Assembly (NCBI RefSeq): GCF_008727775.1
Contig: NZ_CP044232.1
Span: forward strand, 2,914,001-2,978,000
Direction: 5' to 3'
From: Microbacterium lushaniae
Lineage (GTDB): Bacteria > Actinomycetota > Actinomycetes > Actinomycetales > Microbacteriaceae
DNA: 64,000 nucleotides
A program made the position numbers and the translations under genes. The notes beneath the pieces are model-generated. The model searched no databases and had not been told where the DNA came from. It saw only the letters and a list, made by a program, of their open reading frames with translations. Below are positions 1 through 64,000 of the stretch, piece by piece (the stretch's first letter is position 1; each line of letters begins with the position of its first letter).

Positions 1-70
1 CCGGACCTTTGTCTACCTTTCAGGCATAAGTCCGCAAATGCTGAGACGGATCCGGTGAGGGGAGGGGGTC

Positions 71-1510
71 ATGACCACAGTGCTCCGGAACGCGCGGGTG
101 GGCGGCGGAGACGTCGCCGACGTGCTGGTCGAGGACGGGATCATCACGGAAATCGGTGCGGGCCTGCACCCCTCGGCAGAGGGGGTCGAGCTCGACGGCC
201 GCATCCTCCTCCCCGGCCTGTGGGACAACCATGTGCACTTCACGCAGTGGGCGATGGTGCAGCAGAGAGTCGATCTGTCGGGGGCGAGGTCCGCCGCAGA
301 GGCAGCCGCGCTCGTCACCACCGCTCTGGCCTGCAGCGCCGGATCTCCGCTGATCGGGTTCGGGTTCCGCGACGGACTGTGGCCGGATACTCCCACCCGC
401 ACCACGCTGGATGACGCGGCCGGTCGCCACCCTGTCGTGCTGGTCAGCGCCGACCTTCACACCGCCTGGCTGAACTCGGCTGCCCTCGAGCGGTACGGGC
501 ATGCAGATCACCCCACCGGTCTCCTGCAGGAGGAGCCGGCGTTCGAAGTCACCCGCCGCATCGGCACGGTTCCCGATGCCACCCTCGATGCATGGGCGGC
601 CGCTGCGGGCGTGGAGGCCGCGCGGCGGGGTGTCGTCGGTGTCGTCGACCTGGAGATGACATGGAATCTCGACCCCTGGGTCCGGCGCACCACGAACGGG
701 TTCAGATCACTGCGGGTGGAGTTCGGCGTCTACACGCGAGACCTCGAACGCGCCATCGGGATGGGCCTGCGCACCGGGACGGCGATCAACGATCTGGTCA
801 CCGTGGGCGGGTACAAAGTACTCACGGACGGTTCGCTCAACACCCGCACGGCTTTCTGCCACGACGAATACCCGGGTCTGGAGGGACAGGCCGATTCCCG
901 CGGACTGCTCGAAGCACCGCCTGAGCGACTCGTGCCGTTGATGCGGCGCGCGTGGGAGGCCGGGCTCGTCCCCGACGTGCACGCGATCGGCGACAGAGCC
1001 AACACGCTGGCGCTGGACGCCTTCGAGACCCTCGGGATCGGCGGACGCATCGAGCACGCCCAGCTCCTCGACGAGTCCGACTTCGGCCGCTTCGCGAAGC
1101 TCGGTGTCGTGGCCAGCGTGCAGCCCGAGCACGCCATGGACGATCGCGACGTGGCGGATCGGTACTGGGCAGGGAAGACCGCACGCTCCTTCGCGCTGAA
1201 GAGCCTGCTGGATGCCGGTGCTGAGCTGGCGCTCGGTTCTGACGCGCCCGTGGCGCCGCTGGATCCGTGGGTGACGATCGCGGCCGCCGTCGATCGTTCC
1301 CGCGACGGCCGCTCACCGTGGCATCCGGAGCAGGCGATCAGTGTGGAAGCGGCCCTGGCGGCGTCGACGCGCACGCGCGTCGAGGTCGGCCGGCCCGCCG
1401 ACCTGGTCGTCGTCGAACGCGATCCCTTCGCCTGCACCGCGGACGAGCTGCGGTCGATGCCGGTGGCCGCCACCATGCTCGGGGGCCGCTTCACCCATCG
1501 GACGCTGTGA
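71..1510 (+). CDS. Amidohydrolase family 3 (YtcJ-like) metal-dependent hydrolase
   Basis: 479 residues, the usual size for amidohydrolase family 3 enzymes, which hydrolyse C-N bonds in the cytoplasm using divalent metal. Seen in the sequence: an N-terminal beta-sandwich segment, the HxH metal motif DNHVHF (His54, His56), a mid-protein VHAIGD histidine segment, IEHAQ, and the late metal/acid motif LGSDAP. The ATG start is preceded by a very strong purine-rich Shine-Dalgarno stretch (GGGGAGGGGG). It converges on the Gfo/Idh-AKR gene with a 20-bp overlap of the two 3' ends. The substrate cannot be read from sequence; the sugar-oxidising neighbours make a catabolic role plausible. No promoter could be assigned in the 70 bases upstream. 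Confidence 0.88.
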   Translation: MTTVLRNARVGGGDVADVLVEDGIITEIGAGLHPSAEGVELDGRILLPGLWDNHVHFTQWAMVQQRVDLSGARSAAEAAALVTTALACSAGSPLIGFGFRDGLWPDTPTRTTLDDAAGRHPVVLVSADLHTAWLNSAALERYGHADHPTGLLQEEPAFEVTRRIGTVPDATLDAWAAAAGVEAARRGVVGVVDLEMTWNLDPWVRRTTNGFRSLRVEFGVYTRDLERAIGMGLRTGTAINDLVTVGGYKVLTDGSLNTRTAFCHDEYPGLEGQADSRGLLEAPPERLVPLMRRAWEAGLVPDVHAIGDRANTLALDAFETLGIGGRIEHAQLLDESDFGRFAKLGVVASVQPEHAMDDRDVADRYWAGKTARSFALKSLLDAGAELALGSDAPVAPLDPWVTIAAAVDRSRDGRSPWHPEQAISVEAALAASTRTRVEVGRPADLVVVERDPFACTADELRSMPVAATMLGGRFTHRTL

Positions 1511-3518
1511 CCTGCGCTGCGAGCCGGCGCGACGGCGCCTGCGCCTCGCGTATGTCGAGCCACGCGATCGCCGCGTCGTCCAGGTCGATGTCCAGCGCTG
1601 CCGTGGAGGTTCTCGTCTCGGCGAGCGTGCGCGGCCCGATGAGGGCGAACGTGGGGAACTTCTGCTTCAACACGTAGGCGAGGGCGACCGCGGTCGCGGT
1701 GACACCGAGGTTGTCGGCGAGTTCTCGCGCACGCCGGAGCCTTTCGAAGTTCTGCTCGCTGTAATAGGACTCCACCAGGATCGGATCGGACAGGTCTGCG
1801 GGGTTCGCGCGGCTGAAGAACCCCCGCGCGCCCGAAGCCCAGGCGAACAGCGGGATCTGAGCCTCCTCGAGCCACCGCTTGGACGCACGGTCGGTGACGT
1901 GCCGGCTGCCGGGGAACGGCAGCGCATGCGCTTCGGCGAGCCCGAAGTGGTTGCTCAGCGCCGTGAAGCCCTGCGTGCCGTTGGCCTGCGCGTACGCGTT
2001 GGCGGCGTCGAAGCGCTCCCGGCTCCAGTTCGATCCGCCGAAGGCGCGGATGGCCCCACTCCGGTGATAGCGGTCGAGGACGTCCACGAACTCCCCGACG
2101 GGGATCTCTTCGTTGTCGCGGTGCATGAAGTACAGGTCGATATGGTCCGTCTGCAGATCCTCGAGGGTCTCCAGCAGCTGGGACTCCAGATTCGCCGGAT
2201 CGCAGTAGGGCGTGTGTGCGCCCTTGCCGATCACGAACACCTCCTCACGCACGCCCCGGTTGGCCATCCACTGCCCGAACAGCTTCTGCTGCAGCCGATC
2301 TCCGTACTCGTAGGCGGTGTCGAACGCGTTTCCCCCGCGCTCGAAGAAGTCGTCGAACACGACGCTGGCGAACCCGAGGTCGCGTTGGTTGTCGCAGCCG
2401 AAGACCAGACGCGAGATCGGTTTGTCGACGTCGGCGATCGTGCCGTAGGTCATCGTGTGCGAGCCGCGGACGAGCGGCCGCCTGCTGACGGTCGGGATGA
2501 ACGCGTCGTCGCGTTCGAATGGATAGCGCACGCCCGCAGCCGCTCGCCACCGCGAGAGGAGCTGTGCCAACGCGATCGCGGTGTCCGCCGCATCCGGTGC
2601 GAACCCGGCCTCGGAGGCCGTGTGGACGGCATCCGCCTCCCGCGCGTACACGGCCGCGGGTTCGCACACCACGGTGCGGCGCCCCTCACCCGCACGCGCG
2701 ACGGTGAACACCGGCCGCTCGCGTGGGGGGATCGTCCACGGCTGGGGCACCTCGATGACACCCTCCGAACCCCAGATCCGCAACGGCGGTGCGTCGGCGA
2801 GCGACATGGCGCAGGTCAGGTGGGCGGTGATCCCGTCGGCGAAGGTGAGCGAGGCGGTCGACCACTGGTCGACGCCGGAGGGGTGGATGGACGCTCGGGC
2901 GGTCAACGTGAGCGGCTCGGGCCTGCGGCCGGTCGCTGCCACGATGGCCTGCGCCATCGAGGCGGGGTAACCGCCCACGTCGAGGATCCCTCCCCCGGCC
3001 ACCTCGGGGTCGAACAACCGTCCCGTGTGGCTGCCGGCCTGGAACAGATACCCGGCGTCGATGTGCTGCAGCTCGCCGATCTCCCCCTCTGCGACACGGC
3101 GCAGGACCTCTTCGGTCTGGGGGTGGTACCGATGCATGTACGCCTCGACGAGCACCACGCCCCCTCGCCGCGCAGCCTCGTGGACGGCCATCGCCTCGGC
3201 GAACGTGACGGTGAGCGGCTTCTCGCACAGGACGTGCTTGCCCGCCTCGGCGGCCCGCACGCTCCATACGGCGTGCTCGGTATGGACCGTCGAGATGTAC
3301 ACCGCGTCGATCTCCGGATCGGCGATCAGATCCTGATAAGACCCGTAGGCGCGGGTCTGCGCTGACCCGTGACGTGCAGCGAATGCCGCCGCTCGGGCGC
3401 CGTCGCGGCTGGCCACGGCGGCGAGCCGACCGGATGCGCTCAGCGGCAACTGCTCGGCGAAGCGTTCGGCGACCTCCCCCGGGCCGAGAATTCCCCACTT
3501 GAACACAGTCGCGCTCAT
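1491..3518 (-). CDS. Gfo/Idh/MocA oxidoreductase fused to aldo/keto reductase
   Basis: One 675-codon frame carries two complete oxidoreductases. Residues 1 to about 350 form a Gfo/Idh/MocA dehydrogenase: a Rossmann loop near GILGPGEVAE, the CEKP nucleotide/catalytic motif, and the GGYP region of the substrate domain. Residues from about 356 form an aldo/keto reductase in which the whole catalytic tetrad is visible: Asp and Tyr in FDTAYEYG, Lys in VIGKGAHT, His in YFMHRD. Met356 sits exactly at the start of the AKR domain, so internal initiation or a fused gene pair is conceivable. A good Shine-Dalgarno (GGAAGGGGG) precedes the ATG. It lies 30 bp after the isomerase/epimerase gene and is probably co-transcribed with it for sugar or polyol oxidation. 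Each half resembles its family strongly; the substrate is unknown. Confidence 0.88.
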   Translation of the reverse strand: MSATVFKWGILGPGEVAERFAEQLPLSASGRLAAVASRDGARAAAFAARHGSAQTRAYGSYQDLIADPEIDAVYISTVHTEHAVWSVRAAEAGKHVLCEKPLTVTFAEAMAVHEAARRGGVVLVEAYMHRYHPQTEEVLRRVAEGEIGELQHIDAGYLFQAGSHTGRLFDPEVAGGGILDVGGYPASMAQAIVAATGRRPEPLTLTARASIHPSGVDQWSTASLTFADGITAHLTCAMSLADAPPLRIWGSEGVIEVPQPWTIPPRERPVFTVARAGEGRRTVVCEPAAVYAREADAVHTASEAGFAPDAADTAIALAQLLSRWRAAAGVRYPFERDDAFIPTVSRRPLVRGSHTMTYGTIADVDKPISRLVFGCDNQRDLGFASVVFDDFFERGGNAFDTAYEYGDRLQQKLFGQWMANRGVREEVFVIGKGAHTPYCDPANLESQLLETLEDLQTDHIDLYFMHRDNEEIPVGEFVDVLDRYHRSGAIRAFGGSNWSRERFDAANAYAQANGTQGFTALSNHFGLAEAHALPFPGSRHVTDRASKRWLEEAQIPLFAWASGARGFFSRANPADLSDPILVESYYSEQNFERLRRARELADNLGVTATAVALAYVLKQKFPTFALIGPRTLAETRTSTAALDIDLDDAAIAWLDIREAQAPSRRLAAQVTASDG

Positions 3519-3548
3519 GGGAGTTCCCCCTTCCGAAATGGATGGCGA

Positions 3549-4427
3549 TCAGGCGCGGATTTCCAGCTCCGTGCCGTGCAGACGGCTGAACGCGTCCCGG
3601 CTGATGCGCGCGGATTCGAGGTCTTCGTTCGTGCTGAAGTCCTGCTCCAGCACCATGCAGCGGAAGGCGGGAAGGCCGTCCAGCGTCGTGATGATGTCCT
3701 GGATGGGGAGGATCCCCGTGCCGATCTCCACGAACGACAACGGGTTCTTCACCGCCAAGAAGCGTTCCAGCGTGATGTTTTCGCGTGGATCGACGATGCC
3801 GTCGAAGAGGTTCAGAGGCTCGGAGAACCCCCGCGGGAAGTCCTTCTGATGGGTGAGGATCACGCGGTCGGGGTACCGGTCGATCCACTCGAGCGGATCG
3901 TGGCCGCCGCGGTAGACCCAGAACGTGTCCATCTCGATCTTCACGAGCGCCGGATCGGTGTTCTGCAGGATCAGCTCGTATACGGGTGTGCCGTCGAACT
4001 CCTGGAACTCCTGGAAATGATTGTGGTAGTAGAACACCATCCCCCGCTGGGCGCACAGCTCGCCCACGCGGTTGAACGCGTCTGCGCGCCGCTTGACGTG
4101 GTCGACGTCGCCATACGGGTAGAACTCGATGTCGCATCCGATGCCGGGACTCCCGATGCCGGCATGGAAGTCGAGCGTCGGCCCGAGCTTGCCGACGTCG
4201 AGGGGGTTGATGTGGCTTCCGACGATCGAGAGCCCGTTGGCCTCGAGGACGGCGGCGAGGCGGTCGGCCGAGATCCCGAACCCGATCCCGGGATCGGTGT
4301 CCGCTTCGTGATTGGCACCTTCCACGCGGGTGAACCCGAGCTCGGCCAGGCGCGCGAGCGTTCCCTCCGCATCCACCGCCATCGCGTTCCGCACGGAGTA
4401 CAGCTGAATGCCGACGTCAACGCTCAT
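3549..4427 (-). CDS. Sugar phosphate isomerase/epimerase (TIM-barrel, AP endonuclease 2-like)
   Basis: 292 residues from the chosen start. The N-terminus (VGIQLYSVRNAM) and the beta-strand ends SHINP, YYHNHFQEF, VKIEMDTFWVYRGG and ILTHQKD are typical of xylose-isomerase-like TIM-barrel enzymes, with metal-binding Glu, Asp and His side chains. Such enzymes isomerise or epimerise sugars or inositol derivatives in the cytoplasm. The frame opens at 4496, but GGAAAGG just upstream of the tandem ATG ATG (4430 and 4427) argues for a start here; 4427 gives the better spacing. It is the first gene of a two-gene unit with the Gfo/Idh-AKR fusion and is divergent from a ROK regulator, which probably controls it. 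Substrate unknown. Confidence 0.85.
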   Translation of the reverse strand: MSVDVGIQLYSVRNAMAVDAEGTLARLAELGFTRVEGANHEADTDPGIGFGISADRLAAVLEANGLSIVGSHINPLDVGKLGPTLDFHAGIGSPGIGCDIEFYPYGDVDHVKRRADAFNRVGELCAQRGMVFYYHNHFQEFQEFDGTPVYELILQNTDPALVKIEMDTFWVYRGGHDPLEWIDRYPDRVILTHQKDFPRGFSEPLNLFDGIVDPRENITLERFLAVKNPLSFVEIGTGILPIQDIITTLDGLPAFRCMVLEQDFSTNEDLESARISRDAFSRLHGTELEIRA

Positions 4428-4478
4428 CATTGCCTTTCCGCACTCACGGGCGACGCGCCCCACGTGAATGCTGGCATC

Positions 4479-4503
4479 CTTTTGCCTCTTGGACAAGCAA
4501 AAG
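4479..4503. promoter_or_regulatory. Probable ROK-family operator (25-bp interrupted palindrome)
   Basis: A perfect inverted repeat CTTTTGC-N11-GCAAAAG, AT-rich in a GC-rich genome, lies between the divergent isomerase/epimerase and ROK genes. It covers a possible minus-strand -35 (TTGTCC, 4491-4496) that sits 17 bp from a weak -10 (CAGCAT, 4468-4473). It is 52 bp from the epimerase start and about 80 bp from the ROK start, so repression of the catabolic pair is the likelier role. Binding by the ROK protein is inferred. Confidence 0.55.
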
Positions 4504-4570
4504 TTCTACACTTCGCGGATCCTGAGGACAATGGTGCGCACGATTGCCGGGTCGAGGGGCGGCCGGTGCG

Positions 4571-4576
4571 TAAACT
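4571..4576 (+). promoter_or_regulatory. -10 element of a leaderless promoter for the ROK gene
   Basis: TAAACT ends six bases before the ATG at 4583, and there is no Shine-Dalgarno. The arrangement matches the leaderless pattern seen at many other genes in this window. Confidence 0.5.
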
Positions 4577-4582
4577 CCCGAC

Positions 4583-5812
4583 ATGAGCCAACCTCAGGAC
4601 GCGCTCGGTCTCGACGCCGGCGCAGTGGACCTGCTCAAGCTGCTGGCCGATCGCACCCCCCGGACGCGGGCCGAGATCGCTCAGCTCACGGGCGCATCGC
4701 GTTCGACGGTCTTCAACCGGATCAACGCTCTGCGCAGAGCCGGACTCGTCGTGGGAGTCGGCGAGGGATCATCGACCGGCGGTCGCCCGTCCACGAGGTT
4801 CGCCCTCAACGACCGGGCACGCACGGTGGGCGCCATGCAGATCGGGCGCCGGCACTGCACGGTGGCCGTCGCCGACCTCGGCAGCGGAATCCTGGCTCGC
4901 GAGCGTTTCGACATCCGGCTCAGTGACGGGCCGGAAATCGTGCTGGACCGGGCGTCGGAGGAGCTCGAACGGCTCATTCGAGAGCTGCCCGCCGAGTACG
5001 GGCCCGTCTCGGTCATCACGGTCGGCGTCTCGAGCCCGATCGATCCCACGACCGGGCTGATCTTCAACGTGAGCCCCATGCCGAACTGGTCCTCCTTCGC
5101 GCTCGAGCCGTGGCTGCGAGCGCGATTCGCCGTCGACATCCTCATCGACAACGACGCGACCCTGATGGCGATCGGCGAGCACGCCGCGCACTACCCCTCG
5201 GCCGAAGACCTCGTGTTCGTCACGGTCTCCAACGGGATCGGCGTCGGGCTCATCCTCCGAGGCTCCGCCTATTCCGGAGCTCACGGCCTGGCCGGCGATA
5301 TCGGCCACCTCCCGGTGCGTCGCCCCGATGCCGACGTTCCGTGCAACTGCGGCAACACCGGATGCCTCGTCGCCGTCGCGAGCTCGGATGCGATCTTCAG
5401 CGAGCTCCGCTCGCGGGGGGTGCAGGTGGAGAACGCTCAGGATCTGTTCGCCCTCGTCCGCGATGGTGACGTCACGACGGCGCATGTGCTCCGCCGTGCC
5501 GGACGCGACCTCGGCGATGTCCTCACCTCGTGCGTGACCCTGCTCAACCCCTCGGTGCTCGTGGTCGGAGGATTCCTCGCATTCGCCGGCGATCATCTGA
5601 TGGCAGGAATCCGGGAGGTGCTCTTCGCCCGCTCCATCCCCCACATCACTGACAGTCTGACGATCGCCAAGACGCAGACCGAGCGCGAGGCGAGCATCAC
5701 GGGCGCGGCCATCCACGGAGCCCTGTGGACCCTGCGTCAGGAGAACATCACGCGGTTGCTGGCCACGGCGCCCGTCGTCGCCGCTCGGGAGGCTCTCACC
5801 GCCGTGCGCTGA
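4583..5812 (+). CDS. ROK family transcriptional regulator
   Basis: 409 residues. Residues about 10-70 form a winged helix-turn-helix (RAEIAQLTGASRSTVFNRI), followed by a sugar-kinase-like ROK domain. Seen: the sugar-binding region GLAGDIGHLPV and the zinc site CNCGNTGC (Cys254, Cys256, Cys261) that defines ROK repressors, then the VVGGFL phosphate loop near the C-terminus. Members of this family are sugar-responsive repressors. The position, divergent from a sugar isomerase/epimerase and oxidoreductase pair, suggests local control through the palindrome at 4479-4503. The start lacks a Shine-Dalgarno and lies six bases after TAAACT, so the mRNA is probably leaderless. The effector sugar is not known. 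Confidence 0.9.
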   Translation: MSQPQDALGLDAGAVDLLKLLADRTPRTRAEIAQLTGASRSTVFNRINALRRAGLVVGVGEGSSTGGRPSTRFALNDRARTVGAMQIGRRHCTVAVADLGSGILARERFDIRLSDGPEIVLDRASEELERLIRELPAEYGPVSVITVGVSSPIDPTTGLIFNVSPMPNWSSFALEPWLRARFAVDILIDNDATLMAIGEHAAHYPSAEDLVFVTVSNGIGVGLILRGSAYSGAHGLAGDIGHLPVRRPDADVPCNCGNTGCLVAVASSDAIFSELRSRGVQVENAQDLFALVRDGDVTTAHVLRRAGRDLGDVLTSCVTLLNPSVLVVGGFLAFAGDHLMAGIREVLFARSIPHITDSLTIAKTQTEREASITGAAIHGALWTLRQENITRLLATAPVVAAREALTAVR

Positions 5813-5895
5813 GGTCCGTCAGCCCGCGGTGGATGTCCGGGCACCCGCGTCGCGGGCCAGGATGCCGCCGGCGTCCACCCCCGGCCGCGCCACGG

Positions 5896-6030
5896 TCAGT
5901 CGTCGCCGGAGCTTCCCGCCTCCTCGTCCGGCTCCGCCTGCTGCGGCGCCGTCGGCGGCTCGACGATCTGCTGCTCCGCCACGACGTCGTCGTGCCGGTC
6001 GTCGGGTGCGCTCTTCTCCGTGTTCGCCAT
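5896..6030 (-). CDS. Small acidic hypothetical protein (44 aa)
   Basis: Translation of the minus strand gives a clean 44-residue protein beginning MANTEKSAPDD and ending EAGSSGDD. It is rich in Asp, Glu, Gln and Pro, with no membrane segment or cysteine. Support: an ATG with CGAGGG immediately upstream, a TACCCT hexamer seven bases before the start that fits the local leaderless pattern, codon choice like its neighbours, and no other gene in this 336-base gap. The remaining gap on both sides shows no other feature I can support. It is probably an intrinsically disordered cytoplasmic protein; function unknown. Confidence 0.55.
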   Translation of the reverse strand: MANTEKSAPDDRHDDVVAEQQIVEPPTAPQQAEPDEEAGSSGDD

Positions 6031-6148
6031 GCCCTCGAGGGTACGGAGACAACGGCTCCGGATGCGGGGGCTTGACGTGCGGGTGAAGCCCCGTGGAAAT
6101 CAGCGCACGCCACGGATGCCAAGATGAATCAGTGAGCGGAGCGAGGGC

Positions 6149-7339
6149 ATGAAGCGCCCCACCTCGCTCACCCCAGGCCTGCTGGCGGTGCTCGGCTTCC
6201 TCTCCGCCGTGGGTCCGCTGGCGACGGACATGTACCTGGCGTCGTTCACCGACATGACCGCCGACCTGCGCACCGACGCCCCATCCGTGCAGCTGACGCT
6301 GACGGCGTTCCTGGCGGGCATGGGTGTCGGGCAGCTCGTCCTGGGTCCGCTCTCCGATCGCTGGGGGCGCCGCCCCGTTCTGCTGACGGCGGTGTCGCTG
6401 TTCACTGCGGCGAGTGTGGCGATGGTGTTCACGCCGTCGATCGGGGCGCTCATCGGCCTGCGCCTCCTGCAGGGATTCGCGGGGGCGGGAAGCGTCGTGA
6501 TCGCCCGGGCGATCGCCGCCGACCTCAGCACGGGGGCCACGGCCGTGCGCGCCCTGAGCCTCATCGCGACCGTCGGCGCCCTGGGGCCGGTCGTGGCTCC
6601 GCCCATCGGCGGCCTCATCGCCCCGCTCGCGGGGTGGCGGGGCGTGCTCGCGGCGCTCGCGATGGCTGCCGTGCTGATGCTGACGCTCGCCGCCGTCATG
6701 GTGCCGGAGTCGCTGCCGCGTGCGAACCGCCACCCCGGCACGGTGCTCTCGGTGTTCCGCCGGTTCGGAGAACTCGCGCGCGACGGGTCCTTCGCCGCGT
6801 ACGTGCTCGTCTTCGCCCTCGCGTTCACGGGCATGATGGCCTACATCTCGGCCTCGCCCTTCGTCGGTCAGGTCGTGCTCGGGCTCACGCCGCTGCTGTA
6901 CTCGCTGTCGTTCGCCGCGGGCGGGGTCGCCCTCGTCTGCGCGAACCTCGTCAATGCGCGCGTGGCGCCGCGGCTGGGACCCGAGCGGATGCTGCTGGTC
7001 GGCGTCGGCGCGACGCTGACTGCGGGCGCGGCGATGACCGTGCTGGCGCTCACCGGCGTGCTCTCGGCCGCCTTGTTCATCTCCTACGCCTTCGTGATCA
7101 CCGGAGGCGCCGGCCTCATCCTGTCCAACGCCAGTGCGTTGGCCCTCGCACGCACCGGCCCGACCTCCCGCGGCGCCGGGGCGGCCCTGCTGGGGGCGAC
7201 GCAGTTCGCCCTGGGCGGGTCGATCTCGCCCATCGTCGGGTTGTGGGGCGACGGCACCGCCGTGCCGATGGCGGTGGTGGGAACGTGCACGGCCGCCGCC
7301 GCGCTCATCTGCGCGCTGGTCGCGCGGTCACGGCGCTGA
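6149..7339 (+). CDS. Bcr/CflA-type MFS multidrug exporter
   Basis: 396 residues with about 12 hydrophobic segments. The N-terminal pattern LATDMYLASF and the loop 2-3 motif GPLSDRWGRRPVLL are hallmarks of the Bcr/CflA subgroup of the major facilitator superfamily, proton-driven exporters of drugs such as bicyclomycin and of small metabolites. A basic C-terminus (ARSRR) ends in the cytoplasm. GAGCGAGGGC precedes the ATG as a modest ribosome site. It stands alone, facing the hydrolase gene tail-to-tail with a 43-bp gap. No dedicated regulator is adjacent, so the substrate is not predictable. Confidence 0.87.
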   Translation: MKRPTSLTPGLLAVLGFLSAVGPLATDMYLASFTDMTADLRTDAPSVQLTLTAFLAGMGVGQLVLGPLSDRWGRRPVLLTAVSLFTAASVAMVFTPSIGALIGLRLLQGFAGAGSVVIARAIAADLSTGATAVRALSLIATVGALGPVVAPPIGGLIAPLAGWRGVLAALAMAAVLMLTLAAVMVPESLPRANRHPGTVLSVFRRFGELARDGSFAAYVLVFALAFTGMMAYISASPFVGQVVLGLTPLLYSLSFAAGGVALVCANLVNARVAPRLGPERMLLVGVGATLTAGAAMTVLALTGVLSAALFISYAFVITGGAGLILSNASALALARTGPTSRGAGAALLGATQFALGGSISPIVGLWGDGTAVPMAVVGTCTAAAALICALVARSRR

Positions 7340-7382
7340 CGGACGGGTGCCGCATCCGCCTCACGGGGATGACGCCTTGATA

Positions 7383-8351
7383 TCAGCGCAGCCAGCGGAT
7401 CCACCGGTCCAACGTCGCGAATGCGGCCGCCCGCGGTTCGGGCCGGGAGCGGAACACGTCGTGGATCGCGCCCTCGATGCGAGCGATCGTCACGAGTTCG
7501 CCGATGCGCGTGGCGGCACGGGCGATGTCGTCGACGAACAGCACGGAGTCGGTGGAGGTCATGTCCTCACTCCAGCGGATCGGTGGGATCGAGCGCGCCG
7601 AGAGCATCACGAGCGCGGGGCATCCGACATCCACCCCCTCCGCGATCTGACCGTGCCCCGCCACGACGGCGGCCAGCCAGCGCGGATGCGTCGGGAACCC
7701 CTGTTCGGGTCGCCAGTCGCCCACGCCCGCCGGGAGGACACCGATCTGCCGCTGCGCGCGCGTGTAGAACCCGAGATCAAGGACGGGCTGGGCGCCCAGT
7801 GGATCGATGCGTGCGCGGGCGTTGATGAGCGGCGTCAGCGCCTGGCGCCCGATCGGGCCCAGCTGCAGCTCGAGCCACGGGCTGTTCAGCACGAGAGCGG
7901 CCGCGCGGCCCCGGTGCCGGGCGGCCCACAGGGTCAGCGTGAGGCCGCCGGTGGAGTGCCCCAGCAGCACGAGCCGGCGCGGACCGCGCGCATCCACGTC
8001 CATCGCGGCAAGGGCCGCGGCGATGTCGAGGTCGTAGTCGTCGAGGGAGCGCACGTCGCCGGGGCGCTGCCCGGGCAGCAGGCTCCGGCCGTACCGTCGC
8101 AGGTCGAGCGCGAAGAAGCGGGCACCGCGTTCGGTCCAGAACTCCGCCAGTTCGGTCTGGAAGAAGTAGTCCGACCAGCCGTGCACGTACAGCACGTCCA
8201 CGTCGCGGAAGGAGCCGACCGTCCGCAGCAAGACGGAGGGGATGCTCCGCACGAGCGTCGCGACGATCTGTTCGCCGTCCTCGTCACCGAGCTCGAGCGT
8301 CAGCTGTTCGAACCCCGGCCCGAGGATGTCGGGGCGCCACTGCGCACTCAT
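7383..8351 (-). CDS. Alpha/beta hydrolase (S33/lysophospholipase-like)
   Basis: 322 residues. Seen: VLYVHGWSDYF (oxyanion strand), the nucleophile elbow LLGHSTGGLT, a late acidic segment FVDD, and the catalytic-histidine candidate IEGAIHDVF near the C-terminus. This pattern fits the serine aminopeptidase S33/lysophospholipase-like hydrolases; there is no signal peptide, so it is cytoplasmic. The ATG lies six bases after TAGGGT (8358-8363), so the message may be leaderless, although GGAAGG is also present just upstream. It lies upstream of fprA on the same strand with a 78-bp gap. Esterase or lipase activity is inferred; substrate unknown. Confidence 0.83.
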   Translation of the reverse strand: MSAQWRPDILGPGFEQLTLELGDEDGEQIVATLVRSIPSVLLRTVGSFRDVDVLYVHGWSDYFFQTELAEFWTERGARFFALDLRRYGRSLLPGQRPGDVRSLDDYDLDIAAALAAMDVDARGPRRLVLLGHSTGGLTLTLWAARHRGRAAALVLNSPWLELQLGPIGRQALTPLINARARIDPLGAQPVLDLGFYTRAQRQIGVLPAGVGDWRPEQGFPTHPRWLAAVVAGHGQIAEGVDVGCPALVMLSARSIPPIRWSEDMTSTDSVLFVDDIARAATRIGELVTIARIEGAIHDVFRSRPEPRAAAFATLDRWIRWLR

Positions 8352-8357
8352 CCTTCC

Positions 8358-8363
8358 ACCCTA
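8358..8363 (-). promoter_or_regulatory. -10 element, likely leaderless promoter of the hydrolase gene
   Basis: TAGGGT on the minus strand, six bases from the ATG at 8351. It is part of the recurrent TANNNT-N6-start arrangement. Confidence 0.45.
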
Positions 8364-8429
8364 GGGGCGGACCGATCCGCGCCCCCAGGGCCGCCGTCCA
8401 GCGCGCGGATCGAGGGGATGTGCTGCGGG

Positions 8430-9803
8430 CTACTCGCCGCGGGAGATCGCGACCATCTCGTCGCGCGGCACGATCTTGATGCGCGCACGCTCGTGCGGAA
8501 GGCCCAGTGCCACTTCGTGCTCGTCGAGCCGGTGCCATCCCTCGAGGTCGGTCCAATGGACCCCGCGCGACGCCAGCAGGGCCGGGATCGCCTCCTCCGA
8601 GGCATCCTCGGGCTGCCACCACGAACCCTGGTCGTTGATGAGGTGGCGCACGGTCTCCATCGCGTCGGACTTCGTGTGGCCGATGAGTCCGACCGGGCCG
8701 CGCTTGATCCACCCGGTCGCGTACACGCCCGGCACCGGCTCGTTGGAGTCCTTGTGCAGCACCTGCCCCTCGCGGTTGGGGATGACGCCGTGCCGCTTGT
8801 CGAAGGGCACACCCGGCAGCGGCGAACCGAAGTAGCCGACGGCCCGGTACAGCGCCTGGATCGGGATCTCGCGCAGTTCCCCCGTGCCGACCACCCCGCC
8901 CTCGCCGTCGGGACGCGTGCGCTCGTAGACGAAAGCCGACACGTGGCCGGCCTCATCCGTCTTGACCTCGACCGGCTTGGCCCAGAAGTGCAGGTGCAGG
9001 CGGCGGGATGCCTCACCTCCGGCGTTGTTCGCGCTCGGGCGCTTGCGCCAGGCCTGCAGCACGCGATCGATCACCATGACCTGCTTGTTGCTGGCGATCG
9101 CCGCCTTGGAGGCCTCGTCGTAGTCGAAGTCCTCGTCGTACACGACCATGTCGACGTCATGGAGCTCGCCGAGCTCGCGCAGCTCGAGGGGGGTGAACTT
9201 CACCTGCGCGGGACCACGGCGGCCGAACACGTGCACGTCGGTGACCGGCGATGCCTTCAGGCCCTCGTACACGTTGTCCGGGATCTCGGTGGACAGCAGA
9301 TCGTCGGCGTGCTTGGCGAGCATGCGCGACACGTCGAGGGCGACGTTGCCGTTGCCGATCACGGCGACCGACGACGCATCCAGCGGCCACGTGCGCGGCA
9401 CATCCGGATGTCCGTCGAACCAGCTGACGAAATCGGCGGCGCCGTACGATCCCTCCGCATCGATGCCCGGGATGTCCAGGCTCGTGTCACGGACCGCGCC
9501 GGTGGCGAAGATCACCGCGTTGTAGTGGCGCTTGAGGTCTTCGAGGGTGATGTCCTGGCCGTAGCGGACGTTGCCGAACAGGCGGATGTCGCCACGGTCG
9601 AGCACTTCGCGCAGGGCCGTGATGATGCCCTTGATGCGCGGATGGTCGGGCGCGACGCCATAGCGGACGAGCCCGTAGGGCGCGGGGAGCTGCTCGAACA
9701 GATCGATCGACACGTCGAACTTGCGCTCGGCCTTGAGCAGGATGTCGGCCGCGTAGATGCCGGCGGGTCCGGCGCCGACGATGGCCAGCCTGAGCTTGGT
9801 CAT
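8430..9803 (-). CDS. fprA: Ferredoxin/adrenodoxin-NADP+ reductase
   Basis: 457 residues from an ATG at 9803 with AAAGGA six bases upstream; the open frame continues far upstream but lacks coding sense there. The N-terminal FAD loop is VGAGPAGIYAAD (residues 9-20), and the NADPH-binding segment is VIGNGNVALDVSRML. Length and sequence order match the mitochondrial-adrenodoxin-reductase-like FprA family of actinobacteria, which transfers electrons between NADPH and ferredoxins that feed cytochromes P450 or assimilation enzymes. It follows the polyprenyl synthase gene on the same strand with a 49-bp gap, placing it beside quinone biosynthesis. Its redox partner is not encoded in this window. Confidence 0.92.
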   Translation of the reverse strand: MTKLRLAIVGAGPAGIYAADILLKAERKFDVSIDLFEQLPAPYGLVRYGVAPDHPRIKGIITALREVLDRGDIRLFGNVRYGQDITLEDLKRHYNAVIFATGAVRDTSLDIPGIDAEGSYGAADFVSWFDGHPDVPRTWPLDASSVAVIGNGNVALDVSRMLAKHADDLLSTEIPDNVYEGLKASPVTDVHVFGRRGPAQVKFTPLELRELGELHDVDMVVYDEDFDYDEASKAAIASNKQVMVIDRVLQAWRKRPSANNAGGEASRRLHLHFWAKPVEVKTDEAGHVSAFVYERTRPDGEGGVVGTGELREIPIQALYRAVGYFGSPLPGVPFDKRHGVIPNREGQVLHKDSNEPVPGVYATGWIKRGPVGLIGHTKSDAMETVRHLINDQGSWWQPEDASEEAIPALLASRGVHWTDLEGWHRLDEHEVALGLPHERARIKIVPRDEMVAISRGE

Positions 9804-9852
9804 GAAGATCCTTTCGAGTTTGCCAACACCGGTCGCCGAGCGTGTCGAAGGG

Positions 9853-10914
9853 TCAGCTGGAGCGGTCGGCGACAGCCTGCGCGAAGCGCGTGAGCGCCTC
9901 GCGCACGGGTCCGTCGGGAACCGGGTCCAGCGCCGCGATCGCTTCGGCAGACCACGAGTGGGCCAGGTCGAGGGTGGCACGCGTCGCGGCGTGGTCGCGC
10001 AGCTCGGCGAGCGCGCCGTCGAGCACGCCGGGGTCCGCACCGTCGGCGATACGGGCCACGCCGTCGTCGATGCGGGCGTGCAGGTCGCGGGACGGCGCAT
10101 CCTGCCGCTGCCCGAGCAGCAGGTACGGCATGGTCGGCACACCGGCCCGCAGGTCGGTGCCGGGCACCTTCCCCGTTTCGTCGGGGTCGTCCGACAGGTC
10201 GAGCACGTCGTCCAGCAGCTGGAAGGCGACGCCCGCCTTCTCGCCGAAGACGCGCACGGGCTCCTCGTACTCCTGGGGAGCGCGCGCGAACACGACGCCC
10301 GCCTCGGCGGCGGCGGCGATGAGCGAGCCGGTCTTGTCCGAGAGCACCTGGAGGTAGAAGGCGACCGGATCGTCGCCCGGCTGCGGACCCACCGTCTCGT
10401 GCATCTGCCCGAGGACGAGGCGCTCGAAGGTGTCGGACTGCAGGCGGATGGCGCGGTCGCCGTGGCGCGCCATGATCCCGCTGGCACGGGAGAACAGCAG
10501 GTCGCCGGTGAGGATCGCGATGTTGTTTCCCCACACCGTCTGCGCGCTCGGGACCCCGCGACGCACGTCGGCACCGTCCATGACGTCGTCGTGGTACAGC
10601 GAACCCAGGTGGGTCATCTCCAGTGCGGTCGCGCCCTGGACGACGGCATCGGTGACACCCTCCCCCAGCTGTGAAGTGAGGATCGCCAGCATCGGGCGCA
10701 CGCGCTTGCCGCCGGCCTCATACAGGTAACGGCTGGTCGCGTCGGCGAGCGAATCGGTGACGCGCAGCTCGCTCGCGAGGCTCTGCTCGACGCGCTCGAG
10801 CCCGGCCTCGACCGTGGCGAGGAGCTTGCGCGAGCGGACGCCGGCGAAAATGCGGTCGGCGAGGCCCAGTTTGCCCGCCATCTGCGAGCCCGCAGCGGAA
10901 GGTCTGGGGGTCAC
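9853..10914 (-). CDS. Long-chain polyprenyl diphosphate synthase (menaquinone side chain)
   Basis: 353 residues. Both aspartate-rich motifs of trans-isoprenyl diphosphate synthases are present: DDVMD (109-113) and DDVLD (235-239), with GGKRVRP (68-74) and DKTGSL. The enzyme condenses isopentenyl diphosphate to a long all-trans chain, here most likely the side chain that MenA attaches. A GTG start at 10914 is supported by TAGGGT six bases upstream (leaderless pattern); an internal ATG at 10881 is the alternative. Neighbours are menG upstream (9-bp gap) and fprA downstream. Chain length (hepta- to nonaprenyl) cannot be read reliably from sequence. Confidence 0.9.
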   Translation of the reverse strand: MTPRPSAAGSQMAGKLGLADRIFAGVRSRKLLATVEAGLERVEQSLASELRVTDSLADATSRYLYEAGGKRVRPMLAILTSQLGEGVTDAVVQGATALEMTHLGSLYHDDVMDGADVRRGVPSAQTVWGNNIAILTGDLLFSRASGIMARHGDRAIRLQSDTFERLVLGQMHETVGPQPGDDPVAFYLQVLSDKTGSLIAAAAEAGVVFARAPQEYEEPVRVFGEKAGVAFQLLDDVLDLSDDPDETGKVPGTDLRAGVPTMPYLLLGQRQDAPSRDLHARIDDGVARIADGADPGVLDGALAELRDHAATRATLDLAHSWSAEAIAALDPVPDGPVREALTRFAQAVADRSS

Positions 10915-10920
10915 CTTCCC

Positions 10921-10926
10921 ACCCTA
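10921..10926 (-). promoter_or_regulatory. -10 element, likely leaderless promoter of the polyprenyl synthase gene
   Basis: TAGGGT, six bases before the GTG at 10914; it lies in the short gap after menG and supports the upstream start. Confidence 0.45.
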
Positions 10927-11667
10927 CCCCGCCCCGCTGGAGGCCTCGGATTCCGCAGCGGTGCCGCGGTGCAGCGCCACGATGCCGAACGACAGGTTGC
11001 GGTACGCGACATCGCTCCAGCCGGCTTCCCGCAGCCACGCCGACAGGGTGCGCTGGTCGGGCCACGAGCGGATGGATTCGTTCAGGTAGTCGTAGGCCTC
11101 GGCGTTGGAGCTGACGGCCTTGGCCACCAGTGGCAGGACGCGGCCGTTGTAGAAGCGGTACAGCTCGGCGAACGCCCGCGCGGGCGGGTGCGAGAACTCG
11201 CAGATCACGATGCGTCCGCCGGGCTTGGTGACGCGGCGGAGTTCCCGCAGGGCCGCGCGCGGGTCGTTGACGTTGCGCAGCCCGAACGACATCGTCACCG
11301 CGTCGAACTCCGCGTCGTCGAAGGGGAGGTCGGTGGCGTCGGCCTGCACGAACGACAGATTCGGGATGTCGCCGTGGCGGCGTCGTCCCTCCGCGATCAT
11401 CCCGGGCGAGAAGTCGGCGGCGATGACCTCGGCGCCACTGCGGGCCAGCGACACCGAACTGGCACCGGTGCCGGCGGCCAGGTCGAGGATGCGCTGCCCT
11501 GGCCGCGGAGCCACGGCCCGGGTGGTGGCAACGCGCCAGAACCGGTCGTTGCCGAGGCTGAGGACCGTGTTGGTTCGGTCGTAGGCGGGCGCGACCTGAT
11601 CGAACATCCCGCTGACGCGGGCCGGGTCCTTGCCGAGGTCGGCGCGATTCGGCTCGGGAGTGGTCAC
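10924..11667 (-). CDS. menG: Demethylmenaquinone methyltransferase
   Basis: 247 residues, the typical MenG/UbiE length. Seen: the signature [12 protein letters not shown] near the N-terminus, the SAM loop [19 protein letters not shown], and [11 protein letters not shown]. It methylates demethylmenaquinone with S-adenosylmethionine, the last step of menaquinone synthesis, at the inner face of the membrane. The GTG start has no Shine-Dalgarno but lies six bases after TAGACT (11674-11679). The next gene, for side-chain synthesis, begins 9 bp after its stop, so the two are likely co-expressed. Confidence 0.93.
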
Positions 11668-11673
11668 GCGTCG

Positions 11674-11679
11674 AGTCTA
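11674..11679 (-). promoter_or_regulatory. -10 element, likely leaderless promoter of menG
   Basis: TAGACT on the minus strand ends six bases before the menG GTG; there is no Shine-Dalgarno in between. Confidence 0.5.
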
Positions 11680-11735
11680 GGCCGGGCGGATGCAGCGCCC
11701 CACCGCCGATGCCCGACGCCCGGGAACGTGCGCCC

Positions 11736-12266
11736 TCAGCCGGGGAAGGAGGTCAGCACGTCGAGCCAGCGGCTGATCGTGGCGTCGTCGAACGGGGCGC
11801 GGCGCCGTCGCACCCGCAGCTCGAGGTCGACGGCCACCGACTCCAGGCGCTCGACGATGTCGAGCGGGTAGCCATACTGCACGCGATGCTCGTCCCACTC
11901 GTCGCGGTCGTCGATCCAGATGCCGCGCCCGGCCTGCTCGACGACGTCGAGGTCCATGTCGATGCCGGTGGGCTCCTCCCCGTCCCAGGCGACGTCCCAC
12001 GCGAGGTCGATGTACACACGCGTGGGGTGCGGGGCGGCGTTGGAGGTGAACGTCCACTCCCCGCTCGGCGGGATCAGCGTCACATTGGGCTGTCGTGCGC
12101 GCACATCGCGGCCGGGGCGGGAGCTGCGCCATCCGGCCTGCTGCCCCACCCATTCGCCGTGGTCGTCGCGACCCAGGTACACGCACTCGTGCTCCCAGTG
12201 CGGGGCGCCATCCCACTTCCGCCAGCGGAACATGACGCGCGTGCCAGGTGCGGGACGAGAGATCAC
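11736..12266 (-). CDS. DUF402 domain protein
   Basis: 176 residues, soluble and acidic-aromatic. The sequence pattern (PHWEHECVYLG, RVYIDLAWDV, DMDLDVV and the RGIWIDDRDEWDEH segment) matches DUF402 proteins, a beta-barrel family that includes nucleoside phosphatases and the FomD-type hydrolases, in which clustered Asp/Glu bind divalent metal. The GTG start is six bases after TAGACT (12273-12278). It is divergent from menF, with both promoters packed in an 81-bp gap. A phosphatase role is family inference; no substrate is indicated. Confidence 0.8.
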   Translation of the reverse strand: MISRPAPGTRVMFRWRKWDGAPHWEHECVYLGRDDHGEWVGQQAGWRSSRPGRDVRARQPNVTLIPPSGEWTFTSNAAPHPTRVYIDLAWDVAWDGEEPTGIDMDLDVVEQAGRGIWIDDRDEWDEHRVQYGYPLDIVERLESVAVDLELRVRRRRAPFDDATISRWLDVLTSFPG

Positions 12267-12272
12267 GATCGC

Positions 12273-12278
12273 AGTCTA
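12273..12278 (-). promoter_or_regulatory. -10 element, likely leaderless promoter of the DUF402 gene
   Basis: TAGACT, six bases from the GTG at 12266, in the 81-bp divergent gap with menF. On the other strand TAGGCT (12335-12340) lies seven bases before the menF GTG. Confidence 0.45.
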
Positions 12279-12347
12279 GGGATGCCGCGCCCTCTCCGGG
12301 CCCTCGCCCACAGGCTCCGCGCCCAGGCGCGAACTAGGCTGGGAGAC

Positions 12348-13628
12348 GTGCCCGCGCCCCCGTCTCCCACGATCCCGCGGCTTCGCGTCGTCACGCGCGA
12401 GATCGCGGCGGTGGACGACGTCCTCGCCTACTCCGCCGCCACCGACCCGCTGTTCTGGAGCCGCCGCGGCGATGCGCTGGCCGGCTTCGGAGTCGCTCTG
12501 CGGCTGGAGGCGGCACCGGGCGCGCCGACCCCCGCCGCCGAGCTCGCGGTCCGCTGGCGCTCGGTGGCAGCAGCCGCCGACATCGACGACGCCGTGGGCG
12601 TGCCCGGCACCGGCCTGGTCGCCCTCGGCTCCTTCGCGTTCGACCCGAGCTCGGCTCACGCCAGCGTGCTCACGGTGCCGGCGACGCTCGTCGGGCGACG
12701 CGGAGGCCGAACGTGGGTCACGCACGTGCGCGTGGACGAACCGGTTCCCGACGCCGATGCCGCCGCCCTCCCCCCGGCTACCCCGTTCGGCCCGCACTGG
12801 TCGGCCACGCTCGGCCCCGGGCGCATGAGCGCACAGGGGTATCAGGACGCGGTGCGCACCGCGCTGGAGGCGATCGCCCGCCACGACGTGGAGAAGGTCG
12901 TCCTGGCTCGCGATGTCGTGGGCACCGTTCCCTCCGGAGCCGACCTCCGCCGCCTCGTGCGTGCGCTCCTGTCGGGCTACCCCGACTGCTGGGTGTTCGC
13001 CGTCGACGGTCTGATCGGCGCGAGCCCCGAGACCCTCGTGACCGCCTCGCGGGGCACCGTCACCGCGCGTGTCCTGGCCGGGACGATCGCGCGCGGCGCC
13101 GACGCGGACGCCGACACCGCGGCATCCCTGTTCCTCTCCGACAGCGGCAAGGACCAGGACGAGCACCGCTTCGCCGTGCGCAGCGTGCTGGACGCGCTGC
13201 GCCCGCACACCAGCGCCCTCGCCGCGGCGGAGGAGCCGTTCACGCTGCGGCTGCCGAACGTGTGGCACCTCGCCACCGACGTCGAGGGAGAACTGGACGA
13301 CGGCTCGTCCTCCCTCGACCTCGTCGCGGCGCTGCACCCCACCGCGGCGGTCGCGGGAACCCCCACCCCCACCGCGATGGCGATGATCCGCCGGCTCGAG
13401 CCGTTCGACCGGGGCCGCTACGCCGGTGCGGTGGGCTGGATCGATGCCTCCGGCGACGGCGAGTGGGCCATCGCGCTGCGCTGCGCGCAGTTCGACCTCC
13501 CCGACGCCAACGGTGCGCTGCCCATCACCGCCTACGCCGGGGCGGGCATCGTCGCCGGCAGCGACCCGGAGACGGAACTACTGGAGACGCGCGTGAAGTT
13601 CCGGCCGATCGTCGAAGCGCTCGCCTGA
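12348..13628 (+). CDS. menF: Isochorismate synthase
   Basis: 426 residues from the GTG at 12348; a longer open frame upstream overlaps the divergent DUF402 gene and is not used. Chorismate-binding family features are plain: VEKVVLARDV, GASPETLV, VLAGTIARG, SDSGKDQDEH, and the C-terminal PFDRGRYAGAVGW, ITAYAGAGIVAGSDPE. It isomerises chorismate to isochorismate, opening the menaquinone branch (a siderophore branch uses the same enzyme type, but no such genes are here). GGGAG lies just upstream and TAGGCT seven bases upstream, so translation could be leaderless or use a short leader. It faces ppk2 tail-to-tail with a 7-bp gap. Confidence 0.92.
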   Translation: MPAPPSPTIPRLRVVTREIAAVDDVLAYSAATDPLFWSRRGDALAGFGVALRLEAAPGAPTPAAELAVRWRSVAAAADIDDAVGVPGTGLVALGSFAFDPSSAHASVLTVPATLVGRRGGRTWVTHVRVDEPVPDADAAALPPATPFGPHWSATLGPGRMSAQGYQDAVRTALEAIARHDVEKVVLARDVVGTVPSGADLRRLVRALLSGYPDCWVFAVDGLIGASPETLVTASRGTVTARVLAGTIARGADADADTAASLFLSDSGKDQDEHRFAVRSVLDALRPHTSALAAAEEPFTLRLPNVWHLATDVEGELDDGSSSLDLVAALHPTAAVAGTPTPTAMAMIRRLEPFDRGRYAGAVGWIDASGDGEWAIALRCAQFDLPDANGALPITAYAGAGIVAGSDPETELLETRVKFRPIVEALA

Positions 13629-13635
13629 GCGCGCC

Positions 13636-14493
13636 TCACGTCGCCGCCAGCCGCGCCTTCTCCCGTTCGACGTCGTAATCGGGCGCGGGCCAGTGCGGGT
13701 CGAGCCCTGCCAGCGCGTCGGCGAGCAGTTCCTGCACGGCCAGCCGGGCGTACCACTTGCGGTCGGCGGGCACCACATGCCACGGCGCGGCGTCGGTGGA
13801 GGTGCGCTCGATGGCCACCTGATAGGCGGTCATGTACTCATCCCACCGCTCCCGCTCGTCGATGTCGCCAGGGTTGTACTTCCACTGCTTGTCGGGGCGG
13901 TCGAGCCGTTCGGCCAGCCGCGTCCGCTGCTCTTCGCGGGAGATGTGCAGCATGACCTTGACCCAGCGGATGCCGCGAGCCGCCGCATCCGCCTCGAAAT
14001 CCACGATCGCGCCATAGCGCCGCTCGATCTCCTCCGGCGGGGCGAGTGCGCGCACGCGGCCGATCAGCACGTCTTCGTAGTGGGAGCGGTCGAACACCCC
14101 GATGCGCCCCGGTTCGGGCAGGCGCCGCCCGATCCGCCACAGGAAGTCATGGGCGAGCTCCTCATCGGTGGGCTTCTTGAAGGCCGCCAGCTCGACGCCC
14201 TGGGGGTCGACGGCCCCCACCACGTTCCGCACGATGCCGCCCTTGCCGGCGGTGTCCATGGCCTGCAGGAGCAGCAGCACCGACCCCTCCGCGGTGCCGG
14301 CCACGCTCTGCGCGAACAGCCGCTCCTGCAGCTCGCCGAGTCGTGTCGCGCCCTCCGCCAGATCCTCGACGCCGTCGGGCTTGCCGCCGGTGTAGCCGGG
14401 CGTCGAGCGCGGGTCGACATGCGTGAGGGCGAAACCCGCTCGAGCGCGCAGCGCCTCGGATGCGGCGGTGCTCCACCGCGACGAAGTGGTCAT
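13636..14493 (-). CDS. ppk2: Polyphosphate kinase 2 family protein
   Basis: 285 residues. Walker A is MDTAGKGG (79-86) and the Walker B/lid segment is FDRSHYEDVL (134-143), both diagnostic for PPK2 enzymes, which transfer phosphate between polyphosphate and nucleoside di- or monophosphates. The size fits a single-domain enzyme. The ATG at 14493 is the first in-frame start giving family-like sequence; the frame stays open upstream into menD antisense. It sits between menF and menD although its function is unrelated to quinones; the compact spacing suggests shared transcription with menD. Subclass (NDP or NMP preference) is not resolved. Confidence 0.88.
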   Translation of the reverse strand: MTTSSRWSTAASEALRARAGFALTHVDPRSTPGYTGGKPDGVEDLAEGATRLGELQERLFAQSVAGTAEGSVLLLLQAMDTAGKGGIVRNVVGAVDPQGVELAAFKKPTDEELAHDFLWRIGRRLPEPGRIGVFDRSHYEDVLIGRVRALAPPEEIERRYGAIVDFEADAAARGIRWVKVMLHISREEQRTRLAERLDRPDKQWKYNPGDIDERERWDEYMTAYQVAIERTSTDAAPWHVVPADRKWYARLAVQELLADALAGLDPHWPAPDYDVEREKARLAAT

Positions 14494-14537
14494 GTGCTCA
14501 TGATGGCCGCCCGCGGCCGGCCGCGCATCCCCGGCGG

Positions 14538-16307
14538 TCAGCGCGGCAGCGGAACCTCGATGAGCTGGCGTCCGCCGGCAGGCGAGGTCAGCAGCTGATC
14601 GAGCGCCCCGCGCGTGGTCACGCGGTGGAACTCCCACCCGTACGCGAGCGCGAGATGCTCCAGCCGCACCGCCTGCGGGGTGTAGAGGACGCGGTCCATC
14701 GCCTCCGCGCCCGCCGTCTCGGCCACCTCGAGGCCGTCGAAGATCGTCCCGCCGCCGTCGTTGCCGACGACCACCTGGATGCGGGGTTCCTCCTCCACAC
14801 CGGGCATCAGCAGCGCGCCGGCATCGTGCAGGAAAGCCAGATCCCCGACGAGGGCCCGCGTGAGGCCGGGCCGCCCGTCGGCCTGACTGGCGATGGCCAC
14901 TCCCAGCGCGGTCGCGACGGTGCCGTCGATTCCGGCGAGGCCGCGGTTGGCGTGCACGGGCACCTTCTTGCCGCCGAGGACGGCGTCGGCCACGCGCACG
15001 AGCCGGGAGGAGCCGAACACCAGCCGGTCGTGCGGCCACGTCGCCCGCCACAGGGCGTCGACGAGCGACGCGCGGTCCAGCGGCGCGCGCAGGACGGCGA
15101 CCTCCGCGGCGATCGCGCCCAGCCGCTGCTGCGGTTCGGCCGATGACAGGGCGTCGGCGTCGGGCGCGGGGGGAGACAGGTCGACCGCCGCGGCCGCCGA
15201 CGCGCGCATCCAGCGCCCCAGCCACTCCCGGTCGGGTGTGCCGTCACCGACGCGCACGGCATCCGCCGACACCGTGGTGCCGTTGAGGTTGAGCGGTTCA
15301 CCGGGGCCGCGCACCGCGACCACGTCGACATCGGGACGGGCGAGGAGGGCGGCGACCTCGCGGCTGAGCGTGGGGTGACCGAACACCACGACGCGCTGCA
15401 CGGCGCCGCCGAGGTCGGGCTCGCGCAGCAGTGCGCGGTAGCCGTGGACGAGGTTGCGGCCGAACCGCGCACCGCTGACGATCTCCGCGACCAGCGGCCA
15501 ACCGCCGGCGTGAGCGAGCTCCTCCGCCGCGGGACCGGCGTCTGCCCCGGCGACCACGATCGTGCGGGGCCCGCGGGCAAGCACGTGCGGGGACGTCTCG
15601 GCCGGCGCGGCGTCCGCGCCACCGATGCCGCCGCCGCCCTGGTACAGCGCCCCGGACTCGCCATCGGGCGACCCGTCGCCCTCCACCACCGCCGGCTCGG
15701 CCAGCCACGCGGGCACCGCGCCGGCGAGCGGCTCGCGATAGGGCAGGTTCAGGTGCACGGGTCCGCCGGGGCGTGCCACGCTCCCCCGCGCCGCCTCGAA
15801 GGCGTCGGCTGCGACCGAGCGCAGCAGCGTCGTCTGCTCCGACGACCCATCGGCGTCGGCGGTCTCGGGCACCGGCAGGTCGGCGTCGAACCGGACGTTC
15901 GGGGCGAACAGCCCAGGCTGGCGGGTGGTCTGGTTCGCCCCGACACCCCGCAGCTCGGGCGGCCGGTCGGCGGTCAGGAGAACGAGCGGCACGGCGGCGT
16001 GGTGCGCTTCCAGGACGGCCGGGAGGAGGTTGGCCACGGCGGTCCCCGAGGTGCAGATGAGCGCAGCCGGGGTGCCGGTCTCGCGTCCGATACCCAAAGC
16101 CGTGAATCCCGCGACCCGCTCGTCGATGCGCACGTGCAGTCGGATGCGGCCCTCTCGCTCGAGCGCGGCCGCCACCAGAGCGAGAGCCTGCGAGCGGGAG
16201 CCGGGGCTCAGCACGACGTGTTCCACCCCACGCGCCACCAGCGCCCCCAGCAGTGCGGCGGCCGCGTCGGTGGCGGGTGCCGCGTCGGTGCGGCGGTCTG
16301 CGGTCAC
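14538..16307 (-). CDS. menD: 2-succinyl-5-enolpyruvyl-6-hydroxy-3-cyclohexene-1-carboxylate synthase
   Basis: 589 residues from a GTG at 16307 that nearly abuts the stop of the preceding gene (one-base gap), suggesting translational coupling; no Shine-Dalgarno is visible. ThDP-enzyme organisation: N-terminal HVVLSPGSRSQALAL, the conserved TSGTAVANLLPAV and LTADRPPELRGVGANQT segments, and the C-terminal ThDP-Mg site GNDGGGTIFDGLE. It condenses isochorismate with 2-oxoglutarate. The frame remains open upstream through the PLDc_N gene, but that extension has no MenD character. Neighbouring menF supplies its substrate. Confidence 0.93.
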   Translation of the reverse strand: MTADRRTDAAPATDAAAALLGALVARGVEHVVLSPGSRSQALALVAAALEREGRIRLHVRIDERVAGFTALGIGRETGTPAALICTSGTAVANLLPAVLEAHHAAVPLVLLTADRPPELRGVGANQTTRQPGLFAPNVRFDADLPVPETADADGSSEQTTLLRSVAADAFEAARGSVARPGGPVHLNLPYREPLAGAVPAWLAEPAVVEGDGSPDGESGALYQGGGGIGGADAAPAETSPHVLARGPRTIVVAGADAGPAAEELAHAGGWPLVAEIVSGARFGRNLVHGYRALLREPDLGGAVQRVVVFGHPTLSREVAALLARPDVDVVAVRGPGEPLNLNGTTVSADAVRVGDGTPDREWLGRWMRASAAAAVDLSPPAPDADALSSAEPQQRLGAIAAEVAVLRAPLDRASLVDALWRATWPHDRLVFGSSRLVRVADAVLGGKKVPVHANRGLAGIDGTVATALGVAIASQADGRPGLTRALVGDLAFLHDAGALLMPGVEEEPRIQVVVGNDGGGTIFDGLEVAETAGAEAMDRVLYTPQAVRLEHLALAYGWEFHRVTTRGALDQLLTSPAGGRQLIEVPLPR

Positions 16308-16308
16308 G

Positions 16309-16746
16309 TCAGCCGACGGCGCCGCGCTGACCGCGCGCGTCGTCGTCACCGTCGGTGCTCGGCGGGGTGGGGCCGGTTTCGCTGGGCGGGGCGTCCGCGG
16401 ACGGGTCCGCGCGGAAGCGCTCGTCGTCGGCCTCGGCGTCGAGCTGGGCGAGCTCTTCCTCCAGGCGGCGGATGCGCTCGTCCTGGTCGGCCATCGATCC
16501 GATGCTGCCGAGGAACTCGGGGTCGTCGTCCGGCGCGCGGCGGGCGGCGGCGGTCTTCGCACCGCGGCCACGTCCGACGACGAACCACAGCAGGCCGCCG
16601 AGCACCGGAAGCAGCACGACGATGGCGATCCAGGCACCCTTGCTCACGCCGCGGTGGCGGGTCGAGGGCTGCAGCGCGCAATCCACGATCGCGTACACCC
16701 AGAACGCGGTGCCCACGAGCGCCAGGATCAGCAACAGCCTCGTCAT
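16309..16746 (-). CDS. PLDc_N (phospholipase D-nuclease N-terminal) domain membrane protein
   Basis: 145 residues: two hydrophobic helices (about residues 4-24 and 38-60) joined by a short loop containing YAIVDCALQP, then a charged cytoplasmic tail rich in Asp, Glu, Arg and Pro. This matches the PLDc_N two-helix module found in small actinobacterial membrane proteins and cardiolipin synthases; no catalytic HKD motif follows, so it is not itself a phospholipase. The ATG is six bases after TAGGAT (16753-16758), and GAGGG also lies just upstream. menD begins one base after its stop. Role unknown. Confidence 0.78.
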   Translation of the reverse strand: MTRLLLILALVGTAFWVYAIVDCALQPSTRHRGVSKGAWIAIVVLLPVLGGLLWFVVGRGRGAKTAAARRAPDDDPEFLGSIGSMADQDERIRRLEEELAQLDAEADDERFRADPSADAPPSETGPTPPSTDGDDDARGQRGAVG

Positions 16747-16752
16747 GCCCTC

Positions 16753-16758
16753 ATCCTA
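16753..16758 (-). promoter_or_regulatory. -10 element, likely leaderless promoter of the PLDc_N-menD unit
   Basis: TAGGAT on the minus strand, six bases before the ATG at 16746; it probably drives menD as well. Confidence 0.45.
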
Positions 16759-16808
16759 GGCGGGATGTCTGTGCGTGGGCCGGGCGGGCGGGACCTCGGG
16801 CCGCGATT

Positions 16809-16814
16809 TAGGAT
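16809..16814 (+). promoter_or_regulatory. -10 element, likely leaderless promoter of the DUF4229 gene
   Basis: TAGGAT on the plus strand, six bases before the ATG at 16821. It mirrors the divergent copy at 16753-16758. Confidence 0.5.
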
Positions 16815-16820
16815 GGACGC

Positions 16821-17117
16821 ATGAATGCGCGCTCCGCCCTGGTGTACACCGCGTTGCGGCTGCTGGCGTTCTTCGTCCCGTTCGGCATCCTCATGCTGTT
16901 CCCGGTGTTCCAGGACCTGCCGTGGCTGGCGGCGCTGTTCGCTGCCCTGATCGGTCTGAGCCTGTCGCTGCTGTTCCTGCGCCGCCCTCTCGATCAGGTC
17001 ACCTCCGGCATGGCGGAGCGCCGGCGGCGGGCCCGCCGCTCGAACGCCGCCGACGACGCCCTCGCCGAAGATGCCGCCGCAGAGACGGCGGCCGGCCCGC
17101 GCGACACCGACCGCTGA
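16821..17117 (+). CDS. DUF4229 domain membrane protein
   Basis: 98 residues: two transmembrane helices (about 8-28 and 35-55), then RRPLDQVTSGMAERRRRARR and an acidic-alanine tail. This layout, including the basic stretch after the second helix, is that of the DUF4229 family, found in actinobacteria and often encoded near menaquinone genes. It sits between divergent menD/PLDc_N and convergent menA. Start chosen from the TAGGAT-N6-ATG arrangement; there is no Shine-Dalgarno. Function unknown; location next to membrane-bound MenA hints at a role at the membrane, but nothing more can be claimed. Confidence 0.8.
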   Translation: MNARSALVYTALRLLAFFVPFGILMLFPVFQDLPWLAALFAALIGLSLSLLFLRRPLDQVTSGMAERRRRARRSNAADDALAEDAAAETAAGPRDTDR

Positions 17118-17138
17118 CGGCCCGTCCCCCGCGGTGCG

Positions 17139-18110
17139 TCAGCCGATGAACGCCCAGAACAGGAACGCCCCGTAGGCCAGGGACGTCAGCGACGTGAGCG
17201 CGAGGGCGATCACCAGCTCGCGCGGCACCCGGTAGGTCCAGACGATCAGGATCGCCGGCAGCGCGGCCAGCAGCGCCATGAGACTCAGCCACGCGATGGG
17301 ATAGAACAGCGCCAGATACGCTGCGATCCCGAACGGCGCCAGCACGAGCACGGTGTACAGCACCTGCGTCGCCCGCCGTCCGATGCGCACGGTCAGGGTG
17401 CGCTTGCCCGCGGCGCGGTCCTGGTCGATGTCGCGCAGATTGTTCGCCAGCAGCACGGCGCACGCGAGGAACCCGATCGCGACCGCCCCGAACCACGCCT
17501 CCTGCGGCAGCGTGAACGCCTGCACCCAGGTCGTCCCGAGGGTGGCGACCAGCCCGAAGAAGACGAAGACGAACAGCTCCCCCAGCCCTGCGTAGCCGTA
17601 GGGTCGCTTGCCGCCGGTGTAGAACCACGCCGCCACGATGCACGCGGCCCCGACCGCCAGCATCCACCACTGCTGCGTGCGGACGACGATCGCGAGCCCG
17701 GCGAGCGCGCCGAGCCCGAAGAAGACCAGGGCCACGACCAGCACGGTGCGCGGCTTCGCCTTCCGCGACGCGGTCAGCCGCGCCGGCCCCACGCGGTGAT
17801 CGTCGGTGCCGCGGATCCCGTCGCTGTAGTCGTTGGCGAAGTTGACGCCGATCTGCAGGCTCACCGCCACCATGAGGCAGGTCAGCGCGATGACCCAGTG
17901 GAACGGCTCGGCGCCGAGGTTGGCCGCGCCGGTGCCCACGAGCACGGGGCTCACCGCGAGCGGCAGCGTGCGCAGGCGCGCCGCGCCGATCCAGTCGCGC
18001 ACGGTCGCCTTGGGCGGGGGCGCGGCGACCGGGCGCTTCTGCGGGTTGCCTCCGGGCCGGCGGCGTGCGGAGCTGCTGCGGACGGGACGTTTGCGGGGTT
18101 GAGCGGCCAC
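17139..18110 (-). CDS. menA: 1,4-dihydroxy-2-naphthoate polyprenyltransferase
   Basis: 323 residues. A basic, proline-rich N-terminal tail (about 40 residues) precedes an UbiA-family membrane domain of some nine helices. The two prenyl-diphosphate aspartate motifs are visible: NFANDYSDGIRGTDD and NNLRDIDQDRAAGKRTL. It attaches the polyprenyl chain to 1,4-dihydroxy-2-naphthoate. The GTG at 18110 has AGGATGG upstream at useful spacing; TAGGAT itself is eight bases before the GTG, so it may instead act as a -10. The frame extends to 18197, but that part overlaps the neighbouring VOC remnant and has no family character. It pairs functionally with the polyprenyl synthase at 9853. Confidence 0.92.
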   Translation of the reverse strand: MAAQPRKRPVRSSSARRRPGGNPQKRPVAAPPPKATVRDWIGAARLRTLPLAVSPVLVGTGAANLGAEPFHWVIALTCLMVAVSLQIGVNFANDYSDGIRGTDDHRVGPARLTASRKAKPRTVLVVALVFFGLGALAGLAIVVRTQQWWMLAVGAACIVAAWFYTGGKRPYGYAGLGELFVFVFFGLVATLGTTWVQAFTLPQEAWFGAVAIGFLACAVLLANNLRDIDQDRAAGKRTLTVRIGRRATQVLYTVLVLAPFGIAAYLALFYPIAWLSLMALLAALPAILIVWTYRVPRELVIALALTSLTSLAYGAFLFWAFIG

Positions 18111-18144
18111 GAAGTGCCATCCTAGGCGGGCGCGCAACCCTCTT

Positions 18145-18169
18145 CCTGCCGCCGGGCCCCGGCGGCAGG
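18145..18169. repeat. Perfect 12-bp-arm palindrome between menA and a VOC remnant
   Basis: CCTGCCGCCGGG and its exact reverse complement flank one central C. Transcribed, it would form a very stable GC hairpin. It lies in the gap between menA and the truncated VOC gene. It could be the terminator or operator left over from the shortened gene, or an insertion scar; no U-tract follows. Confidence 0.6.
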
Positions 18170-18177
18170 CTGAAGCG

Positions 18178-18420
18178 ATGCTGAGCATCGGAACCATCGT
18201 GATGACCGTCGAGGACGCCGGCTATCCCCAGCACTATCCGCCGCGCCTGCACCTCGATCTCTACGCCGACGACCAGGCCGCCGAGATCCGGCGGCTCCTG
18301 GACCTCGGTGCGCGCGAGGTCGAGTGGGACGGCTATCCGGCGGACGCGGATTGGATCGTGCTGGAGGACACCGAGGGAAACCGCTTCTGCGTGGTCGACA
18401 CCAGCGACCGCGCCGCCTGA
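18178..18420 (+). pseudogene. 5'-truncated VOC (glyoxalase-like) family gene
   Basis: 80 codons matching only the second half of a vicinal-oxygen-chelate domain: LHLDLYADDQAAEI, then the strand pattern ending in WIVLEDTEGNRFCVVDTS. Members normally have two such modules (about 115-130 residues); the first module, with its metal ligands, has no room because the menA start is only 67 bases upstream. There is no Shine-Dalgarno before ATG 18178, and a strong palindrome sits directly upstream. The reading frame and codon use are intact, so the loss may be recent, or a short single-module protein is made. It converges on menE with a 6-bp gap. Confidence 0.55.
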
Positions 18421-18426
18421 CCCCGC

Positions 18427-19584
18427 CTAGTGCAGCGACGCCACCAGCTGCCGGATCGCCTCGCGGTCGGGCTTGCCGGAAGGCAGGTGAGCGAGTTCGT
18501 CGACGACGATGAGCCGGGACGGGCGCGCGGGGGCGCCCAGTTCGGCCGCGACCGCCGTGCGGGCGTGCTCGAGCTGCTCCGCCTCGCTGCGGCGCAGCGC
18601 GCCTCCCCGCGGGGCGACGATGACGGATGCCTCGCCCCACTGCGGGTCGGCGACGGGCACGACGACGGCGGACTCGAGTCCGCGGATGCCGCGCACGATC
18701 TGTTCCACGCGATCGAGGGAGATGTTCACGCCACCTGACACGATGACGTTGTCGATGCGTCCGTGGATGCGGAGCATCCCGTGCTCGTCCAGGAGGCCGG
18801 CATCGCCCGTGCGGTACCAGCGCGTTCCGTCGGGATCGGCGGGGAACACCGCGGCCGTGCGGTCCGGCTGGCCGAGGTAGCCGTCGGCCAGCACGGGGCC
18901 GGTGATCTGAACCTCACCCTCGACGATCCGCACGCGGACGCCGTCCAGCGGCGTGCCGTCGTACACGCATCCCCCGCAGGTCTCCGTCGAGCCGTAGGTG
19001 CGCACGATCCGGGCGCCGGCGTCGGCCGCGCGCTCGCGGAGGGCGTCGGGGAGGGACTGCCCTCCGACGAGGATGGCCTCGAACGAACGCAGAGCGGCGG
19101 CGACGTCGCGATCGGATGCGGCGGCATCCAGCAGCCGCTGCAGCTGCACGGGCACGAGCGAGGTGTACGTCGGGACGCGCACGCCGTTCTCGCTCGAGGC
19201 CATCAGGCGCGCGGCCGCGGCGAAGGAGGCGGGCGAGAACGAGCCCGACAGAATGCCGGGTTCCCGTCCGGCGATGAGCGAGCGCACGAGCACCTGCACA
19301 CCCGCGACATAGGCCGGGGGGAGCGCGAGCAGCCAGGCACCCTCACCGATGCGGGCGGAGGTGGCCAGCGCACTGGAGGTGAGCGCGCTGCGGCTGAGGG
19401 CGACGGCCTTCGGCACGCCCGTGGAGCCCGATGTCGTCAGGACGACCGCCGTCCCGGCCGGCACCTCGGCGGGAAGCTGCTCACGGGTGGAGCCGAACCC
19501 CACCGCCGGCCCGGCTCCCAGGGCTGCCCGGAGTGCCCGCAGCACATCCCGCGGGTCGGCCGCGTCGATCTGCTCGAGCCTCAC
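18427..19584 (-). CDS. menE: o-Succinylbenzoate-CoA ligase
   Basis: 385 residues, a compact AMP-forming ligase shorter than the usual 450-500. Seen: the ATP loop TTSGSTGVPKAVALS, YGSTETCGG, the adenylate motif YRTGDAG, the hinge RIDNVIVSGGVNIS, and the C-terminal lysine region LPSGKPDREA. It adenylates o-succinylbenzoate and transfers it to CoA. It lies downstream of menB, 87 bp after the menB stop, on the same strand. The short N-terminal domain is usual for actinobacterial MenE, so the length is not a sign of damage. Confidence 0.9.
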   Translation of the reverse strand: MRLEQIDAADPRDVLRALRAALGAGPAVGFGSTREQLPAEVPAGTAVVLTTSGSTGVPKAVALSRSALTSSALATSARIGEGAWLLALPPAYVAGVQVLVRSLIAGREPGILSGSFSPASFAAAARLMASSENGVRVPTYTSLVPVQLQRLLDAAASDRDVAAALRSFEAILVGGQSLPDALRERAADAGARIVRTYGSTETCGGCVYDGTPLDGVRVRIVEGEVQITGPVLADGYLGQPDRTAAVFPADPDGTRWYRTGDAGLLDEHGMLRIHGRIDNVIVSGGVNISLDRVEQIVRGIRGLESAVVVPVADPQWGEASVIVAPRGGALRRSEAEQLEHARTAVAAELGAPARPSRLIVVDELAHLPSGKPDREAIRQLVASLH

Positions 19585-19671
19585 GTCGGCCTCACTCCCT
19601 CGAGATGCGCGAATCCGCTGCTTCCACGGTCGGTTCGGCAGCCGATCGCCGCAAGGGGGCCGGGACGAAGG

Positions 19672-20570
<899 letters not shown>

Positions 20571-20574
<4 letters not shown>

Positions 20575-21356
20575 GCGCCGTTCTTTCCGTCACGCCAGCG
20601 CAGCCATTGCGCCACGGTGTCGTAGTCGGCGAGACCGGGGGCCCAGCCCAGCGTGTACAGGCGCACACCGGCGTCGAACAGGGCATCGGCCTGGGCCTCG
20701 TCGCGTCCCTTCAGCTCGTTGGAGACGACCATGCCGGACACGTCCCGTCCTTCGACCTCGCCCCACTTCTGGATGACAGCGATCTTGTGCGCCATCTCCT
20801 CCGGCGCGACGAAGCTGTGCCAGATGTCGGCGTGACGGGCGACGATCCGCAGGGTCTTCTGCTCCCCCTTGCCACCGATGAGGACCGGGATGCGGCGGGT
20901 GGGTGGCGGGTTCAGCCGGTCCCAGCGCGCCATGATCCGGTCGAGCCCCTCGGCGAGATCGTTCAGGCGCGTCCCCGGGGTGCCGAACTCGTGGCCGTAC
21001 TCGTCGTAGTCCCGCGCGAACCAGCCGGCGCCGGTGCCGAAGATGAACCGGCCGCCACTGACATGGTCGATCGTGCGGGCCATGTCGGCCTGCAGGTCGG
21101 GATTGCGGTAGCTGTTGCAGTTGACCAGCGCACCGAACTCCACGCGCTCGGTCTGCTCGGCCCACGCCGCGAGCATCGTCCACGACTCGAAGTGGAGACC
21201 GTCGGGGTCGCCGTGCAGCGGGAAGAAGTGATCCCAGTTGAACAGGATGTCCACGCCCATCTCCTCCAGCCGCAGCACCGCGTCGCGGATCTGCGGATAG
21301 GAGGCGTGCTGGGGTTCGATCTGCACGCCGATGCGTACGGGGGTCTCCAAGAGCAT
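20571..21356 (-). CDS. LLM-class F420-dependent flavin oxidoreductase
   Basis: 261 residues. Luciferase-like TIM barrel: VRIGVQIEPQHA at the start, MGVDILFNWDHFFP, VEFGALVNCNSYRNP, the GGRFIFGTGAGW segment and IPVLIGGKGEQKTL. These match the F420-dependent subgroup common in actinobacteria, which reduce or oxidise small substrates with deazaflavin F420. The ATG is six bases after TAGGCT (21363-21368), suggesting a leaderless promoter that would also serve menB, whose start overlaps this stop. Coupling to menB is striking, but a quinone-related role is only inference; the substrate is unknown. Confidence 0.87.
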
Positions 21357-21362
21357 GCCGTC

Positions 21363-21368
21363 AGCCTA
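21363..21368 (-). promoter_or_regulatory. -10 element, likely leaderless promoter of the LLM-menB unit
   Basis: TAGGCT on the minus strand, six bases before the ATG at 21356; it sits between the HAAS-protein stop and the LLM start. Confidence 0.45.
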
Positions 21369-22364
21369 TTGCGCGGACACCGCGGCCCTTCTCCGGGTTG
21401 ACGTGCGGCCGGCGCGCCCGGCCTTGAGGAAGGCGTCCACGCTGTCCCAGCCGGCGACACCGACCATGGTGAACCCGAAGACGATCCCGACGATCACCGC
21501 CACGGTGTCGCCGGATTCGGGAATCACCGAGGCGAAGAACGTCGGGTTCACCAGCTTGCCCTGCATCAGCAGCCATACCCCGGGCACCACGATCAGCGCG
21601 TTCAGCAGCAGGTTGACCGAGGCGGAGCGGGCCGTCCAGCGCCCGTACGCATACACGCGGATCGCCAGGATCGCCTCGCACGCGCAGAGCACGAGCAGTC
21701 CGCCGATCAACCACGGCCACAGCTCCGGCGCCAGGAACGACGTCCAGCCGCGGCCCGCCAGGTATGCCGTGCCCACGAAGTGGTCCCACAGCACCGCGCC
21801 GGCCGCCACCCCGAGCAGCACGAGCGACGCGATGAGATCGGTGAGGCGGGCACCGCTGTCGTGGGGCTCGGGGAGCTGGTCGGGCGTCCACCGGCTGACG
21901 AACCCGACGTCCGCACCGCCCGCCGACCGCTCCACGATGAAGAACACCAGGGTGGTCCAGAAGCCGACGTTCACGATCACACTGATCGTGACGCTCGCGA
22001 CCGAGCCGACGATCTCTCCGAAGGACGCACCGGAGAGGGTCTGTCCCAGCGCCACCCCGAAAGCGGCGCACACCGGCACGATGGCCCACAAGAGCTTCGT
22101 CAGGCGCCACCACGCCAGGAAGTAGCGCGGTCCGATCAGATGCAGCGGGCGGTCGGTGTAGTCGGCGGCGAGCCGGTCGGGGTCGCCGAGGTCGGTGAGC
22201 ACCGCCCGTTCGGCGGCGTCGTGCGGTTCGCCCCCTGCCATGCGGGCGTCGAGCTGATCCTCGATGGACGCGCGCAGCTCCGCGGCGAGATCGGCTCGCT
22301 GCTTCTCGGGCACCGAGCGCATCGCGGCGCCGACGTACCGGTCGGTCAAGGTGGACATGGTCAT
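21366..22364 (-). CDS. HAAS-type signalling/permease-prefix membrane protein
   Basis: 332 residues. Residues 1-85 are a soluble helical module (YVGAAMRSVPEKQRADLAAELRASIEDQLDAR, seen here as a 'permease prefix' or HAAS domain), followed by about eight membrane helices. Such proteins are typically encoded with PadR regulators, as here: the ATG at 22364 overlaps the PadR stop in an ATGA arrangement. GAGGAGAG precedes the start. The family is thought to sense or transduce envelope signals with its PadR partner; the signal is unknown. An in-frame ATG two codons later (22358) is the alternative start. Confidence 0.8.
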   Translation of the reverse strand: MTMSTLTDRYVGAAMRSVPEKQRADLAAELRASIEDQLDARMAGGEPHDAAERAVLTDLGDPDRLAADYTDRPLHLIGPRYFLAWWRLTKLLWAIVPVCAAFGVALGQTLSGASFGEIVGSVASVTISVIVNVGFWTTLVFFIVERSAGGADVGFVSRWTPDQLPEPHDSGARLTDLIASLVLLGVAAGAVLWDHFVGTAYLAGRGWTSFLAPELWPWLIGGLLVLCACEAILAIRVYAYGRWTARSASVNLLLNALIVVPGVWLLMQGKLVNPTFFASVIPESGDTVAVIVGIVFGFTMVGVAGWDSVDAFLKAGRAGRTSTRRRAAVSAQ

Positions 22365-22696
22365 CTCTCCTCGGGCAGGGCGGCGATCGCGTCGGCGACG
22401 GCACGCCATTCGGCGGTCAGCCGGGCGGCGAGCGCGGCACCGGCGGCACTCGTGCGGTAGAACTTGCGCGGCCGCGTCTCGTCGGTGTTCCACTCGCTGG
22501 TCAGATAGCCCTGCTTCTCGAGGCGGCGCAGCAGGGGGTAGAGCGTGTTGGCATCGGTGGGGAATCCGCGGCGCTCGAGGTCTTCGAGCAGGCCGTAGCC
22601 GTAGCCGGGCTCGCGCAGGAGCTGCAGGCAGGCGAGCACGGCGGTCCCCCGCCGGATCTCCTGCAGGTGTCCGCCCAGCGCGTCATCCTCACTCAT
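22361..22696 (-). CDS. PadR family transcriptional regulator
   Basis: 111 residues from ATG 22696. PadR winged-helix features: GTAVLACLQLLREPGYGYGLL, PTDANTLYPLLRRLEKQGYL, and the wing ending RPRKFYRTSAAG; a short C-terminal dimerisation helix follows. The frame begins at 22720, but there is no Shine-Dalgarno and the MSEDD start fits the family; a -10-like TACCGT lies seven bases upstream, so the mRNA is probably leaderless. It is translationally coupled to the HAAS membrane gene (ATGA overlap). Autoregulation through the adjacent palindrome is inferred. Confidence 0.86.
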   Translation of the reverse strand: MSEDDALGGHLQEIRRGTAVLACLQLLREPGYGYGLLEDLERRGFPTDANTLYPLLRRLEKQGYLTSEWNTDETRPRKFYRTSAAGAALAARLTAEWRAVADAIAALPEER

Positions 22697-22698
22697 AT

Positions 22699-22733
22699 CG
22701 CACACGGTACTGTGCGGCACACACTAACGTCAA
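22699..22733 (-). promoter_or_regulatory. padR promoter with overlapping palindromic operator
   Basis: On the minus strand TTGACG (22728-22733) lies 18 bases from TACCGT (22704-22709), seven bases before the padR ATG. The inverted repeat CGCACA-N6-TGTGCG (22699-22716) covers the -10, a suitable site for autorepression. Both elements are read from sequence; their function is inferred. Confidence 0.5.
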
Positions 22734-22792
22734 GGACACACTGCTGTGCGCACTCGACCCACGAGAGCGGCGATCCGGGGGAGGATGGGGGC

Positions 22793-23785
22793 GTGACCGC
22801 ACCGCTGCCCGCCCTGGACGAACTCCTCGCGAACGCGCATGTCGTCGCCCTCCCGATGGCGCGGCGGTTCCGCGGTGTCGACGTGCGGGAGGCGGTGCTG
22901 CTGGAGGGCCCGTCTGGGTGGACGGAATTCTCCCCCTTCCTCGAGTACGACGACGCGGAGGCGGCGACCTGGCTCGCCGGCGCCGTCGACTTCGGATGGG
23001 GCCGGCGCCCCGCGCCCCGGCGCGGCAGCGTGCGGGTCAACGCCACGGTCCCCGCGGTGGCGGCCGGCGACGTCGCCGCGGTGCTCGCGCGATTCGACGA
23101 CTGCCGCACGGCGAAGGTGAAGGTCGCCGAGCCCGGGCAGACCCTCGAGGACGACGTCGCGCGCGTGCGCGCCGTCCGCTCCGCCATGGGCCCCGAGGGC
23201 CGCGTGCGCGTCGATGCCAACGGCGGCTGGAACCTCGATGAGGCCGAGCATGCGGTGCACGCCCTCTCCCCGTTCGATCTCGAGTACATCGAGCAGCCCT
23301 GCGCGGGCCTGGACGAGCTCGTCGAATTGCGCGAGCGCATCGGCTACCTCGGCATCCCCGTCGCCGCCGACGAGAGCGTCCGCAAGGCGGATGACCCCCT
23401 ACGGGTGGCGCGCGCCGGCGCCGCCGACCTGCTCGTCGTCAAGGCCCAGCCACTGGGCGGGGTGCATCGCGCGCTCGAGATCGTCGCGGCGGCGGGCCTG
23501 CCGGCCGTCGTCTCCAGCGCGCTGGACACCTCCGTGGGACTTGCGATGGGAGTGGCGCTGGCCGCGGCGCTGCCCGAACTGGACTACGACTGCGGACTGG
23601 GGACCTCGTCGCTGTTCCTGGCCGATGTCGCCGACCCGCCGCTGCGAGCGCATGGTGGGATGCTGCCGGTGGGACCGGTGACCCCCTCGCCCGAGCGCCT
23701 CCGCTCACTCGCGGCGGCTCCCGAGCGCCGCGACTGGTGGCTGCGCCGCCTCACGCGCTGTCACGCGCTGCTGGCCGAGGGCTGA
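22793..23785 (+). CDS. menC: o-Succinylbenzoate synthase
   Basis: 330 residues of the enolase superfamily. The full catalytic set is visible: the KxK pair at Lys108/Lys110, metal ligands Asp141 (DANGGW), Glu167 (IEQP) and Asp193 (ADES), and Lys217 (VVKAQP). It dehydrates SHCHC to o-succinylbenzoate. The GTG at 22793 has GGAGGAT upstream at good spacing; an overlapping ATG in another frame runs to a stop after three codons, and the frame open to 22667 is not supported. It is divergent from padR and converges on tetR (6-bp gap). With menF, menD, menE, menB, menA and menG it completes the classical pathway apart from menH and a dedicated DHNA-CoA thioesterase. Confidence 0.92.
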   Translation: MTAPLPALDELLANAHVVALPMARRFRGVDVREAVLLEGPSGWTEFSPFLEYDDAEAATWLAGAVDFGWGRRPAPRRGSVRVNATVPAVAAGDVAAVLARFDDCRTAKVKVAEPGQTLEDDVARVRAVRSAMGPEGRVRVDANGGWNLDEAEHAVHALSPFDLEYIEQPCAGLDELVELRERIGYLGIPVAADESVRKADDPLRVARAGAADLLVVKAQPLGGVHRALEIVAAAGLPAVVSSALDTSVGLAMGVALAAALPELDYDCGLGTSSLFLADVADPPLRAHGGMLPVGPVTPSPERLRSLAAAPERRDWWLRRLTRCHALLAEG

Positions 23786-23791
23786 GCGCGG

Positions 23792-24433
23792 TCAGTCCGA
23801 CCCGGCGATGAGCAGCGGGACGACGCCGGCGAGGCTCTTCTGCACCTCGTCACGGGCGCCGAGACGGTCTCGGCCTGCCATGACCGCGCGCGTCATCGTG
23901 CCCTCCCACACCAGCAGCAGCAGCTGCGCCACCTGATCCTGCGGCAGCGCGAGGCGCAGCCCGCTCGCCCGCGCGATGTCGCCGATCATCCGGGCGATGT
24001 TGCGGCCCAGCTCGCGGTCCTGCTCGAGGAACGCTTCGGCCATCGCGGGATTGCGCAGCGCATGGATGCGGATCTCGCTCATGAGCAGCACGCCCAGCCG
24101 GTCATCCCCCGGGAGATCCAGCACCCGCTCGACGAGCGCGACTGCGGTGGCCGGGGTCGCCTCCAGCGTCCCCTCCCCCGCCAGCTCCGTCACGCGCGCC
24201 TCTACCTCCGCGACCCGTGACCGCGCGACCGACGCCGCCAGCTCGAGGAACATCTCCTCCTTCGACGCGAAGTTGGAGTAGAACGCCCCGCGCGTGAATC
24301 CCGCCCGCTCGCACACCGATTCGACGGAGGTCGCGTCCAGCCCCACCTCGGCGAACACCTCGGCGGCAGCATCCAAGAGCCGCTGCCGCGTGGCCTCCCG
24401 GCCTCGAGGGGTCGTGGCGGTGGTATCGCTCAT
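23792..24433 (-). CDS. TetR family transcriptional regulator
   Basis: 213 residues from ATG 24433 (GAGGA upstream); a GTG five codons earlier is possible. The N-terminal helix-turn-helix is DATSVESVCERAGFTRGAFYSNFASKEEMF, given here only as its location at about residues 32-62, with the YxNFxxKE TetR signature. The C-terminal ligand domain is not recognised. It is divergent from an MMPL transporter gene and separated from it by two tandem 16-18-bp palindromes, so it is very probably the local repressor of the transporter-YhgE/Pip unit and of itself. The ligand is unknown. Confidence 0.9.
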   Translation of the reverse strand: MSDTTATTPRGREATRQRLLDAAAEVFAEVGLDATSVESVCERAGFTRGAFYSNFASKEEMFLELAASVARSRVAEVEARVTELAGEGTLEATPATAVALVERVLDLPGDDRLGVLLMSEIRIHALRNPAMAEAFLEQDRELGRNIARMIGDIARASGLRLALPQDQVAQLLLLVWEGTMTRAVMAGRDRLGARDEVQKSLAGVVPLLIAGSD

Positions 24434-24485
24434 GAGTCCTCGTTTCACACGGATCGCTCAGCCTGACGGGGCCGATCAGGACATA

Positions 24486-24519
24486 CGATACATGGGTGTA
24501 TCGGATACAGCGCTGTATC
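24486..24519. promoter_or_regulatory. Tandem TetR operators GATACA-N4-TGTATC
   Basis: Two palindromes share the same half-sites: GATACA-TGGG-TGTATC (24487-24502, extended by one flanking C/G pair) and GATACAGCGCTGTATC (24504-24519). They are phased 17 bp apart. They sit between divergent tetR and the MMPL gene, 28 bp from the latter's start. Two adjacent operators with two kinds of centre suggest cooperative binding by the TetR dimer. TACGAT (24484-24489) may be a plus-strand -10. Confidence 0.75.
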
Positions 24520-24546
24520 GGAGCCGTCTGACCGATCGGAGCCGCT

Positions 24547-27372
24547 GTGTCCACTCTTCTCGCCACGCTGGGGCGCTGGTCCTACCGTCACGGCTGGCGC
24601 GTGCTCATCGCGTGGGTGGTCGTCCTGCTGGCGGCGGGAGGCGGGGCGCTCGCGTTCAACCAGGGCACCGACAACTCCTTCTCCATCCCCGGCACCGAGT
24701 CGGAGGAGGGCCTCAAGCAGCTCTCCCGGACGTTCCCGCAGGTCAGCGGCACGAGCGCTCAGATCGTCGTCGTGGCCGCAGACGGCGACCGGGTCGCGGA
24801 CGAGCCGTATGCCTCCGGCATCGACGAGCTGGTGGCCGAACTCGGCGACATCGACGGCGTCCTGGCCGTCACCGACCCGTTCGACGAGACCGTCTCGGGG
24901 CTGGTCAGCGACGAGGGCGACGCGGCCATCGTGCGGCTGCAGTTCGACGGCCAGGGCGCCAGCGTGTCGCCGGAGTCGAAGCAGACCCTCAGCGACGCCG
25001 CCGACGACTTCGCCGCCGACCTCCCCGACGGCGCGCAGGCGGCGCTGGGCGGCGACCTGTTCGCCCAATCGATCCCCGGCGTGACCATCACCGAGGCGCT
25101 GGGGCTCCTCATCGCGCTCGTCGTGCTGGTCGTGACCTTCCGCTCGTTCGTGATGGCGGGCCTGCCTCTCGTCACCGCGATCCTCGGGGTGGGCCTGTCC
25201 ATGGCGCTCATCCTCCTGGCCACCGCGTTCGCCACCATCTCCTCGACCACCCCGCTGCTCGCGCTCATGCTGGGCCTTGCCGTCGGGATCGACTACTCGC
25301 TGTTCATCGCCGCACGCCATCAGGACCAGGTGCGCGGTGGGATGGATCCCGAGGAATCGGCCGCACGCGCCACCGGAACCGCCGGATCGGCCGTGACATT
25401 CGCCGGCGTCACGGTGCTCATCGCCCTGATCGGCCTCTCATTCGCGAACATCCCCTTCCTCACCACCATGGGGATCGCCGCATCCGTCGCCGTCGCGATC
25501 GCGGTGGTCGTCTCGGTCACCCTCACCCCGGCGCTGCTGGGCTTCGTGGGGCGTCGTGCCACCGGACGGAGCCCCGGACGTCGTGCCCGCCGGCGCGCAG
25601 CGGCCGCGCGCGAGGCCGAGTCCGACGGCGACCTCCCCGCGGAGCGCCCGGCTGCGCCGGCCGCCGCCGAGCGCACGAACCGGTGGGTGGCGATGGTGTC
25701 GCGCCGCCCCCTCGTCACCGCCATCGCCGTCGTGGTGGGCCTGGGGACCCTCGCCATCCCGGCCGGCAGCCTTGCGCTCGCGCTCCCCAACGCGGGGGTC
25801 CTGCCGGAGAGCAATTCCGCCCGGCAGAGCTACGACCTCGCCGCCGAGCACTTCGGCCCCGGCGTCAACGGACCGCTCGTGCTCACGGGCACGATCGTGA
25901 CCTCCACCGATCCCCTGGGTCTCATGTCCGACATCGCGGCGGAGGTCGAAGACCTCCCCGGCGTCGAAGAGGTCGCCCTCGCCACCCCGAACGAGACCGC
26001 CGACACCGGGATCGTGCAGATCGTGCCGGAGACGGCACCGGATGACCCGGCCACCGCCGACCTCGTGCGCGAGCTTCGCGCGCAGCACGACCGGCTCCTG
26101 GACGAGTACGGCATCGACCTCAAGGTCACCGGCTACACCGCCGTGGCGATCGACATCTCCGACCGCCTGGGCGCCGCTCTCGTCCCCTTCGGTCTGTTCG
26201 TGGTCGGCCTGTCCTTCCTCCTGCTCATGGTGGTGTTCCGCTCCATCGCGGTTCCGCTCACGGCAGCCCTGGGCTACCTGCTGTCGGTGGCCGCGGCGTT
26301 CGGCGTGGTCGCGGCGGTGTTCGAGTGGGGCTGGTTCGCCGACCTGCTGCACGTGGCCCGCGTCGGGCCGGTGATCAGCTTCATGCCGATCGTGCTGATG
26401 GGCGTGCTGTTCGGGCTCGCGATGGACTACCAGGTGTTCCTCGTCACCCGCATGCGGGAGGACTACGTCCACACCCGCACCAAGAACGCCGCGCGTGCCG
26501 ACGCGCGCGCGGTCGCCGTGGCGGCGGTGCGCTCGGGCTTCTCTGCGACGGCGCGAGTCGTGACGGCGGCCGCCCTCATCATGTTCGCCGTGTTCGCCGC
26601 GTTCGTGCCCGAGGGCGACTCGTCGATCAAGCCCATCGCGCTGGGCCTGGCCGTCGGCATCGCCGTCGACGCGTTCCTGGTGCGGATGACGCTGATCCCG
26701 GCACTCATGACGCTCCTCGGCGAGAAGGCGTGGTGGATCCCCCGCTGGCTCGACCGGATCCTGCCCAAGCTCGATGTCGAAGGCGAAGCCGTGGAGCGCG
26801 AGATCGCCCTGCAGGACTGGCCGGGGCCCGACTCGCGCGCCGTCGTGATCGCGGACGGCGTCGGACTCGAAGCCGGAGACACCCCCCTGTTCGACGGCCT
26901 CTCCCTCGAGGTGGACCCGGGGCACGCCGCCATCCTCACCTCCACCGACCCGCGCGCCTCGCGCGCGGCCCTCTACACCCTCTCCGGGCGGGTCTCGCCG
27001 ACCGCCGGCCGCCTCCGTGTCGCCGGGCACCTGCTCCCCGGCCGCGAGGCATGGGTGCGCAGTCACGTCGGCATCGCCGCACTGGATGAGGCCGACGACC
27101 CGCTCGCCGAACTCCGCGACGCACTCACGGGTACACCCGGCGTCCTCGCGATCTCCGGCGTGGACACCGTCGCCCACGGCGCGCTGCGCGATCAGGCCGC
27201 CGCGACCCTCCGGGATGCCGCGGCCACCGGCGAGTGGACGCTGCTGCTGACCGCCGCCGACCCCGAAGCGGCACGCCGCGTGCTGTCGGAGGCCGGCTGG
27301 ACCGGCGCATCCGTCACGCAGGTGGCCGCCGCATCCCCCCGCACGTCCGATCTGTCCGAGGTGACCGCATGA
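24547..27372 (+). CDS. MMPL/RND-family transporter with degenerate ABC-ATPase-like C-terminal tail
   Basis: 941 residues from a GTG with GGAG five to six bases upstream. Two repeats, each with one N-terminal helix, a large extracytoplasmic loop and a five-helix bundle: first bundle about residues 180-340, second about 545-735. Conserved MMPL segments are GLAVGIDYSLFI and LFGLAMDYQVFLVTR, whose Asp-Tyr pairs carry protons. Residues about 758-941 form a soluble tail resembling an ABC nucleotide-binding domain (LFDGLSLEVDPG, then SGRVSPTAGRLRVAG), but where Walker A should be (796-809) no GxGK(S/T) remains. The gene overlaps the YhgE/Pip gene by ATGA. It probably exports lipids or drugs under the divergent TetR; the substrate is unknown. 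Confidence 0.88.
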   Translation: MSTLLATLGRWSYRHGWRVLIAWVVVLLAAGGGALAFNQGTDNSFSIPGTESEEGLKQLSRTFPQVSGTSAQIVVVAADGDRVADEPYASGIDELVAELGDIDGVLAVTDPFDETVSGLVSDEGDAAIVRLQFDGQGASVSPESKQTLSDAADDFAADLPDGAQAALGGDLFAQSIPGVTITEALGLLIALVVLVVTFRSFVMAGLPLVTAILGVGLSMALILLATAFATISSTTPLLALMLGLAVGIDYSLFIAARHQDQVRGGMDPEESAARATGTAGSAVTFAGVTVLIALIGLSFANIPFLTTMGIAASVAVAIAVVVSVTLTPALLGFVGRRATGRSPGRRARRRAAAAREAESDGDLPAERPAAPAAAERTNRWVAMVSRRPLVTAIAVVVGLGTLAIPAGSLALALPNAGVLPESNSARQSYDLAAEHFGPGVNGPLVLTGTIVTSTDPLGLMSDIAAEVEDLPGVEEVALATPNETADTGIVQIVPETAPDDPATADLVRELRAQHDRLLDEYGIDLKVTGYTAVAIDISDRLGAALVPFGLFVVGLSFLLLMVVFRSIAVPLTAALGYLLSVAAAFGVVAAVFEWGWFADLLHVARVGPVISFMPIVLMGVLFGLAMDYQVFLVTRMREDYVHTRTKNAARADARAVAVAAVRSGFSATARVVTAAALIMFAVFAAFVPEGDSSIKPIALGLAVGIAVDAFLVRMTLIPALMTLLGEKAWWIPRWLDRILPKLDVEGEAVEREIALQDWPGPDSRAVVIADGVGLEAGDTPLFDGLSLEVDPGHAAILTSTDPRASRAALYTLSGRVSPTAGRLRVAGHLLPGREAWVRSHVGIAALDEADDPLAELRDALTGTPGVLAISGVDTVAHGALRDQAAATLRDAAATGEWTLLLTAADPEAARRVLSEAGWTGASVTQVAAASPRTSDLSEVTA

Positions 27373-29426
27373 CCCGTCCTGGCTCCCCCCTCGCGTTGGA
27401 GCGCGCCGGCTCCCGGCGCCCCGTCACCTGGCTGACGATCATCGGCGCACTCCTGCTGCCGGTGATCGTCGGCGGCGTGCTGGTGGCCGCCCTGTACAAC
27501 CCCGTCGAGCGCCTCGAGTCGATGGGCGCGGCGATCGTGAACGACGATGAGCCCGTCACGATCGATGGCCAGACCGTGCCGCTGGGCCGGCAGCTGACCG
27601 CCGGTCTGGTGGAGGGGTCGGATGACCTCCCGAGCAATCTGGACTGGACGATCACCAACGACGAAGACGCCCGCGAGGGCCTCGCCGACGGCTCGTACGC
27701 AGCCGTCATCCGCATCCCGGAGAACTTCTCCGCGGCAGCGACGTCCACCTCCCCCGGCGGCGAAGCTCCCGAGCGCGCCACGATCGAGGTCACCACGCCG
27801 CCCGACAGCCTCGTCGTGGACGACGCCATCTCGGCGCAGGTCACGCAGGCGGCCGCATCCCTCCTGGGCACCTCGCTATCGGAGGTGTACCTGGAGAACG
27901 TGTTCCTGGGGTTCACCACGCTCGGCGACCAGCTGGGCACCGCCGCCGACGGCGCCGCCCAGCTGGCCGACGGCGCGGGACAGGCCGCGGACGGTGCCAC
28001 CGCCCTCTCCGGCGGCGTCGCGCAGCTCTCGGACGGCGCCGCGGCCCTCGCCGACGGCGCTTCGCAGCTGGCCGGCGGCGCCGCCGGACTGGACAGTGGA
28101 GCCGGGCAGGCCGCCGACGGCCTGGACGGCTGGGCCGCCGGCGCACAGGAGATCGCCGGCAACGGCCGGCTCCTGGCCGGAGGGCTGCAGTCCACCGCCG
28201 ACGCGATCCCGCAGCTGCCCGCCGAGCTGGTGACCGCGGCGAACGGATTGGCCGCCAACAGCGCCGCCGTCCAGGCCCAGGTCACCGCGGCATCCCAGGC
28301 ACTGACGCAGGCCGCTGCCGACTGCGCCGCGCAGGGCGGGTCGGCGGAGCTCTGCGGCACGCTCACCCAGCTGGCCGCCGAGGCGCAGGCGGCCGTGGGA
28401 CCCGTGACCGAGCTGATCGGGCAGTCCGACACGATCGCAGCCGGAGTCAACGGCTTCCAGCAGCTCGGCCCTGGCCTGCAGACCCTCTCGGCGAGCCTGT
28501 CCCAGCTGTCCGGCGGAATCGACCAGCTCGCCGCCGGCGCGACCACCGCCGCGAGCGGCGTGCGGCAGCTCTCGGACGGTGCCGCACAGCTGTCCGGCGG
28601 AGCATCCACGCTCGCTGACGGCGCATCGCAGCTGGCCGAGGGCGCCGGCGAGGCGGCCACGGGAGCCGAGGAGCTCTCCGGCGGCGTTCGGCAGGTGGCC
28701 GACGGCACCGCCGAGCTCGCCGACGGGCTGGCGACCGCCGTGGCTGAGCTGCCCTCCTACAGCGACACCGAAGCGGCCGATCTCGCCTCCGTCGTCGCCG
28801 ACCCCGTCGCGGCGGAGGGCGTGGGCACGAACCTGTTCGGCGCATCGGCGGTGCCCCTGGTGGTGACCGTGGCGCTGTGGTTCGGCGGGCTGGGCACATT
28901 CGTGGCATTGCGCGCCGTGACCGCGCGCACGCTGTCCTCCCGCCGCCCCTCTGCGCTGCTGGCGCTTCGCGCGCTCGCCCCGGCCGCCGGGATCGGGGCA
29001 CTCCAGGGCGTGCTCGTCGCGATCGTCGTGCAGCTGGCCGCCGGCTACGGCTGGGCGGAATGGTCGCTGTTCGCCGCCGTCGCCGCGGTGGCAGGCGTGG
29101 CCTTCGCGGCCGTGAACCAGGCCCTCGTCGCCGTCTTCGGGGGTGCGGGCCGATGGGTGTCGGCACTGATCGGCGTGCTCGCGGTGGCCACGGGTGTGGT
29201 CTCGACCGTCCCCGGCGTCATCTCGGGAGTCGCTGGGCTCCTGCCCACCGCGCCGGCATACGAGGGGATGCTCGCAGCGCTGACCGCCGCGGGGGGCCTC
29301 GGCGCAGCAGTCGTCGGGCTCGTCGTGTGGGCACTCCTGGCGTTCCTCGCGACGACCATCGCGGTCGCACGGCGCCGGACGGTGTCGGCGCGCGCGCTGC
29401 TGGCCCCCGCCCCCGCTCCCGCCTGA
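27369..29426 (+). CDS. YhgE/Pip domain ABC-2-type membrane protein
   Basis: 685 residues. One N-terminal membrane helix (about 20-42), a long extracytoplasmic region, and about five C-terminal helices from residue 495 on. The middle contains many imperfect repeats of the type LSDGAxxLADGAxQLxxG (about residues 195-265 and 385-460), an alanine- and glycine-rich array characteristic of YhgE/Pip proteins and probably a long coiled coil or beta-solenoid. The family includes phage-infection proteins and type VII/ESX-linked membrane proteins. Start and upstream stop overlap (ATGA), so it is translationally coupled to the MMPL transporter and likely works with it at the envelope. Exact role unknown. 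Confidence 0.86.
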   Translation: MTRPGSPLALERAGSRRPVTWLTIIGALLLPVIVGGVLVAALYNPVERLESMGAAIVNDDEPVTIDGQTVPLGRQLTAGLVEGSDDLPSNLDWTITNDEDAREGLADGSYAAVIRIPENFSAAATSTSPGGEAPERATIEVTTPPDSLVVDDAISAQVTQAAASLLGTSLSEVYLENVFLGFTTLGDQLGTAADGAAQLADGAGQAADGATALSGGVAQLSDGAAALADGASQLAGGAAGLDSGAGQAADGLDGWAAGAQEIAGNGRLLAGGLQSTADAIPQLPAELVTAANGLAANSAAVQAQVTAASQALTQAAADCAAQGGSAELCGTLTQLAAEAQAAVGPVTELIGQSDTIAAGVNGFQQLGPGLQTLSASLSQLSGGIDQLAAGATTAASGVRQLSDGAAQLSGGASTLADGASQLAEGAGEAATGAEELSGGVRQVADGTAELADGLATAVAELPSYSDTEAADLASVVADPVAAEGVGTNLFGASAVPLVVTVALWFGGLGTFVALRAVTARTLSSRRPSALLALRALAPAAGIGALQGVLVAIVVQLAAGYGWAEWSLFAAVAAVAGVAFAAVNQALVAVFGGAGRWVSALIGVLAVATGVVSTVPGVISGVAGLLPTAPAYEGMLAALTAAGGLGAAVVGLVVWALLAFLATTIAVARRRTVSARALLAPAPAPA

Positions 29427-29447
29427 TCCGGGTCGCGCCGGCTTCGC

Positions 29448-30176
29448 TCAGGCGGAGCCGGCGTTCACCGACCGGTTGGCGAGGGCGTTGTGCGCTGCCT
29501 CCACGATCACGTCCGAGACCGCCCCGGCCTGCGTGATGTACACGTCGTGGCTGCCGGCGACCTCGGTGATCTCCGCGCCCATGCGCCGGGCCATGTGCTG
29601 CAGCATCGCCTGGTCGAAGGACTTGTCCTCCCGGGCGATGACCGCCCAGGAGGGCTTGTCGCGCCAGGCTGCGCTGGTCAGAGGCGTGGCGAAGACCGAC
29701 ATGTTGATCGGCACCTGCGTGTCGCGGAGGAAGGCGGCATCCGCATCGTCGAGGTCTGCCGCGAATCCCGCCTGGAATCCGTCGTGGTTGAGGAAGCCGT
29801 ACCCGTCGTCGCCGACGTCGATGACGAACTCCGGCGTCGCGGCGAATCCTTCGTACTGCTGCGACGTGGTCTCCCCCGCGTCGGGCGCGAGAGCCGACAC
29901 GTACACCAGGCCCGCCACGGCGGGGTGCACTCCCGCCTCCGTGATGACCGTGCCGCCCCATGAATGGCCGACGAGGATCGTCGGGCCCTCCTGCATGTCC
30001 AGCACCCTCGTGGTCGCGGCCACGTCGTCCGCCAGGGAGGTGAGCGGGTTCTGCACGATCGTCACGCGGTATCCCCGCCCGGTCAGGTTGTCGTAGACGC
30101 CGCGCCACCCCGAGCCGTCGGCGAATGCGCCGTGCACGAGCACGACGTTGGTGATCTCTTCCTCGATGGTGCTCAC
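29448..30176 (-). CDS. Alpha/beta hydrolase
   Basis: 242 residues from a GTG at 30176 (GGAAGGAAG upstream). Seen: NVVLVHGAFADGSGW (oxyanion strand), the nucleophile elbow LVGHSWGG, and a C-terminal histidine segment VAGSHDVYIT. This is the small AB-hydrolase 6-type enzyme often induced by stress or xenobiotics; no signal peptide is present. Its promoter region holds a perfect 16-bp AT-rich palindrome over the -10, so it is likely under a dedicated repressor that is not encoded next to it. It is downstream of ccsB on the same strand (194-bp gap). Substrate unknown. Confidence 0.85.
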   Translation of the reverse strand: MSTIEEEITNVVLVHGAFADGSGWRGVYDNLTGRGYRVTIVQNPLTSLADDVAATTRVLDMQEGPTILVGHSWGGTVITEAGVHPAVAGLVYVSALAPDAGETTSQQYEGFAATPEFVIDVGDDGYGFLNHDGFQAGFAADLDDADAAFLRDTQVPINMSVFATPLTSAAWRDKPSWAVIAREDKSFDQAMLQHMARRMGAEITEVAGSHDVYITQAGAVSDVIVEAAHNALANRSVNAGSA

Positions 30177-30242
30177 GATGCTCTTCCTTCCGTCTCGCAC
30201 CGGTCTCCCCGGAGCGCTCCTGCGGCGACGGTTGCCGCCGAC

Positions 30243-30275
30243 ATGCAATATATTGCATCCAAAAGAGCGCCACAA
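30243..30275 (-). promoter_or_regulatory. Hydrolase promoter with 16-bp palindromic operator
   Basis: On the minus strand TTGTGG (30270-30275) is 17 bases from TATATT (30247-30252), a five-of-six -10. The perfect palindrome ATGCAATATATTGCAT (30243-30258) centres on the -10. Such an AT-only core is exceptional in this genome and indicates a repressor site; MarR-, TetR- or GntR-type binding all remain possible. The rest of the gap to ccsB holds nothing I can identify. Confidence 0.65.
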
Positions 30276-30370
30276 GGCGCGCGCAACCGCCGCGACGATG
30301 TGCGCCGACGGTCAGCCTGTGCGCGTGTTACCAGCGCACGGCGATCCCGGCTGTCCGCGCCGGAAGGGCG

Positions 30371-31411
30371 TCAGCTGGAGAGACCGGAGTAGGCGTGCAG
30401 GCCCTTGAAGAACATGTTCACGATCGTGAAGTTGAACATCACCGCGGTGAAGCCGATGATCGACAGCCACGCCGAGCGGGTGCCGCGCCATCCGCGGGTC
30501 GCGCGGGCGTGGATGTACCCGGCGTACAGAACCCACACGACGAACGTCCACACTTCCTTGGTGTCGAAGCCCCAGTACCGGCCCCACGCGTCGTTGGCCC
30601 AGATGGACCCGGCGATGAGCGTGAAGGTCCAGAAGATGAACCCGACGATCGCGAAGCGGTAGGCCAGCGACTCCAACGTGTCGCTGGAGGGAAGGGTCCG
30701 CAGGAAGCCGCCGCGCTTGCCCGACGGGGCGGATGCGGCGTCGCCCGACGCGACGGCGGCCACCGCGCGCCGTTCCCTGCGCGACTGCATGAGCTGCAGC
30801 ACCGACAGGCCGAACGCCAGCGCGAACAGGGCCGTGGCCAGCGACGCGACGAACACGTGGATGACGAGCCACGCCGACTTCAGCGGGTCTGCCAGCGGCA
30901 CGACCTCGACGTAGAAGGCCAGCGTTGCGCCGCCCAGCAGCACCACTGTCAGCCCGGTGATGAAGGAGCCCAGGAAGCGCAGGTCGTAACGGAAGAGGAC
31001 GACCAGATACACCGCGACGATGAGCATCGTGCCGGTGAGGGCGAACTCGTACATGTTCGACCAGGGCACGCGCTCGGCGGCGATCCCGCGCGTGATGTCG
31101 GCGGCGACGTGGAAGAGGAATCCCAGCACCGTCAGCGACGTGCCGATGCGCGCCCACACGTAGCGGGGCTGGAGGGGAGTGTCCGCGGCGTCGCGCGGCT
31201 GCCCTGCCCCGCCGCCGCCGGCGCGGGCGGATCCGCCGCCGGCGGTCACGAGCTCACGCTCGCGTGCGGCATCCTGCGCCTTGAGGGCCACATCGGAGCG
31301 GCGCGCGAGGTCGACGGCGTACGCGATGAAGGCCAGCACGTAGATCGCGATGGCGGTCCACACCAGCAGCACGGAGACCGCGTCGAGGGAGAGCGTTTCG
31401 GATCCGGGCAT
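30371..31411 (-). CDS. ccsB: Cytochrome c biogenesis protein CcsB (ResC type)
   Basis: 346 residues with about eight membrane helices. The haem-handling segment WGRYWGFDTKEVWTF, with WxxD-like character, and flanking histidines (WLVIHVFVAS, YIHAR) match the CcsA/ResC family, which with ResB exports haem and ligates it to apocytochrome c outside the membrane. The N-terminal helix is followed by a variable basic loop. The ATG lies 4 bp after the resB stop, and TAGACT (31418-31423) inside the end of resB sits six bases before it, so it may also have its own leaderless promoter. It is the last gene of a tlpA-ccdA-resB-ccsB System II set. Confidence 0.92.
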   Translation of the reverse strand: MPGSETLSLDAVSVLLVWTAIAIYVLAFIAYAVDLARRSDVALKAQDAARERELVTAGGGSARAGGGGAGQPRDAADTPLQPRYVWARIGTSLTVLGFLFHVAADITRGIAAERVPWSNMYEFALTGTMLIVAVYLVVLFRYDLRFLGSFITGLTVVLLGGATLAFYVEVVPLADPLKSAWLVIHVFVASLATALFALAFGLSVLQLMQSRRERRAVAAVASGDAASAPSGKRGGFLRTLPSSDTLESLAYRFAIVGFIFWTFTLIAGSIWANDAWGRYWGFDTKEVWTFVVWVLYAGYIHARATRGWRGTRSAWLSIIGFTAVMFNFTIVNMFFKGLHAYSGLSS

Positions 31412-31415
31412 GGTC

Positions 31416-33089
31416 TCAGTCTACGTCCGAGGCACGGCGCCGACCCTCGACGGCGGCGCGGTGACGGGTCTCGAACTGATCCACGGCCACGCCCAGCGTC
31501 GGGTCTTCGCCGCGGGCCAGACCGGCGTACTCGATCCGGACCACATCCCCGTCCGGGGTGGCCTTGACCCACATGCGGCGGCGCGGGACGAACAGTGCCG
31601 CCAGCAGCCCGAGGGTGGCCAGGACCGCGAAGAGCAGGACCCATGGGGCCGCGATGTCGCGGTGGATCGACAGCGACGCGAACCGCTTCACCGACTCGGC
31701 GTACCCGGTGGCACCCTCGGGCGATTCGTCCTCGAAGGTGATCGTGCCGAGCCCGTCGGGCAGTTCGGCGGTCTGGCCCGGGGCGAGCTCGATCGAGTCG
31801 ACCCCCGTGTCGCCGCCGCTGAGCTGCTCCATCTCACTCGTGTCCAGCGTGTAGACCGAGCGCGGCTGACCGCCGTCGATGCCGAGGTCGCCGACGAAGA
31901 CGTTGAAGGTGACCACGGGACTGATGAGGTCGGGGTACGCCGAGGTGAACGCGCCGGAGGCGAGCGCTGCCTGGGTGGGGTAGAAGAACCCGACCAGGCC
32001 CATCTGCTCGGGCAGCCCGTCGGGTACCTTCACGACGCCCAGGGAGGTCATGTTGGTGTCCTGCGGCAGGAACGGCACCGAGTCGTGGAAGATCTCCTCG
32101 CCGTCGGCGTCGCGGATGGTGAGGGTCGGGGCGTAGCCGTTGCCCATCAGGTACACGCTGTCACCGGCGACGTCGAGCGGGTGATTGACGCGCACCCGCC
32201 CTTCGCTCTCCTCGCCGCCCACGCGCGTGGTGAGGTTCGCGGCGAAGTCGCCCGCCTGACCGGCGCCCTGCTCGCCGAGCGGCACGTAGCTGACCTCGAA
32301 CTCGTCGAGCGTCAGCGCGTACGGGGTGAGCGACTCGGCGCTCACGAAGCGGCCGGGGTTGAACGAGGAGTAATCCAGCAGCGAGTTCACGAACGTCGTG
32401 CCCTCGACGATGACCCGCTGGCCCGTGTAGGTGAAGCCACCGCCGACGCCGACGGCGATGAGCACCCCGACGAGCGCGCCGTGGAAGACGAGGTTGCCGG
32501 TCTCACGCAGGTACCCGCGCTCGGCCGACACCGAGAACGCGCCCCGGCCGTCGTAGCGCTCGACGCGGTAGCCGGCCTTGCGCAGCTGCTCGGACGCGAG
32601 GTCGACCGATTCGGCGGCCAGGCGGCCGGCCTCGTCGGGGGATGCCGCATCCAGCTCGACCTCGCGGAAGCCGTCCAGACGCGACAGGCGCGCGGGGGTG
32701 CGCGGGGGACGCGCGCGCAGGGCCTTCCAGTGGTGCTTGGTGCGCGGGATGACGCAGCCGATGAGCGAGACGAAGAGCAGGAGGTAGATCGCGGAGAACC
32801 ACGGCGAGGAGTAGACGTCGAACAGGCTCAGGTTGTCGAGGATGGGAGCCAGGTCGGGGTTGTCGGTGAAGTACTGCGTCACGCCGTTGGGATCGGCGCT
32901 GCGCTGGGGCACGATCGACCCGGGGACGGCCGCGATCGCCAGCAGCAGCAGCAGCACGAGCGCCGTGCGCATGCTCGTCAGCTGGCGCCAGCCCCAGCGG
33001 AGCCACCCCCCGATACCGAGGGCGGGCGCGGTGATGTCGTCGGGCTCGGGTGCGGAGGCGTGGTCGGCAGGGCGCAGTGGGTCGGTCAT
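31416..33089 (-). CDS. resB: Cytochrome c biogenesis protein ResB
   Basis: 557 residues from ATG 33089; a GTG at 33119 overlaps ccdA and is less likely. ResB layout: two N-terminal helices (about 38-60 and 95-115, with SIGCVIPR-like cysteine context, read here as LIGCVIPR), a third near residue 205, a large extracytoplasmic domain of about 250 residues, and a last helix near 485-505 followed by a charged tail. ResB partners CcsB to deliver haem to CXXCH apocytochromes. It lies 10 bp downstream of ccdA and 4 bp upstream of ccsB, in one operon. No Shine-Dalgarno is obvious, consistent with coupling. Confidence 0.91.
   Translation of the reverse strand: MTDPLRPADHASAPEPDDITAPALGIGGWLRWGWRQLTSMRTALVLLLLLAIAAVPGSIVPQRSADPNGVTQYFTDNPDLAPILDNLSLFDVYSSPWFSAIYLLLFVSLIGCVIPRTKHHWKALRARPPRTPARLSRLDGFREVELDAASPDEAGRLAAESVDLASEQLRKAGYRVERYDGRGAFSVSAERGYLRETGNLVFHGALVGVLIAVGVGGGFTYTGQRVIVEGTTFVNSLLDYSSFNPGRFVSAESLTPYALTLDEFEVSYVPLGEQGAGQAGDFAANLTTRVGGEESEGRVRVNHPLDVAGDSVYLMGNGYAPTLTIRDADGEEIFHDSVPFLPQDTNMTSLGVVKVPDGLPEQMGLVGFFYPTQAALASGAFTSAYPDLISPVVTFNVFVGDLGIDGGQPRSVYTLDTSEMEQLSGGDTGVDSIELAPGQTAELPDGLGTITFEDESPEGATGYAESVKRFASLSIHRDIAAPWVLLFAVLATLGLLAALFVPRRRMWVKATPDGDVVRIEYAGLARGEDPTLGVAVDQFETRHRAAVEGRRRASDVD
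31418..31423 (-). promoter_or_regulatory. -10 element, possible internal leaderless promoter of ccsB
   Basis: TAGACT overlaps the last codons of resB and ends six bases before the ccsB ATG. It may allow ccsB expression independent of resB. Confidence 0.4.
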
Positions 33090-33099
33090 GGTCGATTCG

Positions 33100-33852
33100 T
33101 CAGAGCGGGAGGGGGACACTCTGGATCACCCCCTGGAGTTGCGACATCCACGCGCCCCACACGCCCGTGACCATCGCCAGGCCGAGGAGGATCAGGAGCG
33201 CCCCGCCGATCAGGTTGATCGCGCGGATGTGGCGGCGCAGGAACGCCACCGAACGGGTCGCCCAGCCGAAGCCGAGCGCGAGGAGGAGGAAGGGGATGCC
33301 CAGGCCCAGGGAGTACGCCAGGCCCAGCAGTGCGGCCCGGCCGGGATCTCCGAGGTTCCACGACACCGAGAAGATCGCCGCGAGGGTCGGCCCGATGCAG
33401 GGGGTCCATCCGATACCCAGGGCGATTCCCAGCAGCGGCGCCCCGACCAGTCCCACGCTGCTGCGGGCCTGCGGCCGGACGGTGCGCTGGGCGAGGCCGA
33501 ACAATCCGATGAACACCAGCCCGAGCAGGATGACGATCACGCCCATGACCCGCGTGATCGGGTCGGCGTACTCGACGAAGAAGCGCCCGACCGTGCCGCC
33601 CAGGACGTTCACGGTCATGAACACGAGCGTGAACCCGGCGATGAACAGCAGAACCCCGCCAAGGAGCCGGCCGCGGCCCGGTGCCGCCGCCGAGGACCCG
33701 CGGCGGGGCGCGACGGATCCGCCGATGAAACCGAGGTAGCCGGGCACCAGCGGAAGCACGCACGGCGAGAGGAACGACACCAGCCCGGCGGCGAGCGCGA
33801 TCGGCAGCGCGAACCACAGCGCACCGTCGAACACGATCGCGCCGGGGTTCAC
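33100..33852 (-). CDS. ccdA: Thiol-disulfide transmembrane transporter CcdA
   Basis: 250 residues with six predicted helices. The two functional cysteines are in the expected helices: Cys31 (LSPCVLPLVPGYLGF) and Cys152 (GWTPCIGPTLAA). CcdA carries reducing equivalents from cytoplasmic thioredoxin to extracytoplasmic thiol proteins that keep apocytochrome c cysteines reduced. The GTG start overlaps the stop of the TlpA gene (GTGA), so synthesis is coupled to its redox partner. The frame extends well upstream, but only this region has CcdA character. Confidence 0.93.
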   Translation of the reverse strand: MNPGAIVFDGALWFALPIALAAGLVSFLSPCVLPLVPGYLGFIGGSVAPRRGSSAAAPGRGRLLGGVLLFIAGFTLVFMTVNVLGGTVGRFFVEYADPITRVMGVIVILLGLVFIGLFGLAQRTVRPQARSSVGLVGAPLLGIALGIGWTPCIGPTLAAIFSVSWNLGDPGRAALLGLAYSLGLGIPFLLLALGFGWATRSVAFLRRHIRAINLIGGALLILLGLAMVTGVWGAWMSQLQGVIQSVPLPL

Positions 33853-34445
33853 GCCGACTCCGCGAGCACGTCGCGCACGATCGCCTGCAGGATCGAGGCC
33901 TCCGGCAGCTCGCCGATGATGCGCGCGGCGACGCGTCCCTGCGTGTCGAGCACGAGCGTCACCGGCGTCGCGGTGAGGGGCGCGTGCTCGGCGAAGGCGA
34001 GCTTGACGGCGCCGCCGTTGACGTCGATGACGCTGGGGTAGCTCACGCCGTTGTCGCGGGCGAAGGATGCGGCGGTGGCGGCCTGGTCGTACGTGTTGAC
34101 GCCCAGGAACGCCACGTCCTGTCCATCGAAGCTCTCGTAGGCCTCCTCCAGGCGGGGGGCCTCGACGATGCACGGTCCGCACGCGGCGTACCAGAAGTTC
34201 ACCACGAGCACCTGGCCGGCGTAGTCGGCGTCCGACACCTCGTCGCCCGTCTCGGTGACGCCGGCGAATTCGACCGGTTCGCCGCGGTCGGCGGCGGGGA
34301 TCTCGGTGGTCTGGAACCCGTTGGCGGCGATGTAGCCCTTGTTGTCGCCGGCCCGGTACTGGTCGGCCAGCGGGTCGGCCGCGCACGCGCCCAGCCCGAG
34401 CGCGAGGGCGGCGACGAGGGATGCGACGAGGATGCGCCGGCGCAT
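33849..34445 (-). CDS. TlpA-like thioredoxin lipoprotein for cytochrome c maturation
   Basis: 198 residues. A lipoprotein signal ends in LGAC (Cys21), placing it outside the membrane. The thioredoxin fold carries the active site FWYAACGPC (Cys89, Cys92), followed by EAPRLEEAYES, and the cis-proline region TATPVTLVLD. It reduces apocytochrome c haem-binding cysteines, recharged by CcdA encoded immediately downstream (GTGA overlap). The ATG overlaps the phosphatase stop (TGATG), and a GTG one codon earlier is equally possible. ResA/CcsX would be alternative names. Confidence 0.9.
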   Translation of the reverse strand: MRRRILVASLVAALALGLGACAADPLADQYRAGDNKGYIAANGFQTTEIPAADRGEPVEFAGVTETGDEVSDADYAGQVLVVNFWYAACGPCIVEAPRLEEAYESFDGQDVAFLGVNTYDQAATAASFARDNGVSYPSVIDVNGGAVKLAFAEHAPLTATPVTLVLDTQGRVAARIIGELPEASILQAIVRDVLAESA

Positions 34446-35074
34446 CACACGGCCCCCACGTCGACGGCGCCCGCGGTCGACGCGGGCTCGGCGTAGTCGA
34501 CCTCGACCCAGCGGTCGCCGCGGCGCTCGAAGCTGGTGACGCTGGAGAGCGCACAGCGACGGCGGCGCGGGTCGTGGCGCAGCGCGCCGCCGGCGATCGA
34601 GAGATGGGAGATCCAGATCGGCAGCTGATGCGAGACGATCACGACGTCCCCGCCGTCGGCTGCGTCCCACGCGTCATCCATCGCCGCCCGCATCCGCGAG
34701 ACGATGCTCTCGTAGGCCTCGCCCCAGCTGGGGAGGGCGGGGCGGGTGAGGTGGCGCCAGTTCAGCGGGTTGTAGAAGACCCGTCCCATCCGCCGGCCCT
34801 CGAAGACGTTGGTGGGCTCGATCACGCGCTCGTCGATGACCGGCTCCATCGTGAACAGCTCCGCGAACGGCTCGGCCGATTCGCGTGTGCGCTGCAGCGG
34901 CGAGACGACCAGCGCGCTCACGGGACGATCGAGCGATTGCACGTACTCGGCGGCCTGCCGCGCCATCCGCCGCCCATCGGAGCTCAGGCCGAAGCCGGGC
35001 AGCCGCCCGTACAGGACGCGCCCCGGGTTGTCGACCTCGCCATGGCGCACGAGGTGGAGGCGATCGGCGGACAC
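34445..35074 (-). CDS. Histidine phosphatase superfamily protein
   Basis: 209 residues. The phosphohistidine motif LVRHGEVDN (Arg10, His11), a second arginine/glutamate region (SPLQRTRESAEPF), and the late catalytic histidine VIVSHQLP define the phosphoglycerate-mutase-like family. It is cytoplasmic. The GTG start is six bases after TAGACT (35081-35086), so the operon tlpA-ccdA-resB-ccsB probably begins with this gene on a leaderless mRNA. The link with cytochrome c maturation is conserved gene order rather than known biochemistry; the substrate is unknown. Confidence 0.87.
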   Translation of the reverse strand: MSADRLHLVRHGEVDNPGRVLYGRLPGFGLSSDGRRMARQAAEYVQSLDRPVSALVVSPLQRTRESAEPFAELFTMEPVIDERVIEPTNVFEGRRMGRVFYNPLNWRHLTRPALPSWGEAYESIVSRMRAAMDDAWDAADGGDVVIVSHQLPIWISHLSIAGGALRHDPRRRRCALSSVTSFERRGDRWVEVDYAEPASTAGAVDVGAV

Positions 35075-35080
35075 CCCTTC

Positions 35081-35086
35081 AGTCTA
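35081..35086 (-). promoter_or_regulatory. -10 element, leaderless promoter of the cytochrome c biogenesis operon
   Basis: TAGACT on the minus strand, six bases before the GTG at 35074; the first clear promoter upstream of tlpA-ccdA-resB. Confidence 0.5.
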
Positions 35087-35137
35087 GGCGCGGGCGTTCT
35101 GTGGAGCGCCTGTGGACATGCCTGCGGTGGCGCCCCC

Positions 35138-35821
35138 TCAGGCGCCGTCGGTGCGGGTGCGGCGCGCACGCGTCAGCATGCGCACCCGCACGACCATGAA
35201 CCACGCCACCCCGGCGACGACGGCGGCGATCACGACGTACTGGAGGATGTCGGCGTACTGCTCGATGACGTGCCACTGCTCCCCGAGGAGGTATCCGGCC
35301 AGCACGAAGATCGTGTTCCAGATGAGGCTGCCCGCCGCCGTGAGCAGCGTGAACCGCCACAGCGGCATCTTGGCGACGCCCGCGGGGATGGAGATGAGGC
35401 TCCGGAAGATCGGCAGCATCCGGCCGAAGAACACCGCCTTGCCGCCGTGCCGCACGAACCACGCCACGGTCACATCCACGTCCTGCACGTTCACCAGCGG
35501 CATCCTGTCGGCGATCCGGCGGAGCCGCTCCACGCCCAGCCACCGGCCGAGGCCGTAGAGCGCGAGCGCCCCGACGATCGATCCGATCGTGGTCCAGATG
35601 AGGGCCTCGGCCAGCGAGAACGATCCCCGGCTTGCCGCCAGGCCCGCCATCGGCAGCACGACTTCGCTCGGAAGCGGCGGGAAGAGGTTCTCCAGCGCGA
35701 TGGCAAGACCCGCGCCCACGGGTCCGATGACATCCATCAGCGAGACGGTCCAGTCGGCCAGCGCCGACAGCCACGATCCGTCGCCGGCAGAGGAGGTCGC
35801 GGCAAGCGTGGTTTCGGTCAT
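35138..35821 (-). CDS. DedA family membrane protein
   Basis: 227 residues. The DedA/SNARE-associated signature is clear: LENLFPPLPSEVVLP near residue 45, FFGRMLPIFRSLISIPAG with its conserved arginines, and GSLIWNTIFVLAGYLLG. About five to six membrane segments. DedA proteins are proton-dependent flippases implicated in undecaprenyl-phosphate and phospholipid recycling. AAAGGCCCCG before the ATG serves as a ribosome site; TAGGCT upstream (35869-35874) is a candidate -10. It is a single gene between the phosphatase and a small membrane protein, same strand as both. Confidence 0.9.
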   Translation of the reverse strand: MTETTLAATSSAGDGSWLSALADWTVSLMDVIGPVGAGLAIALENLFPPLPSEVVLPMAGLAASRGSFSLAEALIWTTIGSIVGALALYGLGRWLGVERLRRIADRMPLVNVQDVDVTVAWFVRHGGKAVFFGRMLPIFRSLISIPAGVAKMPLWRFTLLTAAGSLIWNTIFVLAGYLLGEQWHVIEQYADILQYVVIAAVVAGVAWFMVVRVRMLTRARRTRTDGA

Positions 35822-35897
35822 CGGGGCCTTTGCTCTCGGTGATCGGCGGACGTACGGGTGCCGCGATCAGCCTAGGCGCGGGAGGTTACGAGTTCCT

Positions 35898-35928
35898 GGG
35901 GGCTCACCCCCGCCCCGGTCAGCCGGGG
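35898..35928 (-). terminator. Two adjacent GC hairpins after the small membrane-protein gene
   Basis: Just beyond the stop at 35938 (reading leftward) come CCCCGG-TCAG-CCGGGG (35913-35928) and GGGGG-CTCA-CCCCC (35898-35911). Both have perfect arms and tetraloops. There is no U-tract, which is common for actinobacterial intrinsic terminators. Confidence 0.5.
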
Positions 35929-35937
35929 AGTCACCGG

Positions 35938-36321
35938 CTACGGCCCGACCGCGGCCTCGACGATCGCCGCGGCCACGAAGAAGATCACGACGTTCAGCGC
36001 AGCGGCCGTCAGCGGCACCCAGAAGGCGAGCCGCCTCACGATGAGAAGAGTGACCGCGCCCACGATGGCGAGCAGGAGTATCACCCACGGCGAGATCGCC
36101 GCGAACCAGACCCCGAAGCTCAGCATGCCGTAGTCGCAGTTGTCGTCGAAGCATCCGTCCGACGCCATCCCGAGGAAGAGGCCGAAGTACGACGCGAGCG
36201 CAGCGAAGACCGCCAGCAGGAGCAGCAGGAGCACGGTGAGCACGATGTCCCACACGCGCACGGGGCGGCCGGTGCGCCGCGTCGGGGCACGGGTGGACGG
36301 CGAGGGCGCGGGGTAGGTCAC
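35938..36321 (-). CDS. Small four-helix actinobacterial membrane protein
   Basis: 127 residues from a GTG at 36321. A proline-, threonine- and arginine-rich N-terminus (about 22 residues) precedes three to four hydrophobic helices separated by a short loop with the pair SDGCFDDNCDYG, whose two cysteines could form an extracytoplasmic disulfide. The layout resembles the DUF6264-like proteins of Microbacteriaceae; I cannot confirm the family by eye. The frame opens further upstream at 36447 but would overlap the divergent promoter. Function unknown. It ends before a double hairpin. Confidence 0.65.
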   Translation of the reverse strand: MTYPAPSPSTRAPTRRTGRPVRVWDIVLTVLLLLLLAVFAALASYFGLFLGMASDGCFDDNCDYGMLSFGVWFAAISPWVILLLAIVGAVTLLIVRRLAFWVPLTAAALNVVIFFVAAAIVEAAVGP

Positions 36322-36389
36322 GCGCTCATCGTAGGGGGCGGCGCCGTCGACCGTGCGAAAGGGCGCGGCGAGGGAGCGGACATCTCGCG

Positions 36390-36433
36390 CAACCCAGGTT
36401 GACAGACGGAGCGTGAGCAACATAGGTTGACAG
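36390..36433 (+). promoter_or_regulatory. Leaderless promoter with tandem palindromic operators for the HTH/Clp_N genes
   Basis: Two 16-base copies, CAACCCAGGTTGACAG (36390-36405) and CAACATAGGTTGACAG (36418-36433), are 28 bp apart and differ at two positions. Each contains an inverted repeat of the CAAC-N4-GTTG type. The first supplies a consensus -35 TTGACA (36399-36404); TAGGTT (36423-36428), 18 bases later and six bases before the ATG, is the -10. The second copy overlaps the -10, an ideal place for repression. The bound protein is probably the HTH gene product. Confidence 0.7.
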
Positions 36434-36434
36434 C

Positions 36435-36680
36435 ATGGAGTCTCCACACATCGCGGCGGTGGCAGCCGACACCAGCGACCCTCGGGCGGGCTTGCGGGCA
36501 GTGGCGTCGCTGCGCGTGCTCGCGGACACGTGGGAACTTCGGCAGGTCGAGGCCGCGCTGCGCTCGGGCATGACGTGGCAGGACATCGCTCACGCGCTCG
36601 GGGTGACCAGGCAGGCCGTCCACAAGAAGCACGCCAAACGGGTCGACCCCACGATCCCGGTCCTCAGGAGAAACGCATGA
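36435..36680 (+). CDS. Small helix-turn-helix DNA-binding protein
   Basis: 81 residues, mostly helical. The DNA-binding unit is near the C-terminus: TWQDIAHALGVTRQAVHKK (residues 47-65), similar to sigma-70 region 4 or AsnC-like helices, followed by KRVDP. No ligand-binding domain. It is read from a leaderless promoter carrying two operator copies and its stop overlaps the start of the Clp_N-SRPBCC gene (ATGA), so the two products are made together. It most likely represses its own operon; whether the Clp_N partner modulates it is unknown. Confidence 0.82.
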   Translation: MESPHIAAVAADTSDPRAGLRAVASLRVLADTWELRQVEAALRSGMTWQDIAHALGVTRQAVHKKHAKRVDPTIPVLRRNA

Positions 36681-37666
36681 GCAAGTTCGTCCGCACCGCT
36701 GAGACCATTCAATCCCTCTCTCTCGCCGCCATGGAGGAAGCATCCCGGCTCGGGCTGCGCACAGCGGACATCGAGCACTTGTTCCTCGCCCTGGTCATCA
36801 ACGACCAATCCGCCGGACGCGCACTGCGCAGCATGGGTATCGACCTCGACTCCGCCCGTCGCGCCGTCGAGGAACAGCGTCAGGGACAACTGGCTTCACT
36901 CGGCATCCAGGCGTCGTTCCCCGAGGCCGGACGGATCGTGTTCCACGAGACGGACGGGTACGCGTGGAGCAAGCGCGCTTCTGACCTCCTCGCGCGCTCC
37001 GGCGGCAAAGACAAGGCGGGTGACGCCGCCGCAGTGCTCCGGGAGCTCGTCGCAGAGCCCAGCGGTGTGATCGCCGACCTCCTCGACCGTCTGGGCACGA
37101 CGCCCGATGCCCTGCTCGAGCACCTCGACCGGATCGACGCACCGCGCGAGAAGACCGCGCGTGCCGCGGCGAAGGCCAAGGGACGGGTCTCGGGGTCGGT
37201 GGAGACGTTCGTTCCCGCCCCGATCCAGGAGGTGTGGGAGTTCCTCGCCGACCCGACGCACCTCCCCGAGTGGGAGATGAGCGTCGGGTCCATCGATCAC
37301 TCCGGCCAGGACGCGACCCCTGGGATGGTCTGGCACGGTCACGCACCCACACGTCATCCGGACGGGAAGCAGGCGAAGACGAAGCCCCGGTTCCGTCGCC
37401 GCAGCATCGAACTCGTCGCCGCGCATAGACCGGAGAAGATCGCGTGGCGCCTGGCACATCCCGACGCACCCGAAAGCAGTTCGGTCCTGACGGAATTCGC
37501 GCTGGCGACCACGACGGGTGGCACCCAGGTCACGATCACCGCGGCCTGGTCTCGACGCCGTGGATGGCGGAGGCTCGCCGGATTGCCGTTGCGTCCCCTC
37601 CAGAAGTTCCTCGTGTGGATCACCCTGTTCCAAACCGGCAGCGCGATCAGCCGACGATTCCGCTGA
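36677..37666 (+). CDS. Clp N-domain/SRPBCC fusion protein
   Basis: 329 residues. Residues 1-150 resemble the Clp protease N-terminal double repeat (AMEEASRLGLRTADIEHLFLALV, then a second repeat with AVLRELVAEPSGVIADLLDRLG), the adaptor- and substrate-binding part of ClpA/ClpC, but no AAA+ ATPase follows. After a basic linker, residues about 175-320 form an SRPBCC (START-like) domain: VETFVPAPIQEVWEFLADPTHLPEWE (location only) and a late helix. Coupled by ATGA overlap to the HTH gene. The combination suggests a ligand-sensing adaptor that either feeds Clp protease or binds the HTH protein; both are inference. Confidence 0.83.
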   Translation: MSKFVRTAETIQSLSLAAMEEASRLGLRTADIEHLFLALVINDQSAGRALRSMGIDLDSARRAVEEQRQGQLASLGIQASFPEAGRIVFHETDGYAWSKRASDLLARSGGKDKAGDAAAVLRELVAEPSGVIADLLDRLGTTPDALLEHLDRIDAPREKTARAAAKAKGRVSGSVETFVPAPIQEVWEFLADPTHLPEWEMSVGSIDHSGQDATPGMVWHGHAPTRHPDGKQAKTKPRFRRRSIELVAAHRPEKIAWRLAHPDAPESSSVLTEFALATTTGGTQVTITAAWSRRRGWRRLAGLPLRPLQKFLVWITLFQTGSAISRRFR

Positions 37667-37718
37667 TCCGACAGGCCGCGCCCGGCCGAGCGGCGCCCCG
37701 CACGTAGACTGAACCCTC

Positions 37719-39062
<1,344 letters not shown>

Positions 39063-39135
39063 CCGCGCTCCGCACCATGTGGCGCCGAGCCGGCGGCCAG
39101 GATCGGTCCAGGCTCGCCGCGTAGCGTGGACGCAC

Positions 39136-40326
39136 GTGTTCGACAATGCCTGGCTGAATTTCGCGGTCACCTTCGTCGCGTGCGTGTTCGTCGCGACGAT
39201 CATCACCCTGCTCGTCGCGTGGGCCGCTCGGCGGGTCGCACGACGACGGGCGTGGCCGCAACGCCTCGTCCACCACGCCCGCCTCCCCTTCCGCACGCTC
39301 GTGCTGCTCGCCGGCATGTGGACGGCCGTGGGACTGGCCTTCCCGGAGGCTTCGTGGTTGCCCGTGCTCACACAGCTGCTCTCGATCCTCGTGATCGCCG
39401 CGGCCGCGTGGCTTCTCGGAGCCCTCGTCACCTTCGCCACCGACCTCACGCTCGGCCGTCACCGCATCGACGTCCCCGACAACCGGGTGGCCCGCCGCAT
39501 CCGTACGCAGGCCCTCATCGTGCGGCGCCTGGCGATCGCGCTGATCGTCGTGATCGCGCTGGGCGCGATCCTGCTCACCTTCCCCGCGGTGCGCGCCGTC
39601 GGGGCGAGCGTCCTCGCGTCAGCCGGTATCGCCTCGATCGTCGCGGGTCTGGCGGCGCAGACGGTGCTGGCGAACATGTTCGCCGGGTTGCAGCTGGCCT
39701 TCAGCGACGCGCTGCGCGTGGACGACGTCGTCGTCGTGGAGGACGAGTGGGGGCGCGTGGGTGAAATCACCCTCAGCTACGTGGTGCTGGATCTGTGGGA
39801 CGATCGCCGCCTCGTGCTGCCGTGCACGTACTTCACGACCCAGCCGTTCCAGAACTGGACGCGGCGCGGCAGCGAACTGCTGGGCTCGGTCGAACTCGAC
39901 GTGGACTGGCGCGTCTCGCCGGCACGCATGCGCGAGCACCTGGACGAGGTGCTGACCCGCACCGACCTGTGGGACGGGCGCGCGTCGGTGCTGCAGGTGA
40001 CCGAGGCCACCGGCGGGCTCGTCCGCATCCGCATCCTCGTGACCGCATCCGACGCCCCGACGCTGTTCGACCTGCGCTGCCACGTGCGCGAGGCGATGGT
40101 CACGTGGATGCAGCACACGATGCCCGACGCACTGCCCGTGCAGCGCGTGCTGGTGACCAGTGCGGGTGACGCCCACCCTGCGCCCGCACGCGACGCCTCC
40201 TCCCAGCCCGGCGCGGGCCTGTTCACCGGCAGCGCGGAGGCCGAGGAGCGGGCGTCGGCCTTCACCAACGCGATCCCCGTGATCCGTTCCGACGAGCGCG
40301 AGCCGGTCCTCGACCGCGGCGCCTGA
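39136..40326 (+). CDS. MscS-family mechanosensitive channel
   Basis: 396 residues from a GTG at 39136; earlier in-frame codons overlap aspS. About four membrane helices, then the conserved pore helix and beta-domain: SAGIASIVAGLAAQTVLANM, GLQLAFSDALRVDDVVVVE and WGRVGEITLSYVVL, followed by the cytoplasmic alpha/beta vestibule and a variable acidic tail. It relieves osmotic downshock by opening under membrane tension. TAGCGT eight bases before the start is a possible -10. It is downstream of aspS with a 73-bp gap and is followed by a 612-bp gene-free repeat region. Confidence 0.88.
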   Translation: MFDNAWLNFAVTFVACVFVATIITLLVAWAARRVARRRAWPQRLVHHARLPFRTLVLLAGMWTAVGLAFPEASWLPVLTQLLSILVIAAAAWLLGALVTFATDLTLGRHRIDVPDNRVARRIRTQALIVRRLAIALIVVIALGAILLTFPAVRAVGASVLASAGIASIVAGLAAQTVLANMFAGLQLAFSDALRVDDVVVVEDEWGRVGEITLSYVVLDLWDDRRLVLPCTYFTTQPFQNWTRRGSELLGSVELDVDWRVSPARMREHLDEVLTRTDLWDGRASVLQVTEATGGLVRIRILVTASDAPTLFDLRCHVREAMVTWMQHTMPDALPVQRVLVTSAGDAHPAPARDASSQPGAGLFTGSAEAEERASAFTNAIPVIRSDEREPVLDRGA

Positions 40327-40342
40327 CCGGGCCCACCGCACC

Positions 40343-40428
40343 CGCCCGAACTCCGCAAAACCGGCCCGGCCGGGGCGCGAACCCGGCCGTTCGGGCACTC
40401 TTCGGCGCGTTCTTGCGGAGTTCGGGCG
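40343..40428. repeat. Long inverted-repeat unit, copy 1
   Basis: An 86-bp unit bounded by CGCCCGAACTCCGCAA and its exact reverse complement (16-bp arms), enclosing a conserved GC-rich core with GGCCGTTCGGGCACT. First of three copies in the gap between mscS and fur. Transcribed, it could fold into one large branched hairpin. Confidence 0.85.
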
Positions 40429-40432
40429 CGTC

Positions 40433-40492
40433 GATGAGGTGGGTGAACGCGAGCCGCGCGGCGATGAGGTGGGTGCACGCGAGCCGCGCGGC
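40433..40492. repeat. 30-bp tandem repeats, block of two
   Basis: Two copies of a 30-mer starting GATGAGGTGGGTG and ending GAGCCGCGCGGC; they differ at a single base. A 36-bp linker (40493-40528) joins them to inverted-repeat copy 2, and an almost identical linker (40715-40750, one mismatch) recurs before copy 3. Confidence 0.85.
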
Positions 40493-40528
40493 GCGGAGCC
40501 GGCCCACACGACGGCCACCCGGCCCCGT

Positions 40529-40613
40529 CGCCCGAACTCCGCAAAACCGGTCCGGCCGAGGCGCGAAACCGGCCGTTCCGGCACTTTTCGGCGCGTTCTT
40601 GCGGAGTTCGGGC
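40529..40613. repeat. Long inverted-repeat unit, copy 2
   Basis: About 85 bp, with the same CCCGAACTCCGCAA/TTGCGGAGTTCGGG arms as copies 1 and 3 and a core differing at a few positions. Copy 2 to copy 3 distance is 222 bp; copy 1 to copy 2 is 186 bp, reflecting one fewer 30-mer. Confidence 0.85.
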
Positions 40614-40624
40614 AGCGGCACGGC

Positions 40625-40714
40625 GATGAGGTGGGTGCCCGCGAGCCGCGCGGCGATGAGATGGGTGCACGCGAGCCGCACGGCGATGAGGTGGGTGGAC
40701 GCGAGCCGCGCGGC
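40625..40714. repeat. 30-bp tandem repeats, block of three
   Basis: Three contiguous copies of the same 30-mer, at 40625, 40655 and 40685, with one to three differences each. The 30-bp period keeps a frame open in several phases, which explains long but spurious reading frames here. Confidence 0.85.
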
Positions 40715-40750
40715 GCGGAGCCGGCCCGCACGACGGCCACCCGGCCCCGT

Positions 40751-40836
40751 CGCCCGAACTCCGCAAAACCGGTCCGGCCGGGGCGCGAAACCGGCCGTTC
40801 GGGCACTTTTCGGCGCGACCTTGCGGAGTTCGGGCG
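40751..40836. repeat. Long inverted-repeat unit, copy 3
   Basis: 86 bp, with 16-bp perfect arms as in copy 1. It ends the regular part of the array; short degenerate tandem repeats follow toward fur. Confidence 0.85.
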
Positions 40837-40858
40837 GCGCGGCGAGTCGTTCGACGAC

Positions 40859-40938
40859 CAGCGGACGAGCCCCGTCCAGCGGACGAGCCCCCGTCCGGTC
40901 GGCGGAGTCACCGGACGCTCGGCGGAGTCACCGGGTGC
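40859..40938. repeat. Short degenerate tandem repeats next to fur
   Basis: Two copies of CAGCGGACGAGCCCC-(C)GTC (40859 and 40877), then two 20-bp copies beginning TCGGCGGAGTCACCGG (40899 and 40919). These touch the 3' end of the Fur-family gene. No coding sense. Confidence 0.7.
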
Positions 40939-41445
40939 TCAGCGCGCCGCGGCGCATGACTCACACCGGCCGGCGAGGGCGCTGCGATCCGGTGCCAGGA
41001 CGAATCCCGTCGTCGCCCGCAACTGGTTCGTGAGCGACCGGAAGGCGCCCAGGGGCAGCATCACGACGGCGCCGCAGTCGACGCAGTGCCCGTGCAGGTG
41101 CGCACGGCCCGCGCCCGTGGCCGCGAGGTGGTAGCCGGTGGCGCCGCTGGCGGTGCGGCGCTGGGAGACGACGCCGGATGCGGCGAGCAGATCCAGCGTG
41201 CGGTACACCGTGGCCCTGTGTACGTCGCTTTCGGCCAGAAGGTCCACCACCTCGTCGGCCGTGAGGTGGTCGGCGGAACCGGCGAGCGCGTGCAGCACCG
41301 CCCGGCGCGGTTCGGTCATCCGCTGCCCGTGCGCGCGCAGATGCGCCATCGCCGCACGCAGATCCTCGGCGCGGGCCGCGGCGTGCAGCGCTTCGTGCTC
41401 ATGGCGCGTCGCCGACCACTGTCGCAGCGGGATCGTGTCGTCCAT
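40939..41445 (-). CDS. Fur-family metal-responsive regulator
   Basis: 168 residues. Winged helix (QRMTEPRRAVLHAL, then DVHRATVYRTLDLLAASGVV), followed by the metal and dimer domain with HLHGHCVDCG and a C-terminal CESC, the two Cys pairs of the structural zinc site. GGGGGCC lies upstream of the ATG. It starts 15 bp after the urea transporter stop, making it the last gene of the urease operon. Fur, Zur and Nur (nickel) members share this layout; the urease context favours nickel sensing, but no operator sequence proves it. The N-terminal 25 residues are an extension relative to short Zur proteins. Confidence 0.87.
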   Translation of the reverse strand: MDDTIPLRQWSATRHEHEALHAAARAEDLRAAMAHLRAHGQRMTEPRRAVLHALAGSADHLTADEVVDLLAESDVHRATVYRTLDLLAASGVVSQRRTASGATGYHLAATGAGRAHLHGHCVDCGAVVMLPLGAFRSLTNQLRATTGFVLAPDRSALAGRCESCAAAR

Positions 41446-41460
41446 ATGCGACGGCCCCCT

Positions 41461-42384
41461 TCACGTGCGGCGCAGGCCGCGCACGTAGTACGCCACGATG
41501 AGGGCGACCCACGTCGTGAGGATGTACGGCCACGTGTAGGTCTCCCAGCCCGCACGATGCATGCCGAGAGTGACCACCGCGGTGATGACGATCCACGGCA
41601 GCGCGTAGATCCACGACGCCGTCGAGCTCTTCAGGAACGTCACCGTGAGCGCGATGGCCGTCAGCACACCGGAGTAGTTGGCCAGGCCGTTCGCGAGCTC
41701 GCTCCATGACTCGCCGAGGACGATCGCGGTGAGAGAGCCGAGCACGCTGCCCAGGAGGGCCGCGATGCCCACCTTCCAGCTCGCGACGAACAGGCCGACC
41801 AGGATCAGCCCGCCCGCGATGACGTTGTCGACGAGGACCACCTGAGAGACGTTGGTCAGCAGCGAGCACAGGAAGGCCAGCACGGGCTCATCGGGAAGGT
41901 CCGACGGGGCCGCGTCGACGGCGAGCCGCAGCGTCGACAGCGCGATGATCGTCGCGACGATCACGAAGGGCGCGGTCGTGAACGGCAGGTCGTACCGCTT
42001 GAGCGGCGTCTTGGTGAACAGTGCGTTGACGAGCCATGTGACGGGCCCCGTCGCGACCCCGCCGACGAAGGCCAGGACGTACGACCACCAGGCGTCGCCG
42101 CCCAGTGCGGCGAAGACGGCGGCCCCCACGAGCGTCCCGCAGAAGGACTGCATCCCGGCCGCGACGTCGGCGAGGGTGAAGCCGACCAGCCGCCCGCCCA
42201 GGATCCCGCCCGCGGCGCCGATGAGGGCCAGGATGCCCATGCGCCAGTCGGCGACGAAGAACGCGGCGAGCACGAGCAGGCCCGTGATGACGTTCTGCTG
42301 GAAATAGATCTGCGACGGCCCGTGGAGCATTCCCAGGCCGTACTGCGCCCCCGCGCTGCGCGCGGTCTTCTCTTCCGTCGACAT
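41461..42384 (-). CDS. Urea transporter (UT family)
   Basis: 307 residues with about ten hydrophobic segments in two homologous halves. Each half has a conserved phenylalanine- and proline-bearing pore segment: the first near FQQNVITGLLVL, the second including LPFTTAPFVIVATI. This is the channel-like UT family that passes urea down its gradient. GGGAGGCGCC precedes the ATG. It follows ureD with a 21-bp gap and precedes the Fur-family gene, so uptake, hydrolysis and metal control share one transcript. No ABC-type urea importer is present in the window. Confidence 0.9.
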   Translation of the reverse strand: MSTEEKTARSAGAQYGLGMLHGPSQIYFQQNVITGLLVLAAFFVADWRMGILALIGAAGGILGGRLVGFTLADVAAGMQSFCGTLVGAAVFAALGGDAWWSYVLAFVGGVATGPVTWLVNALFTKTPLKRYDLPFTTAPFVIVATIIALSTLRLAVDAAPSDLPDEPVLAFLCSLLTNVSQVVLVDNVIAGGLILVGLFVASWKVGIAALLGSVLGSLTAIVLGESWSELANGLANYSGVLTAIALTVTFLKSSTASWIYALPWIVITAVVTLGMHRAGWETYTWPYILTTWVALIVAYYVRGLRRT

Positions 42385-42405
42385 GGCGCCTCCCAGGCGT
42401 AGCGG

Positions 42406-43440
42406 CTATTTGCGGATCGGCGGCGCCGGCGACCCGGTGATGGCCTCGTGCACGGCGGCCGCCGCCGCCTTCTGCACGGCCAGAGAGGTGATCGTGTCGT
42501 CACCGACGAAGCGCATCCACGCTCCCGCGTCGCCCGGGAGCACGCTGACCCCGAACCGGGCGGCGTCGTCATCGGATGCCTCGACCACGGCAGCGACGCT
42601 GTCCTGCAGCACGTCGGCCACCTCGCGGGCGGGCAGGCGCGGCGTGACCACGTACAGCGACGCCACGATGTCACGGCCGCCGAGCACGGCGGCGCCGCCG
42701 ACATACCCGTCGTGCGGCACCAGGCGCACGCGGTCGATCGCGAGAGGTGCCGGCTCCGGACCCGGGCGCCACAGCTCGAAGTCGGTCGCATACGCGGCGT
42801 AGGCGTGGTGCTCGCCGCGGGTCATGCGCCCGGCGTAGACGGTCTCCGCCGCGATGAGCGTGGCCCCGGGATGCACGTCGGCATGCAGCCGCTGGTAGAA
42901 GCGCGACTGGGCGTAGGGGATGACGGGGTCGGGGAGGAACTCGACGTACGCGCCGTCGGCGAGGTCGAGGTTGATGAGCGAGGTGGCGTACCCCGACTCC
43001 ATCCGGTAGATCTTCGTGTGCGCCTGCGTCGTGACGAACGCCGACGTGTCGGGCCCGAAGGTGAGATCCATGCGCTGCCGGTCGTTGTGGAGGATGCCTC
43101 CCCCGGTGGTAAGGATGTACGTGTACGGCATGTCGGGTCTGGCGAGGTTGTAGTACAGCGGCCGCATGATCTGCAGCGGCGACTTCTGGAAGTGGTGCAC
43201 GAGTTCGGTGCGGCGAGCACCCTCGGGTCCGCGCAGCGCGAAACCGAGTTCGAGGATCCCCACCTTGCCGGGGCTTCCGACCGGCAAGGTGTGCGCCGCC
43301 GTGCCGTACCGGGCGACCTCGACCGGCACGTGCGCCGGCTCGAAGTGCGCGGGCTGCAGCCGCGGCCCGCCGTGGAGGGGGACGACGCCCGGATCGTGAC
43401 GCTCCACGTCCACGTCGCCGCCCACCGCGGGGATCGTCAC
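42406..43440 (-). CDS. ureD: Urease accessory protein UreD
   Basis: 344 residues from a GTG that overlaps the ureG stop (GTGA). Beta-rich UreD/UreH features: ELVHHFQKSPLQIMRPLYYN, ILTTGGGILHNDRQRMDLTF, AFVTTQAHTKIYRM and ATLIAAETVYAGRMTRGE. UreD forms a tunnel-lined scaffold with UreF and UreG that guides nickel into apo-urease. Upstream codons in the frame (to 43470) would overlap ureG further and are unlikely. Order ureF-ureG-ureD is as in many actinobacteria. Confidence 0.92.
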   Translation of the reverse strand: MTIPAVGGDVDVERHDPGVVPLHGGPRLQPAHFEPAHVPVEVARYGTAAHTLPVGSPGKVGILELGFALRGPEGARRTELVHHFQKSPLQIMRPLYYNLARPDMPYTYILTTGGGILHNDRQRMDLTFGPDTSAFVTTQAHTKIYRMESGYATSLINLDLADGAYVEFLPDPVIPYAQSRFYQRLHADVHPGATLIAAETVYAGRMTRGEHHAYAAYATDFELWRPGPEPAPLAIDRVRLVPHDGYVGGAAVLGGRDIVASLYVVTPRLPAREVADVLQDSVAAVVEASDDDAARFGVSVLPGDAGAWMRFVGDDTITSLAVQKAAAAAVHEAITGSPAPPIRK

Positions 43441-44072
43441 GACACCAGCTCGCCCTGGCGCGCCCGCCACGTGGCCAGGATCGTGTCGAAAAGCTCCTGC
43501 ACGCCGGTGCCGTCGAGCGAGTTCGTCAGGACGACCGGCTTGCCGCCGCGCACCGCATGGGCGTCGCGCTCCATGACCGACAGATCGGTGCGGACGTACT
43601 GCGCGATGTCGATCTTGTTGATGACGAGGATGTCGCTCTCGGTGATGCCGGGGCCGCGCTTGCGGGGCATCTTCTCGCCTTCGGAGGTGTCCAGGACGAA
43701 GACGAACACGTCGGCCAGCGACGGCGAGAAGGTCAGCGTGAGGTTGTCGCCTCCCGACTCGTACAGCAGCGTGTCGATGTCGGGGAAGCGCTCGAGCATC
43801 TCGTCGCCGGCCGCCAGGTTCATGGTGGGATCGTCACGCACCGCCGTGTGCGGGCAGGCCCCCGTCTCGACTCCGACGACGCGGTCGGGGTCGAGCACGC
43901 CGGCCAGCTCGCGGCGCACGTGGTGCGCGTCCTCCTGTGTGTAGATGTCGTTCGTGATGACCCCGGGCACGCGGCCCGCGGCGATGAAGATGGGCACGAG
44001 CGCCTCAGTGAGGGCGGTCTTGCCCGACCCTACGGGGCCGCCGATACCGACGCGAAGCACGTTCTCGCTCAT
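43437..44072 (-). CDS. ureG: Urease accessory GTPase UreG
   Basis: 211 residues from ATG 44072 (AGGA seven bases upstream). SIMIBI-class GTPase: P-loop GGPVGSGKTALTEAL (11-25), VITNDIYTQEDAHHV, the metal-binding CPH motif in ETGACPHTAVRDD, ESGGDNLTLTF, and the guanine motif NKID. Nickel and GTP binding drive dimerisation and nickel delivery to urease. A longer open frame continues upstream into ureF antisense-like sequence and is not used. It is coupled to ureD by a GTGA overlap. Confidence 0.95.
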   Translation of the reverse strand: MSENVLRVGIGGPVGSGKTALTEALVPIFIAAGRVPGVITNDIYTQEDAHHVRRELAGVLDPDRVVGVETGACPHTAVRDDPTMNLAAGDEMLERFPDIDTLLYESGGDNLTLTFSPSLADVFVFVLDTSEGEKMPRKRGPGITESDILVINKIDIAQYVRTDLSVMERDAHAVRGGKPVVLTNSLDGTGVQELFDTILATWRARQGELVS

Positions 44073-44106
44073 GACTGTTCCTGTCTTTTGGATGTTTGTG
44101 GTGCCG

Positions 44107-44820
44107 TCAACTCGCGAACAGGCGCGCTTCGGCCCGCTCGTGCCCGGCCGACATGATGTCGCCGACCGGCGTGAATCCGCCGATGTCGTCGACGGGGCGC
44201 GCGAGTGCGTCCTCGGTGACGACTTCGATGACCGGCTGGATGCGGCGCAGCAGCACTTGTGCGCTGCGGTGGTCGGCCAGGCGCAGACGCAGGGCGGCGA
44301 AGGCGAAGCTCGCCGCGAATGCGAACAGGTCGGACGCGACCGCCTCCGCCACCGGCACCCCGGTCGCGGCGTAGCAGACCGCCGTCGCCACCGGCTGGCA
44401 GCCCGGCGTCTGCTTCGCCCGCACCCGGGCCGCCCACACGGCGATGTCGTCTGCGCCGGGAGTCCCCTCGAAGATCTCGCTCGCCACGTCGGCGAGCTGC
44501 CGGCCGCTGCGGACGCTGGCCATGCGCAGTTCGGCGTTGAGCTTCGAGGCGAACAGGATGCGGTCGATGGAGGCGACCGCATCCCAGTCACCGCGCGATG
44601 CGCTGCCGTGCGCACGTGCCAGCGCCGTGGCGTCGCCCGGCCCGACCGAGGCGACAAGGAGGTCCTCGAGCAGCCCTTCCAGACTCTCCCGGTCGACCTG
44701 TCCGGCCTGATGGAACCCCTCCAGACCGTGCGACATCGTATAGAAGCCGCTGGGGAACGCCGAGTCCGTGAGCTGGAGGCTGACCAGCCGCGTCGCCACC
44801 GCCGAAGCCGTGCTCGTCAT
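44107..44820 (-). CDS. ureF: Urease accessory protein UreF
   Basis: 237 residues, all-helical. UreF signatures: LQLTDSAFPSGFYTMSHGLEGF at the N-terminus (location residues about 15-36) and RRIQPVIEVVTEDALARPVDDIGGFTP near the C-terminus. UreF activates UreG and gates nickel transfer as part of the UreD-UreF-UreG complex. It starts 7 bp after the ureC stop and ends 34 bp before ureG. The predicted C-terminus (HERAEARLFAS) contains the conserved arginine used to contact UreD. Confidence 0.92.
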   Translation of the reverse strand: MTSTASAVATRLVSLQLTDSAFPSGFYTMSHGLEGFHQAGQVDRESLEGLLEDLLVASVGPGDATALARAHGSASRGDWDAVASIDRILFASKLNAELRMASVRSGRQLADVASEIFEGTPGADDIAVWAARVRAKQTPGCQPVATAVCYAATGVPVAEAVASDLFAFAASFAFAALRLRLADHRSAQVLLRRIQPVIEVVTEDALARPVDDIGGFTPVGDIMSAGHERAEARLFAS

Positions 44821-44827
44821 GGGCGCC

Positions 44828-46551
44828 TCATACGAGGAAGAACAGCTGGGTCAGTGGGAGCGTCTGGGCGGGATCGATGTGGGCAGGCTGCCCATCGATC
44901 GTGACCGCATACGTCTCGGGGTCGACCGTGATCTCGGGCATGGCGTTGTTGCGGACCATGTCGTCCTTGCCCAACGACCGGGTGTTGTGCACCGGGAAGA
45001 TCTGACTCTGCAGTCCCAGTTGCTCCGGCACACCCTTCTCGATCGACACCTTGGACATGAACGTCGCACGGGTCTTCTGCAGCGTCTGCCCGAAGGCGCC
45101 GAACGCGGGCCGGTAGTAGACCGGCTGCGGGGTCGGCAGGGAGGCGTTGGGGTCGCCCATGAGCGCCCAGTTGATGAGGCCGCCCTTGATCACCAGCTTC
45201 GGCTTGGCGGCGAAGGTGTCGATCGGCCACAGCACGATGTCGGCCATCTTCCCCGGCTCCAGGGATCCGACGTAGTCGGAGATCCCGTGCGTGATCGCGG
45301 GGTTGATGGTCACTTTCGCGAGGTAGCGCAGCACGCGGAAGTTGTCGTTGCCCTCCGCATCCTCCGGGAGCTTGCCGCGCTTGTCCTTGCAGTGGTGCGC
45401 GATCTGGAAGGCCCGTGTCACCGACTCCCCGATGCGCCCCATGGCCTGCGAGTCCGAGGAGATCATGGAGATGACCCCGAGGTCCTGCAGCACCGTCTCG
45501 GCCGAGATCGTCTCGGCGCGCACGCGCGAGTCGGCGAACGCGACGTCCTCGGGGGCGTCGTAGGAGAGGTGGTGGCACACCATGACCATGTCCAGCAGCT
45601 CGTCGACCGAGTTCACGGTGTAGGGCAGCGTCGGGTTGGTCGAGGAGGGCAGGACGTTGGCCTGCCCGGCCATCCGGATGATGTCGGGGGCGTGCCCGCC
45701 GCCGGCGCCCTCGGTGTGGTACGTGTGGATGGTCCGCCCGTTGATGGCCGAGATCGTGTTCTCGACGAAACCCGACTCGTTGAGACTGTCGGTGTGCACG
45801 GCGATCTGGATGTCGTACTCGTCCGCGACGGCGAGGGCCTGGCTCAGCGCCTCCGGCGTCGTGCCCCAGTCCTCGTGGACCTTCAGGCCGCCCGCACCCG
45901 CTTCCACCTGCTCGATGAGGGCCTGCGGCAGCGAGCCGTTGCCCTTCCCGTGGATGCCCACGTTGATGGGGAGCGCGTCGAAGGACTGCAGCATCCGGTG
46001 GATGTTCCACGTGCCCGGCGTGCAGGTCGTGCCGTTGGTGCCGTCGGTGGGCCCGGTGCCACCGCCGAAGAGCGTCGTGATGCCGTTGGACAGGGCGGCC
46101 TGGGCCTGCTGCGGCGTGATGAAGTGCACGTGCGGGTCGAGCGCTCCGGCCGTGGCGATGAGGTGCTCGCCGGCGATGACCTCGGTCCCCGGCCCGACGA
46201 CGAGATGCGGGTCGACGCCCTTCTGCGTCTGCGGGTTGCCCGACTTGCCGACCCCGACGATGACGCCGTCGCGGACGCCGATGTCGCCCTTGACGACCCG
46301 AGGATCGGGTCCATGACGATGACGTTCGTGATCACCAGATCCAGCGACCCCTGCGATGAGCTCGCGCGGGCATCGGATCCCATGCCGTCGCGGGCCGACT
46401 TGCCGCCTCCGTAGACGACCTCGTCGCCGTAGCTGTCGGAGGCGTAGTCCTTCTCGATCTCGATGACGAGGTTCGTGTCGGCCAGCGTCACGCGGTCACC
46501 GACGGTGGGTCCGAACAGGTCGGTGTACTGCTGCCTGCTGAGGATAGCCAT
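44828..46551 (-). pseudogene. ureC: Urease alpha subunit, split by a one-base frameshift
   Basis: Reading from ATG 46551 gives a normal UreC start ([19 protein letters not shown], then [15 protein letters not shown]). At about 46297-46299 the frame slips: the continuation [18 protein letters not shown] is in the next frame and runs intact to 44828. Inserting one G/C there gives 575 codons (574 residues), the exact UreC size. Active-site parts are all present: HVHF, the carbamylated-lysine motif [15 protein letters not shown], and [11 protein letters not shown]. Because the rest of the operon is intact and the lesion is a single base in CCC, a sequencing or assembly error is at least as likely as a real mutation. 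As written, no full-length subunit is encoded. Confidence 0.85.
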
Positions 46552-46553
46552 GA

Positions 46554-47030
46554 TTACTTGCTTCCCTTCTTCTTGGCAGGCGCGGCGGTGTTGCCGGCTT
46601 TGCCCTCCGACTTGCTCGCTTCTCCGGCGGCGGGCTTGCCCGCCGTGCTGTCCGGCTCGCCGTCGGCGAACCCGCGCTCGCGCAGCCGGCGCATCGCGTC
46701 GACCTTGGTCTGCGGGGCGTCGAGGCCGCCGTTGACGAGTCCGTTGAACCCGATCACGACGCGCGCACCGGCGTAGGCCACGAGCGGTACCTGCTTGGTC
46801 TCGCCCGGCTCGAAGCGCACGCCGGTGCCGGCCGGGATGTCCAGGTGCATGCCCCACGCCTTCTCGCGCGGGAAGAGCATCGCGGAGTTGACCTCGAAGA
46901 AGTGGAAGTGCGATCCGATCTGCACGGGGCGGTCCCCGGTGTTGGTGACGTTGACCGTCACGGTGGGACGGCCCGCGTTGATCTCGATCTCGTCCGGTCC
47001 GTGGTGGTAGGTGGGCCGTCTGTTGTGCAT
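46554..47030 (-). CDS. ureB: Urease beta subunit with low-complexity C-terminal extension
   Basis: 158 residues. Residues 1-105 are canonical UreB ([48 protein letters not shown]). The last 50 residues are a charged Lys, Ala, Ser and Gly-rich tail (for instance [21 protein letters not shown]), which ordinary UreB lacks; they may be disordered. The ATG has AGGAGAAG upstream at suitable spacing. It lies two bases before the ureC start and is separated from ureA by the CbiX-like gene, an unusual operon order. Confidence 0.92.
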
Positions 47031-47053
47031 GATGACTTCTCCTTCGATGCTGC

Positions 47054-47950
47054 TCAGCGCCGGGAACGGTGGCCGTCCCCGGACGAGGGGAACGCTGCGC
47101 GGGATGCGGGGGTGTGGGCGTGCGCGTCGTGGGAGTGCGACGCGGTGTCGGTGTGGTCGTGCGCGGGGTCCGCGCCGTGGGAATGGGTGTGGGGGTGCGC
47201 GTGCGCGTGCCCCTCCTCGAATGCATGCGAGTGGGCGTATCCATGGCCGTGGTCGGCGAGGAGGCCGGCGTCGATCCCGTCCTCACCGGCGTCCAGCGCC
47301 TCGGCCGCCTCCTGCACGCGCGTCCTCACGGTCCGCACGATCGCCGCATCGCTCAGCAGGGGCCCGCCGAACTCCGCACCCGGGGCATCCAGGTGTTCCG
47401 CAAGGCCGGCCGGCACGGCGATCACGTGCGCGCGCCCGAGCGTGTGCAGTCGCTCGGCGGCCGTGGCCGCCTCCGCGGCATCCCCGATGGCCACAGCGAC
47501 CTCCGGGAGGGCGCCGTTGGCCGAGACGAGGTACGCCACGCGGTGCAGCTCCGCCTCGTCGAAGGGGTTCGAGCGCGGTGCGACGATGAGCAGCGCGGCT
47601 TCCGGATCGACGGCGCGTGCGCGGTTGGCCGCCGTGCGCAGCCACGCCGTGAGGTGGTCGAGCTGACCGAACGGCCGCGCGAGGGCGAGCCTGCCCGGAT
47701 GCTGCGGAGCGAGCCATTTGAGGGTCTTGGCAGTGTCGGCCACCATGACCGGGTCCCGGCCGAAGGTCATCGGCACGACCACGACGCGCGCGCCGTCGCC
47801 CACGAGTTCCGACACGACGTTGTGCAGGCCCCTGCCCGGGGCGGTGGCGTGGGCGTGATCCAGCTGCGGCACGATGCGGGCGAGATCCGCCCCCTGTGCC
47901 GCCTCGTGGCCTCCGACGAGGACCACGTGGATCGCTGCCCCGCCCGTCAT
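47054..47950 (-). CDS. CbiX/sirohydrochlorin-chelatase-like protein with His-rich tail in the urease operon
   Basis: 298 residues. Residues about 8-230 resemble CbiX-type chelatases: [45 protein letters not shown] and [16 protein letters not shown], although the usual HGSR motif is replaced by GGHE. The last 67 residues hold 17 histidines in His-Ala, His-Ser, His-Asp and His-Thr alternation, a strong Ni/Zn-binding tail. It sits inside the operon between ureA and ureB; its ATG overlaps the ureA stop (ATGA). No ureE is present in the cluster, so it may serve as the nickel store or chaperone for urease. That role is inferred, not shown; cobalt or sirohaem chelation is the alternative. Confidence 0.78.
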
Positions 47951-48261
47951 CGCGGTGAGCCGCCGATGGGATCGTGGCAGGAGACGAGCTTGGTGCCGTC
48001 GGGGAAGGTCGCCTCCACCTGCAGGAGCGTGATGCGCTCGCGCACCCCCGCCATGCACTGGTCGACGTTGACGACCTTCTTGCCGAGTTCCATGCACTCC
48101 GCGACCGTGTGGCCGTCGCGCGCGCCTTCGAGGATGGCCTCGGTGACGAGCGCCTGCGCCTCGCTCATGTTGAGCTTGGTGCCGCGCTCGCGCCGTCGCC
48201 GCGCCAGGTCGGCGACCTGGTAGACGTACAGCTTGTCGATCTCGCGGGGAGTGAGGTCCAT
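47947..48261 (-). CDS. ureA: Urease gamma subunit
   Basis: 104 residues from ATG 48261 with CAGGAG six bases upstream; the frame opens far upstream without urease character. The whole sequence fits Ure[63 protein letters not shown]. It forms part of the UreABC heterotrimer that hydrolyses urea in the cytoplasm. As the first gene it defines the operon start; the divergent MFS exporter lies 211 bp away. Confidence 0.95.
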
Positions 48262-48393
48262 GGCGACTCCTGCTTTCCGGGGGTGGCGCTCCGCAGCGGT
48301 ACGGAGGGGCGTCGTTCGGGCCCAGCCTGCCACCGCCACCGGGCCCCGGACAGGGACCCCTCGACCAGCGGGGGACCAAAGGCCCTGGCGCAC

Positions 48394-48450
48394 CTGCGAC
48401 CGTGTCGCAGAGTGGACGGAGATGGCCCCGGCGCCGCTAGAGTCGGCGCC
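48394..48450. promoter_or_regulatory. Two palindromes in the ureA/MFS divergent region
   Basis: CTGCGAC-CGT-GTCGCAG (48394-48410) and GGCGCCG-CTAGAGT-CGGCGCC (48430-48450) both have perfect seven-base arms. The second includes a TAGAGT that could be a plus-strand -10 for the MFS gene, 30 bp from its ATG. They are candidate operators for the urease operon or the exporter. Neither resembles a known Fur or Nur box. The rest of the 210-bp gap shows nothing further. Confidence 0.45.
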
Positions 48451-48472
48451 CGGGAGCCCCGAAGGGACGCCG

Positions 48473-49879
48473 ATGAACAGGTCGCCGGGAACGTCGAGCG
48501 GGTGGGTGATCGTCGCCTGCTGCCTGTCGCAGTTCTTGCACACGGTGTACGGCAGCGTCGTGAACATCGCGCTCCCCGACATCGCCCGTGACCTGGGCGC
48601 GGGCATCGATTCCCTGCAATGGGTGGTCAGCGCCTACGTCTTGACGCTGGCCAGTCTCCTCACCTTCGCGGGCACCCTCGCCGACCGGATCGGCCGGAAG
48701 CGGACGCTTCTCCTGGGCAACGCGGTCATGGTGGCCGGGTCGGTCGTATGCGCGCTGAGTCCCTCCGTTCCGGTCCTCGTGTGCGGCCGGGTTCTGCAGG
48801 GCATCGGCAGCGCGCTCATCGCACCGGCGGGCCTGTCGCTGCTGGCCGAGGCGTTCCCCGAGCGGGCGCGGCGCGCGATCGCGGTGATGTGGTGGACGAC
48901 GATAGGCACGGCTTCCCTCGCGGCCGGCCCTATCCTCGGCGGCCTCCTCGTGCGCGACCTGGGGTGGACGTCGGTGTTCTGGGCCGGCGTGCCGCTGGGC
49001 GCGCTCGCGATCCTGCTCGCCGTCGTGCTCCTGAAGGACTCGCGCGCCGACCAGCCGGTCCCCTTCGACCTGGTCGGTCAGGTCCTGGTCACGATCACCC
49101 TCGCTGGGTTCGCATTCGCGCTCATCGAGGGCGTGCACCTGGGATGGACCTCGCCCGCTGTCCTCACCGCCGCAGCGCTCGCGGTGGTCGCGCTGATCGC
49201 CCTCGTGCCCTACGAACAGCGGCATCCGCACCCGCTCATCCCCGTGCAGCTGCTGCGCGACCGCTCCTTCGTGGGCGGGCTCGGAATGGCCGTGCTGGGC
49301 TACCTCGCCCTGGCCGGCCTGCTGTTCCTCAACACGTTCTACCTGCAGTCCGAGCGCGGCCTGAACGCCACGGCCGCGGGCCTGCTGACCATCCCGCTGG
49401 CTGCCGGCGCGACGACGTCGGCACTGCTGGCGGCCCGCCTGGTCGTGCGCGGCCAGTCGCGGCGCGCGCTCGTGATGAGCGGTGCGCTGCTCGCGGCGGG
49501 CGCGGCCGCACTGTGGGCCACCGAGCACGGCGCACTGTGGGCCGTCATCGTGCCCTATTTCGTCTTCGGTCTGGGGTTCGGGTTCATCGCCGACCCCGTC
49601 AGCGTCACGGCGCTGTCGTCGCTCCCGGAGTCGGAGGCGGGCCTCGCCTCCAGCCTCATCTCCACCTCGAAGCAGACGGGCCAGCTGCTGGGGATCGCGG
49701 GGGTCGGCACCATCCTGGCGGCGGCATCCGGTTCCGACGCTGCGGAGTTCGACGACATGGGCGGATGGGTGTGGACCGCCCTCGTGATCGCGGGTCTGGG
49801 GATCCTCCTCCTGGCACTGGGCACGACGAGCGGGCGGCCGGCGACACCGGCGGACCGGTCAGCCGTCGCGGGGCGCTGA
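48473..49879 (+). CDS. DHA2-family MFS drug exporter (EmrB/QacA-like)
   Basis: 468 residues with about 14 hydrophobic helices. Motifs: [15 protein letters not shown] near the start, [18 protein letters not shown] (loop 2-3) and [20 protein letters not shown] with GPILGGLL (motif C of exporters). Proton-driven extrusion of amphipathic drugs is typical. The ATG at 48473 has AAGGGA six bases upstream; an in-frame ATG at 48422 would add 17 residues and is less well placed. It converges on the FUSC gene; if that gene's frameshift is corrected, the two 3' ends overlap by 21 bp. Confidence 0.88.
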
Positions 49880-49956
49880 GGCGGCTGCCGTCGTCGCGTC
49901 CACGGTTCCCGGGCGGATGGCGTCGACGAGCGCGAGCAGCACCTGATTGACCCGCG

Positions 49957-52900
49957 TCAGCTGCACGATGGCCCTGCGTATCTGGGGGAGGCGGCCGTCC
50001 CGGCATCGGTCTCGAACTCGTCCGGCAGGTGGACGCGGGCCGGCAGCCGCCCGGCGAGGACCGCGCGCGCGGCATCGAAGTTCTCGTCCGTGGCCTGGGC
50101 CAGCGCCGCCCAGTCGGGTGAGCCCGGCACCCCCGGGTCGATCCCGGCCAGCTCGCGGCCGAGGTGCCGCTCGTAGTACAGCAGCGACCGCAGAGCCGTG
50201 AGCTGCGTGTCGATCCCGGTGCGCTGCTGGGAGCCCGGGTTGCGCAGCAACGGCTGGGCGAGCGTCTCCAGCTGGGTCAGCCGGCGGCTCACTTCGCGCT
50301 CGCGCACGCCCAGTGCCACGCGGTCCGGCGGCGAGGGACGACCCAGGACGCGGGCGAATGCCGCGTCGGCGAGTTCGTGCGCGCGACCCAGCAGGTCGGT
50401 CATTCCATCCAGCACGCGCGTGCCGGTGCGGGTGGGCAGGATCAGCGCAGAGATGACGATGGCCACGGTCGCCCCGATCGCGGTCTCCAGCAGCCGCACC
50501 TGCACCGTCTCGACCGTCAGCTTCCCCAGCACGTCGTACATGCTGGCCAGCACGATCGTCATCCAGAACGACATCGCCGCCGGGGAGATCGAACGGACGT
50601 ACAGCGCGAAGAAGACACCCACCAGCAGCAGCGGGAAGGCCCACAGGGGGTCGTGCCCGGCCAGGATCGCCAGGCCGAAGGCCACCCCGGAGCCGGCGAC
50701 GGTGGCGATGATGCGCTGGATCGCCTTGAGGCGCGTCTCGCCGTCCGAGCCGCTCAGCACCTGGAACGCGGGCATCGCCGCCCAGTACTCGTGCCCGCTC
50801 GAGACCAATCCACCCAGGTACAGCGCCAGCGCCGTGGACAGTCCCGCCTGCACCGCCTGGCGGTCGGCGGGCGCGAAGCCGGCGGTCGCGGGCTGCTGCG
50901 GAGGCATCGCGGATGCGGCGGCCGCGCGCGCCGCCTCCCGGTCGCTGCGCGCCATCTCCGCCACATCCACGCCGGGGAGCTCCCGGTGCAGGATGTCCTC
51001 GAGCACCTTGTCATCGGCCACCTGGACGCGGCGGAGGCGCTCCACGGCGGAGCGCAGTTCGGAGGCCGCCCGCGAGACGCGGCGCGCCTCGATCGGCCAC
51101 TCCTCGATGTCCCGCGGTTCGCCGCCGTCGCGCGCGGCGTACTCCGACGACTCCACCACGGCCACCTCCTCCCGCAGCGCAAGGAGGTCCGAGGCAAGGC
51201 GCGCCCGCTGCGGCACCGACACGTCGACACGGGAGGCGGCGGGGATGACCGTGCCGAGGTTCTCCGCCGCCAGCTGCACGTCGAAGACGCGCACCCGAAG
51301 CGTGTGAGCCCGCTGCGGCGATGCGACGGTCTGGGCGAACTGATCCAGGGGACGGTTCAGCGACCCCACCGTGCGTTCCAGGGCGACCCGCTCTGACCGC
51401 ACGGCCCGAAGCAGGCGCGTGTCCTGGCGCCCACTGGCGACGAGATCGATCATCGTGTCCAGGAGCATCCCCACCCGCGTGTACACCGCCCCGATCCCGC
51501 CGTCCACCTGGCGCTGCACGGAGGGCCGCGGAAGGATCCTGACGACCCAGTCGGCCAGCAGACCCATGAGCGAAGCCACGGCGGCGCCGGCGACCGCGCC
51601 CGGTTCCACTCCCGTGAGAGTCGTGAAGAAGAAGGTGATGAACGCGAGCTGGCCCAGCCCGCCCCACTTCGGTCCGAACCGCCGGGCCCACGCGGCCGCC
51701 GCGGCGACCACGGCGATGGCGATCGAGGACGTCAGGACGTCCTTGGGCAGCAGGGCACCCAGGGTCAGTCCGACGAGCACGGGCACCGCGGTGAGGAGCA
51801 TCGCCCACCGGGGCGCAGACGCGGCCGCTCCTGTCGTGGCCGGAGCGGAGAAGAGCGCGACCAGCCCGGCGAAGACGGCACCGGTCGCCGCCTCGGCGCC
51901 CAGAAGCTGCGACACGGGCAGGCTGAGCGCGACGGCGAGAACGACGGCGGCGAGCGTGCGGAGTGCGTCGGTCAGGCGGACCCAACCAGGGTCGATGAGG
52001 AGGTGGCGCCGGCGCACCCATGCGCCGATCCGCGAGGGGCGCGGCGTGCGGGACGTGGGTGGCTCCGCGGAGGGCGTCGGACCCGAGGCGCGCCACGCGC
52101 GTGGGTCATCCAGCGGGATGCCGTCGGGGGTCGCTGCGACGTCGCGGAAGACGGGCTGATAGTCCAGGTCGCGGCTGATCACGGCGAGGAGCCACTGGGC
52201 CTGGAAATCGAAGGGGAGCCATTGCACGTACCGGCGGTGCGCATCGGCCGGGTCGACCGGGCCCTGCGTCTGCGTCACGGTCATGACTCGGCGCTGGACG
52301 GTGAGGAATCGCAGCACCCAGGGGTCGAGGGAGGCGTTGGATTCAGGGCCCTCGAAGACCGCGACCGCGGCGGTGAAGTCGTCGGGCGAGACCGGGTCGG
52401 GCGTGGCCGGCGACGTCCGGCGCCGCATGCGCAGGAGATGCACGCGGAAGTCGTCGAAGGCCTCCACCAGCCGGATCAGATCGGGCTCCTTGGCGGGGTC
52501 GCTCCCGGTGGGCAGCCCCCACCGCAGCGCGGCCGTCACTCCCGAGGTCATGTACAGGGCGTACGGCAGGGAGAACTGCTCCCGCCCGCTCTGGAAGTAG
52601 TACGCCACCGGATTCTGGGCGAGCCCGTCGGAGTACGCGCTCAGGGAGTCCAGGATCGAGCCGAGGTGACCGTCCAGGCCCCGTGCGACGCCATCGGGGA
52701 AGTACGGCTCCAGTGTTTCGGTGGGATTGGCGATGCCACGACCGGCCTGGAAGAAGTTCGCCGAGAACGCCCGCAGCGACTGGACGACGCCGTAGACGCT
52801 GCCGAGGAAGGAGATGAGGAAGGACAGGACGAGGACGTTGATCATGGCCTCGCTGACGGTGAGCATGTCGAACACGACATCGCCCGGCGAGATGTTGTCC

Positions 52901-53280
52901 ACCCCGACCGTGGCGAACTGGCCGGTGCTGAGGTAGAGGGCTCCGAAGAAGTCGGCCTGCACGCCCGCCGAGATCTGGAAGTTGCCGCTTGCTCCCATGG
53001 CGCCCAGATAGATGAACGTGAAGCCGAGGATGATCCCGAGCACCCACGCCAGGATCGTCGAGAGGACGAGGATGCCGGTGACCTGGCGGAGGATGACCGG
53101 CCGCCAGCGCCGGCGGACCCGTCTGGTGATGGAGCGGAGCACGATCCACTGCGTCCGTACGACGCCGTTGACGAAGAGCCCGGCCTCGTCGTAGTTCAGC
53201 ACGGCCAGGAACGCATCCACCAGCGTGGCGACGAGGATGACCACGCCGACCACGATCCACACGACGTCCCACGGCGTCAT
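49957..53280 (-). CDS. Potassium-channel-like domain fused to FUSC-type membrane protein
   Basis: 1107 residues. The N-terminal ~170 residues look like a two-helix ion channel with pore segment STGQFATVGVDNISP (filter TVGVD, 124-128). A long soluble segment follows, then two FUSC-like blocks of five to six helices (about 430-560 and 820-960) separated by a coiled helical domain, as in aromatic-acid exporter or YccS-like proteins. At the 3' end the frame ends in PRYAGPSCS; shifting by one base within the run of five G at 49984-49988 gives an amphipathic helix QIRRAIVQLTRVNQVLLALV continuing to 49859. This suggests a missing base and a true end about 39 residues later. The transported ion or solute is unknown. 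Confidence 0.8.
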   Translation of the reverse strand: MTPWDVVWIVVGVVILVATLVDAFLAVLNYDEAGLFVNGVVRTQWIVLRSITRRVRRRWRPVILRQVTGILVLSTILAWVLGIILGFTFIYLGAMGASGNFQISAGVQADFFGALYLSTGQFATVGVDNISPGDVVFDMLTVSEAMINVLVLSFLISFLGSVYGVVQSLRAFSANFFQAGRGIANPTETLEPYFPDGVARGLDGHLGSILDSLSAYSDGLAQNPVAYYFQSGREQFSLPYALYMTSGVTAALRWGLPTGSDPAKEPDLIRLVEAFDDFRVHLLRMRRRTSPATPDPVSPDDFTAAVAVFEGPESNASLDPWVLRFLTVQRRVMTVTQTQGPVDPADAHRRYVQWLPFDFQAQWLLAVISRDLDYQPVFRDVAATPDGIPLDDPRAWRASGPTPSAEPPTSRTPRPSRIGAWVRRRHLLIDPGWVRLTDALRTLAAVVLAVALSLPVSQLLGAEAATGAVFAGLVALFSAPATTGAAASAPRWAMLLTAVPVLVGLTLGALLPKDVLTSSIAIAVVAAAAAWARRFGPKWGGLGQLAFITFFFTTLTGVEPGAVAGAAVASLMGLLADWVVRILPRPSVQRQVDGGIGAVYTRVGMLLDTMIDLVASGRQDTRLLRAVRSERVALERTVGSLNRPLDQFAQTVASPQRAHTLRVRVFDVQLAAENLGTVIPAASRVDVSVPQRARLASDLLALREEVAVVESSEYAARDGGEPRDIEEWPIEARRVSRAASELRSAVERLRRVQVADDKVLEDILHRELPGVDVAEMARSDREAARAAAASAMPPQQPATAGFAPADRQAVQAGLSTALALYLGGLVSSGHEYWAAMPAFQVLSGSDGETRLKAIQRIIATVAGSGVAFGLAILAGHDPLWAFPLLLVGVFFALYVRSISPAAMSFWMTIVLASMYDVLGKLTVETVQVRLLETAIGATVAIVISALILPTRTGTRVLDGMTDLLGRAHELADAAFARVLGRPSPPDRVALGVREREVSRRLTQLETLAQPLLRNPGSQQRTGIDTQLTALRSLLYYERHLGRELAGIDPGVPGSPDWAALAQATDENFDAARAVLAGRLPARVHLPDEFETDAGTAASPRYAGPSCS

Positions 53281-53305
53281 CGCCCCACCGTCTCCCGTTC
53301 AGCGG

Positions 53306-53992
53306 TCACCGGACAGCCCGGCTTCGATGCCCGATCACGGCCGCCCCGGCGGCCACGCTCCCGGCGAGGGCCAACCCCGCCCCGAGCCCGACCCGGGACA
53401 GGACGGCACCCGTGAACGCGCCCGTGGCCAGCGCCACGATCGCCAGCAGCCGCCGCAGCACACCCGATGCGCGCGATCGCGACGGGCCCACCAGGAGGCT
53501 CATCCCCGCACCGATCACCGCGCTGGAGACGGCGACGGTGATCAGCTGCGGAACCGCCAGGCGCATCGCCTCCGCGCCCTGCGCCCCCATCGCGGCCGCC
53601 AGCACCGCCGTGATGGCGAGCCCCGAGACCGCGAAGCGGTGCGGCGGCCACAGCCACGCCACCGCGGCCAGGGCGAGCACCGTGACGGAGACGAGTGCGA
53701 AGATCCACGTCGTCCGGCCGGTCCATCCCGGCGGACTCGCGCGGGTCATCCGCCCCACGATGGCCGCTCCGAGGAGGAACGCCGTCAGCGCGCACAGTGC
53801 CGGCAGGCCGTTCACCCCCGGCGTGCCGGCCACGCCCATGCCCAGAAGGAGTACGTTCCCGGTCTGGTTCGCGGTGAAGACGCCGCTGAGCCCGATCCAG
53901 CTCAGCGCGTCGACGATCCCCGCCGCGAAGGTCAGCGCGAGCAGACATGCCACCTCGACCCGCGCGGGCGGAGGATGCGCCGGGCTATCCAC
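53306..53992 (-). CDS. YoaK/DUF1275 family membrane protein
   Basis: 228 residues, GTG start. YoaK features: a first helix with LTFAAGIVDALSWIGLSGVFTANQTGNVLLLG and GAQGAEAMRLAVPQLITVAVSSAVIGAG (given by location), and five to six membrane segments in all. The family is widespread and of unknown transport function. It lies upstream of the channel-FUSC gene on the same strand, with its stop 25 bp from that gene's start, so both may be one transcript. No regulator or signal is evident. Confidence 0.85.
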   Translation of the reverse strand: MDSPAHPPPARVEVACLLALTFAAGIVDALSWIGLSGVFTANQTGNVLLLGMGVAGTPGVNGLPALCALTAFLLGAAIVGRMTRASPPGWTGRTTWIFALVSVTVLALAAVAWLWPPHRFAVSGLAITAVLAAAMGAQGAEAMRLAVPQLITVAVSSAVIGAGMSLLVGPSRSRASGVLRRLLAIVALATGAFTGAVLSRVGLGAGLALAGSVAAGAAVIGHRSRAVR

Positions 53993-54047
53993 TCGGGCGT
54001 TCGTTCCGATTCCGAGGACATGGCGGCGGCGGCATGGAGGCGGTCGG

Positions 54048-54425
54048 TCAGAGCGCTCGCCCGATGGCCAGGCCGACGAAGGCGAGGACGACGGTCAGGA
54101 CGAGCATGCCGAGGGAGTTCGCGAAGAAACGCCCGAACGTCCGCTTCTGCAGCATGTGGACGGTGTCGACCATCGCGGTGCTGAAGGTCGTGAACCCGCC
54201 CATGAGACCTCCGCCCAGCACGAACAACCAATCCGCGTCGAGGACGGAGGAGTCGGAGAGACCGGTGAGGAAGCCGAGGAGGAGCGAACCGGTGGAATTG
54301 ATCACGAACGTGCCCCACGGGTACCCCGAATGCACGTTCCGCATCACGAGGCCGTCGGTGGTGAACCGCAGGGCGGCCCCGAGACCGCCGCCGAGGGCCG
54401 CCAGCAGGAAGATGCCGATGCTCAT
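54048..54425 (-). CDS. crcB: Fluoride channel CrcB/Fluc, second subunit
   Basis: 125 residues, four helices. Family motifs: GGGLGAALRFTTDGL in helix 1, GTFVINSTGSLLLGFL, and GGLMGGFTTFSTAM with the conserved Phe-Thr-Thr-Phe break and sodium site. Fluc channels export fluoride as dual-topology dimers. The ATG at 54425 overlaps the stop of the other crcB gene (ATGA). Paired unequal copies such as these usually form a heterodimer with each subunit in a fixed orientation. Confidence 0.93.
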   Translation of the reverse strand: MSIGIFLLAALGGGLGAALRFTTDGLVMRNVHSGYPWGTFVINSTGSLLLGFLTGLSDSSVLDADWLFVLGGGLMGGFTTFSTAMVDTVHMLQKRTFGRFFANSLGMLVLTVVLAFVGLAIGRAL

Positions 54426-54889
54426 GACGCGGCCTTCCCGTCTCGCGGCCGCCACACGAGGCCGGCGAGCCAGATGCCGACCGCCGCGGCGGCGATGCCG
54501 CCCAGGAGCGTGCCCAGCGAATACAGCACTGCTCCCAGGACGTCCGACTCGAAGAGCTCCGCGGTGTTCGTCGCGAGCGAGCTGTACGTGGTGAAGCCGC
54601 CCATGAACCCCGTGCCGGCGAACAGCCGGAAATCGCGCCGACCGGGGGTCTCCGGCTTGCGGGATGCCAGGCCCGTCAGCAAGAGGCCGAGCAGGAACGC
54701 TCCGACGAGGTTGGCGATGAGCACCGGCCAGTCGTCGCCAGCATCCGAGGGCATCGCCAGGGTGAGGCCGAGGCGCGCCGAGGCCCCCAGCGCCCCGCCG
54801 AGGAACACGAACGCGATCAGCTTGGGCTGAGCGTACGCCGGCCGGGGAATGGGGTGGGTGGTATCGCGTGCGTGCTCGACCACTGTCAT
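54422..54889 (-). CDS. crcB: Fluoride channel CrcB/Fluc, first subunit
   Basis: 155 residues. A 30-residue soluble N-terminus precedes four helices: FLGGALGASARLGLTLAMP, LIANLVGAFLLGLLLTGLA and GTGFMGGFTTYSSLA contain the conserved Arg, Asn and FTTYS features. The ATG at 54889 (cATATTCC upstream) is the likely start; upstream in-frame codons run over the glutaredoxin gene. It forms a pair with the second crcB gene by ATGA overlap. The 41 bp upstream are too short to hold a fluoride riboswitch, and I see none of its conserved parts. Confidence 0.92.
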   Translation of the reverse strand: MTVVEHARDTTHPIPRPAYAQPKLIAFVFLGGALGASARLGLTLAMPSDAGDDWPVLIANLVGAFLLGLLLTGLASRKPETPGRRDFRLFAGTGFMGGFTTYSSLATNTAELFESDVLGAVLYSLGTLLGGIAAAAVGIWLAGLVWRPRDGKAAS

Positions 54890-54930
54890 ATTCCGAAGCG
54901 TAGGGAGGACGCTCGGACTCGAATAGGGCC

Positions 54931-55197
54931 CTAGGGCCTGCCCGCGTCCAGCAGCGCGTCGCGCAGCCGATCGGCCGACACGCGCCAGTGCGCGTGCAGC
55001 GCTCCGTCGATCAGGACGACGGGGATCTTCTCCCACCACCGGTCATACAGGGCGGGGTCCTCCAGGATCGACACGCGCTCCACGGCGACGGCGTCTGCCA
55101 CGTCGTCGGGGAGGTCCGCCACGACGGTCTCGACGATCTCCTCGGCGACATCGCACAGATGACATTCCGGCTTGCCGATGAGGGTGAGGGTCGTCAC
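54931..55197 (-). CDS. Glutaredoxin-family thiol oxidoreductase
   Basis: 88 residues, GTG start. Thioredoxin fold: LTLIGKPECHLCDVAEEIV carries the CHLC dithiol (residues 12-15), then the strand IPVVLIDGALHAHWRVS with the cis-Pro loop KIPVV. Typical of the DUF836-type or mycoredoxin-like small redox proteins that reduce disulfides in the cytoplasm. Its stop codon lies inside a perfect 12-bp palindrome, GGCCCTAGGGCC (54927-54938), which may be a short terminator or regulatory site before the crcB pair. Partner unknown. Confidence 0.85.
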   Translation of the reverse strand: MTTLTLIGKPECHLCDVAEEIVETVVADLPDDVADAVAVERVSILEDPALYDRWWEKIPVVLIDGALHAHWRVSADRLRDALLDAGRP

Positions 55198-55232
55198 GAC
55201 CGGCTCCTCTGCAGCCTCACGGCCGGCGGCGC

Positions 55233-55526
55233 TCAGCGCTCGAGGCCATAGCCGGCTTCGGCCCAGGCGCCGGTGCCGCCGTCCACGTTGGTCGCATCGA
55301 GTCCGCGCGCGGTGAGGGCCTCGACCACACGCGCCGAGCGCCCGCCGACCTGGCAGATCACGTCGAAGGGACCCTCGGGAAGGTCGTCGACGTGCTCGCC
55401 GAGGGTCGACATCGGCATGTTGACGGCACCGGGCACGTGCCCGGCGGCGTACTCGTCGGGCTCGCGCACGTCGATGAGCGGGACGCCCTCACGCTCGCGC
55501 AGCTGCTGGACGGAGATGGACTGCAT
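55233..55526 (-). CDS. Rhodanese-like domain protein
   Basis: 97 residues. Rhodanese pattern: LIDVREPDEYAAGHVPGAVNMP, then the active-site loop VICQVGGRSARV with its catalytic cysteine, and the C-terminal NVDGGTGAWAEAGY. Single-domain sulfurtransferases of this kind pass persulfide sulfur in the cytoplasm. It stands between a glutaredoxin gene and bS22 on the same strand; the hairpin at 55570-55595 probably separates it from bS22 transcription. Confidence 0.88.
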   Translation of the reverse strand: MQSISVQQLREREGVPLIDVREPDEYAAGHVPGAVNMPMSTLGEHVDDLPEGPFDVICQVGGRSARVVEALTARGLDATNVDGGTGAWAEAGYGLER

Positions 55527-55569
55527 GGCGGCTCCAGTGATGACGGCGGAACGGTTGCGACGAACACGA

Positions 55570-55595
55570 AGCGCCCGCCACGAAGGACAGGCGCT
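55570..55595 (-). terminator. Hairpin after the bS22 gene
   Basis: On the minus strand AGCGCCTG(T)CC-TTCGT-GGCGGGCGCT folds into a near-perfect stem with one bulge and a pentaloop, 16 bases past the bS22 stop. No U-tract, but stability and position fit an intrinsic terminator or 3' stabiliser. Confidence 0.55.
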
Positions 55596-55610
55596 CGGTG
55601 TGTCGGCCGC

Positions 55611-55709
55611 TTACTTCTTGTTGCGGCGCTGGTGACGAGTCTTGCGAAGCAGCTTGCGGTGCTTCTTCTTCGCCATGCGCTTACGGCGCTTCTTGATGAC
55701 AGAACCCAC
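55611..55709 (-). CDS. Small ribosomal subunit protein bS22
   Basis: 32 residues, too short for usual gene finding: MGSVIKKRRKRMAKKKHRKL, then a continuous Lys/Arg/His stretch ending RRNKK. It matches the AURKAIP1/COX24-like family, identified as bS22 in mycobacterial 30S subunits. The GTG start has GTGAGG seven bases upstream. In Mycobacterium tuberculosis the homologous gene (Rv0500B) follows an excisionase-like HTH gene (Rv0500A), exactly as here, and proC is near in both. A hairpin follows the stop. A protein of this length will be missing from most automatic annotations. Confidence 0.9.
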   Translation of the reverse strand: MGSVIKKRRKRMAKKKHRKLLRKTRHQRRNKK

Positions 55710-55792
55710 GGAAAACCTCACAATGTCAAGGGTCTGGGTGCCGATCGCCGGCTCCCGGGTACACGAGGCGCGAAAAAAGGCCTCGGATCAGT

Positions 55793-55984
55793 CTAGCCGA
55801 CGTCGGCGACCGGCCGTTGCATGGCATCGACCACCGCCGACTCGGGCACGCGATAACTCCGGCCGAATCGCACCGCGGGGAGTTCGCCGGAGTGCACGAG
55901 GCGGTAGACGGTCATCTTGGACACGCGCATCAACTCGGCCACCTCGGCGACGGTGAGGAACCGCACGTCCGGCAGTTCGGCCAT
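55793..55984 (-). CDS. BldC/excisionase-like helix-turn-helix protein
   Basis: 63 residues: FLTVAEVAELMRVSKMTVYRLVHSGELPAVRFGRSYRV is a complete MerR-type winged helix (residues about 9-47), as in BldC and phage excisionases. GAGAGGGG precedes the ATG; TAGAGT (56012-56017) is a probable -10 giving a short leader. It lies 83 bp upstream of the bS22 gene on the same strand, a pairing conserved with mycobacteria (Rv0500A/Rv0500B). It may bind DNA or adjust bS22 expression; the target is unknown. Confidence 0.88.
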   Translation of the reverse strand: MAELPDVRFLTVAEVAELMRVSKMTVYRLVHSGELPAVRFGRSYRVPESAVVDAMQRPVADVG

Positions 55985-56076
55985 GGCGTTCCCCTCTCGC
56001 GGTGTGCTGCCGACACTCTAGGCGGTGGGTGCGACGCCTGTAAACCCGCGTGACTGCTGGGCCGGATGGGGCAGGC

Positions 56077-57012
56077 TCACGCGTCGCGGCGAGCGCGCGC
56101 TGCCCGCTGACGGGCTTCGGTGAGCGCCTGGCGTTCGAGTCGCCTGGCCGCGCGGAGAGCCTTCTCCGCCTCCCGCACGGCCTTGCGCGCTTCGCGGTAC
56201 CGCTTGTCGTCGGCGACACCGGCCGGCGCCGGCTCCAGCCACGTCGCGGAGGGCACCGGAGCCGCGCCGGACTCGCGTTCGGCGATGTACGCGGCGATCC
56301 CGTCGAGAGTGCGATCCAACCCGAACCGGAAGGGGTCGGCCTCGGAGCGGAACACCCCCGCGTCGACGGCTCGGCGAAGCGCCGGGTACTCCTCCGCCGT
56401 GATGAGGCTCGCGAAGAGCTGATCCTCGTACGCGCTGATCTCCTCCGGGGACATTCCGCGCTCACGGGCCTGGCGGGAGTACGCGGCGAGGATCGTGCCG
56501 TACCACCGAGCCTGGCCGGTGACCTGCAGCACCGCCGCGAGGCGCTCGTCCTCGGTCAGAGGGGTGTCGGCGAGAGCGTCGAGCATGACGTCCATGAAAG
56601 CCGCGGAGTTCGGGGTGACCGGCGACCCGGTGATCGGGATGTCGAGGATCCACGGATGCTCCAGGTACACCTGCACGCTGGCACGGTAAGCGGTGACCAG
56701 CCCGGCCCGCCACCCGTCCGCCTCCCGGACGGACTCCGGCGGAAGCCCCGTCGCCTCCTCCTGCATGAGCTGGATGAGGTCCTCCTTGGCGCTGACGTAC
56801 CGATACAGCGACATCGTCGTGTACCCCAGTCGCGCGGCGACCGCCGCCATCGACACGGCGCCCAGCCCGTCGGCATCGGCGATCTGCACGGCCGCGTCGA
56901 CGATGCGCTCCAGACTCATTTCCCGCTTCGGCCCGCGCTGCGGGTCGGCGGCCATTCCCCACGCGAGCGCGACGCCGCGCGGAGGCTCGAGATCGAGGGG
57001 CTGCTCTTCCAC
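56077..57012 (-). CDS. TetR family regulator with TetR_C-type ligand domain
   Basis: 311 residues from GTG 57012; a second GTG at 57018 is an alternative. TAGAAT (57019-57024) is six bases before 57012, favouring a leaderless start there. The HTH lies at about residues 48-70 (AVSMAAVAARLGYTTMSLYRYVSAKEDL; location only). The C-terminal half resembles the tetracycline-repressor ligand domain, extended by a 60-residue Arg, Ala and Glu-rich helix (KRYREARKAVREAEKALRA). It is divergent from the DrrA-like ABC genes and separated by direct repeats, so it most likely represses them until a drug binds. Confidence 0.87.
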   Translation of the reverse strand: MEEQPLDLEPPRGVALAWGMAADPQRGPKREMSLERIVDAAVQIADADGLGAVSMAAVAARLGYTTMSLYRYVSAKEDLIQLMQEEATGLPPESVREADGWRAGLVTAYRASVQVYLEHPWILDIPITGSPVTPNSAAFMDVMLDALADTPLTEDERLAAVLQVTGQARWYGTILAAYSRQARERGMSPEEISAYEDQLFASLITAEEYPALRRAVDAGVFRSEADPFRFGLDRTLDGIAAYIAERESGAAPVPSATWLEPAPAGVADDKRYREARKAVREAEKALRAARRLERQALTEARQRAARARRDA

Positions 57013-57018
57013 GATCAC

Positions 57019-57080
57019 ATTCTAGGTCTGTTTATGCGATACACCGTGTGTTACCTTCATACGCAGTTTACGTCATACAC
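57019..57080. promoter_or_regulatory. Divergent tetR/drrA control region with direct repeats
   Basis: TAGAAT (57019-57024) is the minus-strand -10. Two direct repeats, TTTATGCGATACAC (57031-57044) and TTTACGTCATACAC (57067-57080), match at 11 of 14 positions and are 36 bp apart, about 3.5 helical turns. The first continues into ACAC-C-GTGT. They are candidate TetR sites; the second lies 14 bp from the drrA ATG, over the likely promoter. Confidence 0.5.
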
Positions 57081-57094
57081 AGAAAGGAGAGCCG

Positions 57095-57985
57095 ATGGAC
57101 GCCGCCATCGCCGTCCGCCGCCTGCGCAAGCAGTTCGGCGGACGCGTCGTCCTCGACGACCTGGAATTCAGCGTCCGCCGGGGTGAGGTCTTCGCACTGC
57201 TCGGACCGAACGGGGCGGGCAAGACGACGACGATCTCGATCCTCACGACGCTGCAGCTGCCCGACGCCGGGGACGCCCGAGTGGCGGGATTCGACGTCGC
57301 CACGCACCCGCGCGACGTGCAGCAGCGCATCGCCCTGACCGGTCAGGCCGCCGCCGTGGACGACGTGCTCACGGGCGCGGAGAACCTGACGATGCTCGGC
57401 CGGCTGTCGGGCCTGCGCCCGCGAGCCGCGCGCGAGCGCTCGGCCGAGCTCCTCGAGCGGTTCGATCTGACGGCCGCGGCCTCACGGTCGGTCGGCACCT
57501 ACTCCGGCGGGATGCGGCGGCGCCTGGATCTCGCCCTCAGCCTCGTCGTCACCCCGCAGGTGCTCTTCCTCGACGAGCCGACCACCGGACTGGACACTCG
57601 CAGCCGACGGGAACTGTGGGACGTCATCCGCACGCTCGCCGCCGGAGGGACCACCGTGTTCCTCACGACGCAGTATCTCGAGGAGGCCGATCAGCTCGCC
57701 GACCGCGTCGCCGTCCTGCACGGTGGTCGCATCGTCGCATCCGGCACTCCGTCGGAGCTGAAGTCCCGTGTCGGAAGCGAGGTGGTCGAACTGCGCGGCC
57801 CGGCCGGGGATCTCCTGCGAGAGATCCCCACCGACGGGACGGTGCGGGGACTGCGCTCGGCCCTCGACGCCCTCGACGCGGACGGGGATGAGGGCATCGT
57901 CGGTCTTCGCCGGCCGACCCTCGACGACGTGTTCCTGGCTCTCACCGACGACCCCGCACCGATCCCCGAAAGGAGCACCCCGTGA
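57095..57985 (+). CDS. ABC exporter ATP-binding protein (DrrA-like)
   Basis: 296 residues. Walker A GPNGAGKTTT (37-46), Q-loop GQAAAVDDVLTG, signature YSGGMRRRLDLA, Walker B VLFLDEPTTGLD, and the H-loop region TVFLTTQYLEEAD. The C-terminal ~70 residues match the DrrA accessory domain of daunorubicin-type exporters. AAAGGAGAG precedes the ATG. The GTG of the permease gene overlaps its stop (GTGA). The complex exports hydrophobic drugs; the divergent TetR suggests drug-induced expression. Confidence 0.9.
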   Translation: MDAAIAVRRLRKQFGGRVVLDDLEFSVRRGEVFALLGPNGAGKTTTISILTTLQLPDAGDARVAGFDVATHPRDVQQRIALTGQAAAVDDVLTGAENLTMLGRLSGLRPRAARERSAELLERFDLTAAASRSVGTYSGGMRRRLDLALSLVVTPQVLFLDEPTTGLDTRSRRELWDVIRTLAAGGTTVFLTTQYLEEADQLADRVAVLHGGRIVASGTPSELKSRVGSEVVELRGPAGDLLREIPTDGTVRGLRSALDALDADGDEGIVGLRRPTLDDVFLALTDDPAPIPERSTP

Positions 57986-58764
57986 CCACCCCCACCCTCC
58001 TGCGCCCCCGCCTGGCCGGGATCAGCGCCGAACGCGTGTTCGTGTGGCGATCGCTGCTGCGTTCCCTGCGCGACGCGGAATCGCTCATGATGGCGATCCT
58101 GCTGCCGGTCCTGCTGATGCTGATGTTCACGTTCGTGTTCGGCGGCGCCCTCGAACCCGGCGGCGGCTACGTCGACTACGTCGTCCCCGGGATCATCCTC
58201 ACGTGCGCCGGCTTCGGCGCGTCGTCCACGGCACTGTACGTCGCCGGCGACATGAAGGCCGGCATCGTGGACCGATTCCGCACGATGCCACTGCGCTCCG
58301 GCGCCGTGCTGACCGGGCACGTCGTCGCCAGCCTCGTGCGCAACCTCCTGGCCACCGGCGTCGTCATCCTCGTGGCCGTGGTGGTCGGCTTCCGTCCCAC
58401 CGCGAGCGCGCTGGGATGGCTGGGGGCGCTCGCGATCATCGCGCTGTACATCCTCGCGATCACGTACCTGTTCGCGGCGATCGGACTTGCCGCGCGAAGC
58501 CCGGAAGGGGCGAACGCCTACGGCTTCATCCTGCTGTTCCTGCCCTACCTCTCCAGCGCCTTCGTCCCCGTGGCGACCATGCCGCAGTGGCTGCAATGGA
58601 TCGCGAACAGCCAGCCGGTGACTCCCATCATCGAGACGATCCGCGGGTTCCTCTTCAGCACCGGGATGGGAGCCGAACTCGGATGGGCGCTGCTGTGGTG
58701 CGGCCTCATCCTCGCCCTCTCGGCCGCGTGGGGAGCGTGGCTGTTCCGCCGGCGCAGCCGGTGA
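57982..58764 (+). CDS. ABC-2 type exporter permease (DrrB-like)
   Basis: 260 residues with six membrane helices. DrrB-like features: N-terminal amphipathic segment (VFVWRSLLRSLRDAESLMM), MDKAGI-type loop seen as GDMKAGIVDRFRTMPLRSGAV, and FLPYLSSAFVPVATMPQWLQWIANSQPVTP near the end, given by location. It forms the membrane part of a homodimeric exporter with the upstream ATPase. The GTG start overlaps the ATPase stop. No third subunit is encoded, so DrrC-type help is not required here. Confidence 0.88.
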   Translation: MTTPTLLRPRLAGISAERVFVWRSLLRSLRDAESLMMAILLPVLLMLMFTFVFGGALEPGGGYVDYVVPGIILTCAGFGASSTALYVAGDMKAGIVDRFRTMPLRSGAVLTGHVVASLVRNLLATGVVILVAVVVGFRPTASALGWLGALAIIALYILAITYLFAAIGLAARSPEGANAYGFILLFLPYLSSAFVPVATMPQWLQWIANSQPVTPIIETIRGFLFSTGMGAELGWALLWCGLILALSAAWGAWLFRRRSR

Positions 58765-58834
58765 CGGCCGAACTCACAGCCCACACTCAAACCGCCCTGA
58801 CATCTCCCATAATCCGCCCGGCGATAGTGGGGAC

Positions 58835-59356
58835 ATGACCGAGAAACCAGTTGCCGGACCGGCTCCGGCCTCACCCAGTACCCCTGAAGAATCCGCCACC
58901 ACCCACACCCCCGCGGCCCCGGCACCTGCGGAGCCTGCCGAGGAGACGACTCCACGCAAGCGCCGTTGGCCCGTCATCACGGCGGCGGTCGCCGGTGGCG
59001 TCGCCGTCACGGCACTCGCTTTCGGCGGCGGGCTCGCGACCGGATGGAACCTGAACTCGGGCCCCGAGTCGGGATTCGAATTCACCGACGGTTCCCGGAT
59101 GCCGGAGGACGCCGGCCCCCGCGGGGGCGGCTCCGACGAGCGGGACGCCCCGCGTGGGCACGACCACTCCGACTCGCGCGACCACGACGGCTCCGGACCG
59201 CGTGACGGCTTCGGACCGCGCGGCGGCGACGACGCGGACGACCGCACCCCCACCGCTCCCGACGAGGACGCGGACAAGGACACCGACAAGGACGACGCGG
59301 ACAAGGACGCCGACAAGGACGCCGACCGGAAGGACGACGCCGACAGCGACGCCTGA
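58835..59356 (+). CDS. Single-pass membrane protein with acidic Asp-Lys-rich tail
   Basis: 173 residues. Pro- and Ala-rich N-terminus (1-44), one membrane helix (about 45-71, preceded by RKRR), then an external region with Gly, Asp, His and Arg-rich low complexity (SDERDAPRGHDHSDSRDH) and a tail of DADK/DTDK repeats. The density of Asp suggests divalent-cation binding or simple hydrophilic anchoring. The ATG lies six bases after GATAGT, with no Shine-Dalgarno, another possible leaderless start. Nothing identifies a family. It converges on the ArsR gene with a 4-bp gap. Confidence 0.72.
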   Translation: MTEKPVAGPAPASPSTPEESATTHTPAAPAPAEPAEETTPRKRRWPVITAAVAGGVAVTALAFGGGLATGWNLNSGPESGFEFTDGSRMPEDAGPRGGGSDERDAPRGHDHSDSRDHDGSGPRDGFGPRGGDDADDRTPTAPDEDADKDTDKDDADKDADKDADRKDDADSDA

Positions 59357-59360
59357 TGCG

Positions 59361-59756
59361 TCAGCGGCCCGGCAGCTTGCGCAGGGCCGCGGTCACCGCG
59401 TGCTTCGCCGACGCGGCGGCGCGCCCGACCACATCCGCCGCGTGCGCGGCGGGTTCGGGCAGCGTCGCCGGCGTCGGCGGATCCACGGAGAAGAAGGGCA
59501 CCAGCCAATCGTCGACCTCGTCCAGCGGCGCGGTCTGCAGGCTGTAATAGCGATGCTGACCCTCTTCGCGTACGGACACCAGCCCCGCATCCCGGAGCAC
59601 CCTCAGGTGCTTGGACACCGTCGGCTGGCTCGCACCGAGGACCTGTACGATGTGCGACACGCTGGTGCCGTCCTGGCCGTCCGTCGAACGTTCGAGGAGG
59701 AGCTGGAGGATGTCGCGACGCGTGCGGTCTGCGATCACGTCGAAGATGTCCACCAT
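59361..59756 (-). CDS. ArsR family regulator
   Basis: 131 residues. Winged helix: DVIADRTRRDILQLLL, then VSHIVQVLGASQPTVSKHLRVLRDAGLVSVREEGQHRYYSL (location about residues 31-71). No CxC metal motif, so it belongs to the non-metal subgroup. The ATG is six bases after TAATCT (59763-59768) and has no Shine-Dalgarno. A Pro- and Ala-rich C-terminal tail follows. It is divergent from the trkH gene by 68 bp and may control it or itself; ligand unknown. Confidence 0.86.
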   Translation of the reverse strand: MVDIFDVIADRTRRDILQLLLERSTDGQDGTSVSHIVQVLGASQPTVSKHLRVLRDAGLVSVREEGQHRYYSLQTAPLDEVDDWLVPFFSVDPPTPATLPEPAAHAADVVGRAAASAKHAVTAALRKLPGR

Positions 59757-59762
59757 TGCTTC

Positions 59763-59768
59763 AGATTA
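59763..59768 (-). promoter_or_regulatory. -10 element, likely leaderless promoter of the ArsR gene
   Basis: TAATCT on the minus strand, six bases before the ATG at 59756, in the divergent gap with trkH. Confidence 0.45.
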
Positions 59769-59824
59769 GTCGCGCTCGCCCCGGAGTACCATGAGCCAGG
59801 TCCACGAGCGAAAGGGGCGACGCG

Positions 59825-61267
59825 ATGGCGTCAGCGCCGGCGTGGCCTCGCGGCCGCCGTGGGTGGTCCGCACAATGGGACAGAGGCTGGGATCGGGTCC
59901 GTAACCTGACGACCTCGTCGCCGGCCCGCTTCGCGGTGCTCGTGTTCCTCGCGCTCATTCTGCTGTTCACGGCGCTGTACTCCCTGCCGGCGGCCTCCGC
60001 CGACGGAACGCGCACGCCCTTCGCCGATGCGCTGTTCACGGCCGTCTCCACCATCTGCGTGACGGGTCTGGCGACCGTGGACATGTACTCCCACTGGTCG
60101 CCGCTGGGACACGTCTTCACCTACATCGGTGTCAACGTGGGGGCGCTGGGCGTGCTCACGCTCGCGTCGATCCTCGGGCTGGTGATCTCCAAGCGCCTCG
60201 GCCTGCGTGCCAAGCTCATCGCCGCCGGCGACTCGAATCCGCTGCGCGTGCACGGCGGGCCCGTCAACGAGGGCCAGACGGTGCGCCTGGGCGAGGTCGG
60301 GCAGCTGCTGCTGACCGTCGCCCTCTCCACCCTCGCCATCGAGGCGGGGCTCGCGGTCCTGCTCTACCCCGCGCTCATCATGGCCGGCATCGACCCGCTG
60401 GTGGCGCTGTGGGAGGCGCCGTACTACGCCGCCATGGCCTTCACCAACACCGGCTTCGTCCCCAACGCCAACGGCCTGGCGCCCTTCGCCGACGACTACT
60501 TCCTGCTCACCGTCCTCATGGCCGGGGTGTTCCTCGGTTCGATCGGGTTCCCGGTGATCTTCTCGCTGTGGAAGCACTACTGGCACGTCCGCCGCTGGTC
60601 GCTCCACACCAAGCTCACCCTCATCACCACGACCATCCTCTTCGTCGTGGGAGCGGGAGTGATCCTCCTCCTCGAGTACAACAACCCCAAGACCTTCGGA
60701 AGCCTGGATGCGTGGGACACGACCTTCCAGGCATTCTTCGTCTCCGCGATGACCCGGTCGGGCGGATTCAGCGTCGTCGACATCGGCGACCTGAACGGAT
60801 CCACCCTCGTGGTGGGCTCGATGCTCATGTTCGTGGGTGGCGGATCGGCGTCCACCGCCGGCGGCATCAAGGTGACCACGCTCGCCGTGCTCGCCCTCGC
60901 GGTGTGGTCGGAGGCGAAGGGCCGCTCCTCCGTCGAGGCCTTCGGACGCCGCATCCCCAGCGACGTGCAGCGGGTCGCCCTCTCCGTCGTGGCGTGGGGC
61001 GCGACGATCGTCGCTCTCTCGACGGTGACGATCGGGCAGATCACGCAGGCGCCGATCGAAGAGGTGCTCTTCGATGTGATCTCCGGCTTCGCGACGGTCG
61101 GACTGTCCACGGGCCTGACCGCCGACCTGCCCGACCCCGCGGTCTACGTACTGGCGGCGACGATGTTCATGGGGCGCGTTGGTACAGTGACACTCGCCGC
61201 GGCGGTCGCTGCGACGTCCCGCACGCAGCTGTACTCACTGCCCGTGGAAAGGCCCATCGTTGGTTGA
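59825..61267 (+). CDS. TrkH/KtrB-type potassium uptake channel subunit
   Basis: 480 residues with eight outer helices and four P-loops. The four filter-like segments include TAVSTICVTGLATVD, MAFTNTGFVPNA, SAMTRSGGFSVVD and SGFATVGLSTGL, each with the conserved glycine. It admits K+ (with Na+ in Ktr types) and is gated by an RCK subunit, encoded directly downstream with an eight-base overlap. AAAGGGG precedes the ATG. The pair is constitutive or low-level K+ uptake; no two-component regulator is near. Confidence 0.92.
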   Translation: MASAPAWPRGRRGWSAQWDRGWDRVRNLTTSSPARFAVLVFLALILLFTALYSLPAASADGTRTPFADALFTAVSTICVTGLATVDMYSHWSPLGHVFTYIGVNVGALGVLTLASILGLVISKRLGLRAKLIAAGDSNPLRVHGGPVNEGQTVRLGEVGQLLLTVALSTLAIEAGLAVLLYPALIMAGIDPLVALWEAPYYAAMAFTNTGFVPNANGLAPFADDYFLLTVLMAGVFLGSIGFPVIFSLWKHYWHVRRWSLHTKLTLITTTILFVVGAGVILLLEYNNPKTFGSLDAWDTTFQAFFVSAMTRSGGFSVVDIGDLNGSTLVVGSMLMFVGGGSASTAGGIKVTTLAVLALAVWSEAKGRSSVEAFGRRIPSDVQRVALSVVAWGATIVALSTVTIGQITQAPIEEVLFDVISGFATVGLSTGLTADLPDPAVYVLAATMFMGRVGTVTLAAAVAATSRTQLYSLPVERPIVG

Positions 61268-61931
61268 CCGCATCCGTAGCGACTCGCCCGTCCTCGTCAT
61301 CGGCCTCGGCCGGTTCGGCGCCGCGTGCGCCGGCGAACTCGACCGCCTCGACCGGGACGTGCTCGCCATCGACGACAGCCTCGAGCTCGTGCAGAAATGG
61401 TCGGACCGCGTCACCCACGCCGTCCAGGCCGACGCCCGCAACATCGACGCGCTCAAGCAGATCGGCGCGCAGGATTTCCAGGTGGCCGTCGTGGCGGTCG
61501 GATCGCTCATCGAGGCTTCCGTGCTCATCACCGCCAACCTCGTCGACCTGAAGGTGCCGCAGATCTGGGCCAAGGCGGTCTCGCAGGCGCACGGCAAGAT
61601 CCTCGCTCGCGTGGGGGCGAACCACGTCATCTACCCCGAGCGCGAGGCCGGCGAGCGCGTGGCGCACCTGGTCAGTGGGCGGATGCTCGATTTCATCCGT
61701 TTCGACGACGACTTCGCACTGGCGAAGATGTACCCGCCCAAGTTCATCCGGGGCATCGGACTAAACGAATCGGGCGTGCGGAGCAAGTACAACGTCACGG
61801 TCGTGGGAGTCAAGAGCCCCGGGCGGCCGTTCCGCTACGCCGAGGCGAACACGATCGTGACCAACCACGACCTCATCATCGTGTCGGGGACCAACTCCGA
61901 CATCGAGCGGTTCGCCGCGCTCGATCGCTGA
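61260..61931 (+). CDS. TrkA/KtrA-type RCK potassium uptake regulator
   Basis: 223 residues from a TTG start at 61260 (GGAAAGG six bases upstream) that overlaps the trkH end by eight bases. Two parts: RCK_N Rossmann fold VLVIGLGRFGAACAGELD (11-28), IDDSLELVQ, and DARNIDALKQIGAQDF; and a smaller RCK_C domain near the end (VTVVGVKSPGRPF). It binds NAD(H) or ATP/ADP and c-di-AMP-type ligands to gate the membrane subunit. The rare TTG start and overlap point to tight stoichiometry control. Confidence 0.9.
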   Translation: MVDRIRSDSPVLVIGLGRFGAACAGELDRLDRDVLAIDDSLELVQKWSDRVTHAVQADARNIDALKQIGAQDFQVAVVAVGSLIEASVLITANLVDLKVPQIWAKAVSQAHGKILARVGANHVIYPEREAGERVAHLVSGRMLDFIRFDDDFALAKMYPPKFIRGIGLNESGVRSKYNVTVVGVKSPGRPFRYAEANTIVTNHDLIIVSGTNSDIERFAALDR

Positions 61932-61946
61932 CCGCGCGCGCCCCGG

Positions 61947-62789
61947 TCACCCGGCGGCGAGCTCCCGCGCGCGAGCCAGCGCCGCATCCGTCGCCCGCTC
62001 GAACACGCCGGCCAGATCCGCGTCCTGCAGCACCCCCACGGCGCGCTCGGTCGTGCCCTTCGGGCTCGTGACCTGGCGGCGCAGTTCGCGCGGGTCCTCC
62101 CCCGTCGCCTCCATCAGCGCCGCCGCGCCGATGAAGGTCTGCCCCGCCAGCATCCACGCCTCGGCCTCGGAGAATCCCTTGCGCACGGCCGCCTCGGCGA
62201 GCTGCTCCACGAGCAGGAAGACGTAGGCCGGGCCCGACCCGGAGATCGTGGACAGCGCGTCGATCTGGGACTCGGGCACCTCCACCACCGCTCCCACCGT
62301 CTCGAACAGGCGGCGGACGACCGCGATGTGGGCGGCGGATGCGGCGGCATCGGCCGCGAGGCCGGTGACGGCCTTGCCCACCAGTGCGGGCGTGTTCGGC
62401 ATCGAGCGCAGCACGACCACGCGCGGGCCGAGGATCCCGGTGAAGGTCGCGAGCGGAACACCGGCGGCAAGGCTCACCACGATGGCCCCCTCGCGCACGT
62501 GCGGAGCGATCTCCCGGAGCAGGCCCGGGACCATGGCGGGCTTGACGCCCACGAGCACGACGTCGGCGGAGGCCACCGCGACCGCATTCGCGTGCGGATC
62601 CTCCTCGAGCGCGAGGCTCGTGACGCCCTCAAGCCCCGCGAGCTCGCCCGCCTTGGCCGCCGTGCGGTTCGTCACGGTGACAGCGGGCGCGAGTCCGGAG
62701 CGCACGAGACCGCGAAGGATCGCGCCGCCCATGGATCCGGCTCCGAGGATCGCGACGGCGGGGAGGAGGTCGGACGGATCATCGGTCAT
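61947..62789 (-). CDS. proC: Pyrroline-5-carboxylate reductase
   Basis: 280 residues. ProC features: N-terminal Rossmann loop VAILGAGSMGGAILRGL (12-28), LVGVKPAMVP, VVLRSMPNTPALVGKAVTG, and the C-terminal signature VPESQIDALSTISGSGPAYVFLLVEQLAEAAV (location only) with SPKGTTERAV. It reduces P5C to proline with NAD(P)H. The ATG lies six bases after TAGGAT (62796-62801). In mycobacteria proC neighbours the bS22/HTH pair; here it is about 6 kb away, with other genes inserted between. Confidence 0.95.
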   Translation of the reverse strand: MTDDPSDLLPAVAILGAGSMGGAILRGLVRSGLAPAVTVTNRTAAKAGELAGLEGVTSLALEEDPHANAVAVASADVVLVGVKPAMVPGLLREIAPHVREGAIVVSLAAGVPLATFTGILGPRVVVLRSMPNTPALVGKAVTGLAADAAASAAHIAVVRRLFETVGAVVEVPESQIDALSTISGSGPAYVFLLVEQLAEAAVRKGFSEAEAWMLAGQTFIGAAALMEATGEDPRELRRQVTSPKGTTERAVGVLQDADLAGVFERATDAALARARELAAG

Positions 62790-62795
62790 GGCGCC

Positions 62796-62801
62796 ATCCT
62801 A
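62796..62801 (-). promoter_or_regulatory. -10 element, likely leaderless promoter of proC
   Basis: TAGGAT on the minus strand, six bases before the proC ATG; faces the divergent ArsR gene. Confidence 0.45.
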
Positions 62802-62815
62802 GAAGAGGTCTCATT

Positions 62816-62850
62816 CATTCTTGTCTTATATAAGCGCGTGCGCAAGAATG
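62816..62850 (+). promoter_or_regulatory. ArsR operator and promoter region
   Basis: CATTCTTG (62816-62823) and its exact complement CAAGAATG (62843-62850) flank an AT-rich core with the palindrome CTTATATAAG (62825-62834). AAGAAT (62844-62849), 17 bases after TTGTCT, is a possible -10 seven bases before the ATG. Probably bound by the ArsR product; function inferred. Confidence 0.6.
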
Positions 62851-62856
62851 TGTCGC

Positions 62857-63234
62857 ATGCACGCCCTCGACATCCTGGGAGACCCGGTCCGCCGCCGCAT
62901 CGTCGAACTGCTCGGCGACGGCGAGCGCCGCGCGGGCGAGGTCGGCGAGGTCGTGCAGACGGAGTTCGGCATCAGCCAGCCCGCCGTGTCGCAGCACCTG
63001 AGAGTCCTGCGCGACGCGGGCTTCGCGAGCGTGCGGGCCGAGGGGACCCGGCGCCTGTACGCCCTCGAGCCCGAGGCGCTGGCCGAAGCCGACCGCTGGA
63101 TCGGGCAGTTCCGCCGCTTCTGGACGCCGCACCTCGACGCCCTCGGCACGGAGCTCGCCCGCGGCAGGCGCGATCGCCGCCGGGCCGCATCCGACGCCGC
63201 AGCACCGCCCACCCCCACCGAAGGAGAGTTCTGA
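62857..63234 (+). CDS. ArsR family regulator (SRPBCC-linked)
   Basis: 125 residues from ATG 62857; the frame opens at 62821, but the earlier codons overlap the operator. Winged helix: LDILGDPVRRRIVELLGDGERRAGEV, then ISQPAVSQHLRVLRDAGFASV (location about residues 2-65). No metal-binding cysteine pair. A basic tail ends in RRDRRR. The SRPBCC gene starts one base after its stop, a pairing repeatedly seen for ArsR and AHSA1-like proteins. It probably senses a small hydrophobic compound bound by the partner or by itself. Confidence 0.88.
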   Translation: MHALDILGDPVRRRIVELLGDGERRAGEVGEVVQTEFGISQPAVSQHLRVLRDAGFASVRAEGTRRLYALEPEALAEADRWIGQFRRFWTPHLDALGTELARGRRDRRRAASDAAAPPTPTEGEF

Positions 63235-63235
63235 C

Positions 63236-63901
63236 ATGGTCGACGTGAATAACGAGATCGACGCCGTCACGAGGGCGGTCCGCACCGAGGAGGTCGACGG
63301 CGCGTCCCGTCACGCGCAGAGCCTCACCCGCACCTACCCCTCGCCCCTCGCCGACGTGTGGGAGGCCACGACCACGGCGGAGCGGATCGCCCGCTGGTTC
63401 GCCCCGGTGGAGGGCGATCTGCGTCTGGGCGGCCACTATCAGGTGGTCGGCAACGCCGGCGGCACGATCCGGTCGTGCACCCCGCCGGAGGACGGGTCGG
63501 CCGAGTACCGGCTCACGTGGGAGTACGGCGGCGGCATGTCGTGGGTGACCGTCGGGCTACGGGCCGTCGGCGAGGAGGCCACCGAACTCACGCTCACCCA
63601 CACCGCCCGGGCGGAGGACCTCCCGCCCGGCTTCTGGGAGCAGTTCGGCCCGGGGGCCACCGGCGTGGGCTGGGACCAGGGGCTCCTCGGCCTGTCGCTT
63701 CACCTCACCGGCGCACCCGGTCCGCGGCCGGAGGACGCCTACACATGGCCGCTCACCGAGGAGGGGCGCGCGTTCACACGCCGCGCGGCGGATGCATGGG
63801 CGCACGCGCACATCGCCGCCGGCGCGGATGCGGAGGCCGCCGCCCGGGCGGCGGAGGCGACGTACGCCTTCTACAGCGGCGAGGAGCAGCCGCAGGGGTG
63901 A
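63236..63901 (+). CDS. SRPBCC/AHSA1-like ligand-binding protein
   Basis: 221 residues. START-like fold: LTRTYPSPLADVWEATTTAERIARWF at the N-terminus, LRLGGHYQVVGNAGG, TWEYGGGMSWVTVGL and the long C-terminal helix GWDQGLLGLSLHL (given by location). An extra C-terminal helix rich in Ala follows (AHAHIAAGADAEAAARAAEATYAFY). Members bind hydrophobic ligands in a deep pocket. The gene is co-transcribed with the ArsR gene; the ligand is unknown. Confidence 0.85.
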   Translation: MVDVNNEIDAVTRAVRTEEVDGASRHAQSLTRTYPSPLADVWEATTTAERIARWFAPVEGDLRLGGHYQVVGNAGGTIRSCTPPEDGSAEYRLTWEYGGGMSWVTVGLRAVGEEATELTLTHTARAEDLPPGFWEQFGPGATGVGWDQGLLGLSLHLTGAPGPRPEDAYTWPLTEEGRAFTRRAADAWAHAHIAAGADAEAAARAAEATYAFYSGEEQPQG

Positions 63902-63911
63902 GGGTGGCGCG

Positions 63912-63940
63912 TTCCGTCCCGCCGACGCCGGAGATATAGT
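63912..63940 (+). promoter_or_regulatory. Promoter for the last, partial gene
   Basis: TTCCGT (63912-63917) and TATAGT (63935-63940) are separated by exactly 17 bases; TATAGT is five of six to consensus. It lies 50 bp upstream of ATG 63991, giving a leadered mRNA. Confidence 0.5.
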
Positions 63941-63990
63941 CGATTCGCGGGCGGCCCGATCGCTCGCGACACAGTGCGGAGGACCTCCCC

Positions 63991-64000
63991 ATGACCCTGT
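63991..64000 (+). CDS. Start of a gene cut by the window end
   Basis: Only ten bases (Met-Thr-Leu and one base) are inside the window. Support for a real start is AGGAGG-like GGAGGACC about eight bases upstream and a convincing promoter at 63912-63940. No product can be named. Confidence 0.45.

Follow-up and report, generated by a model that had tools for sequence, protein, structure and literature searches.

A chelatase-fold protein with a histidine-rich tail encoded between ureA and ureB of actinobacterial urease operons, a candidate nickel donor

A His stretch on UreG has so far been the explanation for the nickel supply of ureases that lack UreE. According to PMC2770081, genomes without ureE usually have a UreG with such a stretch at its N- or C-terminus; the exceptions named there are Bradyrhizobium japonicum and Frankia CcI3, and the stretch was suggested to compensate for UreE. 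UreE itself is described as having the motif GNRH at its dimer interface (PMC13044922), and the tail of the Klebsiella UreE is described as unnecessary for maturation (PMC7055735). For hydrogenase, SlyD is reported to work with HypB in E. coli (PMC2770081, PMC7055735). Among class II chelatases, the active-site His pair of SirB is given as His10 and His76, while CfbA binds Ni through His9 and His75 (PMC11301274). A His-rich C-terminal region of CbiX-L from B. megaterium was proposed to serve metal storage and delivery, and its deletion is described as leaving cobalt insertion unaffected (PMC7689651). The proteins Hpn and HspA of Helicobacter were proposed as nickel stores (PMC4671568).

The locus considered here lies in a stretch of 64,000 nucleotides from Microbacterium lushaniae (NZ_CP044232.1, positions 2,914,001 to 2,978,000), the whole of which is referred to as the window. 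Coordinates and Pfam matches bear out the order of genes given in a preliminary description of this DNA, namely ureA, CBX, ureB, ureC, ureF, ureG, ureD, a urea transporter and a Fur-family gene, where CBX is the name used for the chelatase-like protein encoded between ureA and ureB (Table 1). The Fur-family protein might, as a guess, be a nickel-responsive regulator of the urease operon; a Fur-family regulator 50% identical to it sits upstream of ureA in locus L005. The frame of ureC changes at window positions 46290-46310, at about residue 82-90, after ...VIVMDPILG, and the TIGR01792 match covers 82-567 in one frame; the genome contains two TIGR01792 matches. Relatives have an intact ureC, for example in a single frame in L252. 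The split may be a real loss or an assembly or sequencing error, which look alike in the sequence, and unless it is an error the urease here may be inactive or idle; the argument for a role of CBX rests on the relatives. In the complete chromosome of Arthrobacter sp. ATA002, ureC and ureG of the CBX operon (L016) each appear as two tblastn pieces, as if frame-broken. Elsewhere in the window, two overlapping reading frames for small membrane proteins (54048-54455 and 54422-55039) resemble a CrcB fluoride exporter pair.

Table 1. Features of the urease operon and of CBX in the window
Feature	Position	Strand	Basis
ureA (urease gamma)	47947..48261	-	PF00547 5.9e-39
CBX, class-II-chelatase-fold protein with His-rich C-terminal tail, 298 aa	47054..47950	-	23 relatives and predicted structure
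CBX residues 14-17, GHEA, place of the first catalytic His of class II chelatases (HGS to HES)	47900..47911	-	alignment
CBX residues 60-72, place of the second catalytic His	47735..47773	-	hhalign pairing, alignment; 0/66 His
CBX His-rich tail, residues 232-298, 17 His	47057..47257	-	His count, alignment
ureB (urease beta)	46554..47030	-	PF00699 1e-41
ureC (urease alpha), two reading frames meeting near 46299	44828..46551	-	TIGR01792
ureF	44107..44820	-	PF01730 2.3e-32
ureG, begins MSENVLRV, no His in either terminal extension	43437..44072	-	TIGR00101 6.7e-72
ureD	42406..43470	-	PF01774 3.6e-48
Urea transporter (UT family)	41461..42384	-	PF03253 1.1e-58
Fur-family regulator after the urea transporter	40939-41445		Pfam

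As described earlier, CBX starts within the stop codon of ureA: its ATG overlaps the ureA TGA as ATGA (gap -4), and ureB begins 23 bases past the CBX stop codon. The window protein matched no Pfam or NCBIfam family at E <= 1, and a sequence search of the PDB with the CBX profile returned chance-level matches only; weak matches to PF01903 at E <= 1 were seen in 24 of 66 relatives, the best with 5.3e-5. The original designation as CbiX-like is nevertheless right at the level of the fold and by profile comparison. Profile-profile comparison of CBX with the class II chelatase family (PF01903) by hhalign gave a probability of 96.9, and the predicted structure, for which a comparison with CfbA and SirB had been proposed, has the two-lobed fold of class II chelatases, like SirB/CbiK. 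Within the folded body Arg105, Phe130 and Arg137 are invariant in all 26 sequences of a broad alignment. Public records label several of the relatives sirohydrochlorin chelatase or CbiX, and others hypothetical protein.

The site of catalysis differs from that of the working enzymes. The first catalytic His is retained in 65 of the 66 relatives, and in 65 of the 66 the Gly that follows it is replaced by Glu. The motif is therefore changed, as the preliminary description had stated, but it is better read as HGS to HES, with the first His kept, than as HGSR to GGHE. The hhalign match begins after the site of the first His, so that the pairing of this residue rests on its position right after strand 1. 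The second catalytic His is present in none of the 66 relatives at the column paired by hhalign; three have a His two columns ahead of it, and L023 and L252, as aligned, are also missing the first. Judged from the alignments by the one catalytic feature examined, the second His, the CBX family is a non-working class II chelatase, and its loss of this residue implies that CBX probably no longer inserts metal into tetrapyrroles. The likeness to CfbA, the nickel chelatase to which CBX had been compared, is one of fold only, since CfbA binds Ni with both His9 and His75 and the second of these has no counterpart in CBX. Locus L052, in genome G123, encodes a CbiX-type protein that has both catalytic His residues plus a His-rich tail of its own; that genome carries a CBX urease operon as well and gives two further matches to urease alpha.

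The C-terminal tail is where most of the His residues are found. CBX contains 28, of which 17 fall in the last 67 residues, the number first reported, and 11 in the first 231; at the His rate of the core itself, 17 or more in the tail would have p = 1.1e-8, a post hoc figure. The start of the tail carries A-H-S-H in 26/26 sequences of the broad alignment, while the tails of the relatives are long and variable (9-32 His). Values of pLDDT are low here, 55-72 per block of ten residues, so the tail is probably disordered.

A scan of 84,980 species genomes with the window protein, which reaches close relatives only, gave 23 CBX loci, every one of them between ureA and ureB. The genera include Microbacterium, Humibacter, Microterricola, Sanguibacter, Rhodococcus and Arthrobacter; further carriers are Mumia, Oerskovia, Cellulomonas, Nocardioides and Corynebacterium halotolerans. 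Whole-genome searches with the CBX profile, counting the own genome each time, gave strong matches in 2 of 296 genomes at class level, 7 of 279 at family level and 5 of 297 at order level; E was at most 4e-69 in the samples of order and family, and G123, in that of the class, had 1e-64. Of the 27 class genomes with a match, 25 gave only weak, partial ones (best E 8.5e-10 to 9.9e-4), which are taken from their match span to be ordinary chelatases and were not counted as CBX; weak matches in G493 and in G248, G648 and G714 were likewise set aside. After removal of repeats there are 32 distinct CBX operons. In all 32, CBX lies between ureA and ureB, and a start codon is possible at a distance of -4 to +8 bases from the stop of ureA. 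CBX is thus an uncommon gene of patchy occurrence, yet part of a urease operon in every case found. The idea that CBX is common in the genus was discarded, there being no match in the 12 other genomes of the genus listed.

A search that started from UreC in place of CBX agrees with this. Among 185 genomes of the order, ureases at least 76% identical to the window UreC occur in the own genome, G635 and G639, all three of which carry CBX; the next closest UreC is 61% identical and belongs to a UreE genome (G281). Within the CBX clade of UreC, the three Rhodococcus operons fall beside those of Arthrobacter (SH-aLRT 94), a placement that hints at CBX moving jointly with ureABCFGD.

No ureE is present in the operon, as had been noted, and a UreE_N or UreE_C match at E <= 0.001 was not found anywhere in the own genome (3.65 Mb, one contig). 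The tabulation of homologues proposed at the outset gave 32/32 CBX operons that are urease operons and 0/32 with UreE. A search for UreE_N covered 28 of the 32 CBX genomes (24 others, the own genome, G635, G639 and G822; G444, G463, G507 and G580 lay outside it) and found none. The absence of ureE is nonetheless a weak argument when taken alone, because UreE is rare in the class anyway: of 296 class genomes, 5 have UreE_N above the cut-off and 102 have urease alpha above its own. The notion that this absence singles out CBX operons was rejected on the same count, together with 18 of 297 genomes of the order with UreE_N over the cut-off. CBX itself has neither a UreE_N nor a UreE_C domain (no Pfam family at E <= 1), and the GNRH motif is not in its sequence. 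The urease operons L245, L246 and L247, whose genomes are small (about 0.8-1.1 Mb), have a minimal nickel system, with 2-3 His among the last 40 residues of UreE and no terminal His on UreG.

A more telling contrast comes from UreG. Urease operons were collected by UreC, by UreE and by CBX, and the His residues in the terminal extensions of UreG were counted by one procedure. Urease alpha passes its cut-off in 102 class genomes; of these the window and 100 more were used, and 40 further UreC matches of the order plus L257 were taken; L204, L205 and L249, on the same contigs as L004, L006 and L014, and the repeat L258 were dropped. The final set of 188 operons comprises 18 with UreE, 32 with CBX, none with both and 138 with neither. 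At least three terminal UreG His are present in 106 of the 115 readable operons with neither gene (23 unread), in none of the 18 UreE-type operons and in none of the 31 readable CBX operons, where 21 have none, nine have one and one has two. The remaining CBX operon, L002, has no UreG on its contig. As for the 23 unread operons, the P-loop pattern missed UreG in L110, L187, L262 and L273, and 19 more have no UreG in the fetched stretch. Some ureF, ureC, ureA and UT reading frames with His runs in CBX loci went uncounted, as they looked like upstream read-through in a shared frame. Thus in most operons a His-rich element is found on UreE, at the N end of UreG, at the C end of UreG or, only in the CBX clade, on CBX.

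The exceptions are few. Starts of UreG were picked by Shine-Dalgarno score, and these picks produced four of the nine apparent exceptions, a His-rich stretch lying just upstream of the chosen start in L115, L266, L267 and L269. True or possible exceptions, with neither gene and 0-2 counted UreG His, are L136, L140, L157, L173 and L180, although L157 has the stretch VHIDHDRVH farther upstream of the chosen start; given these five, urease may be able to do without a His-rich donor. A His-rich UreG also occurs in at least four operons with neither gene (L113, L116, L117 and L283) whose genomes have UreE elsewhere (G049, G266, G290 and G713), so that the complementarity holds per operon, not per genome. 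Genome G713 has two urease operons, L248 with UreE and a His-less UreG, and L283 without UreE and with 29 terminal UreG His. A C-terminal His tail of UreG with the lead-in DPGPMAPH.H plus more His recurs in many of L182-L202 and L268-L297, the count of 29 in L283 being the highest.

In a UreC tree of 187 sequences ('quick' LG+G4; L002 was too short to enter), the 31 CBX rows form one clade (SH-aLRT 99) inside a larger set of 51 rows (SH-aLRT 99) with the 18 UreE rows and two others. Because the CBX ureases are one clade, the UreG contrast amounts to little more than one evolutionary event, and an independent-pairs test has one pair on well-supported branches and two on all branches, with which it cannot reach significance. 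One of the two other rows is L257 (genome G625), with a UreC 60% identical to that of the window. Neither UreE nor CBX turned up in the L257 operon, G625 is absent from the UreE and CBX matches of the order, and its UreG, which starts MTAHTHGNDQGHSHGHSHG, is strongly His-rich at the N-terminus. On its sequence, this UreG is as predicted by the compensation idea, its place in the tree being unsure: L257, L298 and L248 have long branches, and the exact position of L257 is uncertain. The second other row, L298, is joined with L248 by long branches and has no readable UreG.

On the predicted fold, the operon linkage, the missing second His and the complementary distribution of His-rich elements, all obtained by computation, we propose with a probability of roughly 0.64 that CBX is a chelatase-fold protein recruited as a dedicated nickel donor of urease, in a job like that of UreE. 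We infer nickel binding and transfer, with UreG as the recipient and tetrapyrrole chemistry gone, and the proposal that nickel passes from CBX to UreG is drawn by analogy with UreE-UreG and SlyD-HypB. A class II chelatase of the SirB/CbiX type would have lost its second catalytic His; its long, flexible, His-rich tail would be either a gain or a retained feature. With its gene at the ureA-ureB junction, CBX would be made along with the enzyme; Ni(II) would be gathered on its tail, and perhaps also at the retained His15/Glu16 site. The body would dock on UreG or on the UreG-UreF-UreD-urease complex, and CBX would hand Ni to UreG, which with UreF and UreD would load the urease active site. CBX would in this manner fill the role of UreE in ureABCEFGD operons or of the UreG His stretch in most actinobacterial operons. 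The UreE-like, tetrapyrrole-free nickel role put forward in the preliminary description is strengthened in outline, now argued from 32/32 occurrences in urease operons and from the UreG without a stretch, while the absence of ureE and the likeness to CfbA carry little of its weight. A fuller version, to which we give slightly less than even odds, would have a tetrapyrrole chelatase turned into a protein metallochaperone, the body docking on the urease activation complex, the tail gathering nickel, and the whole moving with ureABCFGD between actinobacterial families.

Alternatively, CBX could be a store or detoxification buffer for nickel (or zinc or cobalt), made together with urease as urease-containing cells import much nickel, with no docking on UreG. 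The long and variable tail is like those of the His-rich Hpn and HspA, and the storage function proposed for the C-terminal region of CbiX-L points the same way. A store, however, need not exclude UreE or a UreG stretch, yet both are absent from the CBX operons (0/32 and 0/31 readable), and the conserved folded body with its three invariant residues speaks for a partner or a site, more than for a tail; we regard this explanation as unlikely. It is improbable that CBX aids urease otherwise, say as a factor in the structure or folding of UreA/UreB or through regulation, with the tail handling another metal: its gene does lie between two structural genes and away from the accessory genes, but operons of the UreE and His-UreG types contain ureA, ureB and ureC and no CBX, and the distribution of CBX follows the nickel-donor elements. 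That CBX is still a sirohydrochlorin chelatase (for cobalt, iron or nickel), placed in a urease operon by chance, is very improbable, for while the SirB/CbiK fold, the weak PF01903 matches, the public names, the first catalytic His, the three displaced ones and the want of any PF01903 match in the own genome and in 8 of 24 other CBX genomes, where a chelatase could be missing, are in its favour, the second catalytic His is missing throughout (and the first as well in the two relatives named above), all 32 CBX genes found lie inside urease operons, and 16 of the 24 CBX genomes have separate PF01903 proteins.

If the nickel-donor reading is true, CBX would represent a family of nickel donors with a new fold, and evolution would have answered the loss of UreE in a third way, in a clade that has neither UreE nor the UreG stretch. 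It would link metal insertion into tetrapyrroles with metal insertion into proteins and correct the public name sirohydrochlorin chelatase. Related operons would then put one job on three proteins and offer a test of the contribution of a His-rich donor. In the open-licence PMC papers searched, no description of a CBX-type gene in urease operons was found.

Compared with known systems, CBX is like UreE in being encoded in the urease operon, in having a His-rich C-terminal tail and in accompanying a UreG without a His stretch, but it has the chelatase fold in place of the UreE domains, and its gene lies between ureA and ureB whereas ureE follows ureC. The UreG His stretch of M. tuberculosis, Streptomyces and plants is, like CBX, a His-rich element in a system without ureE; in CBX operons, by contrast, UreG has no stretch and the His-rich tail is on a separate protein. 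With SirB, CbiK, CbiX-L and CfbA, CBX shares the chelatase fold, but it differs in the missing second active-site His, in the Glu after the first His, in its place inside a urease operon and, for the window protein, in the lack of a PF01903 match. The SlyD-HypB pair resembles the proposed arrangement in that a fold of another enzyme with a metal-binding tail has as its partner a G3E GTPase without a His stretch of its own; SlyD, however, is a prolyl isomerase that serves hydrogenase, whereas CBX has a chelatase fold and is tied to urease operons.
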